Assembly: GCA_020831635.1 (NCBI GenBank)
Contig: JAFIGC010000005.1
Span: 1-64,000, forward strand
Reading direction: 5' to 3'
Length of the DNA: 64,000 nucleotides
Origin: Verrucomicrobiota bacterium
GTDB lineage: Bacteria > Verrucomicrobiota > Kiritimatiellia > SS1-B-03-39 > UBA6053
Shown: in pieces, positions 1 to 64,000 of the stretch
Numbering within the stretch: position 1 is the stretch's first letter
Layout: each line of letters opens with the position of its first letter
Translations under genes and position numbers: made by a program
Notes under the pieces: generated by a model
Seen by the model: the letters and a program-made list of their open reading frames with translations, nothing else
The model's database searches: none
What the model was told of the DNA's origin: nothing

Positions 1-80
1 GCCTACACGCAATACTCGCACGGTTTTTTTTAATTTTCGCCTTGGTAAAATGGTGAGAAACAGCAGGCTGAAGAGAACCC

Positions 81-95
81 GGCGCAAGATGCGCC
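81..95. other. Short perfect hairpin in the left-edge non-coding stretch
   Basis: Bases 1-196 hold no gene that I can support. The only structure seen is a 6-3-6 inverted repeat, GGCGCA-AGA-TGCGCC, followed by C-rich sequence. There is no T-run, so it is not a convincing terminator. Confidence 0.35.
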
Positions 96-196
96 GCCCC
101 CATAAACCAACGCGAACTCACACCCTCTGACTCTCCCCCAGAGCAAATGGACAAAAAAAACGGCATAACTCCGCCGCATTTTTTGATTGCCATTAT

Positions 197-214
197 TTGA
201 TAATCATATATCAA
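197..214. promoter_or_regulatory. Candidate operator (6-6-6 palindrome) in front of the CobW gene
   Basis: TTGATA-ATCATA-TATCAA is an inverted repeat with perfect arms, ending 7 bases before the ATG at 222. It lies where a ribosome binding site would be expected, and no Shine-Dalgarno sequence is visible. G3E/CobW genes are often controlled by the zinc repressor Zur, whose boxes are AT-rich palindromes. Assigning this one to Zur is inference from gene family and base composition only. Confidence 0.4.
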
Positions 215-221
215 TAGATGC

Positions 222-1439
222 ATGATCGCACCCAAAAGACTCCCCGTAACTTTACTCTCCGGCTTCCTCGGGGCCGGCAAAACCACCCTCCTCAACCACA
301 TCCTCCACAACCGCGAGGGCAAACGCGTGGCCGTGATTGTCAATGACATGAGCGAAGTCAACGTGGATGCCAATCTCGTGCGTGACGGCGGCGCGGCCCT
401 GGTGCACCGGGAAGAAAAACTGGTGGAACTGTCCAATGGCTGCATCTGCTGCACCCTCCGCGAAGATTTGCTGGAGGAAGTCACCAAACTCGCCCGGGAA
501 AACCGCTTCGACTATCTGCTCATCGAATCCTCCGGCGTATCCGAACCCCTGCCCGTGGCCCAAACCTTCAGCTTTCTGGACGACGAAGGCCGCAGCCTCG
601 AGGAAATCACCCGGCTCGACACCCTGGTCACGGTGGTGGATGCCCGCCACTTTTTGGAATTGTATCGAGGGGAATCCAGTCTGCTGGACCATGACATGGC
701 CGTGGGAGAAGACGACGAACGCAGCGTTTCCGACCTGCTCATCGACCAAATCGAATTCGCGGACGTGATTCTCATCAACAAAATGGATCTCGTCTCCCGC
801 GAAGTCCTCGAAGAACTCAAGGCCATCCTCGGCAAACTGAATCCCAAGGCGGAATGCATTCCCTGCCGTCAGGGCCAAGTGACCTTGGACAAACTGCTGA
901 ACACCGGGCGTTTCAACATGCTTGAAGCCTCGAAATCGGCGGGCTGGATTCAGGAATTAAACAGTGAGCACACCCCGGAAACCGAAGAATACGGCATCGG
1001 CAGCTTTGTCTATCGCGCCCGCAAACCCTTTCATCCCGACCGTTTTTGGAACTTCATCCATCAAGACCGCCCCGAATTGCTCCGCTCCAAGGGCTATTTC
1101 TGGCTGGCCAGCCGTCCGAACATCGTCGGCATGTGGTCCCAGGCGGGCGGCACCGCCGAATACCGCCCCATCGGCTGGTGGTGGGCAGCCACGCCCCAAT
1201 CCAACTGGCCCGCGGACGAAGAAAGCCGGGAATGGATCATGGGCAACTGGGAACCGCCCTACGGGGATCGCCGTCAAGAGCTGGTGTTCATCGGGCAAAA
1301 CCTCAACCGCGAAGAGATCCAAAGCGTCCTCGACCAATGCCTGCTCACCCCCGAGGAAGAAAGAATCGGCATCACCTCCTGGCCCGAACGCCTCACCGAT
1401 CCATTTCCTGCGTGGGAACGGGAATCCGCGGACGTCTGA
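222..1439 (+). CDS. G3E-family GTPase / CobW-like metallochaperone
   Basis: 405 residues, the usual size for the COG0523 family of GTP-dependent zinc or cobalt metallochaperones acting in the cytoplasm. Seen: P-loop [13 protein letters not shown] near residues 14-26, the family metal-binding motif CICC near residue 74, a Walker B-like ESSGVSEP near residue 102, NKMD near residue 187 for guanine recognition, and a CobW C-terminal domain from about residue 260. The last region has several Trp residues and the segment IGQNLNRE, as in YciC/ZigA-type proteins. The ATG at 222 puts the P-loop at the expected distance from the N-terminus. A palindrome sits just upstream. Role in zinc limitation is likely from the family; the metal cannot be read from sequence. 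Confidence 0.9.
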
Positions 1440-1440
1440 A

Positions 1441-2181
1441 TCACTGGGATGCGGTGATCGGGTTGCGTAAACGCGCCAGCGCCACGTCGGGTTGTAGCGC
1501 CGCCACGCTGCTGTCGGCCATCAAATAATTCGCGCGACCCCGATGTCGGTCGGGATGTCCGGAATAATAGCCGCCCGGCACATTCGAATCGGTCCACCAA
1601 TTGCCATTGACCCAGTTCCCGCCACTGAGGGCGAGATGCCAGTCCGCGCTGTCCCCCAGCAGAATCGTGCGGGACGGCGCATCCAGATCGCCCAGGCCAA
1701 TGATCCGAAACCCATTGAGCACGGGGCCGGCGGTGTTGGGGTTGGGATTCAAACTGGAGCCCGCACGGGGGTGCATGTTCATGCCAAACCCGGGTTTGGT
1801 CAGTCGGGCGCGTTCATTGAGATCCCTGCGACCCTGCCAGGAGGGGCATGCCCGGGTGATGGCGGCGATTTCATCATCCCGGATGTCCTCGATTTCTTTC
1901 CCCAAATAGGGCGAAATCGTGTTATACCAAGTGGGCGCCGTCTGCCCGCCCCAACTGCCCGCCGGCGGAAGAAACCCATTGTTTTCCAAGGCATATCCGG
2001 TCATGGCGATGCCCACTTGACGGAGATTCGAGGCGCACTGGGTGGATTTGGCACTCTCCAGGGCCCGATGGATGGAGGGGACAATGATCGCCGCCAACAG
2101 GGCGATGATGGCAATCACCACCAACATTTCAATTAATGTAAAGCCACGACGGTTTTGGGGATGTGTTGTGTTCATGCCCAT
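1441..2181 (-). CDS. Type II secretion-like pseudopilin (prepilin N-terminal methylation motif)
   Basis: 246 residues. Residues about 13-36 read GFTLIEMLVVIAIIALLAAII, here GFTLIE then a hydrophobic helix, which is the prepilin peptidase cleavage/methylation signal with Glu at +5 of the mature protein. The C-terminal half has the DRHRGRANYLMADS segment, matching the H-X9-DG region of the large pseudopilin family of Planctomycetes and Verrucomicrobia, though DS replaces DG. Such proteins are inner-membrane/periplasmic and often expanded in polysaccharide-degrading members; their exact role is unknown. Convergent with the CobW gene, with 1 base between the stops. A second in-frame ATG lies at 2175. 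A 14-base copy of the LacI operator lies about 50 bases upstream. Confidence 0.85.
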   Translation of the reverse strand: MGMNTTHPQNRRGFTLIEMLVVIAIIALLAAIIVPSIHRALESAKSTQCASNLRQVGIAMTGYALENNGFLPPAGSWGGQTAPTWYNTISPYLGKEIEDIRDDEIAAITRACPSWQGRRDLNERARLTKPGFGMNMHPRAGSSLNPNPNTAGPVLNGFRIIGLGDLDAPSRTILLGDSADWHLALSGGNWVNGNWWTDSNVPGGYYSGHPDRHRGRANYLMADSSVAALQPDVALARLRNPITASQ

Positions 2182-2229
2182 ACTCTACCCAAGGGCACGG
2201 GTTTTCTCCAAGCAAAGTTGCACGCCAGG

Positions 2230-2243
2230 ATGCGTAATGTTAC
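2230..2243. promoter_or_regulatory. Partial LacI-type operator upstream of the pseudopilin gene
   Basis: ATGCGTAATGTTAC is identical over 14 bases to one strand of the 18-base palindrome at 11627-11644 in front of the LacI gene. The distal half here continues ACTG instead of GCAT. It overlaps the stop codon (2240-2242) of the upstream gene and lies 49 bases before the pseudopilin start, a suitable place for a promoter operator. Confidence 0.5.
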
Positions 2244-4558
2244 ACTGCCCAAACGAAAGTGCCGCCGGGGGGAACTTCCACGCTGGGCAGGAGCGCAGCG
2301 TAATTCGCGTGCAAAACCTTGGTTGCGGCCATTGCGGAGGTCTCCAACTGCACGCGTACCCGTGCCGGAAAGGCGGTCGGGTTGTGGAGACGGAGGGCCG
2401 TGCGCCCCTCGTCGGCCCATGCGGCGCGAACGTGATCCAAACTGCGGATGAGCCCCGTGTCCGGTTGGGCATACACGCCCGGCAAGTCACACCACGTGAG
2501 CATCATCGCCACCTCACACCAGCAGGAATACGCCGCCTGTTCGCCCAAAGGCTCCGCCCAGGAGGGGGTGATGTTGACCCGTTCGCACATCCAACCCGTC
2601 GGCAGTTCCGCGAAGGGATGGCCCCAAGTGATGCGGGTGGGAATTTTCCGATCCTCCCGGGAGAGGAACTGGGGCAGCGCGTGGGCGATATCGCAAAGGA
2701 GATCCAGCAAACGCACGTCTCCCGTGGCCCGAAAGGTGCGCAAGATCCCCTGACCGGACAGCGTGCAGATGCCCGGCACGCCGCATTTGTTCTGCGCGTT
2801 GGCGATCATGGTGCCGCGCGCGTCGCAGCCGATTTGCGCGAGGGCGGAATTCGGCGGAAATTGATAGGGATACGAAATTGCCCAGGACGCCCCCTGATGG
2901 CAGGCCCGCACCGCCGCCACCCGCCATATGGCGTCACCCGTCAACTCAAAGAGGCTGATGAAACTCTCAATCAGTCCAAAGATGGATTCGCCGTCCGGGG
3001 CCTGCAAGGCGTCCCCGGGACCACCCGTGGTCACCCCCCAGGCGAGGTCGTGACTTCGGAAAAATTCCCCGCTTTCCCGGGCGACCTCAAGGAAACGCGG
3101 CTCGGAAAAATATTGGGAGGCCAAGGCCAGTGCCCCGGGAATCAGCGCCCCGGAAGTGGACCCGCGAATGGCGATCCGTCCCGTTTCGGTATCGAGCAGA
3201 AAACCAAACTCCCCTTCCCACGCCCAGACATCACAGATGGCCTCGGCCGCGCCCCGCGTGGCCGCGTTCCACCGCTCCGGCACCGCATGGCCGCGTTCGC
3301 TCAGGAGCATCAACTGACGCAGTACAAACAGCAGACAGTCCCCCTGACGCCGCACCAGGCAGAGGGACGGGTCCTTGGGGATTTCTTCGCCTTGATTTTC
3401 CTCGCGGCACCAGGCCTCGTCGCCGCCCACCTTCCGGTCGCCCTTCCATTCCCCCGACTCGCTCATGGTGGCCTTGAAAAGTCCGAGATCCGACACCCCC
3501 TCGGTCAGCAGAAAATCCAGATTCCGTATCGCCCGCTCCACCGACATCGGCCCACCCTCTTGCATCATCGCGAAGGTCGTGATTCCGCCGCCAACCCAGC
3601 CGTTTTGCCAGAACTGTGTGGCCTGATCTTCCACCCACGGAATTCCGATCGCATAGAGACCGTGGGATTCCTTCCAGTTTTGCTCATTGTGTTTTCGCTC
3701 CAGCAAATCCCAAGCCGCGGAAAAAGGCAACACCTCCGGCTTTGCGGTGGCGGATTCGGGGAACATCGCCGTGCGATGCGCAAAGAACCGTTCAAAAAGT
3801 CCGTGCACATCCGCACAGGGAAACACATGTTGCTCGAAGGCAAAAGAAATCGACTCCCCCTGCCCCACATCCGCGGGCCGCGCGTTTTCAGGATGTCGGT
3901 GCCCCGCCGCCTGATTGCCGATGCCCAGCATGGGATCGGTGTCTGCGGGAAGCGGATGCAAAAACCCGGGGGCCAAGAGCATCAATTCCGCTCGGTCGCG
4001 CGCGTCGTTTTCACTGAGTTCGATGCCGATGGGGCCATGACTGGCGTTCTGTGGCATGAGAAGCATCAACGCTTCGCCGGAATGCGCAAAGCGAATGCCC
4101 ACGCCGGGCACGGCGGCGTCCAGGGAGGTTTGATCCAGATGCGAGCGCCCCTCGCCCTTGGTCAAACGGGGAATGTCCCCGATATCCAGCAAAAGCCGGT
4201 CACCCCGTTGCCCAATATCGCGGATCTTCGGCGAATAAGGACGGCGCATGGCATCAAAACGGTTGCCCGCGTACACCGCCCCCGGAATGAGCACGTAGTT
4301 TTCCACCGACCAGTCGTCCAATTTCCAGACCAAGCCCGCCGACACCCCCGACGCATTCCCCTCGATCACGGTCGCCGTGAACGTGGCGACCTTTCGCCCC
4401 TCCCCCTTGTCCGCCCAACCCAGATCGAGCCGCCACCGCGCACCCGCAAAATCCACCGATGCCGGGCAAGCTTGCGTGGGAACATCCAGAATTTCGACAC
4501 GTTCTCGGTCATGATGGCGTGCAAGGCGGAAGTGAAGACTTTCGATGGCGTTTTTCAT
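2240..4558 (-). CDS. Large protein of unknown family, probably carbohydrate-related with a helical toroid
   Basis: 772 residues, no signal peptide, ATG at 4558. I do not recognise a named family. An N-terminal part (about residues 1-250) looks beta-rich. From about residue 270 there are helical stretches rich in aromatic and acidic residues, such as WVEDQATQFWQNGWVGGG, EDRKIPTRITWGHPF and SWAEPLGEQAAYSCWCEV, as in (alpha/alpha)6-barrel glycosidases or lyases. The final part (about 690-772) again looks like a beta-sandwich. It lies between a pseudopilin and an AraC regulator, all on the minus strand, in a window rich in sugar genes, so carbohydrate processing in the cytoplasm is a fair guess only. 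Confidence 0.55.
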   Translation of the reverse strand: MKNAIESLHFRLARHHDRERVEILDVPTQACPASVDFAGARWRLDLGWADKGEGRKVATFTATVIEGNASGVSAGLVWKLDDWSVENYVLIPGAVYAGNRFDAMRRPYSPKIRDIGQRGDRLLLDIGDIPRLTKGEGRSHLDQTSLDAAVPGVGIRFAHSGEALMLLMPQNASHGPIGIELSENDARDRAELMLLAPGFLHPLPADTDPMLGIGNQAAGHRHPENARPADVGQGESISFAFEQHVFPCADVHGLFERFFAHRTAMFPESATAKPEVLPFSAAWDLLERKHNEQNWKESHGLYAIGIPWVEDQATQFWQNGWVGGGITTFAMMQEGGPMSVERAIRNLDFLLTEGVSDLGLFKATMSESGEWKGDRKVGGDEAWCREENQGEEIPKDPSLCLVRRQGDCLLFVLRQLMLLSERGHAVPERWNAATRGAAEAICDVWAWEGEFGFLLDTETGRIAIRGSTSGALIPGALALASQYFSEPRFLEVARESGEFFRSHDLAWGVTTGGPGDALQAPDGESIFGLIESFISLFELTGDAIWRVAAVRACHQGASWAISYPYQFPPNSALAQIGCDARGTMIANAQNKCGVPGICTLSGQGILRTFRATGDVRLLDLLCDIAHALPQFLSREDRKIPTRITWGHPFAELPTGWMCERVNITPSWAEPLGEQAAYSCWCEVAMMLTWCDLPGVYAQPDTGLIRSLDHVRAAWADEGRTALRLHNPTAFPARVRVQLETSAMAATKVLHANYAALLPSVEVPPGGTFVWAV

Positions 4559-4740
4559 GCGGCGAGCCTATATGCCGCTTTCGGAAGTTGGCAAGCCGGG
4601 AATCGTGTAAGCTTGCATGGTATTCGCTTGTGAGCCTGATTCCGGGAAAACGAAAATGGATCGAGGGGGAATCCACCGCGATTTCAGGGGAATTCTCAGT
4701 CGGTGGTGACTCCCTCGGCGTTAAAGGCCCAACGGGCAGA

Positions 4741-4921
4741 CATTCCAAAGCGAAGGCCGAAGGCCTGGTACAAAGTTCAAAAGAACCCGATAGGCCTGAA
4801 AGGCTGACATTCCGTTCTCCGCATGTGTCGGCCTTTCAGGCCTATGTTTTTTGGGGGTATCTTTCCAGCCCTTTCGCTTCGCGGAATGGCTTCGCTTTGG
4901 AATGACGGCCTTTCAGGCCTG
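4741..4921. repeat. Nested inverted-repeat element in a 415-base intergenic gap
   Basis: The gap 4559-4973 has no gene that I can support. It holds two nested inverted repeats. Outer arms: CATTCCAAAGCGAAG at 4741-4755 and its perfect complement at 4890-4904. Inner arms: 20 bases at 4790-4809 (ATAGGCCTGAAAGGCTGACA) and 4826-4845, one mismatch, 16-base loop, then GTTTTTT on the plus strand. A further copy of GGCCTTTCAGGCC lies at 4907-4919. The inner hairpin could also act as a terminator for the AraC gene, but the layout looks more like a mobile repeat of the MITE/REP kind. Confidence 0.7.
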
Positions 4922-4973
4922 TTTAATTGCCATCGGAATCTCTACGGCGAAACCGGACAACCGCTATTGCCTT

Positions 4974-5870
4974 TCATGAATTTCGATAGTGACTGGGGGG
5001 AAGACCGACGATGGATTTGAAGACGCGGGAGAAGTGAAAGGGGTTCTCGTAGCCGACTTGAAAGGCGATCTCATTGATGGGCAGGTCGGTTTCCTCCAGC
5101 AACTCGCTGGCGCGCCTCATGCGGATCAGACTCAGTTGCCGCATCGGCGAGCAGCCGATCTGCTGCTTGAAAAGGGCCGAATAATGCGGGACCGACAGCC
5201 GGGCTTCCTTCGCGAGTTGCGGCAGGGTCAGCGGTTCGGACAAGTGTGCGGTCATCCACTCGATGGACCGGGCAATCCGTTCCTCCGTTTGTCTGGACTT
5301 GGCCCCGATGGCCCGCCGCTCCCGGTGGATCAGGGCCAAGGTGCGGGCCAGTCCGGTGCTCACGGCCAATAAATCCGCGTCCGAGGCTCCCGCCCGCAGG
5401 GCTCGATAGGTGTCCTCAAACGCCTGCACGATAAAATCGGCCCCTGGAACGCTGTGTAGCTTGAACGGGGACGTCACCTCCAATACCCGCAGATATTCCT
5501 CGGCCCGCAGCCCCTGGAAATGCACCCAGTGGATTTGCCAAGGGGTTTTCTTGGACGCGCCGTATTCATGGGCCCGCCCGGCGGGGATCAGCACCACCCC
5601 TTCCCGGGGAACCCGAACCCGCCTGCATCCGGGTTCGCGAATCCACCCGGAACCGGAGGAACAATAAATCAGAATATGCGAGGGGGCGCCCTGCGGACGG
5701 GTCACCCAATGATGCCGACTTTCGGAATAATGCCCGATGTCCGTGACATACAAGTCCCGGATAATCGGAAGCTTTTTGCATCGGCTCAGGGTGGATGTCG
5801 GCATCCGGACCAGCCGTTGCCCTTTGAACCCTTCAGGTATTTTTTTCATAAGAATGGAAAGGTTTATCAT
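4974..5870 (-). CDS. AraC-family transcriptional regulator
   Basis: 298 residues. The N-terminal half has a cupin-like sugar-binding pattern: HHWVTRPQGAPSHILIYC near residue 54, a VLIPAGRAHEYG segment near 90 and WQIHWVHF near 107. The C-terminal ~100 residues hold the two AraC helix-turn-helix units, PLTLPQLAKEARLSVPHYSALF and INEIAFQVGYENPFHFSRVF (the second is the family signature), ending PPSHYRNS. It is divergent from the DUF5107-TPR gene and on the same strand as the unclassified 772-residue gene, so it may control either. Inducer unknown. Confidence 0.92.
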   Translation of the reverse strand: MINLSILMKKIPEGFKGQRLVRMPTSTLSRCKKLPIIRDLYVTDIGHYSESRHHWVTRPQGAPSHILIYCSSGSGWIREPGCRRVRVPREGVVLIPAGRAHEYGASKKTPWQIHWVHFQGLRAEEYLRVLEVTSPFKLHSVPGADFIVQAFEDTYRALRAGASDADLLAVSTGLARTLALIHRERRAIGAKSRQTEERIARSIEWMTAHLSEPLTLPQLAKEARLSVPHYSALFKQQIGCSPMRQLSLIRMRRASELLEETDLPINEIAFQVGYENPFHFSRVFKSIVGLPPSHYRNS

Positions 5871-5940
5871 AATCCGATCTATGGACGCAAGCGGAGATTT
5901 TGTTTAGGATACAATGAAAACCCGAACCCGGAGCCCTGAA

Positions 5941-8900
5941 ATGTCTTCTGTTGTCAAAGCCTGGCGTGAAACCGTCGTCATCCCCACCTATGCCGTCGGC
6001 ACCCCCAACCCGAACCCCATGTTTCTGGAAAAACGGGTGTATCAAGGGAGCAGCGGCGCGGTGTATCCGCATCCGGTGATCGAGCGGGTCGCCGATGAGG
6101 CGGAACCTCGGGAATGGACGGCGGTGTTTCTGGAAAACGCCTATATCCGCCTCATGATTCTGCCGGAACTGGGGGGCCGTCTACAACGGGCCACGGACCT
6201 CACCAATGGCTACGATTTCATTTATCACAACCAAGTGATCAAACCGGCGCTGGTAGGATTGACCGGCCCCTGGATTTCCGGCGGCATTGAATTCAACTGG
6301 CCGCAGCATCACCGGCCAAGCACCTATCAGCCCCTGGACTGGTGCATCGAGGAGCACGCCGACGGCTCCCGCACCGTCTGGTGCGCGGAAACCGAGCGTA
6401 TGTTCCGCACCCGCGGCCGCCACGGCTTCACCCTGCATCCGGACCGGGCCTCCTTTGAGGTGCGGGCCCGGTTGCACAACCGCACCCGCGAACCGCAAAC
6501 CTTTCTCTGGTGGGCCAATCCCGCCGTGCGGGTCAATGACGCGTACCAGTCGGTTTTCCCCCCGGATGTGCACGCGGTCATGGACCACGGCAAACGGGAT
6601 GTGTCCGATTTCCCCATCGCCACCGGCGTGTATTACAAGCACGATTACGCCCCGGGCACCGACATTTCACGCTATCGGAACATCCCCGTCCCCACCTCCT
6701 ACATGGCCTATCACTCCGACTACAGCTTCGTCGGCTGCTACGACCACGAGGCCCGCGCGGGCATGTTGCATGTGGCCAATCCGCATCTGGTCCCCGGCAA
6801 AAAACAGTGGACCTGGGGGAACGGCGAGTTCGGACGCGCCTGGGATCGGCAACTGACCGATGAGGACGGTCCCTACATCGAACTGATGTGCGGAGCCTTT
6901 ACGGACAATCAACCCGATTTCACTTGGATCATGCCCGGTGAAGAAAAACGGTTCACGCAAACCTTTCTGCCCTACAAAGAAATCGGACCGCCGAGCAATG
7001 CCAACGCGAACTGGGCGTTGCGTATGGACCATCGGACGGACCGGGTGGATCTGGGACTCTACGCGGTACGTCAGGGGAAGGCGGTCCTCGAACTCTGGCA
7101 CAATCCCGGAAAACCGTCCGCGCTGCATAATCATAAAAATATGCAGGTATCCTCCCCGCACCGTCCCCTGTCGTCAAACGCCAACCGTTTGCTGGAGGTT
7201 CCCGTGGCACTTCCCGCCGCGGGCGTGTGGCGCGGGGAATGCATGGTGTCCGAAGATTTCCGAAGCTCGGAACTCACCCTCCGCCTGCTTTCCGAAGATC
7301 GGAAAACCCTCCTGCTGGACTTCACCCCGCCCCCGGACGAGAAACCGGAAATTCCCGCACCCGCCAAGGCGGCGGAACCGCCGTATGAGATCGGATCGAA
7401 TGAGGAATTGTTCCTGACCGGCCAACATTTGGAGCAGTACCGTCACGCCACCTATGCGCCGGAGCCGTATTACGAGGAGGCGCTGCGGCGGGATCCGGGC
7501 GACAGCCGTTGTCACATCGCCCTGGGGCTGCGCAAACACCGGCGCGGCAAATTCGAAGCGGCCGAACCCCATTTCCGGGCCGCGATTGACCGACTGACCC
7601 AACGGAACCCCAACCCCGCCGACGGGGAAGTGTATTATCATCTCGGCATGAATCTGCTCTTTCAGGATCGCAGGGAAGAGGCGTTCGATGTGCTTTACAA
7701 GGCGGTTTGGTCGGCGGCTTGGAAAAGCCCGGCCTGTTTTGAGTTGGCGCGGATCGCCTGCGCGGAGGGACGGTTGGACGAGGCGCTGGATCTGACGAGG
7801 GATGCCCTGGCCGGAAACCGATGTCATGCCAAAGCCCTGCATTTGGAGGTCGTGTTGTTGCGCCGTCTGGGACGGAAAGACGATGCGGTAACCGCGCTGA
7901 AAAACGCTTTGGCAGACGATCCCTTGGATCCGGGACTGTTGGAGGAGGCTCGGCGATTGAAGCTTCCCACCGGAAAACAACACGAACCTAACCAAGCCTA
8001 CAATTTGTTGGAGCTGGGCTTGGATTATCTGCACGCGGGCTGCGTGGAGGAGGCGGAGTCGGTTCTGGAACGCGCGGACGAACGGGAATTTCTCGCCCGC
8101 TATGTGCTGGCCTGGTCCGCGTTGCGTCAGGGACGGGAAACGCCGGCCCGGGAACGATTCGCAAAGGCGGCCTCACAGGATACACGCTTTGCCTTTCCCA
8201 ATGTTTTGGAGTGTGTTCCGGTGCTGCGGGCCGCCTTGGCGCATAACCCGGAGGATGCCTTGGCGGCTTACGCGCTGGGCAATTTTTGGTACGCGCACCG
8301 TCAGCATGAGGAGGCTGTCGACTGCTGGGAGCAGTGTGTCCGCGCCCGTCCGGATTTCCCCACCGCTTGGCGGAACCTGGGACTGGCGCGCATGAACAAA
8401 CTCGGGGATGTCGCAGGCGCGGAAGAAGCCCTGGAAAGGGCCGCGGCCCTGGATCCACGGGATGCCCGCCTGCTCTACGAACTGGACCAGTTTCACAGTG
8501 TGACCGGCGGATCGGTCGAGAACCGTCTGGCCCGACTGGATCGTCAACGCGAACAGGTGATGGAACGGGATGACCTCTGCGTGGCGTACATGCAGTTGCT
8601 CAACCTGTCCGGACGCGCCGCCGAGGCGCTGGAGATTTTGACGTCCCGCACTTTCCATCCCTGGGAAGGCGGCGAAGGCAAAACCCCGGCCTGTTATCAG
8701 CGGGCCCTGTTTCTGCTCGCGGACCAGGCATTGGCCAAGGGGGATGCGAACACCTCCCTGCGGTTGCTGGATCAGGCGGGCACGTTTCCTCGCTCACTGG
8801 GGGAAGGAAAGCTCTCCGGGAACACCGACAACGAACGCCATTACCGCCGGGGGCTGACCCTGGCGCATCTGGGGCGAACCGAAGAGGCGGCCGAAGCCTA

Positions 8901-9282
8901 CCGCAAAGCGACCCAGGGCATTTCCGAGCCCGCCAGCGCCCTGTATTACAACGATCAACCTCCGGAAACCCTCTATGTGCAAGGGCTGGCCTGGAAGCGA
9001 CTGGGGGAGAACACAAAGGCAGAGGCGCTATTCAACAAGCTGTTGGCATATGGAAAACAACACGAACAGGATAAAGTCACCTTGGATTACTTCGCGGTGT
9101 CCCTGCCCGATTTCCTGGTGTTCGACATCGATCTCTCCCTCAAAAACCGCCGCCATTGCCTCTTCATGCAAGCCCTGGGTTTGGCGGGCATGGGACAAAA
9201 ACCCGAGGCCCGGCACATCGCGGACACCCTCCTGAAAGAAGTCCCGGATCACCCCATCCGCTTGCTTCGACGGGTGTGGTGA
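5941..9282 (+). CDS. DUF5107 domain protein with TPR repeats
   Basis: About 1113 residues from the ATG at 5941, preferred because GGAG lies 7 bases upstream. An in-frame ATG at 5914, 4 bases after AGGA, is the alternative. Residues about 1-380 match the DUF5107 type of beta-sandwich protein: ILPELGGRLQRATDL, FNWPQHHRPSTYQPLDW and TFLWWANPAVRVND are typical of aldose-epimerase-like or carbohydrate-binding folds. The rest is a long tetratricopeptide array (YYEEALRRDPGDSRCHIALG, EEAVDCWEQCVRARPDFPTAW and others). No signal peptide is visible. DUF5107-TPR proteins are common beside sugar catabolism genes, but their reaction is not established. The divergent AraC gene is the likely regulator. Confidence 0.85.
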   Translation: MSSVVKAWRETVVIPTYAVGTPNPNPMFLEKRVYQGSSGAVYPHPVIERVADEAEPREWTAVFLENAYIRLMILPELGGRLQRATDLTNGYDFIYHNQVIKPALVGLTGPWISGGIEFNWPQHHRPSTYQPLDWCIEEHADGSRTVWCAETERMFRTRGRHGFTLHPDRASFEVRARLHNRTREPQTFLWWANPAVRVNDAYQSVFPPDVHAVMDHGKRDVSDFPIATGVYYKHDYAPGTDISRYRNIPVPTSYMAYHSDYSFVGCYDHEARAGMLHVANPHLVPGKKQWTWGNGEFGRAWDRQLTDEDGPYIELMCGAFTDNQPDFTWIMPGEEKRFTQTFLPYKEIGPPSNANANWALRMDHRTDRVDLGLYAVRQGKAVLELWHNPGKPSALHNHKNMQVSSPHRPLSSNANRLLEVPVALPAAGVWRGECMVSEDFRSSELTLRLLSEDRKTLLLDFTPPPDEKPEIPAPAKAAEPPYEIGSNEELFLTGQHLEQYRHATYAPEPYYEEALRRDPGDSRCHIALGLRKHRRGKFEAAEPHFRAAIDRLTQRNPNPADGEVYYHLGMNLLFQDRREEAFDVLYKAVWSAAWKSPACFELARIACAEGRLDEALDLTRDALAGNRCHAKALHLEVVLLRRLGRKDDAVTALKNALADDPLDPGLLEEARRLKLPTGKQHEPNQAYNLLELGLDYLHAGCVEEAESVLERADEREFLARYVLAWSALRQGRETPARERFAKAASQDTRFAFPNVLECVPVLRAALAHNPEDALAAYALGNFWYAHRQHEEAVDCWEQCVRARPDFPTAWRNLGLARMNKLGDVAGAEEALERAAALDPRDARLLYELDQFHSVTGGSVENRLARLDRQREQVMERDDLCVAYMQLLNLSGRAAEALEILTSRTFHPWEGGEGKTPACYQRALFLLADQALAKGDANTSLRLLDQAGTFPRSLGEGKLSGNTDNERHYRRGLTLAHLGRTEEAAEAYRKATQGISEPASALYYNDQPPETLYVQGLAWKRLGENTKAEALFNKLLAYGKQHEQDKVTLDYFAVSLPDFLVFDIDLSLKNRRHCLFMQALGLAGMGQKPEARHIADTLLKEVPDHPIRLLRRVW

Positions 9283-9289
9283 CTCAACG

Positions 9290-9311
9290 GCAAAGATCTC
9301 ACGGATTCAGG
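9290..9311. repeat. 22-base repeat shared with 30622-30643
   Basis: The sequence beginning GCAAAGATCTCACGG and ending ATTCAGG occurs here, 8 bases after the DUF5107-TPR stop, and again exactly at the 3' end of the Wzt fusion gene. Flanks are unrelated. Chance identity over 22 bases within 64 kb is very unlikely. Confidence 0.7.
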
Positions 9312-9329
9312 TTTTGGAAAGAGTCGCCA

Positions 9330-9354
9330 AAATTTCACGGGTCTCTTGAAATTT
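9330..9354. terminator. Weak bidirectional terminator candidate
   Basis: AAATTTCA and TGAAATTT form an 8-base stem around a 9-base loop, followed by TT. It lies between two convergent genes (stops at 9282 and 9446), where a bidirectional terminator is expected. The AT-rich stem makes it weak. Confidence 0.35.
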
Positions 9355-9445
9355 TTCGTTCTTCCAGTCGAAAGGCAGTTTTTCGAGTATACGCCCCATG
9401 GATAATCTTCTCCTGGGCGCTTCAAAAGAAACTCCGCTCCCCTCA

Positions 9446-10438
9446 TCACCTCATCTCCCGTCCCGCCTCCAGTGCGGCGTTCATGGTGGTGTCATCGAAA
9501 ACGGTACCCACGATCATGTCCGGATCTTTCGTTTTACGGTCAAGGCGAAGGTAGCGGAGAGTCGTTTTGCCGTCTTGGTTGGCCTTGCAGGCGGCTTCCA
9601 TGCACTCTCGACTGTGGGTGGTGGCGAAAAGCTGCACGTTCTGATCTTCCAGCACCGCAATCAGTCCTTTCCAGAAATCCTCCAGACCGCCGTAGTACAA
9701 GCCGTTCTCAATCTCGTCCACTAGCAAAATATCCGGTTGCAATGCGAAGATCTCGCAATAGATATGCAAAGCTCTTGCAAACGCCTGCCCCATCTGAGTG
9801 AAGGGGATCATCGGGCCGTTGCCAAGGTCCACATATACCAAATGATCCTGCGCACCTTTCGGTTTGGCGTAGCGGAGTCGACGCAGTCGGGGTTCGATGG
9901 ATTGCCGAAGCAGATCTTGCAGCTTGGCTTCATTGTCCGGGTTCAATGGCGCGATTTCATTAAAGAGATTCGATGTCACCAATGGGTCGGGCTGGCTGGT
10001 GGAGAGGATGGAAAGTTTCGCAACATCAAAATGCTTACTCACCCGCACACTGCCATTTGTATCGGAATCGATTGTGACCATAGGATCGCGATGATCGAAA
10101 TCGTGATCTGCTTTTGACCGAAATAAAGATTTGCGGTTGTTAGTGTTTAAACCAGACTCTACTTTGATTAAGTCACTCGTAATGGAAAGCAAACTGAAAT
10201 CTTCTTTTCTCGCCAGCAATGGCCAGAAAGATTTCCAGTCATCCCGTTGTGTCCGTTGACGAAAAGTTTTCGGGAGATCCGTGATTTGTTGTTGGGAACC
10301 GAAAAGAAGTGTCAATGCTTCAAGCACCGAGGTCTTGCCCGTATTGTTACCGCCCACAATCATGTTGACCCGACCCAGGTCATCAAAAGCAATTTTTTCG
10401 ATGCCTTTGAATTCTTTTAGTTGTATAGTGTTGATCAT
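9446..10438 (-). CDS. Orphan AAA-type ATPase (RecF/OLD-like, AAA_15/AAA_21)
   Basis: 330 residues from the ATG at 10438 (MINTIQLKEFKGIEKI), which fits the family N-terminus better than the upstream start at 10474. Seen: Walker A GGNNTGKTS near residue 30, an SMC/ABC-like region in the middle, Walker B DILLVDEIENGLYYG near 260 and the switch ATTHSRECMEA near 290. There is no TOPRIM domain and no nuclease, helicase or abortive-infection partner next to it. Related ATPases occur in defence systems with a partner gene, and also singly. The gene is visibly lower in GC than its neighbours (about 10000-10440 is AT-rich), which suggests transfer. Confidence 0.85.
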   Translation of the reverse strand: MINTIQLKEFKGIEKIAFDDLGRVNMIVGGNNTGKTSVLEALTLLFGSQQQITDLPKTFRQRTQRDDWKSFWPLLARKEDFSLLSITSDLIKVESGLNTNNRKSLFRSKADHDFDHRDPMVTIDSDTNGSVRVSKHFDVAKLSILSTSQPDPLVTSNLFNEIAPLNPDNEAKLQDLLRQSIEPRLRRLRYAKPKGAQDHLVYVDLGNGPMIPFTQMGQAFARALHIYCEIFALQPDILLVDEIENGLYYGGLEDFWKGLIAVLEDQNVQLFATTHSRECMEAACKANQDGKTTLRYLRLDRKTKDPDMIVGTVFDDTTMNAALEAGREMR

Positions 10439-10580
10439 GATTTTTGCTTTAACGCAATCCGCCGGGAAGGCCAATGGAAAAGAAGGGCATGTGAGGATTT
10501 TTTCCGGAGCAGTCAGCCCGTTCCGAAGCTCGGAAATTTATTTTTGCGGCGTTCCGACGGTCGGAAGTTGGATTTCACCC

Positions 10581-11585
10581 CTAAATTTCCCCGGCCCGGC
10601 GGAACTCACCGGCGATAAGGACCGATTTCGGATGGCGGGGAATGCCGGTTTCCCGGCGGATTACCTGGGAGGTCAGCAGGTCGATCGCGGCGGCGCCAAT
10701 GATTTCCGGGAGTTCGTCAATCCCGGAAAAACCTTCCCGTTGGTTGCCGAATAGGAAAATCATGGGGGCCGCCGGTCCCTGCATCTGATCCTGGATTTCC
10801 TCGACGATCCATGAATCCGGACCCAGCAAGGCATCCGGTTTGTGACGAACAAACCATTGGCGCAAGGTGCTTGCCTGCCGACCAATCACGAGGGGCGGCA
10901 CGCAACGAATTTCGGGATGTTCGGCGGCAAACCAGAGGAAGGCCGCCAGGGGACCGTTGCGCTGCCGCTCTTTCATGTCCGGCGTGGTGATCAGTCCGAT
11001 ACGCTTCCCACCCTGCTTCACCACCTCTTCCAGCAACATCCGCATGTTGGCAAAATGGTCGGGAAAGACCCGGTGCAGATGATGATGGGCACGTGCGGCG
11101 GTGGCCGCCACCAGGGCGACGTGTTGTTCGGGGAGGACGATGTCGTGGGGCAAATCCGTCTGCGGCGGGATCAGCACCCCGTGGATGGATCGGGTGTACA
11201 GAATTGTTTCCAAACGAGCCTGGGTCATCCCCGGTTCCCGCAGACGCAGTGTATCCATGCGGTAGCCCAATTCCGCCGCGCGGGCTTTGGCGCCTTGAAT
11301 GAGCCGGCGGGTATAGGGATCCTTGGCCAGCTCATCCGCATCCCGGGCGTCGGATAACAACCCGAGCACCGAAACCGGCTGCGTGTCCCGCCGGGAACGG
11401 ATGTGGGCCATCAGCCGCGTGGTCTCCGGGTCCACTTGGTATCCTCGCTGTTTGGCGAGCTTTTTGATCCGTTCCTTCATTGCCTGGGAAATACGCGGAT
11501 CATTGCGAAGGCCCCTCGACACGGTGGCGGGGGTCGTGTTCAGCTCTTTGGCCAGGTCGGCCAGACTCACTCGTTTTTTGGGCAT
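10581..11585 (-). CDS. LacI-family transcriptional regulator
   Basis: 334 residues. The N-terminal helix-turn-helix reads VSLADLAKELNTTPATVSRGL (motif TPATVSR), then the hinge region around GYQVDPETTRLMAHIRSRR. The remainder is a periplasmic-binding-protein-like effector domain, including GGKRIGLITTPDM and the C-terminal IDLLTSQVIRRETGIP. Divergent from the PEP-CTERM/lipoprotein/glycosidase run that begins at 11725. A perfect palindrome lies between them, so control of that run and itself is likely. Inducer is presumably a sugar released by those enzymes (inference). Confidence 0.93.
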   Translation of the reverse strand: MPKKRVSLADLAKELNTTPATVSRGLRNDPRISQAMKERIKKLAKQRGYQVDPETTRLMAHIRSRRDTQPVSVLGLLSDARDADELAKDPYTRRLIQGAKARAAELGYRMDTLRLREPGMTQARLETILYTRSIHGVLIPPQTDLPHDIVLPEQHVALVAATAARAHHHLHRVFPDHFANMRMLLEEVVKQGGKRIGLITTPDMKERQRNGPLAAFLWFAAEHPEIRCVPPLVIGRQASTLRQWFVRHKPDALLGPDSWIVEEIQDQMQGPAAPMIFLFGNQREGFSGIDELPEIIGAAAIDLLTSQVIRRETGIPRHPKSVLIAGEFRRAGEI

Positions 11586-11626
11586 GGTGATTTCAAATCA
11601 GGACGCGGTCTTATTGTCAAGCTTGC

Positions 11627-11644
11627 ATGCGTAACATTACGCAT
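11627..11644. promoter_or_regulatory. LacI operator, perfect 8-2-8 palindrome
   Basis: ATGCGTAA-CA-TTACGCAT lies between the divergent LacI and PEP-CTERM genes. On the minus strand a TTGACA sequence follows at once (11618-11613), a possible -35 box of the LacI gene. On the plus strand it sits just upstream of a -35/-10 pair for the PEP-CTERM gene. Its core GCGTAACATTACGC recurs with one symmetric change at 54239-54252. Confidence 0.7.
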
Positions 11645-11652
11645 CGGACAAC

Positions 11653-11682
11653 TGGACAAAAAAGCGCCGGCGGGTGTATCTT
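11653..11682 (+). promoter_or_regulatory. Candidate promoter of the PEP-CTERM/glycosidase run
   Basis: TGGACA at 11653-11658, an 18-base spacer and TATCTT at 11677-11682 resemble a sigma-70 promoter. It lies 9 bases after the operator and 42 bases before the start at 11725. Confidence 0.4.
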
Positions 11683-11724
11683 GGTTCGTGTAGATTGTCA
11701 CACCCACAACAAAAGGAAGAATCC

Positions 11725-12537
11725 ATGAAGACCCGCATCCCCCTCATCGCCGCCGTATTCCTCGGCGCCGCCATTGCCTCAGCAAGTTTGCTGGTACACG
11801 AACCCTTCGATTACACCGTCGATGCAAATATCGGGGGCGTCGCCGCCACCGGGACCGGACTGACGGGAAATTGGCAAAGAACATTCACGGATACGGCCAC
11901 CGCGATCTTGCGCACCTACGAAGCCACTTGGGACACCCCCGCGAATTATCTTGTCACCCCCTTAAACAAGGGTGTCGGCACACCCGTGGACCAAAATAAC
12001 AGTGCCGCCGTAAATCTGGCCACGGGTGCTCAAATTGATTTTGATACAGATGGCGCCGTCTATTACAGTTACCTGCTCAAATATGGGACAGACAACCGCA
12101 GCCGCGTGAGTTTCGGCAGCTCGTCCGCCCCCGATCTCATGCGAGTACAAGGAATTGCGAACGGAACCCTGCGCGTTTATGCGGGGGGTGATTTTTCGGA
12201 CGGCGCCGCACTGGCCACCGACACGGATTATTTGATCGTCGGCCGCATCACCACCTCCGAACTGGGCTCGGACGAACACCGCATTTGGGTGTACCCTTCC
12301 AGCGGTACCGTGGCCGGCTCCGATCCGGGAACGGCGGGGTCATACGCCTTCCATACCGGCACCATCACCGGCAACGCCTCCATGCTCCAGTTCAGCAATG
12401 TGATTGACGCCCAATACGGCGAATTCCGCATGGGCACCACTTGGGAATCGGTGGCCATTCCCGAACCCTCCAGCATTCTGCTGTTGGGGTCGGCCTTGGG
12501 TCTTTTTGTCCTGTTCAACCGTCGTCGCATCAAGTAA
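11725..12537 (+). CDS. PEP-CTERM sorting domain protein
   Basis: 270 residues from the ATG at 11725, preceded by AAAAGGAAG. The reading frame is open upstream, but only this start gives a signal peptide (MKTRIPLIAAVFLGAAIASA). The body resembles a beta-sandwich (LamG-like) protein, for example LVHEPFDYTVDANIGG and DTDGAVYYSYLLKYG. The C-terminus has the complete sorting signal: IPEPSSILLLGSALGLFVLF then RRR. Such proteins are handled by an exosortase and end up at the cell surface or in exopolysaccharide; no exosortase is in the window. First gene of a run leading to a lipoprotein and a glycosidase. Confidence 0.9.
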   Translation: MKTRIPLIAAVFLGAAIASASLLVHEPFDYTVDANIGGVAATGTGLTGNWQRTFTDTATAILRTYEATWDTPANYLVTPLNKGVGTPVDQNNSAAVNLATGAQIDFDTDGAVYYSYLLKYGTDNRSRVSFGSSSAPDLMRVQGIANGTLRVYAGGDFSDGAALATDTDYLIVGRITTSELGSDEHRIWVYPSSGTVAGSDPGTAGSYAFHTGTITGNASMLQFSNVIDAQYGEFRMGTTWESVAIPEPSSILLLGSALGLFVLFNRRRIK

Positions 12538-12547
12538 GCTTCGACGC

Positions 12548-14782
12548 ATGCGAACCCGCACCGCTCTCTCTTCCAGCCTGCTTCTGCTCGGCCTCGTCGC
12601 CTGCATGAAGAACCCGGAATCGGCCCAACACAGTGGCCCCATCCACCCTCACACCGGCTGGGCGGAATGGGAACTGTGGCGGGACTGGCCGGGCGAATCC
12701 TTGCGGGAGGAATCCAATTCCTCCCGCTGGGAAACCCCGCCCACCCGCCACCTCCCCCTCCGTTCCCTGGAATCGGCCCGGGATGTCATGGATGATTTTG
12801 CGGTGCGCATTTCGGGCCTTCTGATCCCGCCCGCCTCGGGAACGTATTCTTTTTTGTTGGCGTCCGAAGGAGAAGTGATGCTGCGTCTGGACGAGGAGGA
12901 GTTTCTTTTTTCCAGCGGGGGCACGGCCCGAAGCGAAGGCATTCGCCTTGAAAAAAACAACCCGGTCGCCTTCCAACTGCTTCACAAAGGCGGACAGGGC
13001 CCCGACCGGCTCAGCTTGGGCTGGATCCCGCCCGACGGCGAGTTGGAGATGCCCATTGGCGGAAATGCCATTGCCTCCCTTGCCGATCCCGCCGAAATAC
13101 AGGCCCGCAATCTGCGCCGGGTATTGATCGACAGCCGATTGCGCACCTACGACGCGGAACGCCACATGGCCCTGCACCCGCACAATCCGCGCCCCGGCGA
13201 ACACATCGTCCGCGAAACCTTTTACACCGCCGGTGCACTGCTGGAAAGCGACGACCCGGAGGACCACGCGGAGGCTTTCCGCGCCATCCGCGCCGTGATC
13301 GGCCTGCAAAACAATTATGCGCCTTCCTCCTCGCACGGCAACTGGCCGCGGGTGGTTCAACAACCCGGAAACTTCAACGCCCAGAACATCGGCGGCTTTA
13401 TCGGCGCGGAAATCATTGTCATGCTTCAACGTCATCCAGACAAATTGTCCGAAGATCTCCACACCGCCCTCCAAGAGGCACTGCGCCACGCCGCCCACCG
13501 TTCGCGCCGATACAATCCCCCCGTTACCGCCACCAACATCGTCACCAAGGCCATCGCCGTGGCCTTGATTGCCGACGCGATGCTGGACATTCCCGAAGCC
13601 CGCGCCTGGGGCGAAACCCGCCTGCGCGAACTGCATGACCACACGCTGGAGGCGGGGATACCCTCCGAATACAACAGCCCCACCTACAACCGGGTCACCC
13701 TCGAAGCCCTGACCCTGCTGCGAACCTATTTTTTCGACGACGAACTTTCTCCGCTGATTGAAGATCTGTATCGTATTTCCTGGCGCGAATTGGTGCTCAA
13801 CTATCATCCCAACCTGCAACTTTGGGTGGGCAACGCCGCCCGCAGTTACGACGGCATCACCCACCCCGGCGCCCGCTTGCAGGAAGCCACGGAGTTTGTC
13901 CATTTCTTCGGGGAAGTCAGCGCCAGCCGCCTGCCCTCCCCCCTGCCCGAGGAATTTCTTCCCCATTTGGCTCCCCTGACCGACGCCGAAACCCGAACCA
14001 TCCCGGTGTTGGGCGGCGGACGGGAAGCCGACATCATTTTCCAGGAAAGTCCGGTGCCGTTGGTGTCCACCCTGTATTTACACCCCGCCTACGCCCTGGC
14101 CAGTTTCAACCGCGGCGATCTCTGGAACCAGCGCCGGGCCTTGACGCTCACCTGGGGGCGCCGCGATCATGCCGGACACCTCACCCTCGCCTCGCCCTCC
14201 GGCGCACAGGGTCTGCTGGCCGCGCAAACCACCGCGCTGCAAGACAAAAACCGTATCCTGCTGCTGGTCAATTTCGCCACCGACGCCGGTTGGGGCCAAC
14301 ACCCTTGGGAACTGTATGGGATCGACCGCGAAGCGCCCTCGCGCAATATCGCCGGGGTTCGCGTTCGTTTTCAAAACCAGGGCGCCGACCGACTGCGGTT
14401 TGAGATTCCCGAACAGATGGATCAGCCCGTCACCGCCCACGCGGACGGGATTCGTCTGGCCCTGCGGCTGGTGGGCGGTCAGTTTGGACCCGACGCCCTC
14501 CGCTGGGAGCAAACCCGCGACGGACACCTCGATTTGGTGCTCAATGAGAACGCCCCCCTGAATCTGCACGAACTGGAATCCGCCCATGCGGCCATCGCCC
14601 TGGAAGTACTCGAAGACGACACCGCCGACGATTGGCTTGCGGACGTGCGACTGACTACCGACGAAACACACGCAACCCTGCAAGCCCCCGGTCTCACCCT
14701 CCGCGCCGCGGCGGCCCCCGCGCCTTACGCCCATTTGCAAACCCGAATTTCTGATCAACCCACCCCCGGAGAAACCCCATGA
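12548..14782 (+). CDS. Lipoprotein with PA14-like domain and alpha-helical toroid
   Basis: 744 residues from the ATG at 12548. This start follows the PEP-CTERM stop by 10 bases and gives a lipoprotein signal (LLLLGLVAC near residues 11-19). Residues about 70-150 look like a PA14 sugar-binding domain (SGLLIPPASGTYSFLLASEG, EVMLRLDEE). From about 210 there are helical repeats with HGNWPRVV, SEYNSPTYNRVTLEAL and NYHPNLQLWVGNAARSY, as in (alpha/alpha)n-toroid lyases and hydrolases. The last ~250 residues look like a beta-sandwich. The family is not certain; a surface-anchored polysaccharide lyase or binding protein is the best inference. The stop overlaps the next start (ATGA). Confidence 0.7.
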   Translation: MRTRTALSSSLLLLGLVACMKNPESAQHSGPIHPHTGWAEWELWRDWPGESLREESNSSRWETPPTRHLPLRSLESARDVMDDFAVRISGLLIPPASGTYSFLLASEGEVMLRLDEEEFLFSSGGTARSEGIRLEKNNPVAFQLLHKGGQGPDRLSLGWIPPDGELEMPIGGNAIASLADPAEIQARNLRRVLIDSRLRTYDAERHMALHPHNPRPGEHIVRETFYTAGALLESDDPEDHAEAFRAIRAVIGLQNNYAPSSSHGNWPRVVQQPGNFNAQNIGGFIGAEIIVMLQRHPDKLSEDLHTALQEALRHAAHRSRRYNPPVTATNIVTKAIAVALIADAMLDIPEARAWGETRLRELHDHTLEAGIPSEYNSPTYNRVTLEALTLLRTYFFDDELSPLIEDLYRISWRELVLNYHPNLQLWVGNAARSYDGITHPGARLQEATEFVHFFGEVSASRLPSPLPEEFLPHLAPLTDAETRTIPVLGGGREADIIFQESPVPLVSTLYLHPAYALASFNRGDLWNQRRALTLTWGRRDHAGHLTLASPSGAQGLLAAQTTALQDKNRILLLVNFATDAGWGQHPWELYGIDREAPSRNIAGVRVRFQNQGADRLRFEIPEQMDQPVTAHADGIRLALRLVGGQFGPDALRWEQTRDGHLDLVLNENAPLNLHELESAHAAIALEVLEDDTADDWLADVRLTTDETHATLQAPGLTLRAAAAPAPYAHLQTRISDQPTPGETP

Positions 14783-15408
14783 AATGCCTCGCCCTTTTGC
14801 CCTTGTTCGCACTCACCCTCCTTCAGGCCGAACCCTTGGTGATTTATCCCAGCAGCGACAACCGCGTTCTCGATACCGACGGCAGCGGACACGGCAACGA
14901 AAGCCGGGCCCTAGATCATGAGGGGGAGGCACTCAACATCGGGGACAATGCCAACGATTCCGTCTGGCGCTCGATCCTCAAATTTGATCTGCGCGAGCAA
15001 AAAGACGCACTGGCAGATGCCGAAAAACTGCACCTGCGCCTCACCGTCCGTCAACGCCTCTTGCAAACCCCGCGCGACTGGACCTTTCAGGTGCTGCACA
15101 TCCCCAGCGAACATGCGGACCGGATCGTGATCACGCCCACCGGCGATGACGACGAATTCAGCCGCGATGGCAAAATCATTCACGAACAACCCGCGGGCAC
15201 CGTCCGCAGCGGGGAACAAGTGGAAATTGATATTACCGACGCGGTAAAAGCGGCATTGGCGGGCAACGGCATCCTCGCCCTGCGCCTGCAACTGGACCCC
15301 GCCACCAACAAAGACAAAACTCTCGACCAGATCTCTTTCTTCTCCGGTTCCCACAACGTCAATACCCCCAGCCTCCGCCCTCAGATCATCGTTGCCGCCG
15401 GAGAGTAA
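14779..15408 (+). CDS. Secreted DNRLRE/CBM96-like domain protein
   Basis: 209 residues with a short signal peptide (MKCLALLPLFALTLLQAEP). The body is one beta-sandwich: LVIYPSSDNRVLDTDG at the start, SILKFDLREQ in the middle, and VEIDITDAVKAALAG followed by LALRLQLD near the end. This pattern is the DNRLRE/CBM96-like carbohydrate-binding module. The PEP-CTERM protein at 53441 has a related domain. Translation is coupled to the preceding lipoprotein by a 4-base overlap, and the next gene begins 2 bases after its stop, so the three are almost surely one transcript. Confidence 0.75.
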   Translation: MKCLALLPLFALTLLQAEPLVIYPSSDNRVLDTDGSGHGNESRALDHEGEALNIGDNANDSVWRSILKFDLREQKDALADAEKLHLRLTVRQRLLQTPRDWTFQVLHIPSEHADRIVITPTGDDDEFSRDGKIIHEQPAGTVRSGEQVEIDITDAVKAALAGNGILALRLQLDPATNKDKTLDQISFFSGSHNVNTPSLRPQIIVAAGE

Positions 15409-15409
15409 G

Positions 15410-18400
15410 ATGCGGAAGTTTCTTTGCGCGGGCCTTATGACCTTGGCAACCGTATCCACCGCGGTTTCGTTCGATTGGCCGGAGGACGACCTCCAAGGCG
15501 CCCTCCGCCTGCGTTTCCGACTCGGCGGCGTGGAAAGCACCTTCGACCTGCCCGCGCGTGCCGCAAATCGGGTGGCGCAAACCGTGCTGCTCGACACCCC
15601 CCGTTTCCGCGTGAACCTCAATGTGGACCGGAATAAAACCACCCTGCATTTTTTCTTTTTTGCCGACGAAGCGGAAAACGGCGCTTGGGCGCTCCATGGC
15701 GTGGACCGACTGAACGGCGTGCCGGAAACGCCCTACAAAGTCGGGGTCGTGGATCTGAGTCACCTCAAAGGGGGACGCGATTACGAACTCTGGATCAACT
15801 GGGATTTGGCGGAAAAGGAACTCCAAGTCTGGCTCAACGGCGAACGCCAAGGCGATCCCTTCACCGCCAACCGTCAACCCTGGATCCCCGCCCCTCCCCG
15901 GCCCGGCCCCGCCCGCGTTGGAACCGCGCTTCAGGATGGCGACACGACGTTCCCCATCCACATCCTCGAGGCCGAAGCCTTCTCGCCACCCGGGGACGAA
16001 ACCCGCGTGCGCGCTTCCTCCGCCGACCTGGCCCGTCTGGAAAACGAGGGACGCGTGGTTTTCACCGCCCCCCTGGACCTGAGTCCCTACCAGCGCACCC
16101 TCCGCTACGCGCCGGATTTTTCCGAAATCAGCATCCTTGCCGAGACAGACCTCTTCGACGCCGAAGATCAGCGGACCCGTGCCCCGTCGGCGCAAGAATG
16201 GGTGCTCGAAGGAGGTGCCCGCGCCACCGCAGGGCCCGACGGTCTGCATTTGGACACCCGACCGGAGGGAGAAGACACCCCGGAAATCACCGCCGCCAGC
16301 GGTCACCTCGTCCTCTGGGCCCCGGCCACCCTGCCGGAAAATTTCCTGCTCGAGTACGATTTTGAACCCGAATCCCCGCGTCGCGGGCTCCATATCCTCT
16401 TCTGGAACGCCCTCGCCCGTTCCGGGGCGGACATCTTCGATCCCGAAAGCGGTTTGCCGTTCCGCAACGGCGTTTTTTCCCACTACACTTGGCAAGGCGT
16501 GAACAGCTATCACGCCTCCCTCTTCGCCACCGACGACGAGGAACCCCGCCGCGTCGCCAACCTCCGCAAAAACAGCGGCTTTGTGCTCGCCGCCTGCGGC
16601 GAGGATGCAGTCTACGGCGTCGAAGGGCCGGTCCGCATCCGCCTCCTGCGCGACGGAACGGTCATGCGCCTGGAAGCCAACGGACGCGAGGTGATGCGCT
16701 ACAACGATGACGGCAAAGCCAACGGACCGCCCCTGCACGGCGGACGCTTCGGATTCCGCATCATGGCCCACACCGGCGCGGCCCGCATTTCCAATTTGCG
16801 CCTCTATGAATTAACCCCGCTCTCGGAGGAAACGCGGGGCCAAGCCCTGCTGAATTTTGAGGGACTGGAGGCGGAAGCGGTCCCGTCAGACTGGCAAATC
16901 GAGGGGGATGACGCGCAAAGCGCGCTCCACCAAGACCCGCTCGTGGAGGGACGCGGCTACTTGCGCCTGCTGCAAGCAGAGGATGCCCCCACGACCCTGA
17001 CCCTGCCGCTGCCCGCCTTGGACGAAGCGGGGCGATTGACCCTTCGTTTGGGCGTGCGCAGTCCGCAATCCAAGTGGCTGCAAATCCACCTTGCCCGCGA
17101 CGGGAACAATGTCTGGTCTCACAACCTTGCCCTTGGACGCGGCTGGCGCGAGGAGGCGCTTGATTTGGCCCTCCCCGCCGGAGACCCGATGGAACTCTCC
17201 CTCTCCTTCCATGGCGAAGGCCGGGTGGATCTGGAATCCCTCGAAATTCGGCACATCGATGCCCAGGCCCTGCGGGCCGGCGCGGTCCGGCGCGAGCGCC
17301 CCGGTCATGCCGGCAATTTGTTGCGCAACAGCCGTCTGCCCCTGGGTCTCCCCTCCGGCTGGCATCTCGACCGCAATGTGGACGACGAAACGGACCTGGA
17401 GTGGGCAATCGACCCGGATGTTTCCGGTCCCTCTGGATTCCCCGCCCTACAACTTCACAGCCGGCGTCCCGTGGCCCTGTTCACCGAACCCTTCACCCCC
17501 ACCCGCCCCGGCGAAGTCCACACCGCCCGCCTCCAAGTCCGCGGCCCCGCCAAAGGGCGTTTGCAAATCTACCAAGACGGCATTCCGGTGGCGGAAGCCC
17601 TCGACTTTTCCGTCGAGGAGGAGTGGGCCGAACAGCGCTTGAGCTTTACCGCCGCGCCGCTGGCCCGCCTGAGCACCCTTCGCATCGAAATCGACGGCAC
17701 CGCCTGGCTGGATGATTTTCAGATCCATGCCGGCACCGACCCCCTGCCCTCCTCGAACCGCGCCGAAGTCGCCTTGGTGGTCCCCCGCTTCTCCCGCATC
17801 GTGTTTCACGACGAACCCTTGGAGATCCTCTGGACGGTCACTGACGCCCCGGAAGGCGCAATCCTCCGCATCCGGATCGTGAACCTCTACGACGAACAGG
17901 CCCGGCCCACTCCCGTCTCCCTCGACGCGGCCCCCATTCAATCCGGCAGCCTGCGCGCGGATCTCTTTCCCGAACGTCCGCTGGGACAATTCCGCGTTGA
18001 AGCCCGGGTCGAGACCGCCCGCGGGGAAGCTCTCGGCCCCTGGAACGAGTTGGTGGTGACCCGCCTGCAACGTCCACGCGATTTGGGCGAACCGCATCCC
18101 GACTCCCCCTTTGGGATTCACGTGCCCGCCACCGCGCGGCACCTCGAAATGGCCGGCGCCATCGGCATGCGCTGGGTGCGGTTGCACGACATCGGCGGCA
18201 ACCAGTGGTTTCACCTCGAACCGCGTCCCGGCGAATGGCATTTTCGCGATGAAGGTATTCACCGCACCCGCGCCGCCGGCTTCGAAATCCTCGGTGTACT
18301 CGTCAGCACGCCCCTCTGGGCCAACGCCTGGCCGGGAGAAGACAAACCGCTGGTGCACGGCTATTGGGACATGTTCGGCATGCCCGGAGACCTCGACGCC

Positions 18401-19318
18401 TTTGCCAACTACGTGCGGGTCTTCACCCGGCGCTACGAGGGCGTGATTGCCGCCCACGAAGTCTGGAACGAACCCTGGGTCCCCCGCTTTTTCAGCGGAC
18501 GCCGGGAACTGCAACCCGTGGGCGAACCCGAATATTTCCACGGCAAAGATCCCCGGGGCGACTACGCCGCCCTCAGCCATGCCGCCCGCATCGGCGCCGG
18601 ACCCGACGTTGTGCTCGCCGGACTCAACTCCAGTGCCGGGGCCACTCTCGCCAACCGCATCTCCGGGACCGATTGGAGCCGCGGCGTGCTGGAGGCGGAC
18701 GGCATCGCCCCCGTGGACGTGGTCACCTACCACCACTATTCCCCGGCCCGCTCCGCCTATCCCGGCGATGATGTCGAGGCCGGATTTCAGCGCGCCATCG
18801 GCCCCCTGCTCGAAGCGGGTCTCACCCCCCGCGTCTGGATGAGCGAAGGCTCCAACACCCCCGGCGGACTTCCCGGCACTTTCTATCGGCATACCCTGCC
18901 CGCCCACGATCCGGTGAACCTTATCGACTCCGCCGACGCCCTCGCCCGCTACGTCCTCGCCCTGCTCGCCAGCGGAAATGAGAAACTCTTTCTCTACAGC
19001 ATGCACGCGCACGGACTTTGGGGACGCCGCGACCGCTTCGTTTCCCTCATCCAGCCCGACGGTTATCTGCATCCCGACGCCGCCGCCTTCAGCGCCCTCA
19101 GCCACGCCCTCGAAGGCACAAGCTTCGCTTCCCGCAAACGCGGCGAAGACCACGCCACCCGCTATCGGTTTCAGGGTTCCGACCGAGAGGTACTCCTCAT
19201 CGCCCCCGACCCCGAACACCCCATTCCCGCCCCCGCCGGGGCCATGGATCTCTGGGGAAATCCCGCACGGGGACCGCAACGGCATCTTTTCATCCGACAA
19301 TCCGACAATCGTCCATGA
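15410..19318 (+). CDS. Large secreted protein: DUF1961 domain plus clan A glycoside hydrolase
   Basis: 1302 residues from the ATG at 15410 (GGAGAG is 5 bases upstream), with a signal peptide MRKFLCAGLMTLATVSTA. Residues about 260-465 match DUF1961 (YDFEPESPRRGLHILFWNA, FSHYTWQGVNSYHASLFAT). Beta-sandwich modules follow to about 880. From about 900 there is a TIM-barrel hydrolase resembling GH39 and related clan A families: FGIHVPATARHLEMAGAIG, VRLHDIGGNQW, then WNEPW with the putative acid/base Glu1021 and VWMSEGS with the putative nucleophile Glu1146. Substrate unknown. It closes the run starting at 11725 and is probably periplasmic or extracellular. Confidence 0.8.
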   Translation: MRKFLCAGLMTLATVSTAVSFDWPEDDLQGALRLRFRLGGVESTFDLPARAANRVAQTVLLDTPRFRVNLNVDRNKTTLHFFFFADEAENGAWALHGVDRLNGVPETPYKVGVVDLSHLKGGRDYELWINWDLAEKELQVWLNGERQGDPFTANRQPWIPAPPRPGPARVGTALQDGDTTFPIHILEAEAFSPPGDETRVRASSADLARLENEGRVVFTAPLDLSPYQRTLRYAPDFSEISILAETDLFDAEDQRTRAPSAQEWVLEGGARATAGPDGLHLDTRPEGEDTPEITAASGHLVLWAPATLPENFLLEYDFEPESPRRGLHILFWNALARSGADIFDPESGLPFRNGVFSHYTWQGVNSYHASLFATDDEEPRRVANLRKNSGFVLAACGEDAVYGVEGPVRIRLLRDGTVMRLEANGREVMRYNDDGKANGPPLHGGRFGFRIMAHTGAARISNLRLYELTPLSEETRGQALLNFEGLEAEAVPSDWQIEGDDAQSALHQDPLVEGRGYLRLLQAEDAPTTLTLPLPALDEAGRLTLRLGVRSPQSKWLQIHLARDGNNVWSHNLALGRGWREEALDLALPAGDPMELSLSFHGEGRVDLESLEIRHIDAQALRAGAVRRERPGHAGNLLRNSRLPLGLPSGWHLDRNVDDETDLEWAIDPDVSGPSGFPALQLHSRRPVALFTEPFTPTRPGEVHTARLQVRGPAKGRLQIYQDGIPVAEALDFSVEEEWAEQRLSFTAAPLARLSTLRIEIDGTAWLDDFQIHAGTDPLPSSNRAEVALVVPRFSRIVFHDEPLEILWTVTDAPEGAILRIRIVNLYDEQARPTPVSLDAAPIQSGSLRADLFPERPLGQFRVEARVETARGEALGPWNELVVTRLQRPRDLGEPHPDSPFGIHVPATARHLEMAGAIGMRWVRLHDIGGNQWFHLEPRPGEWHFRDEGIHRTRAAGFEILGVLVSTPLWANAWPGEDKPLVHGYWDMFGMPGDLDAFANYVRVFTRRYEGVIAAHEVWNEPWVPRFFSGRRELQPVGEPEYFHGKDPRGDYAALSHAARIGAGPDVVLAGLNSSAGATLANRISGTDWSRGVLEADGIAPVDVVTYHHYSPARSAYPGDDVEAGFQRAIGPLLEAGLTPRVWMSEGSNTPGGLPGTFYRHTLPAHDPVNLIDSADALARYVLALLASGNEKLFLYSMHAHGLWGRRDRFVSLIQPDGYLHPDAAAFSALSHALEGTSFASRKRGEDHATRYRFQGSDREVLLIAPDPEHPIPAPAGAMDLWGNPARGPQRHLFIRQSDNRP

Positions 19319-19590
19319 TGTTTTCCGTTCCGCCGCGAAAATGGTTCCGGCAAAACTGTCACGTCCCCGTGGTCACCCTCCCCATCTACCAGGCTCTAAA
19401 AGAACAGCTCGGCTGCCCGAATTCATAGAACGGATTCCCTTGACGCACCGTCCCCGCATCCTCCTGCACCAGCACTACCCGTTGGTGGCCCGTTCCAGGC
19501 CCCGCATTCGGTTGACGCGCAAACGCGAAAGGGGCCAGCCCACCGCTGTCGAACTTTGACAAATCAAGCGGGACAGGATACTGGGGGCGA

Positions 19591-20778
19591 ATGAAAACTT
19601 TCAGTTCCAACCATCCCGCGCGGGTTTGTTTTCTTAACGGCAACCCCCTAATGCTGGTGATGGAAATTTGGTACGGCATGGTTTCCGAACTGAGGAACAC
19701 CCCTTGGATTCGCATGATCATGCTCGATCTCAACGAACGGGACGTTCAAAAGGCGGTGGACTGGGGCGCCGACCTGCTGGTGGCCCACGTGGGGTCCGAA
19801 ACCGCCAACGCGTGGCTTTTGGCTACGGGCCTGCCAGTCATCAACACCTCCGGGATCCAAGATCCCGCCCCATTTCCGACCGTGACCCTGGACAATCACC
19901 GAACCGGAGAGGAAGCCGCAAAACATCTTTTGGAAAAAGGCTATACCCGCTTCGGGTTTGTGGGGGAGACCCGGCCCCGCTACGCGCGTGAGCGCTTGGA
20001 GGGGTTCACCGCAACCATCCAAACCGCTGGCTTTGCCCCACCACGGGTCTGGCAGGAGAAGTTGGAATCCTTTGAATTCAAGGACCCCAGCGAACACCTG
20101 GGCATCGCGCACAGATTGTACGATTGGGCCGCGGGGGAAGGCCAGGGCATGGGCTTGTTGGTTTTGGATGATTTCTTGGGGCAAACCGTTATGGATCATC
20201 TCTCCCTGGCCACTCCCGATTTTCTGCAGGAAATCGGCCTGGTCAGCACCCACCATTTCCGCGTCCCCACCTTCCCCACCCTCTCGGGGGTCAAACAATC
20301 CGAGGAAAGGTGGGGTCGGGCGGTGGGCAGGCTGGCGATCGACATTCTGCAGGGCAAGCCGGACATACCGGCGCTGACACAGGTGTCGCCGATGGGGGTG
20401 CTGGGACGGGAGACCACCTCCACCCGCCACACGCATGACCACCGGGTTCGGCAGGCCCTGCGCCTGATTCACCGCGATGTGGCCCAAGGGATCAACGTGC
20501 AGGATGTCGTGGACAAGATGGAGGGCATCCAGCGCCGCGCCCTGGAACGGCGTTTCGTCGAGGCCACCGGCCACAGCATTCTGGAGGAGATCCAGCAAAC
20601 CCGCATTCAGCGGGCCTGTCTATTGCTTTCCGACACAGAACAGTCTTTGGAGGAGGTGGCCAGGAACGCGGGATTCCGGGACACGCGCCACCTGCACCGG
20701 GTGTTCACCGCCAAAATGGACACCGATCCCGCTGAATACCGTCAGCGCAACCTTGGGGTGAGCGGGACGCCTACATAA
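19591..20778 (+). CDS. XylR-like regulator (sugar-binding domain plus AraC helix-turn-helix)
   Basis: 395 residues. The N-terminal ~275 residues form a LacI/PBP1-type effector domain (FPTVTLDNHRTGEEAAKHLL, GFVGETRPRYARERLEGF, LVLDDFLGQTVM). The C-terminal ~105 residues are an AraC-type DNA-binding domain (RRALERRFVEATGHSILEEI, EEVARNAGFRDTRHLHRVF). This is the architecture of xylose regulator XylR, but verrucomicrobia carry many such paralogues with other inducers. Start ATG at 19591 after GGGGGCG. Convergent with the PEP-CTERM gene at 20800-21636, whose promoter region has a direct repeat suited to an AraC-type activator. The 272 bases before it show no feature. Confidence 0.9.
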   Translation: MKTFSSNHPARVCFLNGNPLMLVMEIWYGMVSELRNTPWIRMIMLDLNERDVQKAVDWGADLLVAHVGSETANAWLLATGLPVINTSGIQDPAPFPTVTLDNHRTGEEAAKHLLEKGYTRFGFVGETRPRYARERLEGFTATIQTAGFAPPRVWQEKLESFEFKDPSEHLGIAHRLYDWAAGEGQGMGLLVLDDFLGQTVMDHLSLATPDFLQEIGLVSTHHFRVPTFPTLSGVKQSEERWGRAVGRLAIDILQGKPDIPALTQVSPMGVLGRETTSTRHTHDHRVRQALRLIHRDVAQGINVQDVVDKMEGIQRRALERRFVEATGHSILEEIQQTRIQRACLLLSDTEQSLEEVARNAGFRDTRHLHRVFTAKMDTDPAEYRQRNLGVSGTPT

Positions 20779-20799
20779 TCTTTGCTCAGAAACCGATTT

Positions 20800-21636
20800 T
20801 TATTTCCGGCGGCGGGTCGCCAGAAAGGCCGCACCCAGCGCAATGCCCAGCAATACCAGGGTGCCGGGTTCGGGGATGACCACGCTGTCGTAGGAGGTGC
20901 CGACCCGGATGTCATCCATTTGAAAGTCATTGGAGGATCCTCCAATGAAGAAATACAGGCGGTCGAGCTCATCAATGGTCATGTCCAAATCCACCGTGCC
21001 ACCCCAAGTGGCCGGCGCAGTCAGCGAATCAGGGTTCGCCAGCAATTCAAGTCGATTGTAATTTCCACCGGGAGTGGTTTTTGAGACACGCCCAACCATC
21101 AGATACGTGGTGTTGGCGGCGGGACTTCCAAAATTGTCCGTCTCGGCATCCGCAAAATCGGGGGAATCCGGGTATACCCTTGCTTGAAAGCTATTCGGAC
21201 TGCCCACGAAGACCGAAGCCGCGGATTTATTGAGGCTCACCGAGTCGGACAAGGCGAAAAACATCGAATTGGATGAGCTTGCGCTTGCATATCGAAACAG
21301 AAAACTGAAATAAACCTCGTCGGCATCCGTTGGGGTAAAGCTGACATGGGCGGCACTGAATAAGCCGCCATTCGTTCGGGAGAGGATCAAACGCTGATCT
21401 CCACCACCATGTGCAACGGAACCGCTTGTGTAGGAAAGCCCCCCCGTGTCCACCACCGTGTAGGTGCGGGTGCCGGAATCCACAGTAAACCCAGCCTGAT
21501 TATGAAGATCCCCTGTATCCAGCGACTCAAAGTCCTGGGAATAAATCAAGGTCCCCATCACCGGCTGGGCGGCGAGAAAAAAGATGGCGGCGATGGTGGC
21601 GAGGCGGGCGGGGGTGCGTTTTGAATGGGTTGTCAT
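20800..21636 (-). CDS. PEP-CTERM sorting domain protein
   Basis: 278 residues from the ATG at 21636. GGAGCAAG lies 5-12 bases upstream, which favours it over the open frame back to 21717. An Arg/Lys-rich start then a hydrophobic segment (LATIAAIFFLAAQPVMG) form the signal peptide. The body is beta-rich (LIYSQDFESLDTGDL, EVYFSFLFRYASA), like the protein at 11725. It ends VVIPEPGTLVLLGIALGAAF then RRRK, a full PEP-CTERM signal. It stands alone on the minus strand, convergent with the XylR-like gene. Confidence 0.9.
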   Translation of the reverse strand: MTTHSKRTPARLATIAAIFFLAAQPVMGTLIYSQDFESLDTGDLHNQAGFTVDSGTRTYTVVDTGGLSYTSGSVAHGGGDQRLILSRTNGGLFSAAHVSFTPTDADEVYFSFLFRYASASSSNSMFFALSDSVSLNKSAASVFVGSPNSFQARVYPDSPDFADAETDNFGSPAANTTYLMVGRVSKTTPGGNYNRLELLANPDSLTAPATWGGTVDLDMTIDELDRLYFFIGGSSNDFQMDDIRVGTSYDSVVIPEPGTLVLLGIALGAAFLATRRRK

Positions 21637-21705
21637 GTTTCTTGCTCCGGTATGGGTTTTCAGATGTTCGTTTATACCATAGGCCCGCAAAGGAAACCCA
21701 ATGCC

Positions 21706-21736
21706 ATTTTGCGTCAATTCATGTAATTTTGCGTCA
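21706..21736. promoter_or_regulatory. Direct repeat, candidate AraC/XylR-type activator site
   Basis: ATTTTGCGTCA occurs at 21706-21716 and again at 21726-21736. The 20-base period is two helical turns, which is typical of AraC-type binding to direct repeats. It lies 70-100 bases upstream of the PEP-CTERM start at 21636. The neighbouring XylR-like protein is the obvious candidate. Confidence 0.5.
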
Positions 21737-21777
21737 GGCCGCCTTGCGAGCGCAGCGAGCCTTTGGAGTGCGTCAAC

Positions 21778-21909
21778 AAAGGCGCTTCGCGCGGCTCAGC
21801 CACCGTGAAAGCGGCAGCTAAAGCGACCGCACTCCAAAGGCGCTTCGCGCGGCTCAGCCACCGTGAAAGCGGCAGCTGAAGCGACCGCACTCCGAAGGCG
21901 CTTCGCGCG
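21778..21909. repeat. 58-base tandem repeat, 2.3 copies
   Basis: A 58-base unit starting AAAGGCGCTTCGCGCGGCTC and ending CGACCGCACTCC lies at 21778-21835 and 21836-21893 with one difference, then a 16-base partial copy. An inverted piece, CCTTTGGAGTGCG, lies at 21759-21771. Related sequence recurs at 44533-44672. The element sits between the fucosidase stop and the PEP-CTERM promoter. Confidence 0.85.
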
Positions 21910-21918
21910 TTCAGCCGG

Positions 21919-23220
21919 TTACAAATTCGAGGTGATCATGTGGCCGGACTGCAGCCAGATCTCCAGCGGCTCTTCGAAATCGATTTGCACGACGGTGGCG
22001 TGTTTGTCGAATTCGGCGGCGGGCAGGTCGATCCAGAGCACCCCGGGGATGTCCGCCCAGGGCGCGCCGCCGAGGACCCGGTGGGTCAGCGCATGGCCGG
22101 TGCCGAGGCAACGCACGCGTTTGACCTTGCCCTTCAATCCCTTGACCGCGATGTCCTTCCAGGGTCGGTCGAAAACGAAAAGATAGAGGCTTTTGCGGTC
22201 TTTGGACAAGGTGCTGGCCCCGTAAAAAAGTCCGGGCGGCAGCCCCGCGACGGTGTCGTACACGGCGCGTTTGTGTTTGGCGATCCACGCCCCCAGGGTT
22301 TCCAGGATCTTGACCTGCGGGGCGGGAATGGTGCCGTCGGCCTTGGGACCGATGTCCAGCAGCAGATTGCCGCCCATGCCGATCACCTCGGCAAAGGTGC
22401 GGATGATTTGGCGCGGGGTTTTATGGTTTTTGTCTTTCGGCTGATAGCCCCAGGAGTCGTTGATGGTCATGCAAAACTCCCAGGGGCCTTCGGGTGCGAC
22501 CGTAGGAATTCCCTGCTCCGGGGTTTCGTAGTCGCCGTATCCGCCCATGCGGGAGTTCAGCACCACGCCCGGACACCAGGTCAGGAGTTGTTTGCGAAGT
22601 TGTTTGAAATTCCAGTGTTCCGGCGCCGGTTCCCAGGATCCGTCGAACCAGAAAAGGTCTGGCTTGAAGCGGTCGCAGAGTTCCTTGAGCTGAGCGCGAT
22701 GGAATTTCAGAAAGCGTTTCCATCGCTCCGGCTTCGCGACCCCGTCCATCGGATGCGCGAAAGGGTTGTTGTGCTTGGCGGGATCATAGTCCCAAGGAAG
22801 CATGGTGGGATAATCGGGATGATTCCAGTCGAGGTGGGAAAAATAAAGACCCACGTGCAGCCCTTTTTTGCGGAGAGCCTTCACCCACGGAGCGATCAGG
22901 TCCCGGGCGGCGGGGGTTTGTTTGACCACGCTCAAGTCGCTCTCGTTCGTGTCCCACAACGCCACCCCGTCGTGGTGCTTGGTGGTCAGCACCGCGTATT
23001 GGGCGCCGGCCCGCTTGAACAGATCCGCCCAAGCCTCGGGATCATATTTGGAGGCGGTGAAACCTTTGCACTGGGCCATGTAGTCCTCATGCGAGATCTG
23101 CCCCCGGAAAAACGACCAGGATTCGCTCACCCCGTCCACCGCGTAAATCCCCCAGTGAATGAAAATGCCGAGTTTGGCTTCCGGAAACCAGGGGGCGATG
23201 GCGGGAGGGGATTTTTTCAT
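21919..23220 (-). CDS. Alpha-L-fucosidase (GH29)
   Basis: 433 residues from the ATG at 23220 (MKKSPPAIAPWFPEAKLG). The frame is open to 23361 but the upstream part looks non-coding. GH29 hallmarks: PWFPEAKLGIFIHWGIYAV at the N-terminus, YAVLTTKHHDGVALWDT near residue 75, LFWFDGSWEP with the catalytic Asp near residue 190, then the C-terminal beta-sandwich. GH29 enzymes remove alpha-L-fucose from glycans with retention. No signal peptide is evident with this start, so the enzyme may be cytoplasmic, or the start may be misplaced. Divergent from the agarase-like gene; fucose and galactan breakdown together would fit sulfated algal polysaccharides. Confidence 0.9.
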   Translation of the reverse strand: MKKSPPAIAPWFPEAKLGIFIHWGIYAVDGVSESWSFFRGQISHEDYMAQCKGFTASKYDPEAWADLFKRAGAQYAVLTTKHHDGVALWDTNESDLSVVKQTPAARDLIAPWVKALRKKGLHVGLYFSHLDWNHPDYPTMLPWDYDPAKHNNPFAHPMDGVAKPERWKRFLKFHRAQLKELCDRFKPDLFWFDGSWEPAPEHWNFKQLRKQLLTWCPGVVLNSRMGGYGDYETPEQGIPTVAPEGPWEFCMTINDSWGYQPKDKNHKTPRQIIRTFAEVIGMGGNLLLDIGPKADGTIPAPQVKILETLGAWIAKHKRAVYDTVAGLPPGLFYGASTLSKDRKSLYLFVFDRPWKDIAVKGLKGKVKRVRCLGTGHALTHRVLGGAPWADIPGVLWIDLPAAEFDKHATVVQIDFEEPLEIWLQSGHMITSNL

Positions 23221-23407
23221 GGGAATCACGCTTTGTTGGGGGTTGGGGAGGTGTGAAGATCGCATTTCCAGCAGTCCGACAGAATAGTTAGTCAAATCTC
23301 CTGCAAAAGTCAGGCTTTTATTACGGCGCATACGAGGTTTCCGACCTTTTTCCATTTTCAAAAATTTCCGCCTTTACAGAGCGGGGGTTTCCCGCCAGTC
23401 GTAAGGG

Positions 23408-25345
23408 ATGCTCACCTATAAGCTCCAGAATCTCCCGCCATCCGAAATCCAATCCCGTCCGGCACTGCGCTTGCAGCGCGACACCCCCGGAGAAATTCTG
23501 GAGATGCGCATCGAATCGGGTGCCCTGTCTCCTCGACACTGGCTGACGATGGACCTCTTCCCGGAATCGGAAAATGTCCTGGTCTTCCGAATCTGCCTCT
23601 ATGCGGAAGGGGTCGACAAACCCTTTGAACTGCATTTCTCCGCGCTACCCATGTGCCAGGCCCGCCTGCGTATCCCCCTGACCGCCTGCAATCAACAGGT
23701 TTGGCGTTTCCCCCGGGACGGGGCCCTCCTCAAACCCTGTTGCTATGGCGCGCGTCTCAACCCGCGTCGTATTTGCAAGCTCACCCTGGAAATTCTGCGC
23801 AAGGATACGGGCACCGCGCTATGGCGGCAGACCGAGCCGACCTTTTTGGACCATGAACCCGAACCGCTCACGGAACCGTGGCTCCCCCACGGTCCCCTGG
23901 TCGATGAATTGGGCCAATCCCTGCATCGAAACTGGCCGGGCAAAACCCAAGGCTTTGATGAATTCCAGACGAGACTGCTGGCGCAACAAACCCTGGAATC
24001 CGATTTCCCTGCCGAATTTTCACGGTATGGCGGATGGAAAGACGGCCCCCGTCAAGAGGCCACGGGCTTTTTCCGCACCACCCGGCATCAGGGCCGCTGG
24101 TGGTTGGTGGACCCGGACGGCTTTCTGTTCTGGTCCACCGGTCTCGACTGTGTCAGACCCAGCGTCACCAGTGCCATCGAAGGGCTGAAATCGGCCTGCC
24201 AAAACCTGCCCGTCCTCCGCAATCCGTACGGGATTTACACGCGGGACGGGAACCGCAACCAGATCTTTGACCATCTCGCCTGGAATTTTCTCCGCGTTTT
24301 TGGAAGGGCTTGGAGCCAATACTGGCGCGATATCACCTCAAACCTCATGCGCGACTGGGGCTTCAACACCGTGGCCAATTGGTCCGACACCGACCTCGCC
24401 CGTGAAGCGGAAATTCCGTATGTCATCACCCTCAAACCGGATTTCTCCGCCTGCCCCATGATCTTCCGCGATTTCCCGGATGTTTTTGAATCCGCCTTTG
24501 CACAAGCCGCGAAGGATCTGGCCGAGCCCCTGCTGAAGCACAGCGATGATCCCCTGGTGATCGGGTATTTTCTCATGAACGAGCCGCTCTGGGGTTTTGC
24601 GTCCCTGCTTCCGGCGGAGGGTTTGTTACTGACCTCGGGAAGCTCGCCGGCCCGGGACGCCTTCGCGAATTTTTTGGAACAGCATCCCGGCAGCGGCCTG
24701 GATGCGGATTCCGTGCGCGGCGGCAAGGTGATTTCCAAACCACCCCTCAAGGCGCGCGACGTCTGCGAAGAGTTCAGCCGACTGATGGTGGAACGCTATT
24801 TTCGAATCCTCAACCAAGCCGCCCGCGCAGCCGCGCCGCATCACCTCAACCTCGGCATCCGGTACTTCACCATTCCCCCGCCCTGGTGCTTGGAAGGCAT
24901 GCGGGGCTTTGACGTCTTCAGCATCAATTGCTACAAACCGCGTCCGCCCGCGGATGAACTCTCCGCGATCGCCGCCGCCGTCGGCGCGCCGGTCATTATC
25001 GGAGAATGGCATTTTGGGGCCTTGGATGTCGGTCTGCCCGGCAGTGGCATCGGCCATGTGAAAGACCAACGGGCCCGGGGCGACGCCTACCGCGTCTACC
25101 TCGAACAGGCCGCCGCCCATCCCGACTGCGTGGGCGCCCATTATTTCACCCTCTACGATGAAAGTTATCTCGGACGTTTCGACGGCGAAAATTGGAACAT
25201 CGGTTTCCTCGACGTCTGCAATCAACCTTACCAACCAATGGTGGACGCCGCGAAAGAAACCCACCGCCGCCTCTACGAAGTGGCCTCCGGCCACACGCCC
25301 CCGCTCGACGTCCCGATCGAATATCTTCCGCTTTTGTTTTTTTGA
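23408..25345 (+). CDS. GH50-like beta-agarase family glycoside hydrolase
   Basis: 645 residues. An N-terminal CBM-like region (about 1-200) precedes a TIM barrel with the GH50 pattern GFFRTTRHQGRWWLVDPDG near residue 217 and FLFWSTGLDCV after it. MNEPLWG carries the probable acid/base Glu392; IIGEWHFGALD carries the probable nucleophile Glu533, the arrangement of GH50 agarases. There is no clear signal peptide, which is unusual for an agarase and suggests action on imported oligosaccharides. ATG at 23408 after AAGGG. Divergent from the fucosidase; the 187-base gap between them has only a small GCGGG/CCCGC hairpin near 23380. Confidence 0.75.
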   Translation: MLTYKLQNLPPSEIQSRPALRLQRDTPGEILEMRIESGALSPRHWLTMDLFPESENVLVFRICLYAEGVDKPFELHFSALPMCQARLRIPLTACNQQVWRFPRDGALLKPCCYGARLNPRRICKLTLEILRKDTGTALWRQTEPTFLDHEPEPLTEPWLPHGPLVDELGQSLHRNWPGKTQGFDEFQTRLLAQQTLESDFPAEFSRYGGWKDGPRQEATGFFRTTRHQGRWWLVDPDGFLFWSTGLDCVRPSVTSAIEGLKSACQNLPVLRNPYGIYTRDGNRNQIFDHLAWNFLRVFGRAWSQYWRDITSNLMRDWGFNTVANWSDTDLAREAEIPYVITLKPDFSACPMIFRDFPDVFESAFAQAAKDLAEPLLKHSDDPLVIGYFLMNEPLWGFASLLPAEGLLLTSGSSPARDAFANFLEQHPGSGLDADSVRGGKVISKPPLKARDVCEEFSRLMVERYFRILNQAARAAAPHHLNLGIRYFTIPPPWCLEGMRGFDVFSINCYKPRPPADELSAIAAAVGAPVIIGEWHFGALDVGLPGSGIGHVKDQRARGDAYRVYLEQAAAHPDCVGAHYFTLYDESYLGRFDGENWNIGFLDVCNQPYQPMVDAAKETHRRLYEVASGHTPPLDVPIEYLPLLFF

Positions 25346-25364
25346 AACCAGCATACTATACACG

Positions 25365-25472
25365 ATGAGAATCATCAAAACCCCACATCCCCTGTTCACC
25401 CATGCCGGGAAAGCGTTGCTACGGCAAACCTTGCGCCCACCGCGGACCGAAACCCAGGAAGGCGTTTTATAA
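25365..25472 (+). CDS. Possible 35-residue leader ORF before the glycosyltransferase
   Basis: An ATG at 25365 opens a 35-residue frame (MRIIKTPHPLFTHAGKALL...) whose TAA overlaps the glycosyltransferase ATG as TAATG. A TATACT-like sequence lies just before it and there is no ribosome binding site. It may be a leaderless coupled small protein or chance. Confidence 0.25.
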   Translation: MRIIKTPHPLFTHAGKALLRQTLRPPRTETQEGVL

Positions 25473-26335
25473 TGGTGGTTGAGCATTCAAACGCCAAGGT
25501 GGCCGTCATTATCCTTCACTATGATCGCTCTGAATTGGCTTCGGAATGTATGGAGTCTTTGACGCATCAAACGCATACGATTGATCGTTTGGTTTTGGTG
25601 GACAATGGGTCCGGCGATTGCCTTGCGCCCGCGACTGAAAAATGCGGTTTTCAAACCCATATTTTACGCCTCGAAGAAAATCGCGGCTTTTCAGGCGGTG
25701 TGAACGCGGGCCTCCGCTTTCTTCTCCAACAGGGAGGCTTTGAGTATTTTTGGTTGTTAAACAATGATACGCTGTGTGACCCGGACGTTTTGGAGAATCT
25801 GGTGAAAATGCTCGATGCCCACCCGAAAATGGGCGCTGTGGCCGGAAAATTGGAGGAGCGGCAGTCCGACGGAACCTGCACCTATATCACGGGGGGCAAA
25901 TTCCCGTATCCCGCGCTGATTCCTTTTGTTGCGCATCCCGGGGATCCCGTGGACTATCTTTGCGGCGCCTGTTTGCTGATCCGAGGGGAGGCGCTTGAGC
26001 AGGTTGGGCTTTTGGATGAAAAATATTTTTTCTTTTTTGAGGATGTCGACTGGTGCTTCCGGGCACGGAGAAACGCATGGACACTCGGTGTCAGCGAAAA
26101 GGCGCTGGTCCGACACCGAAGGTCATCCACCATTGGAAGCATGCATCGATTGCGGGCGGCATACTACCGCAGGAGTTATATTCGTTTCCTTCGTAATTAC
26201 TCCCGTGCCCCCTTTTTGCTGGCGCTCGTGACCACTGTTTTTCGTCTTTGCGTGGACGGACTGGGGCGGCGTTGGGAGGCCTGTGCGGGGACATGGGACG
26301 GTTGGCGTCAAGGATGGGCGGAGGGGAAGCGATGA
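25472..26335 (+). CDS. Glycosyltransferase family 2
   Basis: 287 residues. AVIILHYDRSELASECMESL at the N-terminus, LVDNGSGD and LEENRGFSGGVNAGLRF are the GT2/rhamnosyltransferase-like fold; the metal-binding region reads WLLNNDTLCDP near residue 93, and FFFFEDVDWCFRARR near 188 supplies the catalytic acidic residues. Acts at the cytoplasmic face on nucleotide sugars and lipid-linked glycans. The stop overlaps the next start (ATGA). With the convergent fusions it forms the glycan export locus. GC falls below that of the flanking sugar-degradation genes. Confidence 0.9.
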   Translation: MVVEHSNAKVAVIILHYDRSELASECMESLTHQTHTIDRLVLVDNGSGDCLAPATEKCGFQTHILRLEENRGFSGGVNAGLRFLLQQGGFEYFWLLNNDTLCDPDVLENLVKMLDAHPKMGAVAGKLEERQSDGTCTYITGGKFPYPALIPFVAHPGDPVDYLCGACLLIRGEALEQVGLLDEKYFFFFEDVDWCFRARRNAWTLGVSEKALVRHRRSSTIGSMHRLRAAYYRRSYIRFLRNYSRAPFLLALVTTVFRLCVDGLGRRWEACAGTWDGWRQGWAEGKR

Positions 26336-27249
26336 GTCGGGATGAAGACGTGGCGGCCTTTTGGTCCGAACAAAACGAGTCCAATGCCTTTTCGCCAGAC
26401 GTGTACTGGCTGGCAAACCCGATTTTGCAACGGCGTTACCAGCAACAGGCCACTGGAGGAAGTTCATATCCACACTGGCTCAATTATTGTGTCGGCGAAA
26501 TCCTTGGTGAAAACGCGCCGGTGGAGCGGATGTTGAGCATTGGCTGCGGTACGGGGGAATTGGAACGACACCTCGCAAGAAAAAAGGCGTTTCGGAGGAT
26601 GGATGGCGTGGATATCGCCCCACGCAGCGTCGAAACCGCCCGGAAACTGGCGGCGGATGAACAGTGGGAAAGCATCGAATATTTCTGCCGGGATATCGAA
26701 AAATCAGGCTTCCCCGGCGATGCGTATGATGCCATCTTCTATAATATGTCGTTGCATCATATGTTTGACGTCGATGCGGCGGTTCGCCGGTCGGCGCAGG
26801 CCTTGAAGCCCGAAGGGCTGCTGTTTTTGAATGAATACATCGGTCCGAACCGCTTTGATTTTTCCGAGCGTGAACGTGAAGCGCTGCGCGCGGCCTTTCA
26901 ACTCATCCCCGGGAAATACAGGCGGTCCCTCGAGCCGAAAAACAAGGGAAAGCTACTGAAAGAAGTCTCCATTCCGGATCCGGTTACCGTATCAAGGGAG
27001 GATCCTTCCGAATCGGTTCAATCCGCTGAGATCGTTTCCGCGGTCGAACGACATTTTGAGGTGCTGGCCTTTCATCCCATTGGCGGCACGCTCTCCCAAT
27101 TTCTGTTTCACAACATCGCCGGTCATTTTCATGAAGGTGATTCCGAATCCATGCGCGTTTTGGAGATGCTGATTCAGATTGAAGACACCTTGATGCGCAC
27201 AAAAGATATCCCGCCGCATTTTGCATTCATTGCGGCCAAACCCAAGTGA
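26332..27249 (+). CDS. SAM-dependent methyltransferase (class I)
   Basis: 305 residues from the ATG at 26332, which overlaps the GT2 stop. The SAM site is MLSIGCGTGELERHLA near residue 70, then MDGVDIAPRSVETARKLA, and motif IV DAIFYNMSLHHMFDV near 145. The region after about 180 is less conserved. In this setting it probably methylates the exported glycan or its terminal residue, as chain-terminating methyltransferases do in ABC-dependent O-antigen systems; the exact acceptor is unknown. Confidence 0.88.
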   Translation: MSRDEDVAAFWSEQNESNAFSPDVYWLANPILQRRYQQQATGGSSYPHWLNYCVGEILGENAPVERMLSIGCGTGELERHLARKKAFRRMDGVDIAPRSVETARKLAADEQWESIEYFCRDIEKSGFPGDAYDAIFYNMSLHHMFDVDAAVRRSAQALKPEGLLFLNEYIGPNRFDFSEREREALRAAFQLIPGKYRRSLEPKNKGKLLKEVSIPDPVTVSREDPSESVQSAEIVSAVERHFEVLAFHPIGGTLSQFLFHNIAGHFHEGDSESMRVLEMLIQIEDTLMRTKDIPPHFAFIAAKPK

Positions 27250-27272
27250 CCTTCTTCATCATGCTTTCCCAC

Positions 27273-30200
27273 TCAACGAACGGGCTCTGGCCAAATGGAG
27301 AGAAGCTCCTCCAGCGCGGATCGAAACACGTCTTCCGAAAGCTCTCTCTCCACGGCCTCAAGTCCCGACGCCTGGACCTGTTGCCAGCTTGTTTCATTTG
27401 AATATGCGGACACAACCGCCTCGGCAAAGGCCTCCGCTTCGGCCGGCGCCACCCACAAATGACAGTCGGGCGCCCATTGCAACTGTTCGGCAAGCATCCG
27501 GGTCGCCACCACGGGAAGCCCCTGGGCCACGGATTCATAAATTTTGATCGGGACCCCGGCGGAATAACGTGTCGGCGCAATGAACAAACGGGAATTCGCA
27601 TAGTATGGGGCCAGATCTTTCACTTGACCCAAGACATGGACGTCCTCCTGACTGGAAAGCTGCCGAATGCGCCGTGCCCCGGACGAGCCAATGATATCAA
27701 GGGTCAAATCCGGAATCCGCATTTTCACCAAGGGCCAAACATGGGACACAAACCAGACCATTGAATCCACGTTCGGCGAATCATCAAGATCCAGGTTCCC
27801 GACAAACAGGAGCCCTTTCCGAGCGGAAAATCCGGCGGAATCCGGGCGGGTTTTCACAATATGTTTGAGCACGTGCACCGAAGGGATTCCATGACGACGA
27901 AACTCATCGGCATCCTGCTGCGAAACGGCCACGCAGGCACGGGTGTCCCCCGCCAACTCGATTTCTTTCTGAATGAGGGATGACGCCTGTTCCAAATCCA
28001 TGGCGTCGCCATCCAATACGTGCTTTTTCAGAACGTCCCTTTGCGCAAAAATGGCCTCTGCATCATAAATCGTGACCGGAGCGGCGGTCATCACCTTGCC
28101 ACAGGTTTTCACCGCATCCATGTTGTGCGGGCGGCTGATCCAAATGACATCGTAATAATTTTTACGGCTCTCCATGAATTCAGCCAGCCGGAGTTTCCCC
28201 ATCCCCGTCATGAGCTCGATGAAGATGTCTATGTCCCTGTAGGCGCTCTCCCAGTCCGGCTCGTTGTACATGTTCATAGGATAAACGGTGACGTTGTATC
28301 CAAGCTTTACCATCCAGTTGACGATCGCGTTCGCGCGCGGAAATCCCGACCCCATGTCAATGTGAGGCACGCAATCGTCGATGTACAAAATTCGTTTTTT
28401 CTTGCGCGTTTCTTGGGAAAAACGGGCCAAGGGGATCATATTCCGATTGTACCGGAGTTGCGACTTCAACATGCCACTTTGCATTTCGGCAAAAACCGTT
28501 CGGTTCTTTTTTTGCAATTCGATGGCAGCGTCCGAAGGCTTGCCCCCGAATTCCGCATGAAGCACCACGACACGGGGATCATAGAGGACGCGGTACCCGG
28601 ATTGTTGAAGCTGGAAACAGTAGTCCACTTCTTCATAATACGCGGGAGAATACCGTTCATCAAACCCGCCGTGCTGCTGGAACAGCCCGGTATAGGTCAG
28701 GAGAAAGGCCCCGGAGCAAAAATCCACGTCGCGGGCAAAATGATACTCGGGACGATCCGGGTCGTCGTCACGACCGTAGCCGAGACAACTTCCGTCGGAC
28801 CAGACGATGGAACCGGCTTCTTGCAAACGATGCGCCGACAAAAGCAATTTGCCGCCCACGGCACCGGCTCTGGGGGTCTGACGCAGGGTTTCGACGGCCC
28901 TTTCCATGGCCTCGGGGGCCATCCGCGTATCATTGTTCAGAAACAGGGTGAATTTTCCGCGGATATGAGGCAGTGCCTGGTTATTGGCTCTGAGAAAATG
29001 CAGGTTTTCGGTGTTGCGCATAACAACCGCTCCAATGATCGTGTCCAGCAATTGACCCGTTTCGTCGGTGGAGGCATTGTCCACCAAGATCAGCTCATAA
29101 GATGAAAACGTACTTTTTTGCAGGGCTTTCAACGCGGTCAAGGTCCAATCCGCGCGATTGTAAAGCACCATGATGATCGATACGAGCGGCGGCGTGTTGG
29201 TACGCGCAAACGTAATCACATCCCCGTTGTCGAGATATGCCCGCAGCGCGGTGTCCCGTTCCCGTTCCCCTTGCGTCCGTGCGTCGGCAATTTCACGTTC
29301 CGTGATTGTCCGGGCCCTCCGCGAGGCTTGGGGCACATACTGCTCGAAATCCTGCATGGCGGCTTTCGGAGAATCCACGGTCAGGGCTCTGAATACGATC
29401 ATGAGCCGTTTGGGGGTAAACTGTCGCAACACGGGAAGCGGGTGACGCAGCGTTCCGGTGATCAGTTGACAAAGGAATTGCCCCCGATCTGATTTCGGAC
29501 GGAGTGCGTTCCGAATTCGCCTTCCCCATCGTTGGGCATGGCCTACGAAGCCACGAAAAGCATCATGAAAAAGTTGGGTTTTCCTCTTTTGGGGTTCTGT
29601 GACGCATTCCTCCCGCAAGGCGGCGATGTCCGCTTGATATGCGTCGATTTCCTTCTCTTTCTCAAGGATCTCAAATTCAAGCGATACGATTTCTTCTTGA
29701 AGCGCGGTTCTTTCCCGGGCCCAAGTCCCCGCTTTGTTCACATCGGCAGGCAGAAAAAGCTTTCGCGTTTGGTGAAACGTATCGTAAATTTCATCCAAGC
29801 GGCCATAAATTTCCGATTGATCGGATGAGGGGGCACTTCCGGACAATTCCCGTAGCGCCTCAAACGTCTTCTCCACGATTTCGTGGTCGGGATGCATGGG
29901 CGCTGCTGTCGCCCGATGATGCCTCAAGTTCGGGGAGATAAATTCGCACACGTCCTCCGCTCTTTCCGTCAGGAGGTCGTGCAGGGGTATGTTCAAGGTA
30001 TTGAGCCCCGCGCGCATCGTGGGGATGGGCTCCCGGATCAGGGCGTCATACGTGATCACGCAGCGTGGCAAACCGCGTGTTTCCCGCTCTGCCGTCAGCA
30101 TGTACGACATCCACAACAACAGCGCCTTTTCCGTGCTGAAGTGATCTCTGCGCTGCAAGGACGCGGTCACTTCGAGGGGATGGCGGAGCATCAAAATGTA

Positions 30201-30620
30201 GCGCGGTTGAACCGAAAATTTGTTCAGTGCCATTTTCCACCAAGGCAGCAGGAGCGAGAGGCGCGGATCCTTCATGCCGATCAATGGCACGTCGGGAAAT
30301 TCCTGACGAAGCAACACCTCCAATTCCGATTCCAGGCCCTGCAGTTTCGGAGAGGTCGACCACTTCTCCGGCAACGGAAACGGATCGTCCCATTGCAGAT
30401 CGAAGGCCCGCAGCATCTGGTCGTTCAAAGCGGTGACACGATTGTTTTCGAAATATCCCTTGGGATTTTCAGGATGGGGCAGCATCAGATCCCGCCCCAG
30501 CCGAACCCCCAAAATCGAAAGGATCCCGCTCATCGCGGACGTGCCGCCGCGATGCATGCCCAGCGTCATGATGCAATTTTTTTCCTGATCCGTTGTTTTC
30601 ATTTGATTGTGCGGATTCAC
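27273..30620 (-). CDS. Trifunctional sulfotransferase - GT2 - GT4 fusion
   Basis: 1115 residues from a GTG at 30620; an ATG at 30602 (MKTTDQEKN) is a good alternative. Residues about 15-265 are a sulfotransferase: LGMHRGGTSAMSGILS is the PAPS 5'-phosphosulfate loop, then HPENPKGYFENNRV. About 285-330 is coiled coil (LQEEIVSLEFEILEKEKEID). About 475-720 is a GT2 domain (PLVSIIMVLYNRADW, LVDNASTDETG, LFLNNDTRM, EEVDYCFQL). About 738-1115 is a GT4-type domain (ILYIDDCVPHIDMGSGF, LLFVGNLDLDDSPN, GVPIKIYESVAQGLPVVAT). The GTG overlaps the stop of the Wzt fusion as GTGA, so the two are coupled. Predicted to elongate and sulfate an exported glycan. Convergent with the methyltransferase, 23 bases apart. 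Confidence 0.88.
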   Translation of the reverse strand: MNPHNQMKTTDQEKNCIMTLGMHRGGTSAMSGILSILGVRLGRDLMLPHPENPKGYFENNRVTALNDQMLRAFDLQWDDPFPLPEKWSTSPKLQGLESELEVLLRQEFPDVPLIGMKDPRLSLLLPWWKMALNKFSVQPRYILMLRHPLEVTASLQRRDHFSTEKALLLWMSYMLTAERETRGLPRCVITYDALIREPIPTMRAGLNTLNIPLHDLLTERAEDVCEFISPNLRHHRATAAPMHPDHEIVEKTFEALRELSGSAPSSDQSEIYGRLDEIYDTFHQTRKLFLPADVNKAGTWARERTALQEEIVSLEFEILEKEKEIDAYQADIAALREECVTEPQKRKTQLFHDAFRGFVGHAQRWGRRIRNALRPKSDRGQFLCQLITGTLRHPLPVLRQFTPKRLMIVFRALTVDSPKAAMQDFEQYVPQASRRARTITEREIADARTQGERERDTALRAYLDNGDVITFARTNTPPLVSIIMVLYNRADWTLTALKALQKSTFSSYELILVDNASTDETGQLLDTIIGAVVMRNTENLHFLRANNQALPHIRGKFTLFLNNDTRMAPEAMERAVETLRQTPRAGAVGGKLLLSAHRLQEAGSIVWSDGSCLGYGRDDDPDRPEYHFARDVDFCSGAFLLTYTGLFQQHGGFDERYSPAYYEEVDYCFQLQQSGYRVLYDPRVVVLHAEFGGKPSDAAIELQKKNRTVFAEMQSGMLKSQLRYNRNMIPLARFSQETRKKKRILYIDDCVPHIDMGSGFPRANAIVNWMVKLGYNVTVYPMNMYNEPDWESAYRDIDIFIELMTGMGKLRLAEFMESRKNYYDVIWISRPHNMDAVKTCGKVMTAAPVTIYDAEAIFAQRDVLKKHVLDGDAMDLEQASSLIQKEIELAGDTRACVAVSQQDADEFRRHGIPSVHVLKHIVKTRPDSAGFSARKGLLFVGNLDLDDSPNVDSMVWFVSHVWPLVKMRIPDLTLDIIGSSGARRIRQLSSQEDVHVLGQVKDLAPYYANSRLFIAPTRYSAGVPIKIYESVAQGLPVVATRMLAEQLQWAPDCHLWVAPAEAEAFAEAVVSAYSNETSWQQVQASGLEAVERELSEDVFRSALEELLSIWPEPVR

Positions 30621-33600
30621 AGCAAAGATCTCACGGATTCAGGATAGTTTAAGTCTTTCAGCAGATCACCGGCAATGTTTTCGAAAAGGCGCACGTCCTC
30701 CTCGTTCATCTCCTTGCGCCACCGGCCGATCCGACTCGGGTCCGGGGGGTGCTTTGTCCGCTCAAAGATCGCTTTCCGTTGTTCGGCGGTCACCAAGCTG
30801 TCCCCTTCTTGCTGATCCCCCAACTCTTGGAGCCGAGCCTCCGCGTATCGGTGGTAATCCAGTTGGACGGGATCGAAGGGCAAGTCGATAAAATCGCCGA
30901 CACGCCGCAAGACTTCTTCGGGATTGGCGATGAGATCCTCAAAACGAATTTCCAAATAATGCGGAACGAATTCCGCCTGCTGGCGGGCTTCCCGAATGTT
31001 CCATACCCATGATGACGCGGCGGCGCGGACATCCTTTCCAGGACCGAACCAAAGATCCCTGTGGCTGACGGCCACATCGCGGCCGTCGCGAAGGATATGA
31101 ATGAAATGCGCCTCCGGGAGCATGGACGCGATGGCATGCATGGAACGATTGTGCAGCGGGGTTTTGTCGCCCACGCGCGGCGACCCGTGCTTGTCGGCAT
31201 ACGCACGGTATATTCGTCGAATGGTCTCATCGGGTTTTTCAGGATCATGTCGGCGGATCACCTTCTCCCAGGCCTCGTCCGGGAGCCCCATATCGGTCCA
31301 TTTTGGATTTCCCCTCACCAAGGATTCCAATCGTTCCACATCGGAGGGGTCCTCTTTGAAAAGGGCCAGCACATCCGGCAGCCAGTGGGTTTCAGGGGTC
31401 ATCACCATGTCCGGATGTGCATCCAGCATCAAGCGAAGCAAGGTGGTGCCGCTGCGGCCCACGCCCACGATAAATGGCATGGGCGCATGGCCGGTGTCTT
31501 TGGGCGAAAGAATTTCCGGCGCCTGGTAGTCGGGTCCCGCTGAAAAGAACAGGTGATGCGAAAGCGGAAGGTCCGCCCGCCACCCCTCAATGGAAAGATC
31601 CAACATTTGATCGGGATCGGGCGGCACGATAAACCCGGGCGAGGTGGCCACGCGGTTGAGGTGCCACCCTTTTTGCAGTTCCGGTCCCCGGAAAACGCGG
31701 CCCAAATACTGCCTTCGCAAATCGTCCAGCGACAGCCCCACGTAGTGTTGCAAACGGATTTTTTCCTTGGGGATTCGGTCGGCATTGACAGTCGCGCCGT
31801 GTCCACCGGTCGCAAACCATGCGGCGGTGGCGGCGGACTTTCTGACACAACGATGCAGGGTCCGGCCCGGCGGGGCAAAATGGTAGTACAATTTCATCTC
31901 GGATACAAAATCCGAGCCCGAGTAATCCTCATCGTCCGAGGTCGGGACAAAAACAAACTCATCGGCGTCAATCACCTCCGCGTCCGTTTGATGCAGGCGC
32001 TCGATCATTTCCCTCAGGCTTTCTCCGGATACCGGAGATTCCAGGATTTCATCGCCGTCGGCGTGAAGGACCCAATCGTGTGTTGATTCGGCGAACACCT
32101 GATCTTTTCGCTTGAGCATGTCTCCCCACCGGAAATAACCGTCGAAGGGATGCTTCTCGTAACCGATCACGGTGGATGGCCCATGGCTTTCCACGATTTG
32201 CGCCGTTTCATCCGTGGAACTGTGGTCAATCACATGCACATCAATATTGTTCTCCGCATAGTGTTGCAAAACACGACCGAGGGTCTTGGCCACATTTCGC
32301 ACCGCCAGAATCGCGAGAATGGAGCAGGTCGACTTCGGAGTGTCGGGTGGCGTCTCATCATCCGGAAGAATCCGCACGTTCGGCTGGAGGTTGAAAAAGA
32401 TTTCCCCCGTTTCGATGTTGCCCATCACGGGCTGAACCCGGAACACAAAGGTGTCCACTTTCCGGTGCATGAGGGTTTCATCTTTGTCTACCCGCCCGTA
32501 CACCCCGGCATTCATGAAATACACCCCCGGATTCAACCGGCAATCAAAGGCAAACTGAACGCGTACCCGCGTCCCGGGCTGCACCTGTTGGATGCACTGC
32601 TCGGAGGACATGGCGGAAAAGGAACCGGCATATTGGATTCCGGTTTTATTCCGGAATGCGGTTCCAAAACGAACGTGAAAAGCAGGGCGATCAAAGGTCA
32701 CGTCATACTGGCAATGATAACGGAGTCCTCTTTGCAGTGCGTTTACCTGACGGCCTTCGCTGTTGATCAGCACCATCTCCCCGATTCTGGCCCCGCGGCT
32801 TTCATATTCCATGGGTTCCTGGGGTTTTAATTCCGACTCAAAGGCGTCCTCGACCCTCTCCGTTCCCAATGCGGCCTGTTGCGGAACGTGTGACGGCGCA
32901 TTTGCCATGGCAATCGGAATGGACTGCCGGACCTGCTCCCGTTTGTCGGGGGGCGCGAAAATCATTCGACGGTAGTGCCCGAGAATGTCGCGGGGATGTC
33001 CGGTGGCCAGCAACTCGCCTCGATCCAACAGCATCGCCCGGTCACACAGCTCAATGATTTGGGTGGCCGCATGGGAAACGAAAACGATCGTGGTGCCACT
33101 GGCGCGCAGGGCCCGAATCCGGGCGAAGCATTTCTGCTGAAAGAGTTCGTCCCCGACCGCCAGGGCCTCGTCTATGAGCAGGATGTCCGGTTCAACATGA
33201 ATCGCCACCGCGAAGGCCAAACGCAGCATCATGCCGCTGGAATAGGTGGTGACAGGCTGATCCACGAAGGCGCCGATGCCCGCGAAGTCCACGATCGCAT
33301 CGTAGCGTGAAGCGATCTCTTTTGGCGTCAGCCCCAGGATCGCCCCATTGATCCAAACGTTTTCGCGCCCGGTATAGTCGGGATTGAACCCCGCCCCCAA
33401 TTCCAGCAAAGAGGCCACCCGCCCCTGAACATCCACCATTCCCTGGCTGGGCACCAAGATGCCGGCCACAAGCTGCAGGAGGGTGGATTTGCCCGAACCG
33501 TTGCAGCCGACGATGCCCATGGTCTCGCCCCGGTGAATTTGGAACGATACATTCCGCAAGGCCCGAAAATCACGGTGATATTGCCGACGCCATCCCAGAA

Positions 33601-33688
33601 ACATCTGTTTCATTCGGTCACGCGGCTTTTCATACACCGCATAACTTTTGGACAAGCCCTCCGCTTGGATCGCTTCGTCAGAGGACAT
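30617..33688 (-). CDS. Wzt-type ABC ATPase fused to glycosyltransferase and sulfotransferase
   Basis: 1023 residues from the ATG at 33688 (a TTG at 33694 is less likely). Residues about 1-245: ABC ATPase with Walker A GCNGSGKST, signature YSSGMMLRL, Walker B ILLIDEALAVGD and switch VFVSHAATQ. About 290-430: a Wzt C-terminal-like glycan-binding beta-sandwich (GARIGEMVLINSEGRQV, VRVQFAFDCRLNPGVYFM). About 460-700: a GT2-like domain (ILAILAVRNVAKTLGRVLQH, VIDHSSTDETAQ, WVLHADGDEI). About 735-1023: a sulfotransferase (FIVGVGRSGTTLLRLMLDAH, and ILRDGRDVAVSHRDLW for 3'-phosphate binding). Wzt proteins are normally 250-450 residues; this fusion is unusual. Starts 11 bases inside the Wzm gene. Carries the 22-base repeat at its 3' end. 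Confidence 0.9.
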   Translation of the reverse strand: MSSDEAIQAEGLSKSYAVYEKPRDRMKQMFLGWRRQYHRDFRALRNVSFQIHRGETMGIVGCNGSGKSTLLQLVAGILVPSQGMVDVQGRVASLLELGAGFNPDYTGRENVWINGAILGLTPKEIASRYDAIVDFAGIGAFVDQPVTTYSSGMMLRLAFAVAIHVEPDILLIDEALAVGDELFQQKCFARIRALRASGTTIVFVSHAATQIIELCDRAMLLDRGELLATGHPRDILGHYRRMIFAPPDKREQVRQSIPIAMANAPSHVPQQAALGTERVEDAFESELKPQEPMEYESRGARIGEMVLINSEGRQVNALQRGLRYHCQYDVTFDRPAFHVRFGTAFRNKTGIQYAGSFSAMSSEQCIQQVQPGTRVRVQFAFDCRLNPGVYFMNAGVYGRVDKDETLMHRKVDTFVFRVQPVMGNIETGEIFFNLQPNVRILPDDETPPDTPKSTCSILAILAVRNVAKTLGRVLQHYAENNIDVHVIDHSSTDETAQIVESHGPSTVIGYEKHPFDGYFRWGDMLKRKDQVFAESTHDWVLHADGDEILESPVSGESLREMIERLHQTDAEVIDADEFVFVPTSDDEDYSGSDFVSEMKLYYHFAPPGRTLHRCVRKSAATAAWFATGGHGATVNADRIPKEKIRLQHYVGLSLDDLRRQYLGRVFRGPELQKGWHLNRVATSPGFIVPPDPDQMLDLSIEGWRADLPLSHHLFFSAGPDYQAPEILSPKDTGHAPMPFIVGVGRSGTTLLRLMLDAHPDMVMTPETHWLPDVLALFKEDPSDVERLESLVRGNPKWTDMGLPDEAWEKVIRRHDPEKPDETIRRIYRAYADKHGSPRVGDKTPLHNRSMHAIASMLPEAHFIHILRDGRDVAVSHRDLWFGPGKDVRAAASSWVWNIREARQQAEFVPHYLEIRFEDLIANPEEVLRRVGDFIDLPFDPVQLDYHRYAEARLQELGDQQEGDSLVTAEQRKAIFERTKHPPDPSRIGRWRKEMNEEDVRLFENIAGDLLKDLNYPESVRSLL
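30622..30643. repeat. 22-base repeat shared with 9290-9311
   Basis: Second exact copy, here forming the last codons (PESVRSLL) of the Wzt fusion gene. Confidence 0.7.
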
Positions 33689-34496
33689 CCGCAAACCCCT
33701 TTCGTGTCAATTGAAACCAAGCGAAACCCAACCAGGCCGCCAACACGGCATACCCCCAAAAGAGGCCCAAGTGTGTAAAGTTCGGCGGACTGCCAAAATA
33801 CATGACGTCCCGCACCATTTCCACCGAAAGCACCAACGGATTCAGCCGCATCCAAGTGTGATAATTCTCAGGCATCGCCGACAAGGGGTAAAAGATGGCC
33901 GACATAAACAAGAGGATCGAATTGCAGATCCCAACGATATGGGTGACATCCCGCAAATAGACCCCCAGGGAAGCCAACAGCCAACTGATTCCAAGGGAAA
34001 ACAGGCACAAAGGCATCAAAATCAAAGGCAGCCAGACAATCGTAACGGGCGGAATTCCGAATAAAATGACATGGGCGAACAGCCAGACGGCCAGACTCAC
34101 CAGCAAATGGAAACATGCCGAACCCAAAATCACAATCTGTAGAATTTCCAGAGGGAAAAACGTCTTTTTCACATAGTTCACATTTTCCAAAATCAGCATG
34201 GGGGCCCGGCTGAAGCACTCCGAAAACAGATTGAACACGATCAATCCCGCGAAAAGAATCAGCCCGTACTCCACCGTTGATTCCGTCCGATCCCCCCATC
34301 TCGCGGAAAAAACCACGCTGAACACAAACGTGTAAACGACCAACATAATGAGGGGATTGAACAAGGACCAAAGCATACCCAGAAAAGAACCCTTGTATCG
34401 TCCCGTGATCTCGCGCTTGGTCAGCGAGTACAACAGATAACGATGCTGGTAAAAGCCGCAAAACATCCCGGACGGAGAAATCGAATAACGCTTCAT
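33678..34496 (-). CDS. ABC-2 type polysaccharide exporter permease (Wzm/TagG-like)
   Basis: 272 residues, typical of Wzm. The N-terminal RYLLYSLTKREITGRYKGSF precedes LGMLWSLFNPLIMLVVYTFV (first membrane helix). Five or six hydrophobic segments are visible, including YGLILFAGLIVFNLF, FHLLVSLAVWLF and a C-terminal helix at about 240-260. It is the inner-membrane channel that exports a lipid-linked glycan with the downstream ATPase. First gene of the minus-strand export run. No Shine-Dalgarno sequence is visible before the ATG at 34496. The 158 bases upstream, to 34654, hold no other gene that I can support. Confidence 0.93.
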   Translation of the reverse strand: MKRYSISPSGMFCGFYQHRYLLYSLTKREITGRYKGSFLGMLWSLFNPLIMLVVYTFVFSVVFSARWGDRTESTVEYGLILFAGLIVFNLFSECFSRAPMLILENVNYVKKTFFPLEILQIVILGSACFHLLVSLAVWLFAHVILFGIPPVTIVWLPLILMPLCLFSLGISWLLASLGVYLRDVTHIVGICNSILLFMSAIFYPLSAMPENYHTWMRLNPLVLSVEMVRDVMYFGSPPNFTHLGLFWGYAVLAAWLGFAWFQLTRKGFADVL

Positions 34497-34654
34497 ATTT
34501 TAAGGAGATGAAGACACGTTTCCCTCTGAATTGGGCAGTGGTGGATTTGGGATTTTGGCTTTACATTTCATCCTTGGGATATAGTCGGGAGCAGTGCGGA
34601 GGTCAAGCTGAATGATCCCCGGACATCCCCTGTTTTTAGGAAAGAAGGCAAACG

Positions 34655-35017
34655 ATGAAAACCCGCAAAACCTCTTGTCTGATGTTGATCCTGGCTTCCT
34701 GTGCATGGCTCACCGTTAAAGCCGAAGAAGCCGCCGAACCTTCTCCACCGTACCCAAATGCCGCCACTCGAAACCGTCTGTCCGAAGATCTCCGTTCCTT
34801 GTATGCAGAGCTGGAGTTGCTCCAGCAATATTTGCGGGAACCCCGGAAGGAACACAATGAACAGATCATGATCCGTGATCTGGAAAAACGTCATCAAGAA
34901 ATCATTTCCATGGATCTCAGTAAATGGCATGAACTTCAGGCCCTCCAATTTGCGGAAAAACTTCAAAAAGAAATCCCCGAGCCAACGCGGTACGAGCCCG
35001 ATGCCGTGACGGAGTAA
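34655..35017 (+). CDS. Small secreted protein of unknown function
   Basis: 120 residues, with a signal peptide (MKTRKTSCLMLILASCAWLTVKA) and GGAAAGAAGG 5-14 bases upstream of the ATG. The mature part is charged and probably helical (LRSLYAELELLQQYLREP, EEHNEQIMIRDLEKRHQEI-like), ending RYEPDAVTE. No family recognised. It is divergent from the Wzm gene, so it may share control with the export locus. Followed immediately by intergenic repeats. Confidence 0.65.
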   Translation: MKTRKTSCLMLILASCAWLTVKAEEAAEPSPPYPNAATRNRLSEDLRSLYAELELLQQYLREPRKEHNEQIMIRDLEKRHQEIISMDLSKWHELQALQFAEKLQKEIPEPTRYEPDAVTE

Positions 35018-35034
35018 AAGCCGATCCGAATCCG

Positions 35035-35075
35035 CACTCGTCACTCGACACTCCGCACTCGTCACTCCGAACTCA
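35035..35075. repeat. Heptamer tandem repeat CACTCGN
   Basis: Six consecutive 7-base units close to CACTCGT/CACTCGA/CACTCCG begin 18 bases after the small secreted protein gene. It opens a 1188-base gap (35018-36205) without a gene that I can support. Confidence 0.7.
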
Positions 35076-35281
35076 ATTGGGGTTCGAGCTTCGCAGTTGG
35101 ACGGCCTGCCCGCCGAAGCTCGGAGAGCGTGGGAGGGTCCGACGTTCTCATGGACGGACAGGAATGTCCGTTCTCCGTTTCCGCCTTTCCCGCCTCCGGC
35201 ACTGAGGCAGATCTATGATTCGCACTGCTGAAGCTTGCTATGCAAATCGTGTGGCAAGTCGTGTGGCAAATCGTGTGGAGT

Positions 35282-35324
35282 GCGGAAGCTTGCTTCCGCT
35301 TTGGGGCGGCAAAGCTTGCTTTGC
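35282..35324. repeat. Two adjacent perfect hairpins
   Basis: GCGGAAGC-TT-GCTTCCGC at 35282-35299 and GCAAAGC-TT-GCTTTGC at 35309-35324. Both have the same AAGCTTGCTT centre with different but self-complementary flanks. Confidence 0.7.
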
Positions 35325-35413
35325 GGGGAATCAACATATCCAATCTCTACGGAAGCAAGCTTCCGCACTCCAATTTAAAAAATCCCCGTTTCCGCCTTCC
35401 ATGCGCGGCGCAG

Positions 35414-35476
35414 CCGCAACCCTGCAATCCCCGCAATACCTGCCCGGCACAACCGCAACCCTGCAATCCCCGCAAT
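35414..35476. repeat. 39-base direct repeat of a CCGCAACCCTGCAATCCCC unit
   Basis: A 24-base segment beginning CCGCAACCCTGCAATCCCC occurs at 35414 and again at 35453, a spacing of 39 bases. Confidence 0.7.
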
Positions 35477-35481
35477 CCCTA

Positions 35482-36073
35482 TACGTGTCCATCCGTGGTT
35501 CCTTTCCAAAACCCAAGCCCACAACCCCGGCATCAGTGAAAATCAGTGGGATCAGTGGTTCATTTTTGAGAGGTCAGAGGGAGAGAATGAGAGACAAAGC
35601 TTTGGACAAAGGCAAATGCATGCCCCCCTTAGCCCCTGCCAATACGGCGATTGGCGCTCCTGTCCCTCGTGCCCCGTCGATATACGTTCGAAGTTGGACG
35701 TTCAATGTTCCGCAAAATCCGTGGCCATCTGTTTCCGTGGTTCATTCCTGCCGAAGGCCAACCACTGAACGCACTGATCTTCACTGAGCCGACACGATGG
35801 GAATTGAGAATAAAGAATACAACTGGCGGTTCAATCATTCGAAAGCCAACCCCTACAAAAATCCGTGAACATCCGTGTCCATCCGTGGTTCCCCATTCCA
35901 AAACCAAAGCCCTCATCCCCGGCATCAGTGCAAATCAGTGGTATCAGTGGTTCATTCCTCGGAACCCGAGCACCCAAAAGATCCGTGTCCATCAATGCCA
36001 TCCGTGGTTCCCTTCCCCAAAAGCCAAGCCCAACTACCCCGGCATCAGTGAAAATCAGTGGTATCAGTGGTTT
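35482..36073. repeat. Composite ~90-base repeat, three copies
   Basis: Copies lie at about 35482-35564, 35860-35957 and 35981-36073. Each runs: one or two GTGTCCATCCGTGGTTCC segments (a broken one in copy 3), a CCAAAACCAAGCCC-like spacer, CCCCGGC, then three ATCAGTG units spaced 10 and 9 bases and ending GGTTCAT or GGTTTAC. The first copy is separated from the others by a stretch that includes the GTTGGACGTTC repeat. Confidence 0.8.
35685..35710. repeat. GTTGGACGTTC-type repeat, copy 1
   Basis: CGTTCGAAGTTGGACGTTC followed by AATGTTC. A second copy with two differences lies at 44456-44481. Translated, this repeat gives the NIERPTSN-like short motif that I recall from many spurious ORFs of environmental genomes. 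Confidence 0.75.
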
Positions 36074-36140
36074 ACCCAACAAGCCCAAAAAATTCCGTGT
36101 GTTCCGTGGTTGAGACTCATTCGTTCAATCGGCAAATGTT

Positions 36141-36194
36141 ATCGGCAAGGGACTGCCGATCTACGGTTTGGCTTATCGACAAGGGACTGTCGAT
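36141..36194. repeat. Paired hairpins with compensatory base changes
   Basis: Two 26-base units TTATCGrCAAGGGACTGyCG... lie 34 bases apart. In the first the stem is ATCGGCA/TGCCGAT, in the second ATCGACA/TGTCGAT, both with loop AGGGAC. The G-C pair is replaced by A-T on both sides. They end just before the membrane protein gene at 36206. Confidence 0.8.
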
Positions 36195-36205
36195 CTACTT
36201 TCCGC

Positions 36206-36535
36206 TTATCCTTGTTCGCTCGCCGGCTTGCCGCGAAAGGGTCGGGCGACAAATTTGAGCATCGCCTTTTCTTTGGCCCAGAAAAATTTGAACTGCCCCA
36301 ACAGCGTGCCGAATATCATGAGCATGACCTGATAGGTGGGGAAAATCATGAGGATGTAGGTGGGCACCTTGATCCATATCGAGGTTTCTTCCGTGAACCC
36401 GAAGAGCAACCAGACAATGGGACGAATCCGGGTGATGGAGAGGCCCGCGAGGGAAAACGTCAATAGAATGGCGGTCACCTGCCAATTGGAGGTGATCCCC
36501 CATTTGACTTTGAGTCGATCTGTCCAGGCGGGCAT
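36206..36535 (-). CDS. Small two-helix membrane protein (DUF6787-like)
   Basis: 109 residues with two hydrophobic helices, VTAILLTFSLAGLSITRI-like near 20-40 and ILMIFPTYQVMLMIFGTLLG near 61-80, and a basic C-terminus (FFWAKEKAMLKFVARPFRGK). The layout (WGITSNWQ at the start, FPTYQ and GQFKFFW later) resembles the small family DUF6787; I am moderately sure of the name and know no function. It begins 10 bases after the atpC stop on the same strand, so it is likely co-transcribed with the ATP synthase genes. Confidence 0.75.
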   Translation of the reverse strand: MPAWTDRLKVKWGITSNWQVTAILLTFSLAGLSITRIRPIVWLLFGFTEETSIWIKVPTYILMIFPTYQVMLMIFGTLLGQFKFFWAKEKAMLKFVARPFRGKPASEQG

Positions 36536-36544
36536 GGGGCGGAT

Positions 36545-36856
36545 TTAGTCCTTATCCCCGGCAGCGTCTTCGGCGGTCAATTTCTTGGCCGCTTCGTAAG
36601 AATCCACTTTCTCGGCAAAATCCACCAGCATGACCACGTCGGGTTTGCGCACTTCGAGGGTGCCCTCCCCAAAGACATACCATTGGGTGCCGGAGGAGGT
36701 GATGACTTTTCCCGGTCCCACCAGCAGGGCGGTGATCATGGGCGCGTGGCCGGTGAGAACCCCGAAAGACCCTTTGTAGCCTGTCGCCTGCACGGTATCG
36801 ACGGTATCGTCGAATATCGGGCCTTCGGGGGTGAGAATGCGGAGGTTGTAACTCAT
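36545..36856 (-). CDS. atpC: F1Fo ATP synthase subunit epsilon
   Basis: 103 residues. LRILTPEGPIFDDTVDTVQA, GSFGVLTGHAPMITALLVGP and FGEGTLEVRKPDVVMLVD are the epsilon beta-sandwich. The C-terminal helical part is short (about 15 residues), so the inhibitory hairpin of longer epsilon subunits is reduced. Lies 21 bases downstream of atpD in the atp operon. Confidence 0.94.
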   Translation of the reverse strand: MSYNLRILTPEGPIFDDTVDTVQATGYKGSFGVLTGHAPMITALLVGPGKVITSSGTQWYVFGEGTLEVRKPDVVMLVDFAEKVDSYEAAKKLTAEDAAGDKD

Positions 36857-36876
36857 GTGCGGGGATCCAAATCAAT

Positions 36877-39242
<2,366 letters not shown>

Positions 39243-39320
39243 TGCGTGCTTTCGGGGTCGGTTCGGGGGATCGGGCGGCAAACATCACGGGGAGGTCGGC
39301 CGCCCGATGAGGTCCATTGG

Positions 39321-40835
39321 TTATTTCCAAGTGCGTTTGAAGTCTTCGATGATGCGCTTCAATTCCGCTTCCACTTCGTCGGTGAGGGCGAGTTCCTTGC
39401 GGACCAACTTCGTGAAGTCGGCGTAGGAGGAATCGAGGGCGTCATTCATTTTGGCTTCGAATTCACGGATGCGGTCCACGGGAATGTCATCCAAAAGCCC
39501 GCGGGTCCCGGCGTAAATGATGACGATCTGTTTGACCACGTCCAACGGTTGGTGCACGCCCTGTTTGATGACCTGCATGAGGCGTTGGCCCCGTTCCAAT
39601 TGGCGGCGGGTGGTGGCGTCCAAGTCACTGGCAAACTGGGAGAAGGCCGCGAGTTCGCGGTATTGCGCCAAGTCCAGTCGCAAGGTGCCGGCCACTTTTT
39701 TCATGGCCTTGATCTGCGCGTCGCCGCCCACGCGGGACACGGAAATCCCGGCGTTGATGGCCGGGCGCTGTCCGGCGTTGAAGAGGTCGCTTTCGAGGAA
39801 GATCTGACCGTCGGTAATGGAAATCACGTTGGTGGGAATGTAAGCGGACACGTCCCCGCCCTGGGTTTCAATCACCGGCAAGGCCGTCAGCGAACCCGCG
39901 CCCTTGGCGTCGCTCATTTTCGCGGCGCGTTCCAGCAACCGGCTGTGCAAGTAGAAAATGTCGCCGGGATACGCTTCGCGTCCGGGAGGACGGCGGAGGA
40001 GCAGAGAAAGCTGACGATAGGCCTGGGCCTGTTTCGTCAAGTCGTCGAACACAATCAGGGCGTGTTTGCCATTGTCCCGGTAATATTCGGCCATGGCGGT
40101 CCCGGAATACGGGGCCAAGAACTGCATGGCGGCGGGATCGGAGGCGGTCGCGGCGATAATGGTGGTGTATTCCATGGCGCCGTGCTTTTTCAGCGTTTCC
40201 ACCACTTGCACCACCGTGGAACGCTTTTGCCCGATGGCCACGTAGAAACAGTGGACGTCCTGGCCGCGTTGGTTGATGATGGTGTCGATGGCGAGGGCGG
40301 TTTTGCCGGTTTTGCGGTCGCCAATGATCAATTCGCGCTGACCTCGGCCAATCGGGGTCAGGGCGTCGATGACCTTGATCCCGGTCTGCATCGGTTCGTG
40401 CACGTCTTTGCGCTCAATGATGCCGGGGGCCTTGACTTCAATCTGGCGCTGTTCTTTGGCCTGAATGGGCGGACCGCCGTCAATGGCAACGCCGAGGGCG
40501 TCGACCACGCGGCCGGAAAGAGCGTCCCCGGCGGGAACGGAGGCAATGGTTTCGGTGCGCTTGACTTGGTCGCCTTCCTGAATTTCGGTGTCGGAACCGA
40601 ACAGGGCGATCCCCACGTTGTCTGCTTCGAGGTTGAGGGCCATGCCGCGCAGGCCGTTTTTGGTGAATTCCACCAGTTCCCCGGCCATGACACCGGAGAG
40701 ACCATGCACACGGGCAATCCCGTCGCCCACGCTCAGGACCGTGCCGACCTCGTAAATTTCCGGGCCGGTTTTAAAGTCTTTGAGTTGTTGACGGAGGATG
40801 GAAGCCACCTCATCGGGCTGGATGTCGATGGACAT
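39321..40835 (-). CDS. atpA: F1Fo ATP synthase subunit alpha
   Basis: 504 residues. [18 protein letters not shown] at the N-terminus, P-loop [15 protein letters not shown] near 170, [19 protein letters not shown] near 265, and [20 protein letters not shown] near 290 are diagnostic. The length is normal. Non-catalytic nucleotide-binding subunit of F1 on the cytoplasmic side. Confidence 0.97.
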
Positions 40836-40849
40836 ATGAGATTCCTTGC

Positions 40850-41383
40850 TTAAGCGTTAATGACGTTTTGTTTGAAAGTTTTGAGTTTGGCGGCGAGGCT
40901 GTAGTCCTCGATGCGGTCACCCATTTGAATGAGAAAGCCCCCGATCAGGGATTCGTCCACTTCGCTGTGCAAGCGGATGCTTTTCCCCAGCCGGTCGGCC
41001 AGTTTTTGGTTCAGATCGGTTTCCTGTTTGGCGAGAAATTTCTCGGCGGACCGCAGGGACACGTTGACGATCCCCCGTTCCTCGTCCATGGAGCGTTCGA
41101 TCTCCAACAGGATGTCGGGCAAGTCCCGAAGCCGTTCTTTCCGGGCCAGCAGGCGAAGAAACACGAGAGTAACCTCATGCAGCTTGCCCTTGAAGAGCGC
41201 GGTCAGCACCTCGTCCCGCTTGACGGCGGGGATGAGGGGGTGACTGAGGAACGAGGCGAATTCCGGGGAGGAATCCAGCAAAGCCGACAAGGCTTGGGCA
41301 TCCTCGTATACCCTGTCCAGCGCGTCCGCTTCGCGGGCGGCACTGAACAAGGCGGGGGTGTATCGTTTGGCAACGGCGGACAT
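40850..41383 (-). CDS. atpH: F1Fo ATP synthase subunit delta
   Basis: 177 residues: [20 protein letters not shown] is the standard delta start, and the C-terminal [27 protein letters not shown] holds the conserved GG.....D..ID-like segment. Stator subunit between F1 and subunit b. Six bases downstream of atpF. Confidence 0.95.
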
Positions 41384-41389
41384 TCGGAA

Positions 41390-41995
41390 TTACATCTCCG
41401 CAATCAGTTGATCGGTCAGGGCCTTGCGACCCTTGGCGTCCAACGTTTGGTTGAGCAATTTCATGGTCAATTCGACCGCGACGTCGGCACTGCTGGCCCG
41501 AAGGGAGGCTTCGGCCTTGCCGCGCGCGGTTTTGATGTCCCGATCCGCGTTTTCTTTGATGATCAAGGCCTCTTCACGAGCCTTTTCCTCGATGCCGCGG
41601 GCCGCCTCTTTGGCGGCGTCGCGGGCATGATCGATCATCTCGCGGGTCTGCTTGTCCGCGTCCTCGACCATCTCCTTGATTTTGTCATCGAGCTTGGCCA
41701 TTTCCCGGCGGAGGGTGTCCGCGTTTTCGAGAGACTGCTCGATTTCCGCTTCACGGTGATCCAGGTTTTCCAGGATTGGGGTGAAGGCGAATTTCTTGAG
41801 GATGTAGGCCGCGATGCCGAAGATCAGCAGAAACCAAAAGAACATGGCCGCATCCACGGCGGAAGATCCGCCGTGACTGCCCGCCACGTCATGGCCGGCG
41901 CCCGCGTGGGCTCCGGCTTGGTGACCGCCCGGTACCTCCTGATAGGTGGCAACGGCATGGTTGTGTGGGTTTTCCACCAATGTGTTTTCCGACAT
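41390..41995 (-). CDS. atpF: F1Fo ATP synthase subunit b
   Basis: 201 residues. A His/Gly-rich N-terminal part of about 45 residues (HQAGAHAGAGHDVAGSH...) precedes the membrane helix AAMFFWFLLIFGIAAYILKKF, then a long charged helix. Only one b gene is present, so the stator uses a b homodimer. The His-rich periplasmic tail is longer than in enterobacterial b. Confidence 0.93.
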   Translation of the reverse strand: MSENTLVENPHNHAVATYQEVPGGHQAGAHAGAGHDVAGSHGGSSAVDAAMFFWFLLIFGIAAYILKKFAFTPILENLDHREAEIEQSLENADTLRREMAKLDDKIKEMVEDADKQTREMIDHARDAAKEAARGIEEKAREEALIIKENADRDIKTARGKAEASLRASSADVAVELTMKLLNQTLDAKGRKALTDQLIAEM

Positions 41996-42032
41996 GGGAA
42001 TGGTTCTCCGAAAAGGATTTCAGAGGACGGAA

Positions 42033-42254
42033 TTACTTGCCAACGGCGATGATGCAGATCACGGCGCAGAAAAGGGCGACACCTTCGATCAACGCGGCCG
42101 CGATGATCATCATGGTCTGGAGCTTGGCAAGAATTTCAGGTTGACGTGCGGAACTTTCGAGGGCGGCCACGGCCACTTTGGAGATTCCAAGTCCGGCGCC
42201 GATGGTGACAAGACCCGCGCCAATGGCGGCGAATACAGCTGCTGACATTTCCAT
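42033..42254 (-). CDS. atpE: F1Fo ATP synthase subunit c
   Basis: 73 residues, two helices. The ion-binding carboxylate is Glu57 in AAALIEGVALF. The Gln and Ser/Thr residues of Na+-type c subunits are not seen around it, so the ring is most likely proton-driven. The conserved loop RQPE is at residues 37-40. Start ATG at 42254; 42248 is an alternative. Confidence 0.95.
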   Translation of the reverse strand: MEMSAAVFAAIGAGLVTIGAGLGISKVAVAALESSARQPEILAKLQTMMIIAAALIEGVALFCAVICIIAVGK

Positions 42255-42303
42255 AATTGATTACCTTCGTTGTGTAGTTTGAGTTACGGTTGAAAAAACA
42301 GGG

Positions 42304-43098
42304 TTAATGTTCGGGATGCAACACCTGCCCCACGAAGATCGCGGAGAGCATGGTGAAAATGTATGCTTGGAGAAACGCCACGAGGATTTCAAGAAAATAC
42401 ACGAAGAGTCCTCCGAAAATCGCGGGCAATGCCGGCGCGCCGTAAATGACGATCAATCCGGTCATCGCAAACAAAACAATGTGTCCGGCCAGCATGTTGG
42501 CAAACAACCGGATGGACAGCACGATGGCCTTGATGAAGACACCGGCGATCTCAATGGGTACCAGCAAAAACAGGACCGGCAGGGGAATGCCGTGCGGTAC
42601 GAAGTTTTTCAAGAATCCGAGAAATCCGAAACGATCGATTCCCAGATAGAGCATGGCCGCGAAAGTGGTGAAGGCGAATGCGCCGGTCACCCCCAACGAG
42701 GCGGTGGCGGTGGTGAACAAGGGAATGAGTCCCATCAGGTTCAAGGTGAGGATCAGGGTGAACTGCGTGAGAAAGAGCCAAGCGTATTGCCGGCCATCGA
42801 CTTTGCCAAGATTCGCCACGCTGATATCATCGCGCACAAACACCACCACGCTTTCCAGCAAATTGGTGATGCCCCGCGGCACCCTGGCCTTTTGATCGTA
42901 CACTTTGCAGTACAGCCAACAGAGCAACCCCGCCGCGAAGAGGCCCATCAAACCGGACAACTTGAACCAGGGAGGCAGATTCGCCCCGGCAAAATCCAAA
43001 TGCACGGGGCCAATGGACCAGCCATGGCCATCCAATACGTGGTGGGTGATGTGATCAACCACTTGTTGCATTTTGTCAACGTTCTGTTCGGCGCTCAT
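42304..43098 (-). CDS. atpB: F1Fo ATP synthase subunit a
   Basis: 264 residues, five or six membrane helices. The essential Arg is in LSIRLFANMLAGHIVL near residue 200, and LNLMGLIPL near 120 is also conserved. Forms the proton half-channels with the c ring. Its start overlaps the preceding atpI-like gene by 23 bases. Confidence 0.96.
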   Translation of the reverse strand: MSAEQNVDKMQQVVDHITHHVLDGHGWSIGPVHLDFAGANLPPWFKLSGLMGLFAAGLLCWLYCKVYDQKARVPRGITNLLESVVVFVRDDISVANLGKVDGRQYAWLFLTQFTLILTLNLMGLIPLFTTATASLGVTGAFAFTTFAAMLYLGIDRFGFLGFLKNFVPHGIPLPVLFLLVPIEIAGVFIKAIVLSIRLFANMLAGHIVLFAMTGLIVIYGAPALPAIFGGLFVYFLEILVAFLQAYIFTMLSAIFVGQVLHPEH

Positions 43099-43492
43099 CC
43101 GTATGAAGGTTCGGGGTTTGAATTGAAATCAGGTGTAACCGCAAAATGCCCATTGCGAGGACGGCGGTATAGGTGATGAAAAACACGGGCACAAATACAG
43201 GGCTTCTCACAGCTTGCAACCCTATTAATAAAAAAATTGTGAAAGTATTCACGAATAGCTTGCCCATGATCCATAAAAGCCCGTAAATCAGGCCGAATGC
43301 GTCCCCGGTTTTCGCCTGTAACCGCGCTGCCAAGCCAAACATCACGTGATTGAACCCCAGGAGACCCAGTGCGGTCCATAGCTCGAAGCTCGTCAACGCA
43401 CCGTCCAACCAATAGTGTATGCCAATGGCCAAACCGCCAATCAGTGCCGAAGAGAGCAACCACCAGACTACGGATAGAATTTTTTGCTTCAT
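43076..43492 (-). CDS. AtpI/subunit-I-like membrane protein
   Basis: 138 residues from the ATG at 43492, which overlaps the stop of the preceding gene (ATGA). Four hydrophobic helices (ILSVVWWLLSSALIGGLAIG, LWTALGLLGFNHVMFGL, LLWIMGKLFVNTFTIFLLIG, VFVPVFFITYTAVLAMGIL). The position just before atpB and the size fit the poorly conserved AtpI/subunit I assembly or Mg2+ uptake factor; sequence alone is not decisive. Confidence 0.75.
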   Translation of the reverse strand: MKQKILSVVWWLLSSALIGGLAIGIHYWLDGALTSFELWTALGLLGFNHVMFGLAARLQAKTGDAFGLIYGLLWIMGKLFVNTFTIFLLIGLQAVRSPVFVPVFFITYTAVLAMGILRLHLISIQTPNLHTDERRTER

Positions 43493-43830
43493 GGCGTGGC
43501 CCCCTCGTCGTTTACGTTTCCTGGAGTGTCCTGTTTGCGCAGGAGCGAATCGGAATCGACGGTGGGAACGGGCCTTTCCCCTCTTCGCACCAGTTTCCAC
43601 ACTTCGTAAGCGCCATAAATCAACCCCACGGAGATCCCCAACAGCACGCCGAGGGGCGCGCGACCCGTTTTTTCGTCCCACAAATGACCCAACCAACCGA
43701 AAAGGCCCATGGCCACGGCAAAACTGCTGCCGAACAACACGCCCGGATGGGTGCGGTTGCCGTCCGGCGGGTCGCGGCGGGCGTTCAAAAGGGGTTTGGG
43801 GTCGGAAGAGTCCTTGGGCATGGGGTTCAT
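43489..43830 (-). CDS. AtpZ/AtpI-family F0F1 ATP synthase assembly protein
   Basis: 113 residues: a polar N-terminus, then two helices FGSSFAVAMGLFGWLGHLWD and APLGVLLGISVGLIYGAYEVWK. The G-x3-DxxxG-P-like hairpin with WDEKTGRAPLG is typical of the small AtpZ/AtpI proteins that head atp operons and help assemble the c ring. ATG at 43830. First gene of the contiguous atp run; the preceding 134 bases hold no other gene. Confidence 0.85.
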   Translation of the reverse strand: MNPMPKDSSDPKPLLNARRDPPDGNRTHPGVLFGSSFAVAMGLFGWLGHLWDEKTGRAPLGVLLGISVGLIYGAYEVWKLVRRGERPVPTVDSDSLLRKQDTPGNVNDEGATP

Positions 43831-43964
43831 GTATCGATTTCAACCCGATGGATCAAGACTGGAAACCCGTTCTTTCGCAGAAAGATGATGCAAAATCGTG
43901 TGTTTGTTGTTGTAACACTCGGAGGGGTGCCTGCGGTGGAATTGCCTTTGCTTCCTTTGGGTAA

Positions 43965-44357
43965 TCAAGGGGGTTCGTGCCCACAATACATGCACTTTTT
44001 TCGGTCCCGTTGCAAGATGCGGGCACATTTGGCGCATTTCCTTAATCGCAATTGTTTCCCCGATCCTTGTTGTCCGGATTTTGCGGGGACTTCTTTCGTC
44101 GCCTCTTCGGTCAAATCGGAAAGTTTCCGCTTGAGATCCTCTTCGGAGCACAGGCCTTTTTCCAGCATCAGTTCCTTCAACGCGCGAAGCACCACCGCCG
44201 TTTCCCCCAGCTCTTCCTCGAGTTCTGAAACACGCAACAACAACTTGCGCCGTTCCACGCTGGCACTCGTCTGCAACTTGGTTTGTTTCGAGCGCAAGTC
44301 CTCGATGTCGACCCGCTGTAAGAAATCATTGTCAAAAACATATTTCCATATGCTCAT
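43965..44357 (-). CDS. Coiled-coil protein with C-terminal zinc ribbon
   Basis: 130 residues. Residues about 15-85 are charged and helical with heptad character (ERRKLLLRVSELEEELGETA). The C-terminus has C-x2-C-x11-C-x2-C (CAKC ... CMYC), a likely zinc ribbon. No family recognised. Located upstream of the atp genes on the same strand with a 134-base gap, so it may or may not share their promoter. Confidence 0.7.
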   Translation of the reverse strand: MSIWKYVFDNDFLQRVDIEDLRSKQTKLQTSASVERRKLLLRVSELEEELGETAVVLRALKELMLEKGLCSEEDLKRKLSDLTEEATKEVPAKSGQQGSGKQLRLRKCAKCARILQRDRKKCMYCGHEPP

Positions 44358-44455
44358 GGGTCTTTTTTTGGCTTTTCAGCCAAAATGTCAATGAAAAATT
44401 GTACCCCGCCGATGCGCAGATCTACAATCCCGTCCCCATTGCCCCGCCCCTTCAA

Positions 44456-44481
44456 CGTTCGGAGTTGGACGTTCGATGTTC
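44456..44481. repeat. GTTGGACGTTC-type repeat, copy 2
   Basis: CGTTCGGAGTTGGACGTTC followed by GATGTTC; differs from the copy at 35685-35710 at two positions. It lies in the 477-base gap 44358-44834, which holds only repeats and no supportable gene. Confidence 0.75.
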
Positions 44482-44532
44482 GGCGTTCGCTTTCCCCCAA
44501 GCGGCAGCTCTGGTCGTTCCTCCCGACGCTAC

Positions 44533-44672
44533 CGCACTCCAAAGACGCTTCGCGTCCGCGCGTGGAGAGCTGTGGAGGCATGTTGGTTAAGCGCGGATCA
44601 GGATGAAGCGGTCATTCGACAAAGTGCCCCCAACGCAGATAAGGCGGGGACGCGAAGCGTCTTTGGAGTGCG
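44533..44672. mobile_element. MITE-like element with perfect 25-base inverted ends
   Basis: The 25 bases at 44533-44557 (beginning CGCACTCCAAAGACGCTTCG) are exactly complementary to 44648-44672, with a 90-base interior. CGCTAC outside the left end pairs with GTAGCG outside the right end after one extra T. The arms share GCACTCCAAAG-CGCTTCGCG with the tandem repeat at 21778-21909. No transposase frame fits inside. A miniature inverted-repeat element is the best reading; a strong cruciform or RNA hairpin is the alternative. Confidence 0.65.
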
Positions 44673-44761
44673 TGTAGCGAGCTTGCAAGCTGCCGCTTTC
44701 CAGAACCTACGACCTCTTCCGAGGAGGTGACATTGAAATCCCCGGGTCTTTCAGGCCGTAC

Positions 44762-44796
44762 TTTGTAGCATTTTTATGACCAAAACGCTACAAAGC
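44762..44796. repeat. 9-base-stem inverted repeat
   Basis: CTTTGTAGC at 44762-44770 and GCTACAAAG at 44788-44796, with a 17-base AT-rich loop. Preceded by CTTTCAGGCC, a piece also found in the element at 4741-4921. Confidence 0.6.
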
Positions 44797-44834
44797 ACAC
44801 ACCTTCTGCCGAGGTGTCCCTATCTCTTCACCCC

Positions 44835-45381
44835 CTACCCCCTCTCCTCAAACACCTCCGCGCCCATCCCGGGCACTTCCGGTTCATCCGGCCAGTGCCA
44901 ATAGCCCAACGCATAAAGCGAGGCGGCCTGCGGAAAATCCGCCACCGTGCAAAAGGCCTCGTATTTGGCCTGAAAGTCCTGCACCTGTTACGGGGTCACC
45001 GGCGGCGCCGCGGGTTCTGGCCGTGGCCGTAAGCAGCTCGCCCCAGTACGCGCAGCGCATGCCGCCGCCCGAGGCCACGTAAATCTCGCCGGGGCGGAGT
45101 TGATCCAGGGCCTCCGTCAATTTGCCGAAAGGCTGAGCCTGTTCGCCGTACACATCCATCATCAATACCGGCATGGCGAGGCCCGCGATTTTCATCTCCG
45201 GCAACATGGGACGCACCTCCGCCGGCAAAAAGCGGTGGTACTCCCCGAGGCCGTCGAGAACATCGCAGATCACCGGCGTGTAGAGCCGCTGCTGAAGAAG
45301 GGCGAAAAGATCGGTGTCGTTGTCAGGAATCGAGGTCATGGGATCTGGGGATGAGGGGTTGTTTGCGGGGACAGGGTTCAT
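44835..45381 (-). pseudogene. Broken RraA-family gene fused to an unrelated remnant
   Basis: The ATG at 45381 overlaps the stop of the mannonate dehydratase-like gene (ATGA). Residues about 25-127 are RraA/aldolase-like ([52 protein letters not shown]). Right after AAG the expected V(V/I)DGxxRD catalytic segment is missing and the frame runs through sequence that looks out of frame to the stop at 44884. In the next frame the DNA encodes a plausible C-terminal end ([20 protein letters not shown] ... [11 protein letters not shown]) stopping at 44835. This looks like a deletion joining two genes. A sequencing error alone does not explain the missing RraA part. Confidence 0.65.
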
Positions 45382-46436
45382 GCGGTTTCCCCCAGCAGGG
45401 CCTTCATGTAGCCCATCGCGAAGGCCATGCCAGCATGCAAGGGACCGGGCGCGGACATTTTGGGCGTGTGGTCCGGAATCAGCACCCCGTCAAAACCGCT
45501 TTCGCGGAGAAGGCGCACGATCACGCGCATGTCGAGGTCGCCTTCATCGATGAAGACTTCGTGATAGTTCGGCACCTGACCCCGCACATTGCGGAAATGG
45601 ATATACCCGATGCGCCCCGCCTCGGCATAGTGCCGGGTCCACTCATACACACCGCCCTCGGTCATCTCCGCCAGACTGCCCAGACACAGCTCCAGCGCGT
45701 TCGACGGCCCCGGATTGAGATCGATGAGCTTCTGGTACAGCGAGGGCTGGTTGACCAGCCGGGGCTGACCTCGCAGACGCTCCACCGGCGGGTCGTCCGG
45801 ATGGGCCGCCAGCCGCACCCCCGCTTGTTCCGCCACCGGAAGCACGTCGTTCAAAAACCGTCCCAGCCGGTCCCAAAACGCGTCCGTTGAGGCGGGCGCA
45901 TGCGGTTTTCCGGCGGCCTCCGGATCGTACACCATATTCCAAATCATGCCGTCGGGGATCGGGGTTTGATCGATGACCCCGTTCATGCCGACCGACTCGG
46001 CCCCGCCGCGGGCGAAGTTCCCCGACACCCGGCCCGCCACCCCGGCCAGACTGAAATTGTATCCGATCAGGGGAATGCTCGCGGCGCCCACATTCTGAAT
46101 CAGGCGGCAGAGGTGCGCGACCTGTTCATCCCGGCGCGGACCGTCGAGCAGAACATCATACCAATGCGCGGGATCAAAATTCTCAACCGCCTCCAGCACC
46201 AAATCGTGCCGGGCGAGATCGGCCTTCAGCCGCGCCAGCGCCTCCGGTTCCCAGAACGGATCGGAGCCGCCCGCGCGTCCCCAACCCACATCGCCGCCGA
46301 CCGGCTGGTTGTCCTTGTCGGTGGCGCCGAAGTAATCGACCAGATGAACCACCACATGGGTGGCGCCGCACTGGCGGGCAAAGCGGTAATGCGCTTCGTT
46401 GAGTTGATGACGGTACAGTCCGAATCCCAATTTCAT
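45378..46436 (-). CDS. Mannonate dehydratase-like protein (UxuA family, TIM barrel)
   Basis: 352 residues from the ATG at 46436 ([20 protein letters not shown]); the open frame upstream to 46502 lacks similarity. Features of the family: [30 protein letters not shown] near 125, [15 protein letters not shown] near 220, and [20 protein letters not shown] near 290 with likely metal ligands. UxuA dehydrates D-mannonate in hexuronate catabolism; family members with other acid-sugar substrates are possible. Coupled to the broken RraA gene. A 20-base palindrome lies 69 bases upstream, and the PEP-CTERM gene at 46635 is divergent. Confidence 0.82.
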
Positions 46437-46505
46437 AGATGGCGAGATCCATAGAGGCTCGGCGTGGCAGTCGTCAACCGCAAAAAAATCCAAGCCCGTC
46501 AAATA

Positions 46506-46525
46506 ATTGTTAACGTGTTAACAAT
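46506..46525. promoter_or_regulatory. Perfect 9-2-9 palindrome, operator candidate
   Basis: ATTGTTAACGTGTTAACAAT lies between the divergent mannonate dehydratase-like gene (start 46436) and PEP-CTERM gene (start 46635). Size and the 2-base centre fit a LacI- or GntR-type dimer. Its regulator is not next to it; the AraC gene at 49985 and a distant LacI are both possible. Confidence 0.6.
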
Positions 46526-46634
46526 ACTCGGTGTTGCGGAGAGGATACATTCCATGCGATGATGTGTATGTTCGAGAAATGGGGACGTTCCCCACAGACG
46601 GTCCCCTCACACAAAAACGCTACAGGAGAAAAAC

Positions 46635-47426
46635 ATGAAGATGAACAAAAAACTTATATTTGCGGCCTTTACCGCCGCCGCCCTGCCCTTCGCGGCGCAG
46701 GCCTTGACCATCGGGTTTGAAACCGGTGAAGATTATGCTGCCGGAAATTTGGCGAACAATTCCCGATGGAGCGTAACCAATCCGGGCAATCCTGCGAATG
46801 CAAACCCGATCAACGTCACGGCGGGTGTGGGTGTGGGCGGAACACAGGGACTGTCCTCCAGTGCCGGAAGTGGCAGTAATTTCACCTACTACGGCTTCGA
46901 TACCACCAATGCCGATCTCGGCTTCACCTTTGACAGCGAAAGCTCGATTCTGGACTACAGCTTTCAATGGCGGGCGACGGATGATTTTGCAGCAGCCTCC
47001 GTGGATATTTTCCGGTTTACGATTGGAAGCAGCGGTGCCGCCGGGGCAAGCGCGGCATTATCCCTGACGGTCCGTTCACATGGCGTTTTTGTTGTGCTAG
47101 ACGGCGCTACAACGCGGACAGAGTCCAATTTGTTCACATCTGGCACCTACGCGACCATTTCGGGTCAGGTAAATTATGCGACCAATACCTACACGGTATT
47201 TGTTGACGACACCCAACAATTCACCGCTTTCAATGGCGGAAGTTTGGCCTTCAACAATGCGAACTCGGACAACGCCTTTATCCGCATTGGCAACCTTACA
47301 GGACAATCAGACGATTATGTGGCCTGGAACCTCGACAACATCACCGTCATTCCCGAGCCCTCCACCCTTGCCCTTCTCGGCATCGCGCTCAGTTCGATGA
47401 TGTTCCTGCGTCGCCGCAAAAACTAA
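46635..47426 (+). CDS. PEP-CTERM sorting domain protein
   Basis: 263 residues, preceded by AGGAG 8 bases before the ATG. Signal peptide MKMNKKLIFAAFTAAALPF then AAQA. The beta-rich body (IGFETGEDYAAGNL, STLDYSFQWRATDDFAA-like) matches the LamG-like PEP-CTERM proteins at 11725 and 20800. It ends VIPEPSTLALLGIALSSMMF then RRRKN. Followed by a strong terminator, so it is probably transcribed alone. Confidence 0.92.
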   Translation: MKMNKKLIFAAFTAAALPFAAQALTIGFETGEDYAAGNLANNSRWSVTNPGNPANANPINVTAGVGVGGTQGLSSSAGSGSNFTYYGFDTTNADLGFTFDSESSILDYSFQWRATDDFAAASVDIFRFTIGSSGAAGASAALSLTVRSHGVFVVLDGATTRTESNLFTSGTYATISGQVNYATNTYTVFVDDTQQFTAFNGGSLAFNNANSDNAFIRIGNLTGQSDDYVAWNLDNITVIPEPSTLALLGIALSSMMFLRRRKN

Positions 47427-47448
47427 ATCATTCACATTTGATGTGTGG

Positions 47449-47488
47449 GCCCCGGTCTTCCCGTGTGGGGGGAAGGCCGGGGTTTTTG
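47449..47488 (+). terminator. Rho-independent terminator after the PEP-CTERM gene
   Basis: CCCCGGTCTTCCC (47450-47462) pairs with GGGGAAGGCCGGGG (47469-47482), with a short loop, followed by TTTTTGTTTT. It separates the PEP-CTERM gene from the mannosidase gene. Confidence 0.8.
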
Positions 47489-47588
47489 TTTTCCGATTCA
47501 AAAGACCGATTGAATCACATAACCCTTACGGGTCGGAAATCTTTTCCCTCGACAGGTCAAAAGTCTTTCGGCTAAAGGGCAATTTTTC

Positions 47589-49988
47589 ATGAACACCCAA
47601 CGCAAAATTTTACACCTTGTCTCCCAAGCGCACCTCGACCCGGTCTGGCTCTGGCCTTTGCGCGACGGCGTGGCGGAAAGCCTGACCACCCTGCAAAGCG
47701 CGGCGGACCGGGCGGACGAAACGCCTTCCTTCCAATTCACCCGCTCCTCCGCCTGCACCTATCGCTGGGCCAGGGAACTGGACCCGGCCCTGTTTGCCCG
47801 TATCCGGGCACTGGTGGAAGCCGGACACTGGGAAGTGGTCGGCGGCTGGATCGAACAGCCGGATTGCAACCTCCCTTCCGCGGAGAGTTTTTTGCGTCAG
47901 TCCCTCTACGGAAAAACCTGGTTGCGGGAGGCGTTGGGACCAAAAGGAGACACCGACATCGGTTACAACGTGGATTCTTTTGGACACGCGGCGGGACTGC
48001 CCCAATTGCTGCGTCACACGGGATACAGCCGCTATGTCTTCATGCGCCCGCAGCCCGATGACGACGACGAGGTGCCCCTGCTTTTTTTCTGGGAAAGTCC
48101 CGACGGCTCCCGGGTGTTGGCCCAGCGCATTCCCGGCCTGTACGCGCAGTCCTACGCCGCCAGTCCCGACGAAGTGGAGGCGACGATCCGCCGGGCGGCC
48201 ACCGAATTTTTTGTACCCGGTTTCCGTAATGGCGTGATGTGGTTCGGGGTCGGCAACCACGGCGGCGGCCCCACCCGAGAACATATCCGACGCGTGTTGG
48301 ACCTGCAAAACGACGAGAGCCTGCCCGAAATTCGTTTCAGCACCCTCCGGGAATATTTTGACGCCGTGGAGGCGGAAGCCGCGATGGCGGATCTCCCGGT
48401 GCTGCGCCGCGAACTCAACGGCGTGTTTCGGGGTTGCTACAGTTCGCATCGGGCCATCAAACACGCCAACCGCCAGGGCGAACAGCTCCTTTTCAAGGCC
48501 GAAGCCCTCCAATTCGCCGCCGAACGACACGCCCCCAAGGAACTGCACGACGCCTGGTGGGAATTGCTGTTCAATCAGTTCCACGACATCCTCGCGGGGA
48601 CCTGTACCGCGCAATCCGAGCGCGAAACCCTCGATCGCGCCGGCGCCGTGGTCCGCGACGCCCGCGACAGCATCCGCCGTTCCGTCTTTGCCCGCGCCCG
48701 CAGGGTGGATACCCGGGGCGAAAGCGGTTCCGTCCTCTTTGTCGCCAATTCCCTCCCCTGGTCCCGCACCGCCTTGGTGGAATTCGACACCTTTCAAGTC
48801 CCCCACGGGATATTCAGCATCACCCACCTCGAAACACAAGACGGCTCCCGGATTCCGATTCAATGGCAGCATGCCGACGCGAATCTCGGTCCCTGGGGCC
48901 TGCCTTGGGCCAAGCTCACCGCCCGCGTGAAACTCCCTCCCTGCGGTCACCGCGTCTTCCGCATCGCCGGACATCCCGTGGAACGCAAGGCCGACAACTC
49001 CTTCGAAGCCCGGGCCGCCGATCAACAGTTTTTCCGAAGCTCGGAAGAACTGGCGGAGGACGCTTCCGAGGTTCGGAAACCCTTGTCGCTCCCCTGCCCT
49101 TACCGACTGCGGGTCCTTCGCGACACCAGCGGCGCCTGGGGACATGGCGTCACCGCCTATCAGGAGGACCTCGGCGAGCCGGAGCATGTGGATCACCGCG
49201 TTGTGGAGAGCGGGGAGGTGTTGACCCTGCTCCGCGACACGTATCGCTGGGGCACTTCGGAGATTTGGGTGGATCAACTGCACCTGACCGGAGAATCTTT
49301 GGTGGAACTGCGCATCCATGCCGACTGGCATGAAAAACGGCAGCTCTTGAAAATCGCATTCGACACCGGACTCAGCCAAACCGCCCTGCTCACCCGGGGC
49401 GGAGGGAGTCTCGTCCGTCGTGACTGCGACGGCAGCGAACAGGTCTGCGCCGATTGGGCCGCGTTGGAGGGGGCGGACGGAGCCTTGGTCGTGCTCAACA
49501 ACGGCGTGCACGCCTGTGCGGCGGTGGAGGGTCGGCTGGAGTTCACCCTCTTGCGGGCCGCGCCCTTCGCCGAGCATGCGCCCTTCAATTACACCGACGA
49601 CACCCACGTGCATTTTCTCGATCAAGGCCTGCACGACATTCGCCTCGGTCTGCTCCGGGGAAAATCCGGTGCCTTGGATCTGCATCCCGACCGCCGCGCG
49701 ACGGAATTCCAGAATCCGCCCGAAATCGTGCCCGACTCCGCCCACGCCGGCGATCTCTCTTGGGAGCAGTCCGGACTTGAAATCACCCCGGCCTCCGTGC
49801 AGGTGCTCGCGCTAAAGGCGGCGGAAGCGGGTCGGGGCTGGATACTGCGTCTGCAGGAAACCCGCGGCGAAACCGTGACCGCAACCGTGGGTGACTACGA
49901 CACCTGCCCGCTGACCCCGCATGAAATCGCCACCCTTCGGCTCACGGAGGAAGGACGAATTCTCAAGTCCGATGGCATGGAGCAATGA
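47589..49988 (+). CDS. Alpha-mannosidase (GH38)
   Basis: 799 residues, the usual size. Zinc/catalytic motifs: LVSQAHLDPVWLWPLRDG near residues 11-28, YNVDSFGHAAGLPQLL with nucleophile Asp129, and FQFTRSSACTYRW near 50. NQFHDILAGTCT near 330 is the middle-domain helix motif. The C-terminal ~450 residues are beta-sandwich domains. There is no signal peptide, so it acts on imported mannosides. Its stop overlaps the AraC start (ATGA), so the regulator is made with the enzyme. Confidence 0.92.
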   Translation: MNTQRKILHLVSQAHLDPVWLWPLRDGVAESLTTLQSAADRADETPSFQFTRSSACTYRWARELDPALFARIRALVEAGHWEVVGGWIEQPDCNLPSAESFLRQSLYGKTWLREALGPKGDTDIGYNVDSFGHAAGLPQLLRHTGYSRYVFMRPQPDDDDEVPLLFFWESPDGSRVLAQRIPGLYAQSYAASPDEVEATIRRAATEFFVPGFRNGVMWFGVGNHGGGPTREHIRRVLDLQNDESLPEIRFSTLREYFDAVEAEAAMADLPVLRRELNGVFRGCYSSHRAIKHANRQGEQLLFKAEALQFAAERHAPKELHDAWWELLFNQFHDILAGTCTAQSERETLDRAGAVVRDARDSIRRSVFARARRVDTRGESGSVLFVANSLPWSRTALVEFDTFQVPHGIFSITHLETQDGSRIPIQWQHADANLGPWGLPWAKLTARVKLPPCGHRVFRIAGHPVERKADNSFEARAADQQFFRSSEELAEDASEVRKPLSLPCPYRLRVLRDTSGAWGHGVTAYQEDLGEPEHVDHRVVESGEVLTLLRDTYRWGTSEIWVDQLHLTGESLVELRIHADWHEKRQLLKIAFDTGLSQTALLTRGGGSLVRRDCDGSEQVCADWAALEGADGALVVLNNGVHACAAVEGRLEFTLLRAAPFAEHAPFNYTDDTHVHFLDQGLHDIRLGLLRGKSGALDLHPDRRATEFQNPPEIVPDSAHAGDLSWEQSGLEITPASVQVLALKAAEAGRGWILRLQETRGETVTATVGDYDTCPLTPHEIATLRLTEEGRILKSDGMEQ

Positions 49989-50794
49989 AAGACTGCGATA
50001 CACGCTATTTTGATCCGCTGACGGGCTCGGGGCAGGCACTGCCCAGACATGGCATGGGTTTCTGGATTCATGAGGCGGGATGGATGATCCTGGACGCGGG
50101 ATGGGGCCATGCCGCCGTCCGCAGTCCGTTCTGGCGGGCCTACCACAATCCGGACGCGGGCGCCGCCATTCGCGTTGGTGGCAAAAATGTGCCGCTGGAT
50201 CCGGACCGGGTGGTGCTGATTCCCCCTCTCTGTGTGTTTGACTGTGTTCCCGAAGCCGGGGTGCGGCATGTATGGATTCATTTTTCCGCCGACGCGCCCC
50301 TGATGCGTCCAGTACACCGGGTGTTGCCATTGCGGAGCGGAGAAGCGGAGATTTGGGCCGGACTGACGGTGAGTCTTCAAGAAAACACGGACCCAATCGT
50401 ACGCTTTCATCTCGCCCGCGCCTGCCTGGATCTGGCCTGGTCCCAACTTCCGCCCGCCGAAAGCCAGGCGCCCGGCTCGCGGATGCGATCCTGGCTTCGG
50501 CTGATTCAATCCCGGTTGGACGCGCCGCCCTCGCTGGACGAAATGGCCAAAGTCAGCGCCATGGGCCGCCGCAGTTTTTTGCGCTGGTTCAAAGAAGAAA
50601 CCGGACGCACCCCCGCGGATTATGCAATGGACTTGCGCATCCGCGAAGCCTGCCTGCGCCTGCGGTATTCGGAGGACTCCATCGACGAGGTCGCGGAAGC
50701 CACCGGCTTCGCCGATCGCCATCATTTCAGCCGGGTTTTCAAGCAACGCGCAGGCATGGCCCCGGCCACCTGGCGTCGTTTGGCATCCGACTGA
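49985..50794 (+). CDS. AraC-family transcriptional regulator
   Basis: 269 residues. The N-terminal half is cupin-like (RVGGKNVPLDPDRVVLIPPL, VRHVWIHFSADAP). The C-terminal AraC domain reads PSLDEMAKVSAMGRRSFLRW and IDEVAEATGFADRHHFSRVF, then AGMAPATWRRL. Coupled to the alpha-mannosidase gene, so mannose-derived sugars are a plausible inducer. Convergent with the shortened LacI gene, 9 bases between stops. Confidence 0.92.
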   Translation: MKDCDTRYFDPLTGSGQALPRHGMGFWIHEAGWMILDAGWGHAAVRSPFWRAYHNPDAGAAIRVGGKNVPLDPDRVVLIPPLCVFDCVPEAGVRHVWIHFSADAPLMRPVHRVLPLRSGEAEIWAGLTVSLQENTDPIVRFHLARACLDLAWSQLPPAESQAPGSRMRSWLRLIQSRLDAPPSLDEMAKVSAMGRRSFLRWFKEETGRTPADYAMDLRIREACLRLRYSEDSIDEVAEATGFADRHHFSRVFKQRAGMAPATWRRLASD

Positions 50795-50803
50795 TCTGGC
50801 GAT

Positions 50804-51448
50804 TCAAGAAAGCGTGACCGTCAGCCCATGTTCGGGGACACCCAATCGGTGGTGTTGCAACTGCTGATCCAACAGATCCATGGCGGCCTGCAGCAAAGGG
50901 GCGTCGGCTTGCGACCTTGCCCTTCTTTGCGCCCAGACACAGGCGGCGAGTTTGCTCCCTTCGGGAGCAGTTCCCACACAGCAAAAAGCCAACCCCTCCA
51001 TCCACTCGGTGTGAACCGGGACCACGCCGCCAATTCGATACAGTACCGCACCGCGAATCCCGCGGGCGCGCAGCACATCCGCCAGACGGGCAAAGGACAT
51101 CCGGGGATCGCCCATTTGAATGACATCCACCGCATACCCCGCTTTTTCAGCAATCTCCTGAAAGGCGTCGCGAAGGGGCGAATCAAAATCGACGCCTAAT
51201 CGGCCTTCGACCACCAGGGCCACCGTCGGACGCATTTCTTCATGGTGGCGGGCTTTGAGCTTCATCATCACCCGTGAGAGTTCCGCGTTGGGCCGATATC
51301 CCAGTTCATCGGCGGTTTGTTTGACGGTTGACCGCATTTTCGTGGAAATGCGCGGGTTGTCCCGCAATGCCAGCGAGACGGTCGTGGGGGTCACCCCCAC
51401 CATTTCGGCGATGTCCCGGAGCGTAGGCGGTTTGGCGGCGCGAATCAT
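50804..51448 (-). CDS. Shortened LacI-family regulator (internal deletion)
   Basis: 214 residues against about 335 for its relatives in this window. The ATG at 51448 overlaps the stop of the FAD oxidoreductase gene (ATGA). The helix-turn-helix is intact: TLRDIAEMVGVTPTTVSLAL, then GYRPNAELSRVMMKLK. The effector domain begins normally (PTVALVVEGRLGVDFDSPL, RGIRGAVLYRIGG), but after about residue 150 it passes straight to the C-terminal part (AAMDLLDQQLQHHRLGVPEH) and ends without the usual GxW tail. About 110-120 residues of the middle seem to be missing in frame. It may be a decaying gene or a regulator that has lost inducer binding. Confidence 0.75.
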   Translation of the reverse strand: MIRAAKPPTLRDIAEMVGVTPTTVSLALRDNPRISTKMRSTVKQTADELGYRPNAELSRVMMKLKARHHEEMRPTVALVVEGRLGVDFDSPLRDAFQEIAEKAGYAVDVIQMGDPRMSFARLADVLRARGIRGAVLYRIGGVVPVHTEWMEGLAFCCVGTAPEGSKLAACVWAQRRARSQADAPLLQAAMDLLDQQLQHHRLGVPEHGLTVTLS

Positions 51449-53265
51449 GATAACACCCTCACTTCGCAGATGCGGGCATGGTCCAGCCCCTGCGTGGCCA
51501 ACACATGAATGCGCAGGCGGGTGAATTCCCGGTCCGGGTCCAGCGGAAGGAAATTGCGGCGCTGGAAGTTGCCGCGTTGTTGGGTCACGGTTTCCCATTG
51601 ATTGTTCATATGGATCTCCACGTCATAATCCCGCACCGTCTCCGGTTGGGGACGCCCCCAAATCATGCGCGCGGTGAGTTTGTCACTTTGGGAATGGGTG
51701 AGAATACGATGCAGTCCGGTGTCGAAAATGATTTGAATCGCGCGGGCTTTCACGGGCTCCTCCCAACTCAACGCCAAAGTGGCGGGGAGGGATTGGCTCA
51801 TCCACCGGTGCAGACCGGGAACGGTCTGATCCGGAGCGGTGCCGCCGGGTCCATGGGTGGATCGGGTATAACCACTGCAAACCTCGGCGGACGAAGCGCC
51901 CGGACGCTCACTGTCGGCTTGAATCCGGGCGCGGGGCGCCAGATCATCGGGGTCGTTGTGGGCCACGCCCGGCAGGAAGGCGTCTTGGCGCAACAGGCGC
52001 TGCTGAATGCGGGGCGCGGCGGCAATCAGGGCTTCGGGATCAAGGGATTCCCGTACCGCCAGGGCCACGGCCGTACCCAGCCCCTGCCCCACCGCCGCGC
52101 AGGTGCCCATCACCCGGGTGGAGGCGAAGGCGACGTGCGACGCGGAAAGATTGCGTCCGGCGAAATACAGGTTGTCAATGTCGCGGGCCATGCAACAGCG
52201 CAAGGGAATCCCGTAAAGATTGGGCACGTGAATATGACGGCAGGGAGACTCGTCGGTGGCATCCACCCCCGCCGGAGGATGCAGATCGATCGGCCAACCG
52301 CCATAGGCGATGCTGTCGGGATGGACGCTGGCCCGGAGCACGTCCGCTTCGGTGAGCACATGACGCCCCAGAAAGCGACGGCTCTCCCGCTTGCCGGGCA
52401 CCCATCCAAACCAGTCCAAGGCCCAATTGGCGGACTGCGGAAAACGTCCGCTGTTTTTGATGAAATCCCAAACCCCAAAGAGGATGGCGAGGAGTTCGTC
52501 GCGGATGCGTTCGTTGTCGGCGATGGTGTCCAGTTCCCCACCCCATTCCGCCCACCAGAATCCGTATTCGAGACCGTCTTCATGACTCGGTTCGTCGATG
52601 CGCAAACGGAGCCGCAGATCCTCCGCGGTGAACTTCCGCGCCCAGGAGGGAGGCGCGAACGGCATGGGCTGTAAGTGTTGACGAGCCTGATACAACAAGG
52701 ACGATCCAAGTGTTTTCTTGTCCGCCCTCGCTTGCGCGTGCTGCTCGCCGAATCGTTCCCGTTCCTCGCGCCCCTGCACAAAGGCCGCGCCCGCTTCCAG
52801 CCCCAAGCGTCCGTCGCCGGTGCAGTCGACAAACGCGGCGGCTTCGATTTCAAACGTTTCCTCGGTGCCGTGCCGAACCGCGCGGGCGCGGTGGATACGT
52901 TTGCCGTCGCATTCCGCCCCCACCAGCGTGGTGTTCAGCAGCAGGGTGATGTTCGGTTCGTTCCGCACCAGATTGTAGAGGCCCAAATCCAGCAAGGTCG
53001 CGGACCGCTGCGGATTCTCCACACACTGCTGCAAACGGAATTCCTCCAAGAGGCCGCCCTCCCGCGCCTCCACCTCCAACTCCCGTCCCCCGAAAGCATC
53101 CGCCCCCACGATGTGCATGCGCACCTCGCTGGAAGCGTTGCCACCCAGCATCGGGCGATCCTGCACGAGGATCACTTTCGCACCTTCGCGGGCGGCGGCC
53201 ACCGCGCAGGGAACACCGGCGGGACCGCCGCCGGCGATGAGGATATCGGTTTTGAGTGAAGGCAT
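51445..53265 (-). CDS. FAD-dependent oxidoreductase with C-terminal discoidin-like domain
   Basis: 606 residues. The N-terminal Rossmann motif is ILIAGGGPAGVPCAVAAARE with VILVQDRPMLGGNASSEVRM, the FAD_oxidored family that occurs widely in sugar loci of verrucomicrobia and planctomycetes; the substrate is not established. FVDCTGDGRLGLEAGA near 170 and NLYFAGRNLSASHVAFASTR near 370 bind FAD. Residues about 480-606 look like an F5/8 or discoidin-type beta-sandwich (SWEEPVKARAIQIIFDTGLH, ARICEVRVL). No signal peptide is visible. Coupled to the shortened LacI gene. Confidence 0.85.
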   Translation of the reverse strand: MPSLKTDILIAGGGPAGVPCAVAAAREGAKVILVQDRPMLGGNASSEVRMHIVGADAFGGRELEVEAREGGLLEEFRLQQCVENPQRSATLLDLGLYNLVRNEPNITLLLNTTLVGAECDGKRIHRARAVRHGTEETFEIEAAAFVDCTGDGRLGLEAGAAFVQGREERERFGEQHAQARADKKTLGSSLLYQARQHLQPMPFAPPSWARKFTAEDLRLRLRIDEPSHEDGLEYGFWWAEWGGELDTIADNERIRDELLAILFGVWDFIKNSGRFPQSANWALDWFGWVPGKRESRRFLGRHVLTEADVLRASVHPDSIAYGGWPIDLHPPAGVDATDESPCRHIHVPNLYGIPLRCCMARDIDNLYFAGRNLSASHVAFASTRVMGTCAAVGQGLGTAVALAVRESLDPEALIAAAPRIQQRLLRQDAFLPGVAHNDPDDLAPRARIQADSERPGASSAEVCSGYTRSTHGPGGTAPDQTVPGLHRWMSQSLPATLALSWEEPVKARAIQIIFDTGLHRILTHSQSDKLTARMIWGRPQPETVRDYDVEIHMNNQWETVTQQRGNFQRRNFLPLDPDREFTRLRIHVLATQGLDHARICEVRVLS

Positions 53266-53310
53266 GGGGAATTGGAGAGGTTAGAGGGTAGAGGTCTGGA
53301 AAACCCTTCT

Positions 53311-53386
53311 CATAATCGTACTCGTAATCATAATCTCCAGAGTCGTTTCGATTAGGATTAAGATTACGATTAGGATTAGGAGTTAG
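53311..53386. repeat. Hexamer-type inverted repeat (TAATCN / GATTAN)
   Basis: The left arm (53311-53336) is a run of AATCGTACTCGTAATCATAATC-like hexamers; the right arm (about 53349-53386) is a run of GATTAGGATTAAGATTACG-like hexamers, broadly complementary. Lies in the 175-base gap between the FAD oxidoreductase start and the PEP-CTERM stop. Confidence 0.75.
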
Positions 53387-53440
53387 AGCTGTCCTGATTT
53401 GTCCGAGCCACGCCTCAGCGGAGCCGGCCCGTCCATGGGC

Positions 53441-54208
53441 TCAGGATCTACGACGGAACAAGGCCAAAGCCCCCAGCGAAATCCCCAACAGAATCAGGGT
53501 GCCGGGTTCGGGGATGACATTCACTTCAAGTGTGGGAGCCGCATAGGTCCCGTTTTGGGAGGATGCAATCCGAAGGAAATTCGTGTCCCCCGTCTGATCC
53601 ATGAGCACGAAATTCAAGTCCACAACATTCCCGATTTGACTGTTCAACAGGGAGGTCAATGCCGCGTTTCCAAACGTGAAGGTCTGGCCCCCAGAGCCAT
53701 CGTTTGCAGCACCGGTGTAATTTCCCAGCACGGTATCCACATAATCGGTTCCGGCTACAAAGTTCGCGTTGCTGTTTCCTCCAGCCCATGGTGTGGCGCC
53801 TAGACCTTGTCCGGCTTTGTTGTTGAAGGTGGCTGCGGGATTTGTATCGTTATCGGCAGCTCCTGAGGTCCCTTGGATCCAGTCAGAATTCGCGGCACTG
53901 AGTTGATAAAGGTTCAAATTCACGGTTCCGCTTCCGGCTTGTGCGATAGAGGTAAGTCGGAATGAAACCGAATCGATCGTTTCACCCGTCTGAAATCCGG
54001 TCAAGTCCACGGAAAATTTATAAAAAGAATTAAAAGGACCTACAGAAGCATGCCCGCCAACAAGCAGGAAATCACTTGTCCCGAATGAGTCATTCGGCGA
54101 GTCCAAACGGACAAAAGTGTCTTCGGTGGCGGTGAACATCAAACTCCCCTGACAAACCAGGGCGCTCAGAGATAAACAGGCGGCAAACAGTGTACACATT
54201 TTCTTCAT
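53441..54208 (-). CDS. DNRLRE-type PEP-CTERM protein
   Basis: 255 residues. Signal peptide MKKMCTLFAACLSLSALVC; then a CBM96/DNRLRE-like sandwich (TATEDTFVRLDSPNDSFG, FYKFSVDLTGFQTGETIDSV, VDLNFVLMDQTGDTNFLRI). It ends VIPEPGTLILLGISLGALALF then RRRS, a full PEP-CTERM signal. Divergent from the LacI gene at 54319, with two palindromes between them. Confidence 0.9.
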   Translation of the reverse strand: MKKMCTLFAACLSLSALVCQGSLMFTATEDTFVRLDSPNDSFGTSDFLLVGGHASVGPFNSFYKFSVDLTGFQTGETIDSVSFRLTSIAQAGSGTVNLNLYQLSAANSDWIQGTSGAADNDTNPAATFNNKAGQGLGATPWAGGNSNANFVAGTDYVDTVLGNYTGAANDGSGGQTFTFGNAALTSLLNSQIGNVVDLNFVLMDQTGDTNFLRIASSQNGTYAAPTLEVNVIPEPGTLILLGISLGALALFRRRS

Positions 54209-54238
54209 GACAGAACTCCATTTCGGGTTTCAAAATCG

Positions 54239-54252
54239 GCGTGACATCACGC
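54239..54252. promoter_or_regulatory. LacI operator candidate, perfect 6-2-6 palindrome
   Basis: GCGTGA-CA-TCACGC. Identical to the core of the operator at 11627-11644 except for one symmetric pair (A to G and T to C). Lies 31 bases upstream of the PEP-CTERM start and 67 bases upstream of the LacI start. Confidence 0.6.
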
Positions 54253-54300
54253 TTGGCCACATCTTTGCACATTTTCCGCTTGCGAAACAAGCCGTTCATC

Positions 54301-54317
54301 ACTAAGCACGATTAGTG
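54301..54317. promoter_or_regulatory. Second palindrome overlapping the LacI start region
   Basis: CACTAA-GCACGA-TTAGTG (from base 54300) has outer TTCAT/AATGAA arms. It ends directly before the ATG at 54319, where no Shine-Dalgarno sequence is seen. Autoregulation or control of translation is possible. Confidence 0.4.
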
Positions 54318-54318
54318 A

Positions 54319-55359
54319 ATGAAGAAATCCACCAATCAGCGTGAAATTGCCAAGGCGGCGGGGGTGTCTCCGGCGACGGTTTCGTTGGCCTTGCGCAATC
54401 ATCCGAGCATTCCCGAGGCCACCCGCTCCCGGATTCGGCAGGTGGCGGAGCAACTGGGCTATCAACCGAACCCGCGGGTCGCGGAACTGATGGGCCACAT
54501 CCGCCGCAACCGGGGGGTGGACGCGTTGGGCGAAACGGTGGCATTGTACTGGAGCGATGCGGAACGGGCCAGGGTTCATGCCTTTGCCCATCTTCGCAAA
54601 CTGGAGGATGCCGTCCGAAAAAGGTTGCGGGACAACGGATATGGGCTGGAATGTCACTATCAGGATCCCGCCGTTTCCGCGGCCCGCGTGGAACGGATGT
54701 TGGGGGCCCGCGGAATTCGGGGGCTACTGCTGGCCCCGCTGATCCAACTCCCCCACCGTCACTTGAATTGGACCTGGGCGAATTTTTCCGTGGTCATTGC
54801 CGGCAGCGGGCTCTGGCGTCCGGAATTCAACCGCGTGCGCTTCCATCACTTCGCGGAAATGGGGGAAATCCTGCATCATTTGCATCGCCAAGGAAAGAAA
54901 CGAATCGGAATGGTCACCGATCTGCGGGTGGAAAACCGTTCCCAGCGAGCCATTTCCGGCGGATTCTGGGCGAGAATTTCCCCGGACATCCGCAAGATGG
55001 ATGCGGTATTTGAGTCCGATGCCGAAAACAAAAAGGCCTTTCTAAAATGGGTCAATGCTTTCTCCCCGGAATGCCTCATCGTCAGTTGTCCCCCCATCCT
55101 GGAGTGGATCCGGGAGGCAGAAACGAACCCGGAACTGATCCTGACCAGCATGGAAATGGCCCCGCTCGGCAGCCATTATGCCGGCATCCAACAAAATTAT
55201 GCCCGCCTCGGTGAAGCGGCAACCGATCAATTGCTCGCACAACTCCTGCTCAATCAAACCGGAATTCCAAAAGATCCCGTCAAAGTGTTTATTACCGGGG
55301 AGTGGCAAAGCGCCGGAGACCCGCCGGAGTCCCGCATTCAGGGCCTGTCGATTTATTGA
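54319..55359 (+). CDS. LacI-family transcriptional regulator
   Basis: 346 residues. HTH: TNQREIAKAAGVSPATVSLAL, then RNHPSIPEATRSRIRQVAEQLGYQPNPRVAELMGHIR (read in two parts: SRIRQVAEQLGYQPNP, RVAELMGHIR). Effector domain with RGLLLAPLIQLPHRHLNW, GKKRIGMVTDLRVENRSQ and the C-terminal AATDQLLAQLLLNQTGIPKD. Divergent from the DNRLRE-type PEP-CTERM gene, which it probably controls with itself. Confidence 0.93.
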   Translation: MKKSTNQREIAKAAGVSPATVSLALRNHPSIPEATRSRIRQVAEQLGYQPNPRVAELMGHIRRNRGVDALGETVALYWSDAERARVHAFAHLRKLEDAVRKRLRDNGYGLECHYQDPAVSAARVERMLGARGIRGLLLAPLIQLPHRHLNWTWANFSVVIAGSGLWRPEFNRVRFHHFAEMGEILHHLHRQGKKRIGMVTDLRVENRSQRAISGGFWARISPDIRKMDAVFESDAENKKAFLKWVNAFSPECLIVSCPPILEWIREAETNPELILTSMEMAPLGSHYAGIQQNYARLGEAATDQLLAQLLLNQTGIPKDPVKVFITGEWQSAGDPPESRIQGLSIY

Positions 55360-55374
55360 AACGAGGAGGTTTTT

Positions 55375-55457
55375 AACCGCTAATCGGCGCTAATCTTGCG
55401 CTAATATTAACCAAATATGTATTTTTATTAGCGTAAGATAAGCGAAGATAAGCGGTT
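55375..55457. repeat. GCTAATC-type inverted repeat
   Basis: The 31 bases at 55375-55405 (beginning AACCGCTAATCGGCGCTAAT) and the complement of 55427-55457 match at 26 positions. Inside each arm a GCTAATC or GATAAGC unit repeats every 10-11 bases. Lies between the LacI and GH3 stops, where it could also serve as a bidirectional terminator. Confidence 0.75.
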
Positions 55458-55479
55458 TCCTTATGCATTTATGAATAAA

Positions 55480-57099
55480 TCAAGAGGCCCTAAAGGGCGG
55501 GTCTCCGGCAAAATCCACAATCCGGATTTCAGGCTGACGCACCGGACACACCCCAACCGCTTTCCGTGTCCCCAGCCAGACATCCACGGCGGCGCGTTGG
55601 CAGGGTTCCACACCGCTGTAGGCGAGCAGCATGTTGGGGAGGTGCGGCTGATCGTAGAGTATGTAGGGCGTGCCGAAGCTGGTGCAGCGGAGGTCGGCGT
55701 GCCGTGCGGCGAATCCCCGCCAAAAAATCATCGCCTGCGGACTGTACAGCCGCGTGTGGCCCATGTGCATGTGTGGCAGGAGATAGATGTTCAGAAAAAT
55801 CGTGTCGTAGACCTTCACCGCGTCCAACATTTGATGCGATCCGGGGTTGCGAAAGTGGGTCACGTCCGTGTACCCGGCATGGCGCAGGTGTTGATCAAAA
55901 GCCTCCAGAGTCGGCGGCTGGAATTTATGACCCTCGACATCCACCGTCACCGTGAGAATGCGGGCGTCTTTGGGCGGTGCCTGTCCGATGCGCCCATTGT
56001 CTTTCTGAATGGTGACCGCTTCGCGGGCGATGGTTTCGGCCGCTTCCCGGAAGTGAAGGCTTTGCGCCTCCGTCGGCGAGGGCCCCTGTGTTTGTCGGTC
56101 GAGACGCAGCCATTCTTTCAGGGCCAGCACCCGGTCCGCCGCCTCGCGAACCCGCGCTTCGGAAAGGCGGCCCCGCCGGACCGCCTCGAGAATCAGTCCG
56201 TGGTCCTTGCCGGGTCTCGCGAACAGATAGACATCCCCGCCCGCCGCAATGAAGCGGACCACGGCTTCGTCTTCCGGCACCCGCGAGGTCAGCCCCGTCA
56301 TCGGCGCCGCGTCGGAAACAATCACCCCGTCAAACCCCAATTCTTTCCGCAACAGTTCGATCTGCAATTTCGGACACAGGGTCGCGGGCAGTCCGTTTTC
56401 GGGATGCTGAAACTCGCCCTGCCACGCCGGAAACGAAATATGCCCGGACATGATGGTGCGCACGCCCGCATCGATCACCCCGCGCCAGACTTTGCCGTAG
56501 GTGGCCATCCAGGCATCCTCCGAAAGGTTGTTCACGGTGGTGAGCAGATGCTGATCCCGCTCGTCCATGCCGTCTCCCGGAAAATGTTTGGCACAAGCGG
56601 CCATGCGGTTCTCCGCCTGAACGCCTCGGATGAACGCGCGGGCGCAACGGAGCACCGTGTCGGGATCATCCCCGTAAGTGCGGACATTACTGACACCGTT
56701 GCGGAAGTTATAGTTGATGTCCACCACCGGGGCAAAGGTCCAATGGATGCCCGCATGCCGCCCCTCCGCGGCGGTGGCCAGGCCCATGGTTTCCGTGGCG
56801 GCCTCGGCGCGAGCCGCGCCGGAGGCCATGGCCCAGGGAAAACGCGTGCTGCGGTCAGTCACCGATTTGGCCCCGCATTCGAGATCCGCGGCCACGATCA
56901 CCGGGGAGGAGGCTGCGGACTGGATGGCGACGGTGGTCTTTTGAAAGGCGTCCAGGGTAATGCTGTTCAGAAAAGCGCAACCATAGTGCTCGCGTTCCTG
57001 GAGCCGTTTCACGGCATCAAGATCATCGCGTCCGTGTAGCGGACAGAGCAGTTGGCCAATACAGGCTTCAAGAGAAAGGGAGTTGCTGATGTTTTTCAT
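55480..57099 (-). CDS. Glycoside hydrolase family 3 (NagZ-like)
   Basis: 539 residues from the ATG at 57099 (MKNISNSLSLEACIGQLLCP); the open frame back to 57198 looks non-coding. TIM-barrel motifs: VIVAADLECGAKSV near 85, IHWTFAPVVDINYN near 135, AACAKHFPGDGMDERDQH near 190 and FDGVIVSDAAPMTGL near 265 with the putative nucleophile Asp. The KHFPG(D)G..(D)..H spacing resembles beta-N-acetylhexosaminidases. A C-terminal GH3_C-like domain (about 400-539) is present, so it is longer than NagZ of enterobacteria. No signal peptide is evident. Confidence 0.88.
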   Translation of the reverse strand: MKNISNSLSLEACIGQLLCPLHGRDDLDAVKRLQEREHYGCAFLNSITLDAFQKTTVAIQSAASSPVIVAADLECGAKSVTDRSTRFPWAMASGAARAEAATETMGLATAAEGRHAGIHWTFAPVVDINYNFRNGVSNVRTYGDDPDTVLRCARAFIRGVQAENRMAACAKHFPGDGMDERDQHLLTTVNNLSEDAWMATYGKVWRGVIDAGVRTIMSGHISFPAWQGEFQHPENGLPATLCPKLQIELLRKELGFDGVIVSDAAPMTGLTSRVPEDEAVVRFIAAGGDVYLFARPGKDHGLILEAVRRGRLSEARVREAADRVLALKEWLRLDRQTQGPSPTEAQSLHFREAAETIAREAVTIQKDNGRIGQAPPKDARILTVTVDVEGHKFQPPTLEAFDQHLRHAGYTDVTHFRNPGSHQMLDAVKVYDTIFLNIYLLPHMHMGHTRLYSPQAMIFWRGFAARHADLRCTSFGTPYILYDQPHLPNMLLAYSGVEPCQRAAVDVWLGTRKAVGVCPVRQPEIRIVDFAGDPPFRAS

Positions 57100-57163
57100 A
57101 AAAGTGGAATTGATTCTATGCCATTTGCCTTGCAGAAAAAACACCTGACGACAAGCCAAGACC

Positions 57164-57179
57164 CGTTTATCTGTAAACG
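57164..57179. promoter_or_regulatory. Inverted repeat between GH3 and histidine kinase genes
   Basis: CGTTTA-TCTG-TAAACG, 65 bases upstream of the GH3 start. Possible operator for a sugar regulator; no direct evidence. Confidence 0.35.
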
Positions 57180-57282
57180 CGCGCATCCCGCGGGACATTC
57201 ACCCATTCGAAGATGCGCCCCGTCCTTCCGATTCCGTGATTTTCGGATTGCGGAAAGTGATAAAATCTAGGATACTCCATCG

Positions 57283-60200
57283 ATGCACCCCAGGTCAAAC
57301 GATAGTGATCCGACAAATGCCTTGAACGGGATCAAAACGTTCATCCTACTGTGTTTATTTTTCGTCTTAATGATTGCGGGATGGAGTTGGTCTCGCGAGG
57401 CCGTGAAATTGGTCAATCAGCGACACCAAAAACAAGCCACCCAACGCATACACCACTTGTTTCTGGCCGTGGAGCCCACGCCGACGTCCCTTTCCTCGCT
57501 TTCTCATTCAACCTCCGACCCCACGGAACGGGCCGGACCATGGCTGCAACGAATGGACCTCATCAACCAGGCAAATATTTTGCAGGGAGAACTGAGCCTT
57601 TGGTTCGGGGATGAACGGGGAGAATGGCGGCAATATGGAGAAAACGCCACGCCGCCGGCCACGCCCCGTCTCACTCGCTTTTTTCAAGAAACCTTGGACG
57701 GCGGACGCGTGCAAGTTCTGCCACCGGACAAGGCCGATGCGTTCTCCCTGCCAGTCGTGGCCTATCCATTCAACTTTGCGCCCAATTCCGCACCCAGCGC
57801 CATGGACATGGAAGCCTTGTTGGTCTTCTACGACACCTCGGGAATCTGGCAAAGAGAACAATCCAAGGTCTTGCAACCCATCCGATTCACAACCCTGTGC
57901 CTGTGCCTTCTCGTTTTCGCAGGCTGGCTCCTCTTGGTTCATCTGCCCACCCAACACCCCGGCATTCGCTCCTACAAACGCGGCATCGAAGATATATTCA
58001 CCTTTTTGTTTTGCGCCTTTCTGACCCTCTTCATCGTCTTGACGACCCGAAAACATGAAACGCATCGACATATGGATCGCTTCCAGGAACTTGCCTCCAC
58101 CGCGCTCTCGGACATCCACCACGCCCTGGAGACGTTTCGAAACACGGAATGGGTCGCGATCACGACCTTCATTCGAAATCAACAACCGTTGCAAGCGTCC
58201 GGCTTTCAAGCGCACATGCGAAATTTTGCTTCCCCACACATGGTCACCACCTGGTCATGGCACGCCAACGACGGAGATACGGAGGCCCCCCTCCTGTTTA
58301 CAAACGATCCCCCCTTGGATGTCGATCGACGGGGAATGAATCCGATGACCGATCCGGCACATGCCCGGGCCATGCACTCAACCCTCCGGAATGGCGATCC
58401 CGCAATGGCCATGTCTCTTCTGCGCCCAGAGGGAAACTCTGAAGAGGGATTTACCCTCTACCAAGCCTTGTCCCCCGCTGGGGAGAACGATCCAACCGGC
58501 TTTTTGGCCGCAGAGATTTCCTCCCGGCTTTTGGCGCATCAAATGACGACCCGGTTTCCAAAACTTCGCGGCACGTTGAAATGGACATTTGTTGACGGCG
58601 AGGCTTTTACTTCCAGTGACGATCTCAATCGGGTGAACCCGCACCGGGGCGCAACCCAACCCTACGCAGGGGTGATGCCCGTGTTTTCATTCGACCGCCT
58701 CCTGTTCGTGAACATGCAACCCGGCGAAGCGTACCCGCAAAGTCCCAACCATATCCTCAGCAACACTCTTTTGGGGCTGGGCATTTTGATTGTCGGGTTT
58801 TTCTGCTCGGTGGTAGACCGCAAATCCTTTCACGCCAACCAGTTGGAAATACGCGTGACCGAACGCACCCGCGAATTGGCCCAAACCACGGAAGCCTACA
58901 AATCTTTGAGTGAAAATCTTCCCGTCGGGGTCGCCTTGGTCACGCCCAACATGCGTGTCCTCAGTGCCAACCCCAAAATGCTGGAATGGTTTCCCGAATT
59001 TGAAGGGGATGAACCCGGCATTTGGCCACCCTCCATGCGCCCCCCGCCAAATGAATCCGGCGGCAATCACGAAATGGATGCCGAAGTCGAAACCGGGACC
59101 GGCTCCAAAATCTTGCGAATTCACAGTCGGCATGTACGCGATTTTCCCGGGAAGCCCGGTCTCTTTCTGAAAATGGCCCAGGATGTCACCGAAGCCGAAA
59201 CCGCCGCCGCCCAAACGTCCACCCACCTTCGGTTTTTGCACCTGCTCACCGAAATATCGGCAGACCTCGCCAACCTGCCCGACGAGGATTGGCATGGGGG
59301 CATCAACCGAATTCTGAAACGCCTGGGCTCGTTTTTCGCCGTGGACCGGTGTTGCTTGCTTCGAATCGATCCCGAGCTGCGCCACCTCACCAATACTCAC
59401 GAGTGGTGTGCCGAAAACATCAGTTCACATCTTCATTCCCTGCAACAAATCCCCGAATCCGAACTCCCTTGGTTTTTCAGCCAAATGGATGCGCGAAAAA
59501 CCGTGCATATCCCTTCCACGGACAACCTGCCCGTGGAAGCCCTTTTGGATCGGGCCGAATTGGAACGGGAGGAGATTCAATCCCTTCTCTATTTGCCCTT
59601 GGTGGACGATCATCACCGCATTGCCGGAAGTCTGGGATTCGACTCCGTCCGCGACACCCGTCAATGGTCCAATGAGGAAATCCACATGTTGCGCATCCTC
59701 GCGGACGTGGTTGCGGGCTCCATCAATCGCAAGAACCATCTTGAAGAATTGGCCCGCAGCGAGGCCAAATACAGGGTCTTGGTTCAAAACGCCTTGATCG
59801 GCGTGGTTTCCTTGGAAATCATTCATCAGGAAGAAAATGACCCGGTGGATTTCCGGTTCATCAGCGTCAATCCCGCCTTCGAGCGAATGGTCAAACAGTC
59901 GGCCTCCGCTTTGCATGGCAACCTCGCCTCGCGTTTTCTCCCTGAATTTCTCGCGCCATCCCTGCTCGCCGCATTGCGCAAGGTCATGCAAACGGGTATC
60001 CCGCAAAGCCTGGAATTCAGCCCCGCCCACGGCCAGCGCCATTACCTCCTCGAAGCTTACGCCCTGGAAGAGAAAAGAATCGCACTGATTTTTCAAGACA
60101 TCACCCGCCGCAAAAAAGCCGAGGCGGAGCGCCTGGCCCTCAAAGATCAACTCCTCCAGGCCCGGAAAATGGAATCCGTGGGACGTCTGGCGGGAGGGGT

Positions 60201-61293
60201 GGCCCACGACTACAACAATACCCTGCAGGTGATCCTCGGGAACGCGGAACTGATGCTTGAATCCAAAATTCTTGACGATGAGATGCGATTATACACCCGG
60301 GAAATCCTCGATTCGGCCCAAAGATCCGCCAAACTCACCCGTCAATTGCTCGGATTTGCCCGCAAACAAACCATTGCCCCGAAAATCCTGGACCTGAACC
60401 AAACCATCAGAGACATGCTCTCCATTTTGACGAGACTTTTGGGGCGAGACATCCGCTTGGACTGGCAACCCGGATCGGATATTTGGCCCGTGTTCATTGA
60501 CCCGGGACAGCTCGATCAGGTGATCATGAACCTCTGTGTCAACGCCCGCGATGCGGTGGGGCAAAACGGGGAAATCATCCTGCGTACCGAGAACGTTCAT
60601 TTGGACCCCGCCAAGCACACCCTCCCCCCCGAAACCTCCCCCGGTGACTATGTTCGGTTGGATGTCTCCGACAATGGCCACGGCATACCGCCCGAACTTC
60701 TGGAGGTGATCTTCGAGCCCTTTGTCACCACCAAACCGGTTGGGCAAGGCACCGGGCTTGGTTTGGCCACCGTCTATGGCATCCTCCGACAAAACCAAGG
60801 CTTTGCCGAAGTCAACTCCGAATCGGGCAAAGGAACGGTGTTTCATCTGTATTTTCCCGCCCACAAACAAATGCTGGACATGGTCAAGCCGCAGTCCAAT
60901 CTTCGCCCCGCCCACATTCAGGGGCAAGGGGAAACCATTTTGATGGTGGAAGATGAAAAAATGATTCTGACGCTCACGACCACATTGCTGCAAAAATTAA
61001 ACTACGAGGTTTTATCCACCGAAAAGGTTGAAGAAGCCATCGAACTGGCCCGCACGCATCGGGACAAAATCTCAGTCTTGCTCACGGACTTGGTCATGCC
61101 GGTCATGACCGGCGACCTGGTGGCGAAAGAGATCCGACAAATCATCCCGGAAATTAAAATCCTCTACATGTCCGGTCATTCCCCCGACACCATCCGCGTG
61201 AAAGAGATTCTGAATCACGGAGAACAATTTTTACAGAAACCGTTCTCTTTCGAACAACTTGCCACGAAAATACACGAAGTTCTGAAATCCTAA
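57283..61293 (+). CDS. Hybrid histidine kinase (CHASE-like, PAS, GAF, PAS, HisKA, HATPase, REC)
   Basis: 1336 residues. Membrane helices at about 18-38, 203-223, 238-257 and 493-515; the region 256-480 looks like a periplasmic CHASE-type sensor ([33 protein letters not shown]). Then a PAS domain (about 545-640), a GAF domain (about 655-815), a second PAS (about 825-950), and HisKA with [20 protein letters not shown], phosphorylated His975. HATPase motifs are [31 protein letters not shown] and [13 protein letters not shown]. The C-terminal receiver (about 1215-1336) has MVEDEKM, phospho-acceptor Asp1269 in [13 protein letters not shown], and LQKPFS. No output regulator is adjacent. Ligand unknown. 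Confidence 0.93.
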
Positions 61294-61350
61294 GGCAAAT
61301 GTCATCCGCGACCAAACAGGTTAAAAGGACTGTAACCAAAACGGTTTGGA

Positions 61351-61485
61351 CCACGGATAGCCATGCCGGACCACGTATGTAAAATAGGAAAAAACGATAT
61401 TTCGGAGTCACACCGAGGAGAATAGAACAAAGAACCGATAAATTGACTCTTGCTTCCATCCGTGGTTCGGCAAGGCTATCCGTGG
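61351..61485. repeat. Long imperfect inverted repeat after the histidine kinase gene
   Basis: The 25 bases at 61351-61375 (CCACGGATAGCCATGCC...) match the complement of 61461-61485 at 23 positions, enclosing 85 bases. It lies in the 384-base gap 61294-61677, which has no supportable gene. Near 61600 there is a CTCTGCGCTCTCTGCGTACTC run, another short repeat type. Confidence 0.75.
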
Positions 61486-61677
61486 GACTCTCCCCCCCAA
61501 AAAAATCCTACATCCTTATCGGTTGATCTGCTTCATCCATCATACACGTTTTTCTGTATCATCTTCCTTCTGAAGACTCTCCAACCCCACCACCATTGCC
61601 CTCTGCGCTCTCTGCGTACTCCTGTTTAAAAATTCGGTGGATTGGCGTGGAGGACTGACAGGGTACCGGCAGGAAAA

Positions 61678-62148
61678 TTAATTTCCCGGAAACAGCGGCA
61701 AGGTGGGGCGCGCCGGAAGGCTTTTCACCGGTTGCATGCTCATTTGCACCACGAGAAACAAGCCCAACAAGAAAGCCATCCCGGCCGTCATGATGAAGAG
61801 GCTTTTGGCGTAATGGATTTTCCAGAGCCATTGCAAAATGGGGACGGCGAAAATCACCGTGGTAAACACAAAGGAAAAAAACCATAGCCCGGCCGGCGTA
61901 AATTCATTTGCCAAATCGGCAAAATGCTCCCAAATTCCCGCCGCCAACAAAAATGAAGTCAAGGTCCCAAATACCAAGGCGAAAATCACGGAAGTGATCG
62001 GGGTGCGCTTCACTTGGAAAAAAGCCCCCACAAAGCAAACGCTCCATGCCGCGGCCAATGCAAGCACAACCAAAATCACCGACAATGAACCCGTGGTCAG
62101 GCTCGAGCCGCTAAACAGGCTATCTAGATATGAGGTGCGTTCATTCAT
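61678..62148 (-). CDS. Four-helix membrane protein of unknown function
   Basis: 156 residues. Hydrophobic segments at about 21-45 (LSVILVVLALAAAWSVCFVG), 52-72 (SVIFALVFGTLTSFLLAAGI), 86-108 (AGLWFFSFVFTTVIFAVPIL) and 115-135 (KSLFIMTAGMAFLLGLFLVV). The C-terminus is Pro-rich (PARPTLPLFPGN). No family recognised. Isolated between the kinase gene and a minus-strand pair. The 213 bases upstream (62149-62361) show only a short ATATG/CATAT inverted repeat near 62275. Confidence 0.7.
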   Translation of the reverse strand: MNERTSYLDSLFSGSSLTTGSLSVILVVLALAAAWSVCFVGAFFQVKRTPITSVIFALVFGTLTSFLLAAGIWEHFADLANEFTPAGLWFFSFVFTTVIFAVPILQWLWKIHYAKSLFIMTAGMAFLLGLFLVVQMSMQPVKSLPARPTLPLFPGN

Positions 62149-62361
62149 GGGTGTGTCTTTCTTTACAATGATACATATAAAAGCATATGCCGGGCCAAAA
62201 CTTCATTCCAAACGGAAAAACAAGAGTTACACTGGATGATTCACCTAATTTAATCAAACGCCCCGAGGGACTGAAATATGGAAAAATGACATATTGGACT
62301 CGTTAATGCAAAAATGAGAAACTTCAAGCACGAATGACGTGGAAACCGAAAAAGATCCAAA

Positions 62362-63768
62362 TCATTGCATTCGAAGAACCCATTCACCGTCCTCGGTGGA
62401 ACGGATCTGAAAGGAAAGCCGGGTCAATCGACCCAAGAGGGACAACCATTTCGCCTGTGTCGAAGTCCCGGAAGAGGCGGCTTCCGCGCGCATTCGCGAG
62501 GAATACGGCAGTCCGGCCCCATGAAAGTCGGCAATCACATGTTCCGCCTCCAACCATCGAACGTCCCGCAATTCGAAGTCGGCTTCCGGACGACCCAAAC
62601 GATCCAACAGGCGGTGGGTCACATTTGACGCCGGGGAAAAGATCAAATACTCCCCGTGCAAGAGGGCAATCGGGGGATGGTTGCCGTTGAATCCCGGCCC
62701 CGCGTCGGGTGCCTCCGGCAAATACCGCCAGCCCCGATCGACGATTTCGCGGGTCCAGTCGGTTTGCGTATGCATCCTCAATCGATCCAAAATGGCCTCC
62801 GAGATCCATTCGGCGTGTTCGGAGTCCTGTACCGGAAAGATCAACAGGGGCGCGGGCACGCCAAACTCGTTCACTTGCCAAAAGTATGGGGGGCCCATGA
62901 GCAGAAATAGAGAGGGCGACGGAAGCCCCCAAGCGGGAAGAGAGGGCAGTTGGGCGACGAAAATGGCGTGGGGCCCACCCAAACGGGCCGCGAAGGCCAT
63001 GTGGGCATCGGATGCGGAACCGGCCCAATGCTCGGCCCCGGGCCCTGAAAAGCGTACGGCCAATTCGGTGGGGCGCATTTCCAATTCGGCATGGACCCGA
63101 TGCGGGAACCCCGGTGTTCCCAACCACAGGAAACGGTCGGGCGTCCGCCGGGACTCCATCACCTCCTCGAACGTCTCGGAGGGCAGTGGGTTCAGGCGGG
63201 GACGAAATCCGGCCAAACGATCCAGAACTTCCCGAATCGCATGGGGGTCTTCATGCAAGCAAAGCACCAAATGCCCTTGGGCCAAGGCCAGCCAAACCGG
63301 TTGGGCATCCTCCCGTTCAAGCTTCCAAATGGTTTTGTCGAGGTGCAGTCCCTCACGCGTGAGATGGCGCGGCCCCGTCAATTCCAGGGTGAGTCGGAGG
63401 ATGGCGTGTCGCCAGCCAACCCGGCTGATGGCCACGAGGCCGGAGGTCCGGGCGGGCCCCATGGCCTGCTCCCGAATGAGCACGAGTTCGTCGGCAAAAA
63501 ACTTTTGGAGCCAGGCATGGTCGATGGATTCGTTTACCCGCTCGGCAAGATCGGAATCCGCCGCCAGAAGATTGGCCACGGTGGGGTGGGCGACCATTTC
63601 AGCGGCGCGTCGGCCCGGGGTATCGTGGACGGACACCCAAGAGGCCATGGGCGATGCGGCGTCAAGGCCGTGACCCGCGGGATTGGGGTCCTGCAACAGA
63701 AAAAACAAGCAAAGGCCGCCCAACAAGAAGAAAGGCCACCCTCTCCTTCCCCGTTCAATCCCTTTCAT
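62362..63768 (-). CDS. Membrane-anchored or secreted protein of unknown function
   Basis: 468 residues with an N-terminal signal or anchor (GWPFFLLGGLCLFFLLQD). It then shows SVHDTPGRRAAEMVAHPTVA, which resembles the start of DUF3352-like or planctomycete/verrucomicrobial extracellular proteins, though I cannot assign it with confidence. Later: VWLALAQGHLVLCLHEDPHAI, HAIFVAQLPSLPAWGLPSP and LLHGEYLIFSPASNVTHRLL. The repeating pattern of beta strands is consistent with a tandem domain. Its start overlaps the mazG stop by 14 bases, so the two are co-transcribed. Confidence 0.7.
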   Translation of the reverse strand: MKGIERGRRGWPFFLLGGLCLFFLLQDPNPAGHGLDAASPMASWVSVHDTPGRRAAEMVAHPTVANLLAADSDLAERVNESIDHAWLQKFFADELVLIREQAMGPARTSGLVAISRVGWRHAILRLTLELTGPRHLTREGLHLDKTIWKLEREDAQPVWLALAQGHLVLCLHEDPHAIREVLDRLAGFRPRLNPLPSETFEEVMESRRTPDRFLWLGTPGFPHRVHAELEMRPTELAVRFSGPGAEHWAGSASDAHMAFAARLGGPHAIFVAQLPSLPAWGLPSPSLFLLMGPPYFWQVNEFGVPAPLLIFPVQDSEHAEWISEAILDRLRMHTQTDWTREIVDRGWRYLPEAPDAGPGFNGNHPPIALLHGEYLIFSPASNVTHRLLDRLGRPEADFELRDVRWLEAEHVIADFHGAGLPYSSRMRAEAASSGTSTQAKWLSLLGRLTRLSFQIRSTEDGEWVLRMQ

Positions 63769-64000
63769 GCGTACGTTTCACCTCGTCCCAATATCCATCC
63801 AATTCTTCCAACGTATGCGCCTGCAAGGGTTTCCCGGAATCACTGGCCAGTTCCTCCACTTTTTGAAAGCGCCGCTGGAATTTCGTGCAGGCATCTTGAA
63901 GCGCCTGTTCTCCGGAAAGGCCCAAATGGCGGCCCACGTTGGCCATGACAAAGAGCAAATCGCCGTATTCTTCGGCGGCATGGGCGCGATCGCCGGAATC
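63755..64000 (-). CDS. mazG: MazG nucleoside triphosphate pyrophosphohydrolase, C-terminal part (cut by window edge)
   Basis: The frame enters from the right edge; 81 residues are visible. AAEEYGDLLFVMANVGRHLG carries the EExxD-like metal site and GDLLF motif; KFQRRFQKVEELA follows, and the end ELDGYWDEVKRTHE matches the MazG C-terminus. MazG hydrolyses (d)NTPs to monophosphates and pyrophosphate. The true start lies outside the window. Confidence 0.85.
   Translation of the reverse strand, partial: DSGDRAHAAEEYGDLLFVMANVGRHLGLSGEQALQDACTKFQRRFQKVEELASDSGKPLQAHTLEELDGYWDEVKRTHERD

Follow-up and report, generated by a model that had tools for sequence, protein, structure and literature searches.

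Genomes in this superphylum contain pilin-like genes by the dozen, with no known purpose, and the 64,000-nucleotide stretch of a Verrucomicrobiota genome analysed here (the window) raises the question of whether one of them, the pseudopilin gene P0001, answers to the LacI-type regulator P0003, whose operator lies 9 kb away on the same contig. A preliminary description had connected the two through a 14-base exact match, and this match is real: ATGCGTAATGTTAC at 2230-2243 of the forward strand corresponds to 11644-11631 read on the reverse strand. Even with its two central bases left free, the 6.0-Mb genome has no exact copy of ATGCGTAATGTTAC besides the one at 2230-2243 and the one within the operator at 11627-11644; base composition predicts 0.02 exact 14-mers for the whole genome and 0.0002 for the window. 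From comparisons of promoters, we consider it likely that P0001 belongs to the regulon of P0003.

P0001 (1441-2175, reverse strand; 244 amino acids) is the sole pilin found within the window, in a genome with 30 prepilin-motif matches. Its prepilin N-terminal motif is clear (PF07963, 39.7 bits against a cut-off of 21.2; TIGR02532, 35.8 against 16.3), and its score with TIGR01710, the model for GspG, the major pseudopilin of type II secretion, is 43.8 bits, below the cut-off of 88.85. With the H-X9-DG/DUF1559 pseudopilins of PVC bacteria (TIGR04294, PF07596), it shares the N-terminal GFTLIE prepilin motif, the long helix, the small head and a C-terminal H-X9-D. It differs from them in that its DUF1559 match is limited to the N-terminal part and in that its own sequence reads H-X9-DS, not H-X9-DG as had been stated (19.1 bits for the C-terminal motif model TIGR04294, against 19); its predicted substrate-type regulation would be a further difference. 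The head of the AlphaFold model has low confidence, and its PDB match is not significant. We set the start codon at 2175, rather than 2181, because a -10-like hexamer, TAGAGT (2182-2187, reverse strand), stands 6 bp 5' of that ATG; the gap to the 14-mer is then 54 bp instead of the 49 bases originally given. The position of TAGAGT suggests a leaderless transcript. Of the 8 other pilin promoters in the lacI/pilin series described below, 7 also have a TAnnnT at this spacing; near the starts of this genome's other pilins it is found only on contigs C94 (6 bp) and C216 (7 bp).

The regulator P0003 (10581-11585, reverse strand) is assigned to the LacI family by its helix-turn-helix (PF00356, 32.3 bits against a curated cut-off of 27). 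On the sensor side it has no Pfam Peripla_BP match, is 37% identical over its full length to another LacI-type protein and aligns partially to the CytR and MalI models; a PDB search found nothing. The operator ATGCGTAACATTACGCAT (11627-11644, forward strand), between lacI and a PEP-CTERM gene, has perfect 8-bp arms, a criterion taken from PMC4052901, and is centred 50.5 bp before lacI. Its centre is CA and not the CG typical of LacI-type operators, which does not exclude it, because centres other than CG occur in a minority of LacI regulators (PMC4052901). Directly downstream lies the -35-like TTGACA of the lacI promoter (11615-11620, reverse strand), and on the other side the -10-like TATCTT of the divergent, enzyme-side promoter (11677-11682, forward strand), which is conserved in G003, a genome of the same genus, where it just precedes the start of the PA14 gene. 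The divergent genes, all on the forward strand, encode a PEP-CTERM protein (P0004, 11725-12537), a PA14-domain, lipoprotein-like product (12548-14782) with a 69% relative divergent from lacI in G003, a DNRLRE/CBM96-like protein (14779-15408; both models below their cut-offs) and a protein of about 1300 amino acids with a DUF1961 (YesU-like) domain (15410-19318), relatives of which are found near lacI/pilin loci in G003, G000:C108 and G010:C102. The earlier label of a glycosidase run is not borne out by Pfam, which gives PEP-CTERM, PA14, a sub-threshold CBM96 and DUF1961 beside lacI. At the end of the run lies the gene of a XylR-like regulator (19591-20778), in which a sensor domain of LacI type is joined to a DNA-binding domain of AraC type. 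Elsewhere in the genome, a one-mismatch copy of the P0003 operator, ATGCGTATATTTACGCAT, lies near the end of contig C175 (L002:1501-1518), with no lacI or pilin gene recognised nearby.

The pilin-promoter site, CAGTGTAACATTACGCAT on the gene's strand (2230-2247, reverse strand), includes the exact 14-mer at 2230-2243 and is centred 62.5-63.5 bp upstream of the ATG. It is partly coding because it overlaps the end of the upstream gene P0002 (2240-4558, reverse strand; 772 amino acids), whose TAA stop codon, at 2240-2242 on the reverse strand, falls inside the 14-mer and which is separated from P0001 by only 58-64 bp. Between the 14-mer and P0001, 21 bp nearer the gene, sits a second LacI-like operator, TGCAACTTTGCT (2211-2222, reverse strand), one mismatch from TGCAANNTTGCA and centred 41.5 bp upstream of the ATG. 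Read as a full 18-bp palindrome, the pilin-promoter site has mismatches at 3 of 16 positions, and sites of this class number 12 genome-wide against 9 in a reversed control, the count with up to three mismatches showing no excess. As a lone palindrome count is thus at chance level, the link between pilin and lacI needed independent tests. The P0002 family (about 660-800 amino acids), for which no Pfam or PDB relative was found, is kept in Kiritimatiellota relatives at 37-50% identity, and another of its members stands directly 5' of a pilin gene at G003:C79.

One such test scored the best shared near-palindrome between the upstream regions of 30 lacI and 30 pilin genes of this genome, that is, 900 pairs. 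The P0003/P0001 pair scored 24, tied second among the 900, with five pairs at 23 or above; the P0001 promoter scored 22 with that of the other lacI at 54319. Three of the top seven pairs lie on the same contig (the window, C94 and C8), for which the chance probability is about 3e-6, counting five such neighbouring pairs. The lacI gene at 54319-55359 is itself preceded by a perfect palindrome, GCGTGACATCACGC (54239-54252), which agrees with the pilin site in 11 bases out of 14.

Orthologous promoters could be compared in one species pair, G003 being the only genome with both orthologues (70% identity for LacI, 73% for the pilin). Absence of the half-site from orthologous promoters of close relatives had been named as the observation that would speak against the link, and a diverged version of the site does occupy the corresponding position: in the pilin promoter, GTGCAACATTGCAC falls exactly on the window's GTGTAACATTACGC (consensus GTG(T/C)AACATT), and in the lacI promoter, TGCGTAATGTT is retained unchanged. 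The two sites in G003 have TGCAACATT in common, and the two in this genome GTAACATTACGCAT; between the genomes, the half-sites of the lacI and pilin operators appear to change together. The G003 lacI site, TGCAACATTACGCA on the other strand, differs from the G003 pilin site, TGCAACATTGCA, and the pair scores 17, a background value, in the palindrome test. The gene upstream of the G003 pilin is divergent, and P0002 is not adjacent.

When GTDB contigs were searched with an alignment of the pilin, no further close orthologues of P0001 came up; the relatives named there (UBA6053, UBA6056, B1221 and B12222) put this uncultured bacterium in Kiritimatiellota. In the clade formed by P0001 and six homologues (53-73% identity), TGCAA-NN-TTGCA (TGCAANNTTGCA) is found upstream of 6 of the 7 genes with at most one mismatch in 10, C108 being the member that lacks it, and it is missing, within the same limit, from all 28 other pilin promoters in this genome. 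The usual operator is replaced, just before the C108 pilin, by a long inverted repeat, GTGAGATATT...AATATCTCAC (L121:9740-9790); the gene content of this locus is only partly like that of the window, its 748-aa lipoprotein being unrelated to the PA14 protein. Across 11 genomes the pattern RTGCAANNTTGCAY turns up in 6 places, compared with 4 for the control, which is no excess in number; judging by coordinates, no fewer than four of these places adjoin a lacI gene or lie ahead of a pilin.

The pairing of lacI and pilin recurs. At five other loci a pilin gene directly follows lacI, with one operator type before both, or before an enzyme gene and the pilin, and four types are represented. At G000:C8 a single type stands before a sulfatase/GH43 pair, lacI and the pilin (GCGCAAGGTTGCGC, GTGCAACCTTGCGT and ATGCAAGGTTGCAT), and at G010:C102 a shared operator stands before a gene for an enzyme-like, CBM4_9-containing product as well as before the pilin that follows lacI. 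The lacI and pilin operators pair as ATGTTCATAGGAACAT and ATGTTCCTTGGAACAT at G000:C94, and as TGTAAACACGTTTAGA and AGTAAACGTGTTTACA at G003:C80, adjoining an alpha-L-fucosidase gene. An out-of-sample check covered three further direct lacI-pilin pairs, from G007, G008 and G009; that of G008 (TGTAAATATTTACA and TGTAAATAATTACA) scored 24. No shared operator was found at G005:C27 and G007:C133, where lacI is followed by a pilin, at C211 and G009:C96, which are tightly packed, or at G005:C13 and C108. A pilin directly after lacI was observed three times in G000 against 0.13 expected, and there are further cases. The regulatory link first proposed from the 14-mer is thus supported by the rank among the 900 pairs, by the aligned orthologous operator and by these recurring loci with duplicated operators, and the operator-like sequence in front of the pseudopilin is probably a functional site and probably part of the P0003 regulon.

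The main rival to P0003 is a paralogous LacI. The pilin promoter would then be a true LacI target, but of the regulator at C8:21498 (with TGCAACCTTGCG) or of the window lacI at 54319, its likeness to the P0003 operator reflecting shared LacI half-sites. A paralogue could be the regulator because several LacI paralogues of the genome use similar TGCAA-type operators and the second site at 2211-2222 is of this type; the lacI at 54319, for its part, has GCGTGACATCACGC upstream (54239-54252). Yet the central CA together with the TTACGCAT arm is common only to the pilin site and the P0003 operator, the match to the latter extends to 13 of 14 bases against 11 of 14 for the lacI at 54319, and the centre of the pilin operator in G003 is CA, as for the P0003 orthologue, where the C8-like regulator (C15) has CC; we consider a paralogue unlikely. 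We hold it to be more improbable still, to the point of being a poor explanation, that the 14-mer arose by coincidence close to the end of P0002, the pilin being simply co-transcribed with that gene. The overlap with the P0002 stop codon, the 58-64 bp between the genes and the chance number of three-mismatch palindromes speak for it, but G003 holds the operator at the same position, with a divergent upstream gene and no adjacent P0002, a -10-like element stands 6 bp before the ATG as elsewhere in the lacI/pilin series, and the rank among the 900 lacI-pilin pairs is high.

Within the explanation by P0003 there is the sub-question of the direction of control. Most LacI-family members repress, and P0003 could be an ordinary repressor at the pilin promoter, the fixed spacing described here being due to common promoter ancestry, a reading to which we give somewhat less than an even chance. 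It agrees with the lacI genes of G000:C8 and G003:C15, where the operator is centred at 36.5 bp (-36.5), over the -35. The target operators, on the contrary, are found farther upstream than the -35 position, at about -52.5 and, a turn of the helix away, at about -63, and the pilins and enzymes behind those promoters are not homologous to each other. The distance from operator centre to start codon is 51.5-54.5 bp in eight target promoters (pilins and enzymes), 62.5 bp for the window pilin and 63.5 bp for the G003 pilin, with the second window site at 41.5 bp, and the steps between 41.5, about 52.5 and about 62.5 each approximate a turn of the helix. For G008, examined out of sample, the operator at about 49.5 bp from the start is near, yet outside, the range of 51.5-54.5 bp, and the calculated P value overstates the case because start codons and hexamer rule were chosen while viewing the data. 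Activator sites often lie upstream at such helix-phased positions. A nearly fixed, helix-phased operator upstream of a -10 without an evident good -35 makes activation of the pilin and enzyme promoters somewhat more likely than repression. Taken with predicted start sites, the pattern may be read as LacI activating its targets and repressing lacI.

We propose that P0003 would bind ATGCGTAA-CA-TTACGCAT, which separates the P0003 gene from the PEP-CTERM/PA14/DUF1961 genes, and likewise GTGTAA-CA-TTACGCAT in the pseudopilin promoter, perhaps helped by TGCAACTTTGCT. A single ligand could then switch the surface and enzyme genes together with one pilin, in whichever direction, and the window would be an unlinked form of the arrangement recurrent in the family, in which lacI, polysaccharide-active genes and one pilin have one operator specificity. 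Judging from gene neighbourhoods and shared operators, pilins in these Kiritimatiellota probably belong to programmes of polysaccharide use. The pilin might be a substrate-specific subunit of a pilus or pseudopilus, binding the polymer or serving enzyme export. One might speculate further that several Kiritimatiellota LacI-type regulators each own a dedicated pilin, that LacI activators at helix-phased sites (-41.5/-52.5/-62.5) of leaderless promoters switch on this pilin and the matching sulfatases or glycosidases, and that the pilins adapt a common pilus or pseudopilus to a particular polysaccharide; as a whole we find this scheme possible but doubtful.

In the polysaccharide utilization loci of Bacteroidetes, SusC/D go with local regulators, and regulator, surface protein and enzymes are switched as a substrate-specific set; the recurring envelope partner in the lacI/pilin loci is instead a pilin. 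The large comparative survey of LacI-family carbohydrate regulons by Ravcheev et al. 2014 (PMC4052901) describes local regulons that resemble that of P0003 in having an autoregulated lacI beside polysaccharide-related genes, few targets per regulator and, as sites, short palindromes of even length that mostly lie 30-140 bp before the start codon. The operators described here differ in their centre, which is CA (or GG, GA) and not CG, and in standing, helix-phased, at an almost constant distance from a start of the leaderless type. That survey makes no mention of a pilin as a regulon member, nor of Verrucomicrobia, and a literature search of partial coverage found no paper linking LacI regulators and pseudopilins. 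Planctomycetes, of the related superphylum, have pili-like fibres that bind dextran (PMC5394234), the kind of role proposed for the pilin. By this analogy a polymer-binding pilus is plausible, no more; the word 'pilin' is absent from the text of that paper, and the parallel is functional and speculative only. Single pilins wired to single LacI regulators and enzymes would have a testable function, substrate-specific capture or export, and the lacI/pilin pairing would offer a simple route to predict which pilin matches which polysaccharide.

Some neighbours of the shared operators also deserve mention. At G003:C15, the gene behind the operator that follows lacI encodes a protein of 230 aa that looks secreted and belongs to no Pfam family (L123:6648-7347), at the place where C8 has its pilin. 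In G005, a 2120-aa protein without a Pfam match (L125:8763-15125) is divergent from the pilin across the shared operator. At C8 itself, a short open frame, MKTYFSGEPVLRLVKNP, lies 3' of the pilin operator and before the pilin gene (L122:7560-7670), its ATG standing 56.5 bp past the operator centre.

Follow-up and report, generated by a model that had tools for sequence, protein, structure and literature searches.

A GGAG-tagged, paired REP-like hairpin element in a Verrucomicrobiota genome, very probably spread by a Y1 transposase of the RAYT kind

What is the repeat at positions 44533-44672 of this DNA, and what could have placed it there? The stretch that we analysed (the window, 64,000 nucleotides) belongs to a 6.0-Mb genome assembled in 308 contigs. 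From its letters alone, the locus had been described as a recent MITE-like element with perfect 25-base inverted ends, a 90-base interior and the outer arms CGCTAC and GTAGCG. The inverted ends are exact: 44533-44557 is fully complementary to 44648-44672, with 90 bases between them. CGCTAC directly adjoins the left arm, and GTAGCG is present at the right but is set off by one extra T. By chance, about 1e-8 perfect inverted repeats of 25 nt confined to 200 nt would arise per 64 kb (by arithmetic, with equal bases), and in an inverted-repeat alignment the pair reaches arms of 53 nt at 77%. The boundaries, in contrast, had been drawn too narrowly. Aligning other copies places the conserved unit, which is larger than the 25-base pair, at about 44498-44699, with the edges AAAGCGGCAGCT...AGCTGCCGCTTT. 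It contains a pair of REP-like hairpins that differ in type and lie in inverted orientation, each with a short GACGCGAAGCGTC-TTT hairpin before it:

44498 to 44540, minus strand: type B GGAG-tagged REP-like hairpin (GGAGTGCGGTAGC..loop..GCTGCCGCTT), the outer left end
44541 to 44557, minus strand: short hairpin GACGCGAAGCGTC-TTT directly 5' of the type B REP, within the 25-nt arm
44558 to 44647, no strand assigned: 90-nt interior with partial self-complementarity and weaker conservation among copies
44648 to 44664, plus strand: short hairpin GACGCGAAGCGTC-TTT directly 5' of the type A REP
44665 to 44699, plus strand: type A GGAG-tagged REP-like hairpin (GGAGTGCGTGTAGCGAGCTTGCAAGCTGCCGCTTT), the outer right end

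Both end hairpins start with GGAGT, have a GC-rich stem and end in CTT or CTTT. The left one, type B, reads along the minus strand and the right one, type A, along the plus strand, which turns both tags inward. The 25-base arm is made up of the REP start (GGAGTGCG) and the short GACGCGAAGCGTC-TTT hairpin that precedes it. The unit can fold into one long hairpin of -69 kcal/mol as DNA, compared with -38.3 (sd 3.1) for shuffled sequences, none of which reached -69 in 200 trials. Two inverted REPs are thereby joined in one hairpin, as in a REPIN or BIME. The element sits between two leftward called genes, the left of which is only at the threshold of our home-made caller. We conclude, with considerable confidence, that the element is a doublet of the REPIN/BIME type, one of a family in which REP-like hairpins come in pairs, are non-autonomous and depend for their spread on a RAYT transposase of the Y1 (HUH-tyrosine) class. 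The whole is, in our reading, a REP/REPIN-RAYT system in a variant form with GGAG as its tag.

The original prediction proposed a search for full-length copies, and these exist. When 40 of 203 candidates were scored, at least 14 near-full-length doublets spanned 180 or more of the 221 query bases, the window copy included. Across the whole genome there were 160 arm matches (two mismatches at most) and 218 strict REP matches, a few of them nested; the reversed-pattern control gave 0 in both searches. REP arms stand at or near many contig ends, for example at C8:1, C39:1 and C106:1 of this genome (G000). The family probably breaks the assembly, which would make the copy number a lower bound.

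We typed the REPs in a non-random 863-kb sample made up of the window and 40 stretches of long contigs. It held 54 typed REPs (34 of subfamily 2, 16 of subfamily 1, three of subfamily 4 and one of subfamily 3; reversed control 0), none of which lay inside an ORF among the 545 genes called by the home-made caller. The repeats are thus both abundant and intergenic, as REPs are. CTTT stood ahead of the tag in 51 of the 54, mostly as the tail of the short hairpin, so that units abut as ...CTTT-GGAG..., and most were preceded by GACGCGAAGCGTC-TTT or its variant GCGGCGAAGCCGC-TTT. Pairs with tags facing outward numbered 12 in the sample; 11 were spaced 42-50 nt apart and nine were subfamily 2 pairs. 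The two subfamily 1 doublets had inward tags 124 and 126 nt apart, and three inward-facing subfamily 2 pairs were also present. REPIN and BIME spacers are described as short and highly diverse; in doublets of the window's type, the spacer between the paired REPs is about 125 nt and partly conserved.

The window holds two further REP sites:

21777 to 21916, minus strand: 58-bp tandem array of 2.4 copies, sister subfamily (GGAGTGCGGTCGCTTYAGCTGCCGCTTT), with REPs at 21808-21835 and 21866-21893
35277 to 35302, plus strand: single REP of subfamily 3 (GGAGTGCGGAAGCTTGCTTCCGCTTT), the subfamily that also flanks RAYT3 on contig C84

The array had been taken for the arm sequence of the same element, repeated in tandem from 21778. 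The array is real, but only the CGCACTCCAAAG-CGCTTCGCG core is shared, and its hairpin belongs to a different subfamily, subfamily 4, the one that flanks a RAYT fragment on contig C279. The accompanying idea of head-to-tail amplification fared better, as such copies do occur; the tandem arrays even take in host DNA (for example C8:24782-25426). Runs of the heptamer GGARTGC lie beside REPs in the window (35017-35074), at locus L151 (2241-2339) and at locus L159 (1394-2230), and look as if the tag and the first stem bases had multiplied independently.

The perfect ends had also been read as a sign of recent insertion, and this we do not uphold. Among nine full copies, the median pairwise identity over the whole element was 83% (range 74-95%), and in the eight copies with both arms read the left and right arms differed at 1-3 of 26 bases. 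The arms are nearly identical because they are the conserved part of the family, which is not a sign of youth. No clean empty site for the window copy was found in the congeners G002, G003 and G004, where synteny is broken from 43765 to 44809: alignment of the left flank with G003 stops at 43765, and that of the right flank with G004 starts only at 44809. For the copy on C206, the orthologous G003 spacer is without the element, but the junction is unaligned. Other repeats lie close to the element in the window. To the left of the element, at 44404-44499, is a repeat of the GTTCGATGTTCGGCGTTCG kind, with partial copies in three congeners. Immediately to the right of the element, GTACTTTGTAGCATTTT / AAAACGCTACAAAGCAC form an inverted repeat of their own at 44758-44798. 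A second intergenic repeat (TTGAAAYCCCCGG...CAGGCGACGCTACGCGGCGCA...TTGAAATCCACGG) occurs at 44732-44757 and at loci L060, L061, L068 and L130; it stands 3' of some element copies, and at L130 no element lies within the 70 bases before it.

A transposase with matching ends, the other partner to be looked for, lies on C8. This gene, RAYT1, is a 185-residue ORF (C8:180-734) at a contig end. It begins 126 bp past a type A REP on the plus strand, and a type B REP on the minus strand, tagged GGAC rather than GGAG, begins 36 bp past its stop. RAYT1 scores 86.7 bits against the NCBIfam model NF047646 (REP-associated tyrosine transposase), above the curated cut-off of 80, and matches the solved E. coli TnpA-REP 4er8 by sequence (E 1.5e-6). 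With Pfam Y1_Tnp it reaches 20.2 bits, below the cut-off of 23, and it is unlisted in the genome search with that model. Three relatives occur in the same genome: RAYT2 on C306 (67% identity to RAYT1) among subfamily 2 REPs, RAYT3 on C84 (57% identity, with a TAG in frame close to its end) among subfamily 3 REPs, and the RAYT fragment on C279 (60% identity) among subfamily 4 REPs. From this arrangement, each of subfamilies 1-4 appears to have its own RAYT or RAYT fragment.

Two other RAYT types were seen in this genome. L016 (G000:C154:17764-20988), which carries W-Q...R, lies among nine GGAG-tagged hairpins with the stem CACGGAC (locus positions 898-2600). That stem occurs 0 times in the 863-kb sample, and the L016-type hairpins seem confined to the surroundings of the gene. 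L021 (G000:C255:7281-10562) is a third RAYT and stands among GTAG-tagged hairpins (GTAGATCGGCAGTCYCTTGCCGAT; locus positions 1065, 1839 and 1879), the start of which has ten copies in the 863-kb sample (reversed control 0).

The association extends across the phylum. In a survey of 288 genomes, the strict REP pattern occurred 1309 times compared with 167 for the reversed control, or 1091 against 167 when the window's genome was left out. Genes of the RAYT1 clade, taken at E <= 1e-28 (a cut set after a gap was seen, and with clade fragments in G222 and G007 excluded), were present in 32 of the 288. Three or more REPs were found in 27 of these 32 genomes and in 33 of the 256 others (Fisher p 1.4e-16). 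The remaining five clade-gene genomes had fewer than three strict REPs, and two of them had none. Conversely, twelve genomes had at least ten REPs and no clade gene at the E cut, one of which (G222) has the clade fragments.

We examined 34 clade loci; L173 falls outside the clade set, and several matches, such as those in G168, G227, G234, G242, G220, G075 and G106, were left out. A REP lay within 300 bp in 58 of the 68 flanks, by a pattern that allows GGAG, GGCG or GGAC as the tag. The ten flanks without one by this pattern include those of L246, which has REPs with the tail CTCT. At a distance of 1000-1300 bp, REPs were found in three of at most 68 flanks. Related RAYTs across the phylum are bracketed by REPs of like tag and TTT tail but with other stems, so that these genes are flanked by REPs of their own, as RAYTs are. 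They also have the HUH and tyrosine motifs of the family: 33 of the 34 have HYH and one has HFH, and the catalytic Tyr is present in 33. In the remaining one, the RAYT1 relative L162 (G010:C21:10902-14426), the catalytic Tyr is replaced by Glu and no convincing REP was found alongside the gene; decay or a change of role is possible.

As a contrast set we took 30 of 48 listed non-clade Y1 matches, drawn from ten of twelve genomes with such REPs but no clade gene (nine of the twelve genomes with at least ten REPs but no clade gene, and three from exact-arm records). Only one stem-checked REP lay within 300 bp of these 30 loci, a weak hairpin beside an IS200-like gene (L304). Exact arms also occur in records of Victivallis, another Lentisphaeria MAG, Kiritimatiellota, Verrucomicrobia and Acidobacteria (29 stretches). 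A trace of the clade was found in one of nine exact-arm genomes, as fragments in Verrucomicrobium sp. BvORR034; Victivallis vadensis has arms and no Y1 match at all. Gene loss, assembly gaps or another enzyme could possibly account for the several genomes with REPs and no RAYT1-clade gene.

The stems vary among genomes yet stay paired (90.4% of cells), so a palindrome is kept directly downstream of the tag, as in REPs. The 43 sequences analysed had been selected on tag and outer pairs, so the inner pairs alone count; in them, double changes preserved the inner stem in 69 cells compared with 18 in shuffles, and none of 500 shuffles reached this value. Two further, weaker measures are unremarkable: pairs showing a double change (6 compared with 4.9; 102 of 500 shuffles) and further pair types (17 compared with 14.2; 37 of 500 shuffles).

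Three other explanations were weighed against a RAYT-borne doublet. That the element is a classical MITE, derived from a DDE insertion sequence and thus having terminal inverted repeats, DDE cutting and target-site duplication, is very improbable. It shares with such MITEs its small size, non-autonomous nature, inverted ends and many copies, and the earlier description was right in taking it for a small non-coding repeat. In other respects it differs. The target-site duplications that the label led one to look for are absent from all nine full copies, where the longest boundary match is 3 nt (in two of the nine) and the mean is 0.67 nt, compared with 0.84 nt for mismatched flanks. Its ends are tagged hairpins that are also found singly and flanking RAYT genes, and its probable partner is a Y1 and not a DDE enzyme. 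Less credible still is the suggestion that ordinary IS200/IS605-type ends (PATE) are moved by the IS200-like Y1 transposases of the genome; we regard it as the least likely of the three. The Pfam model does find 21 Y1_Tnp matches in this genome, but in a stem-checked scan only two of these loci (L010 and L020) had REPs, of subfamily 2 and more than 300 bp away, and the IS200-like L013 carries unrelated hairpins of its own. These 21 genes were dropped as REP partners.

The remaining alternative, that a host-maintained RNA or DNA signal (for transcription end, mRNA stability, or a gyrase or nucleoid site) has been copied by recombination with the RAYTs incidental, is slightly less remote and still improbable. 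The strong fold fits such a signal, as do the genomes with REPs but no RAYT and the excess at convergent genes: 28 of the 50 REPs placeable between two genes in the 863-kb sample lie at convergent junctions, which make up 100 of 504 junctions overall. However, a simple terminator scan called no terminator inside 44498-44699, and there was no Rfam match within that interval (a single sub-threshold match beside the element was taken as chance). Moreover, a RAYT link is needed to explain why subfamilies in one genome pair with particular RAYTs, and why REPs and RAYT flanks go together across the phylum. A host role could coexist with mobility.

For the doublet spread by a RAYT, we propose the following model. 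By analogy, the hairpin family is probably mobile; movement, binding and cleavage are modelled on the TnpA-REP proteins of E. coli, Stenotrophomonas and Marinomonas, as described in PMC8266576. RAYT1 would bind a single-stranded hairpin with a 5' tag, as E. coli and other TnpA-REP proteins suggest. It may then cut at CT near the hairpin edges, where units abut, and transfer the strands. The doublet would in this way be copied to new, mostly intergenic, sites without target duplication, and recombination or repeated transfer could add the head-to-tail arrays.

The tag sets this system apart. REPs are defined by GTAG or GTGG (PMC3686654 and PMC6006769), and the 5' tetranucleotide here, mostly GGAG, does not fit the GT[A/G]G definition of PMC3686654. 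Of 223 hairpin calls near the 34 clade RAYTs, with the tag scored within 6 nt 5' of the stem and overlapping variants counted separately, 41 had GGAG, 10 GGCG, 6 GGAC, 6 GTAG, 3 GTGG and 157 none; a tagged perfect stem of at least 7 bp was near in only 16 of the 34 loci and far in one. PMC3733652 names the degenerate tags GYAG, GYRG, GTRG and GTMG, and GGAG is not among these. As a word start, GGAG is absent from the main text of PMC6006769, PMC8266576 and PMC3733652; among the occurrences listed for PMC2817692 and PMC3686654, it stands inside tabulated REP strings such as GTGGGAG. A search of open-access text for GGAG-tagged REPs with a transposase returned only a frameshifting paper, and among the matches listed for GGAGTGCGG none was about REPs. 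An earlier description elsewhere is possible.

How might the tag be read? PMC6006769 discusses W94, Q95, E100, H101 and R104 as GTAG-contacting residues of the E. coli protein. In one MAFFT alignment, on which these counts rest, Q95 is kept in two of the 34 clade members and H101 and R104 in none (T or S replaces R104 in 33); all 34 are also one residue shorter between W94 and W99. It is possible that the changed RAYT residues read GGAG, although counter-examples exist. A simple rule by which reader residues decide the tag is favoured by L289 and L300 (G290), which have W-Q...H...R and stand by GTAG hairpins, and likewise by L021. The rule is weakened by L016, which has W-Q...R yet GGAG hairpins, and by TnpA-Y1 subclass 2.8, which shares W[YH] and for which GT[AG]G REPs are reported. 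L167 and L168, two RAYT-like genes from a further group, likewise have GGAG hairpins on their flanks. From these cases (L016, L167/L168 and subclass 2.8), GGAG is broader than the RAYT1 clade, and residues alone do not fix the tag. We hold only tentatively, and rather doubt, that this is a tag-switched branch of REP-RAYT systems, with GGAG for GTAG in several RAYT groups and with protein and DNA tag changed together in the RAYT1 clade; subclass 2.8 in particular lowered our estimate of such a joint change.

Among known systems, the closest are the REP/REPIN/BIME elements and RAYTs of E. coli, Pseudomonas and Stenotrophomonas. Like them, the present system has tagged hairpins, inverted doublets, singles and tandem arrays in intergenic DNA, RAYTs flanked by inverted cognate REPs, and separate RAYT/REP pairs within a genome. 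Unlike them, it carries the tag GGAG (in some cases GGAC or GGCG) where they have GT[A/G]G, usually leaves a single T unpaired where the tag meets the stem, and has TTT or similar on its 3' side. The window doublet also differs in joining two REP types, in the spacing of about 125 nt between its inward-facing tags and in its extra short hairpins; REP dimers that face inward are already known as such (PMC3733652). That paper also describes the GTAG-tagged repeats of Opitutus terrae, which are similar in forming dimers and grouped elements in a REP-rich verrucomicrobial genome but have GTAG or GTGG as the tag. For the protein, the nearest row in Table 1 of PMC6006769, likened by motifs, is subclass 2.8 (NHYH, W[YH], Y-x-x-x-N-P, about 199 aa), which according to that paper has close relatives in other phyla. 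There, the REPs are GT[AG]G, the survey having asked for GTAG or GTGG, and the tyrosine motif is YIHYNP, whereas it is mostly YVxxN[PA] here.

In sum, REP-RAYT systems are extended to a tag beyond the published definition, across much of a phylum. Such systems can escape both the Pfam Y1_Tnp model and REP searches based on GTAG. The window's genome offers a natural experiment on tag reading: from a single clade it carries three RAYTs and one RAYT fragment, each accompanied by a REP stem of its own, and besides these it has a GTAG pair and another GGAG pair.
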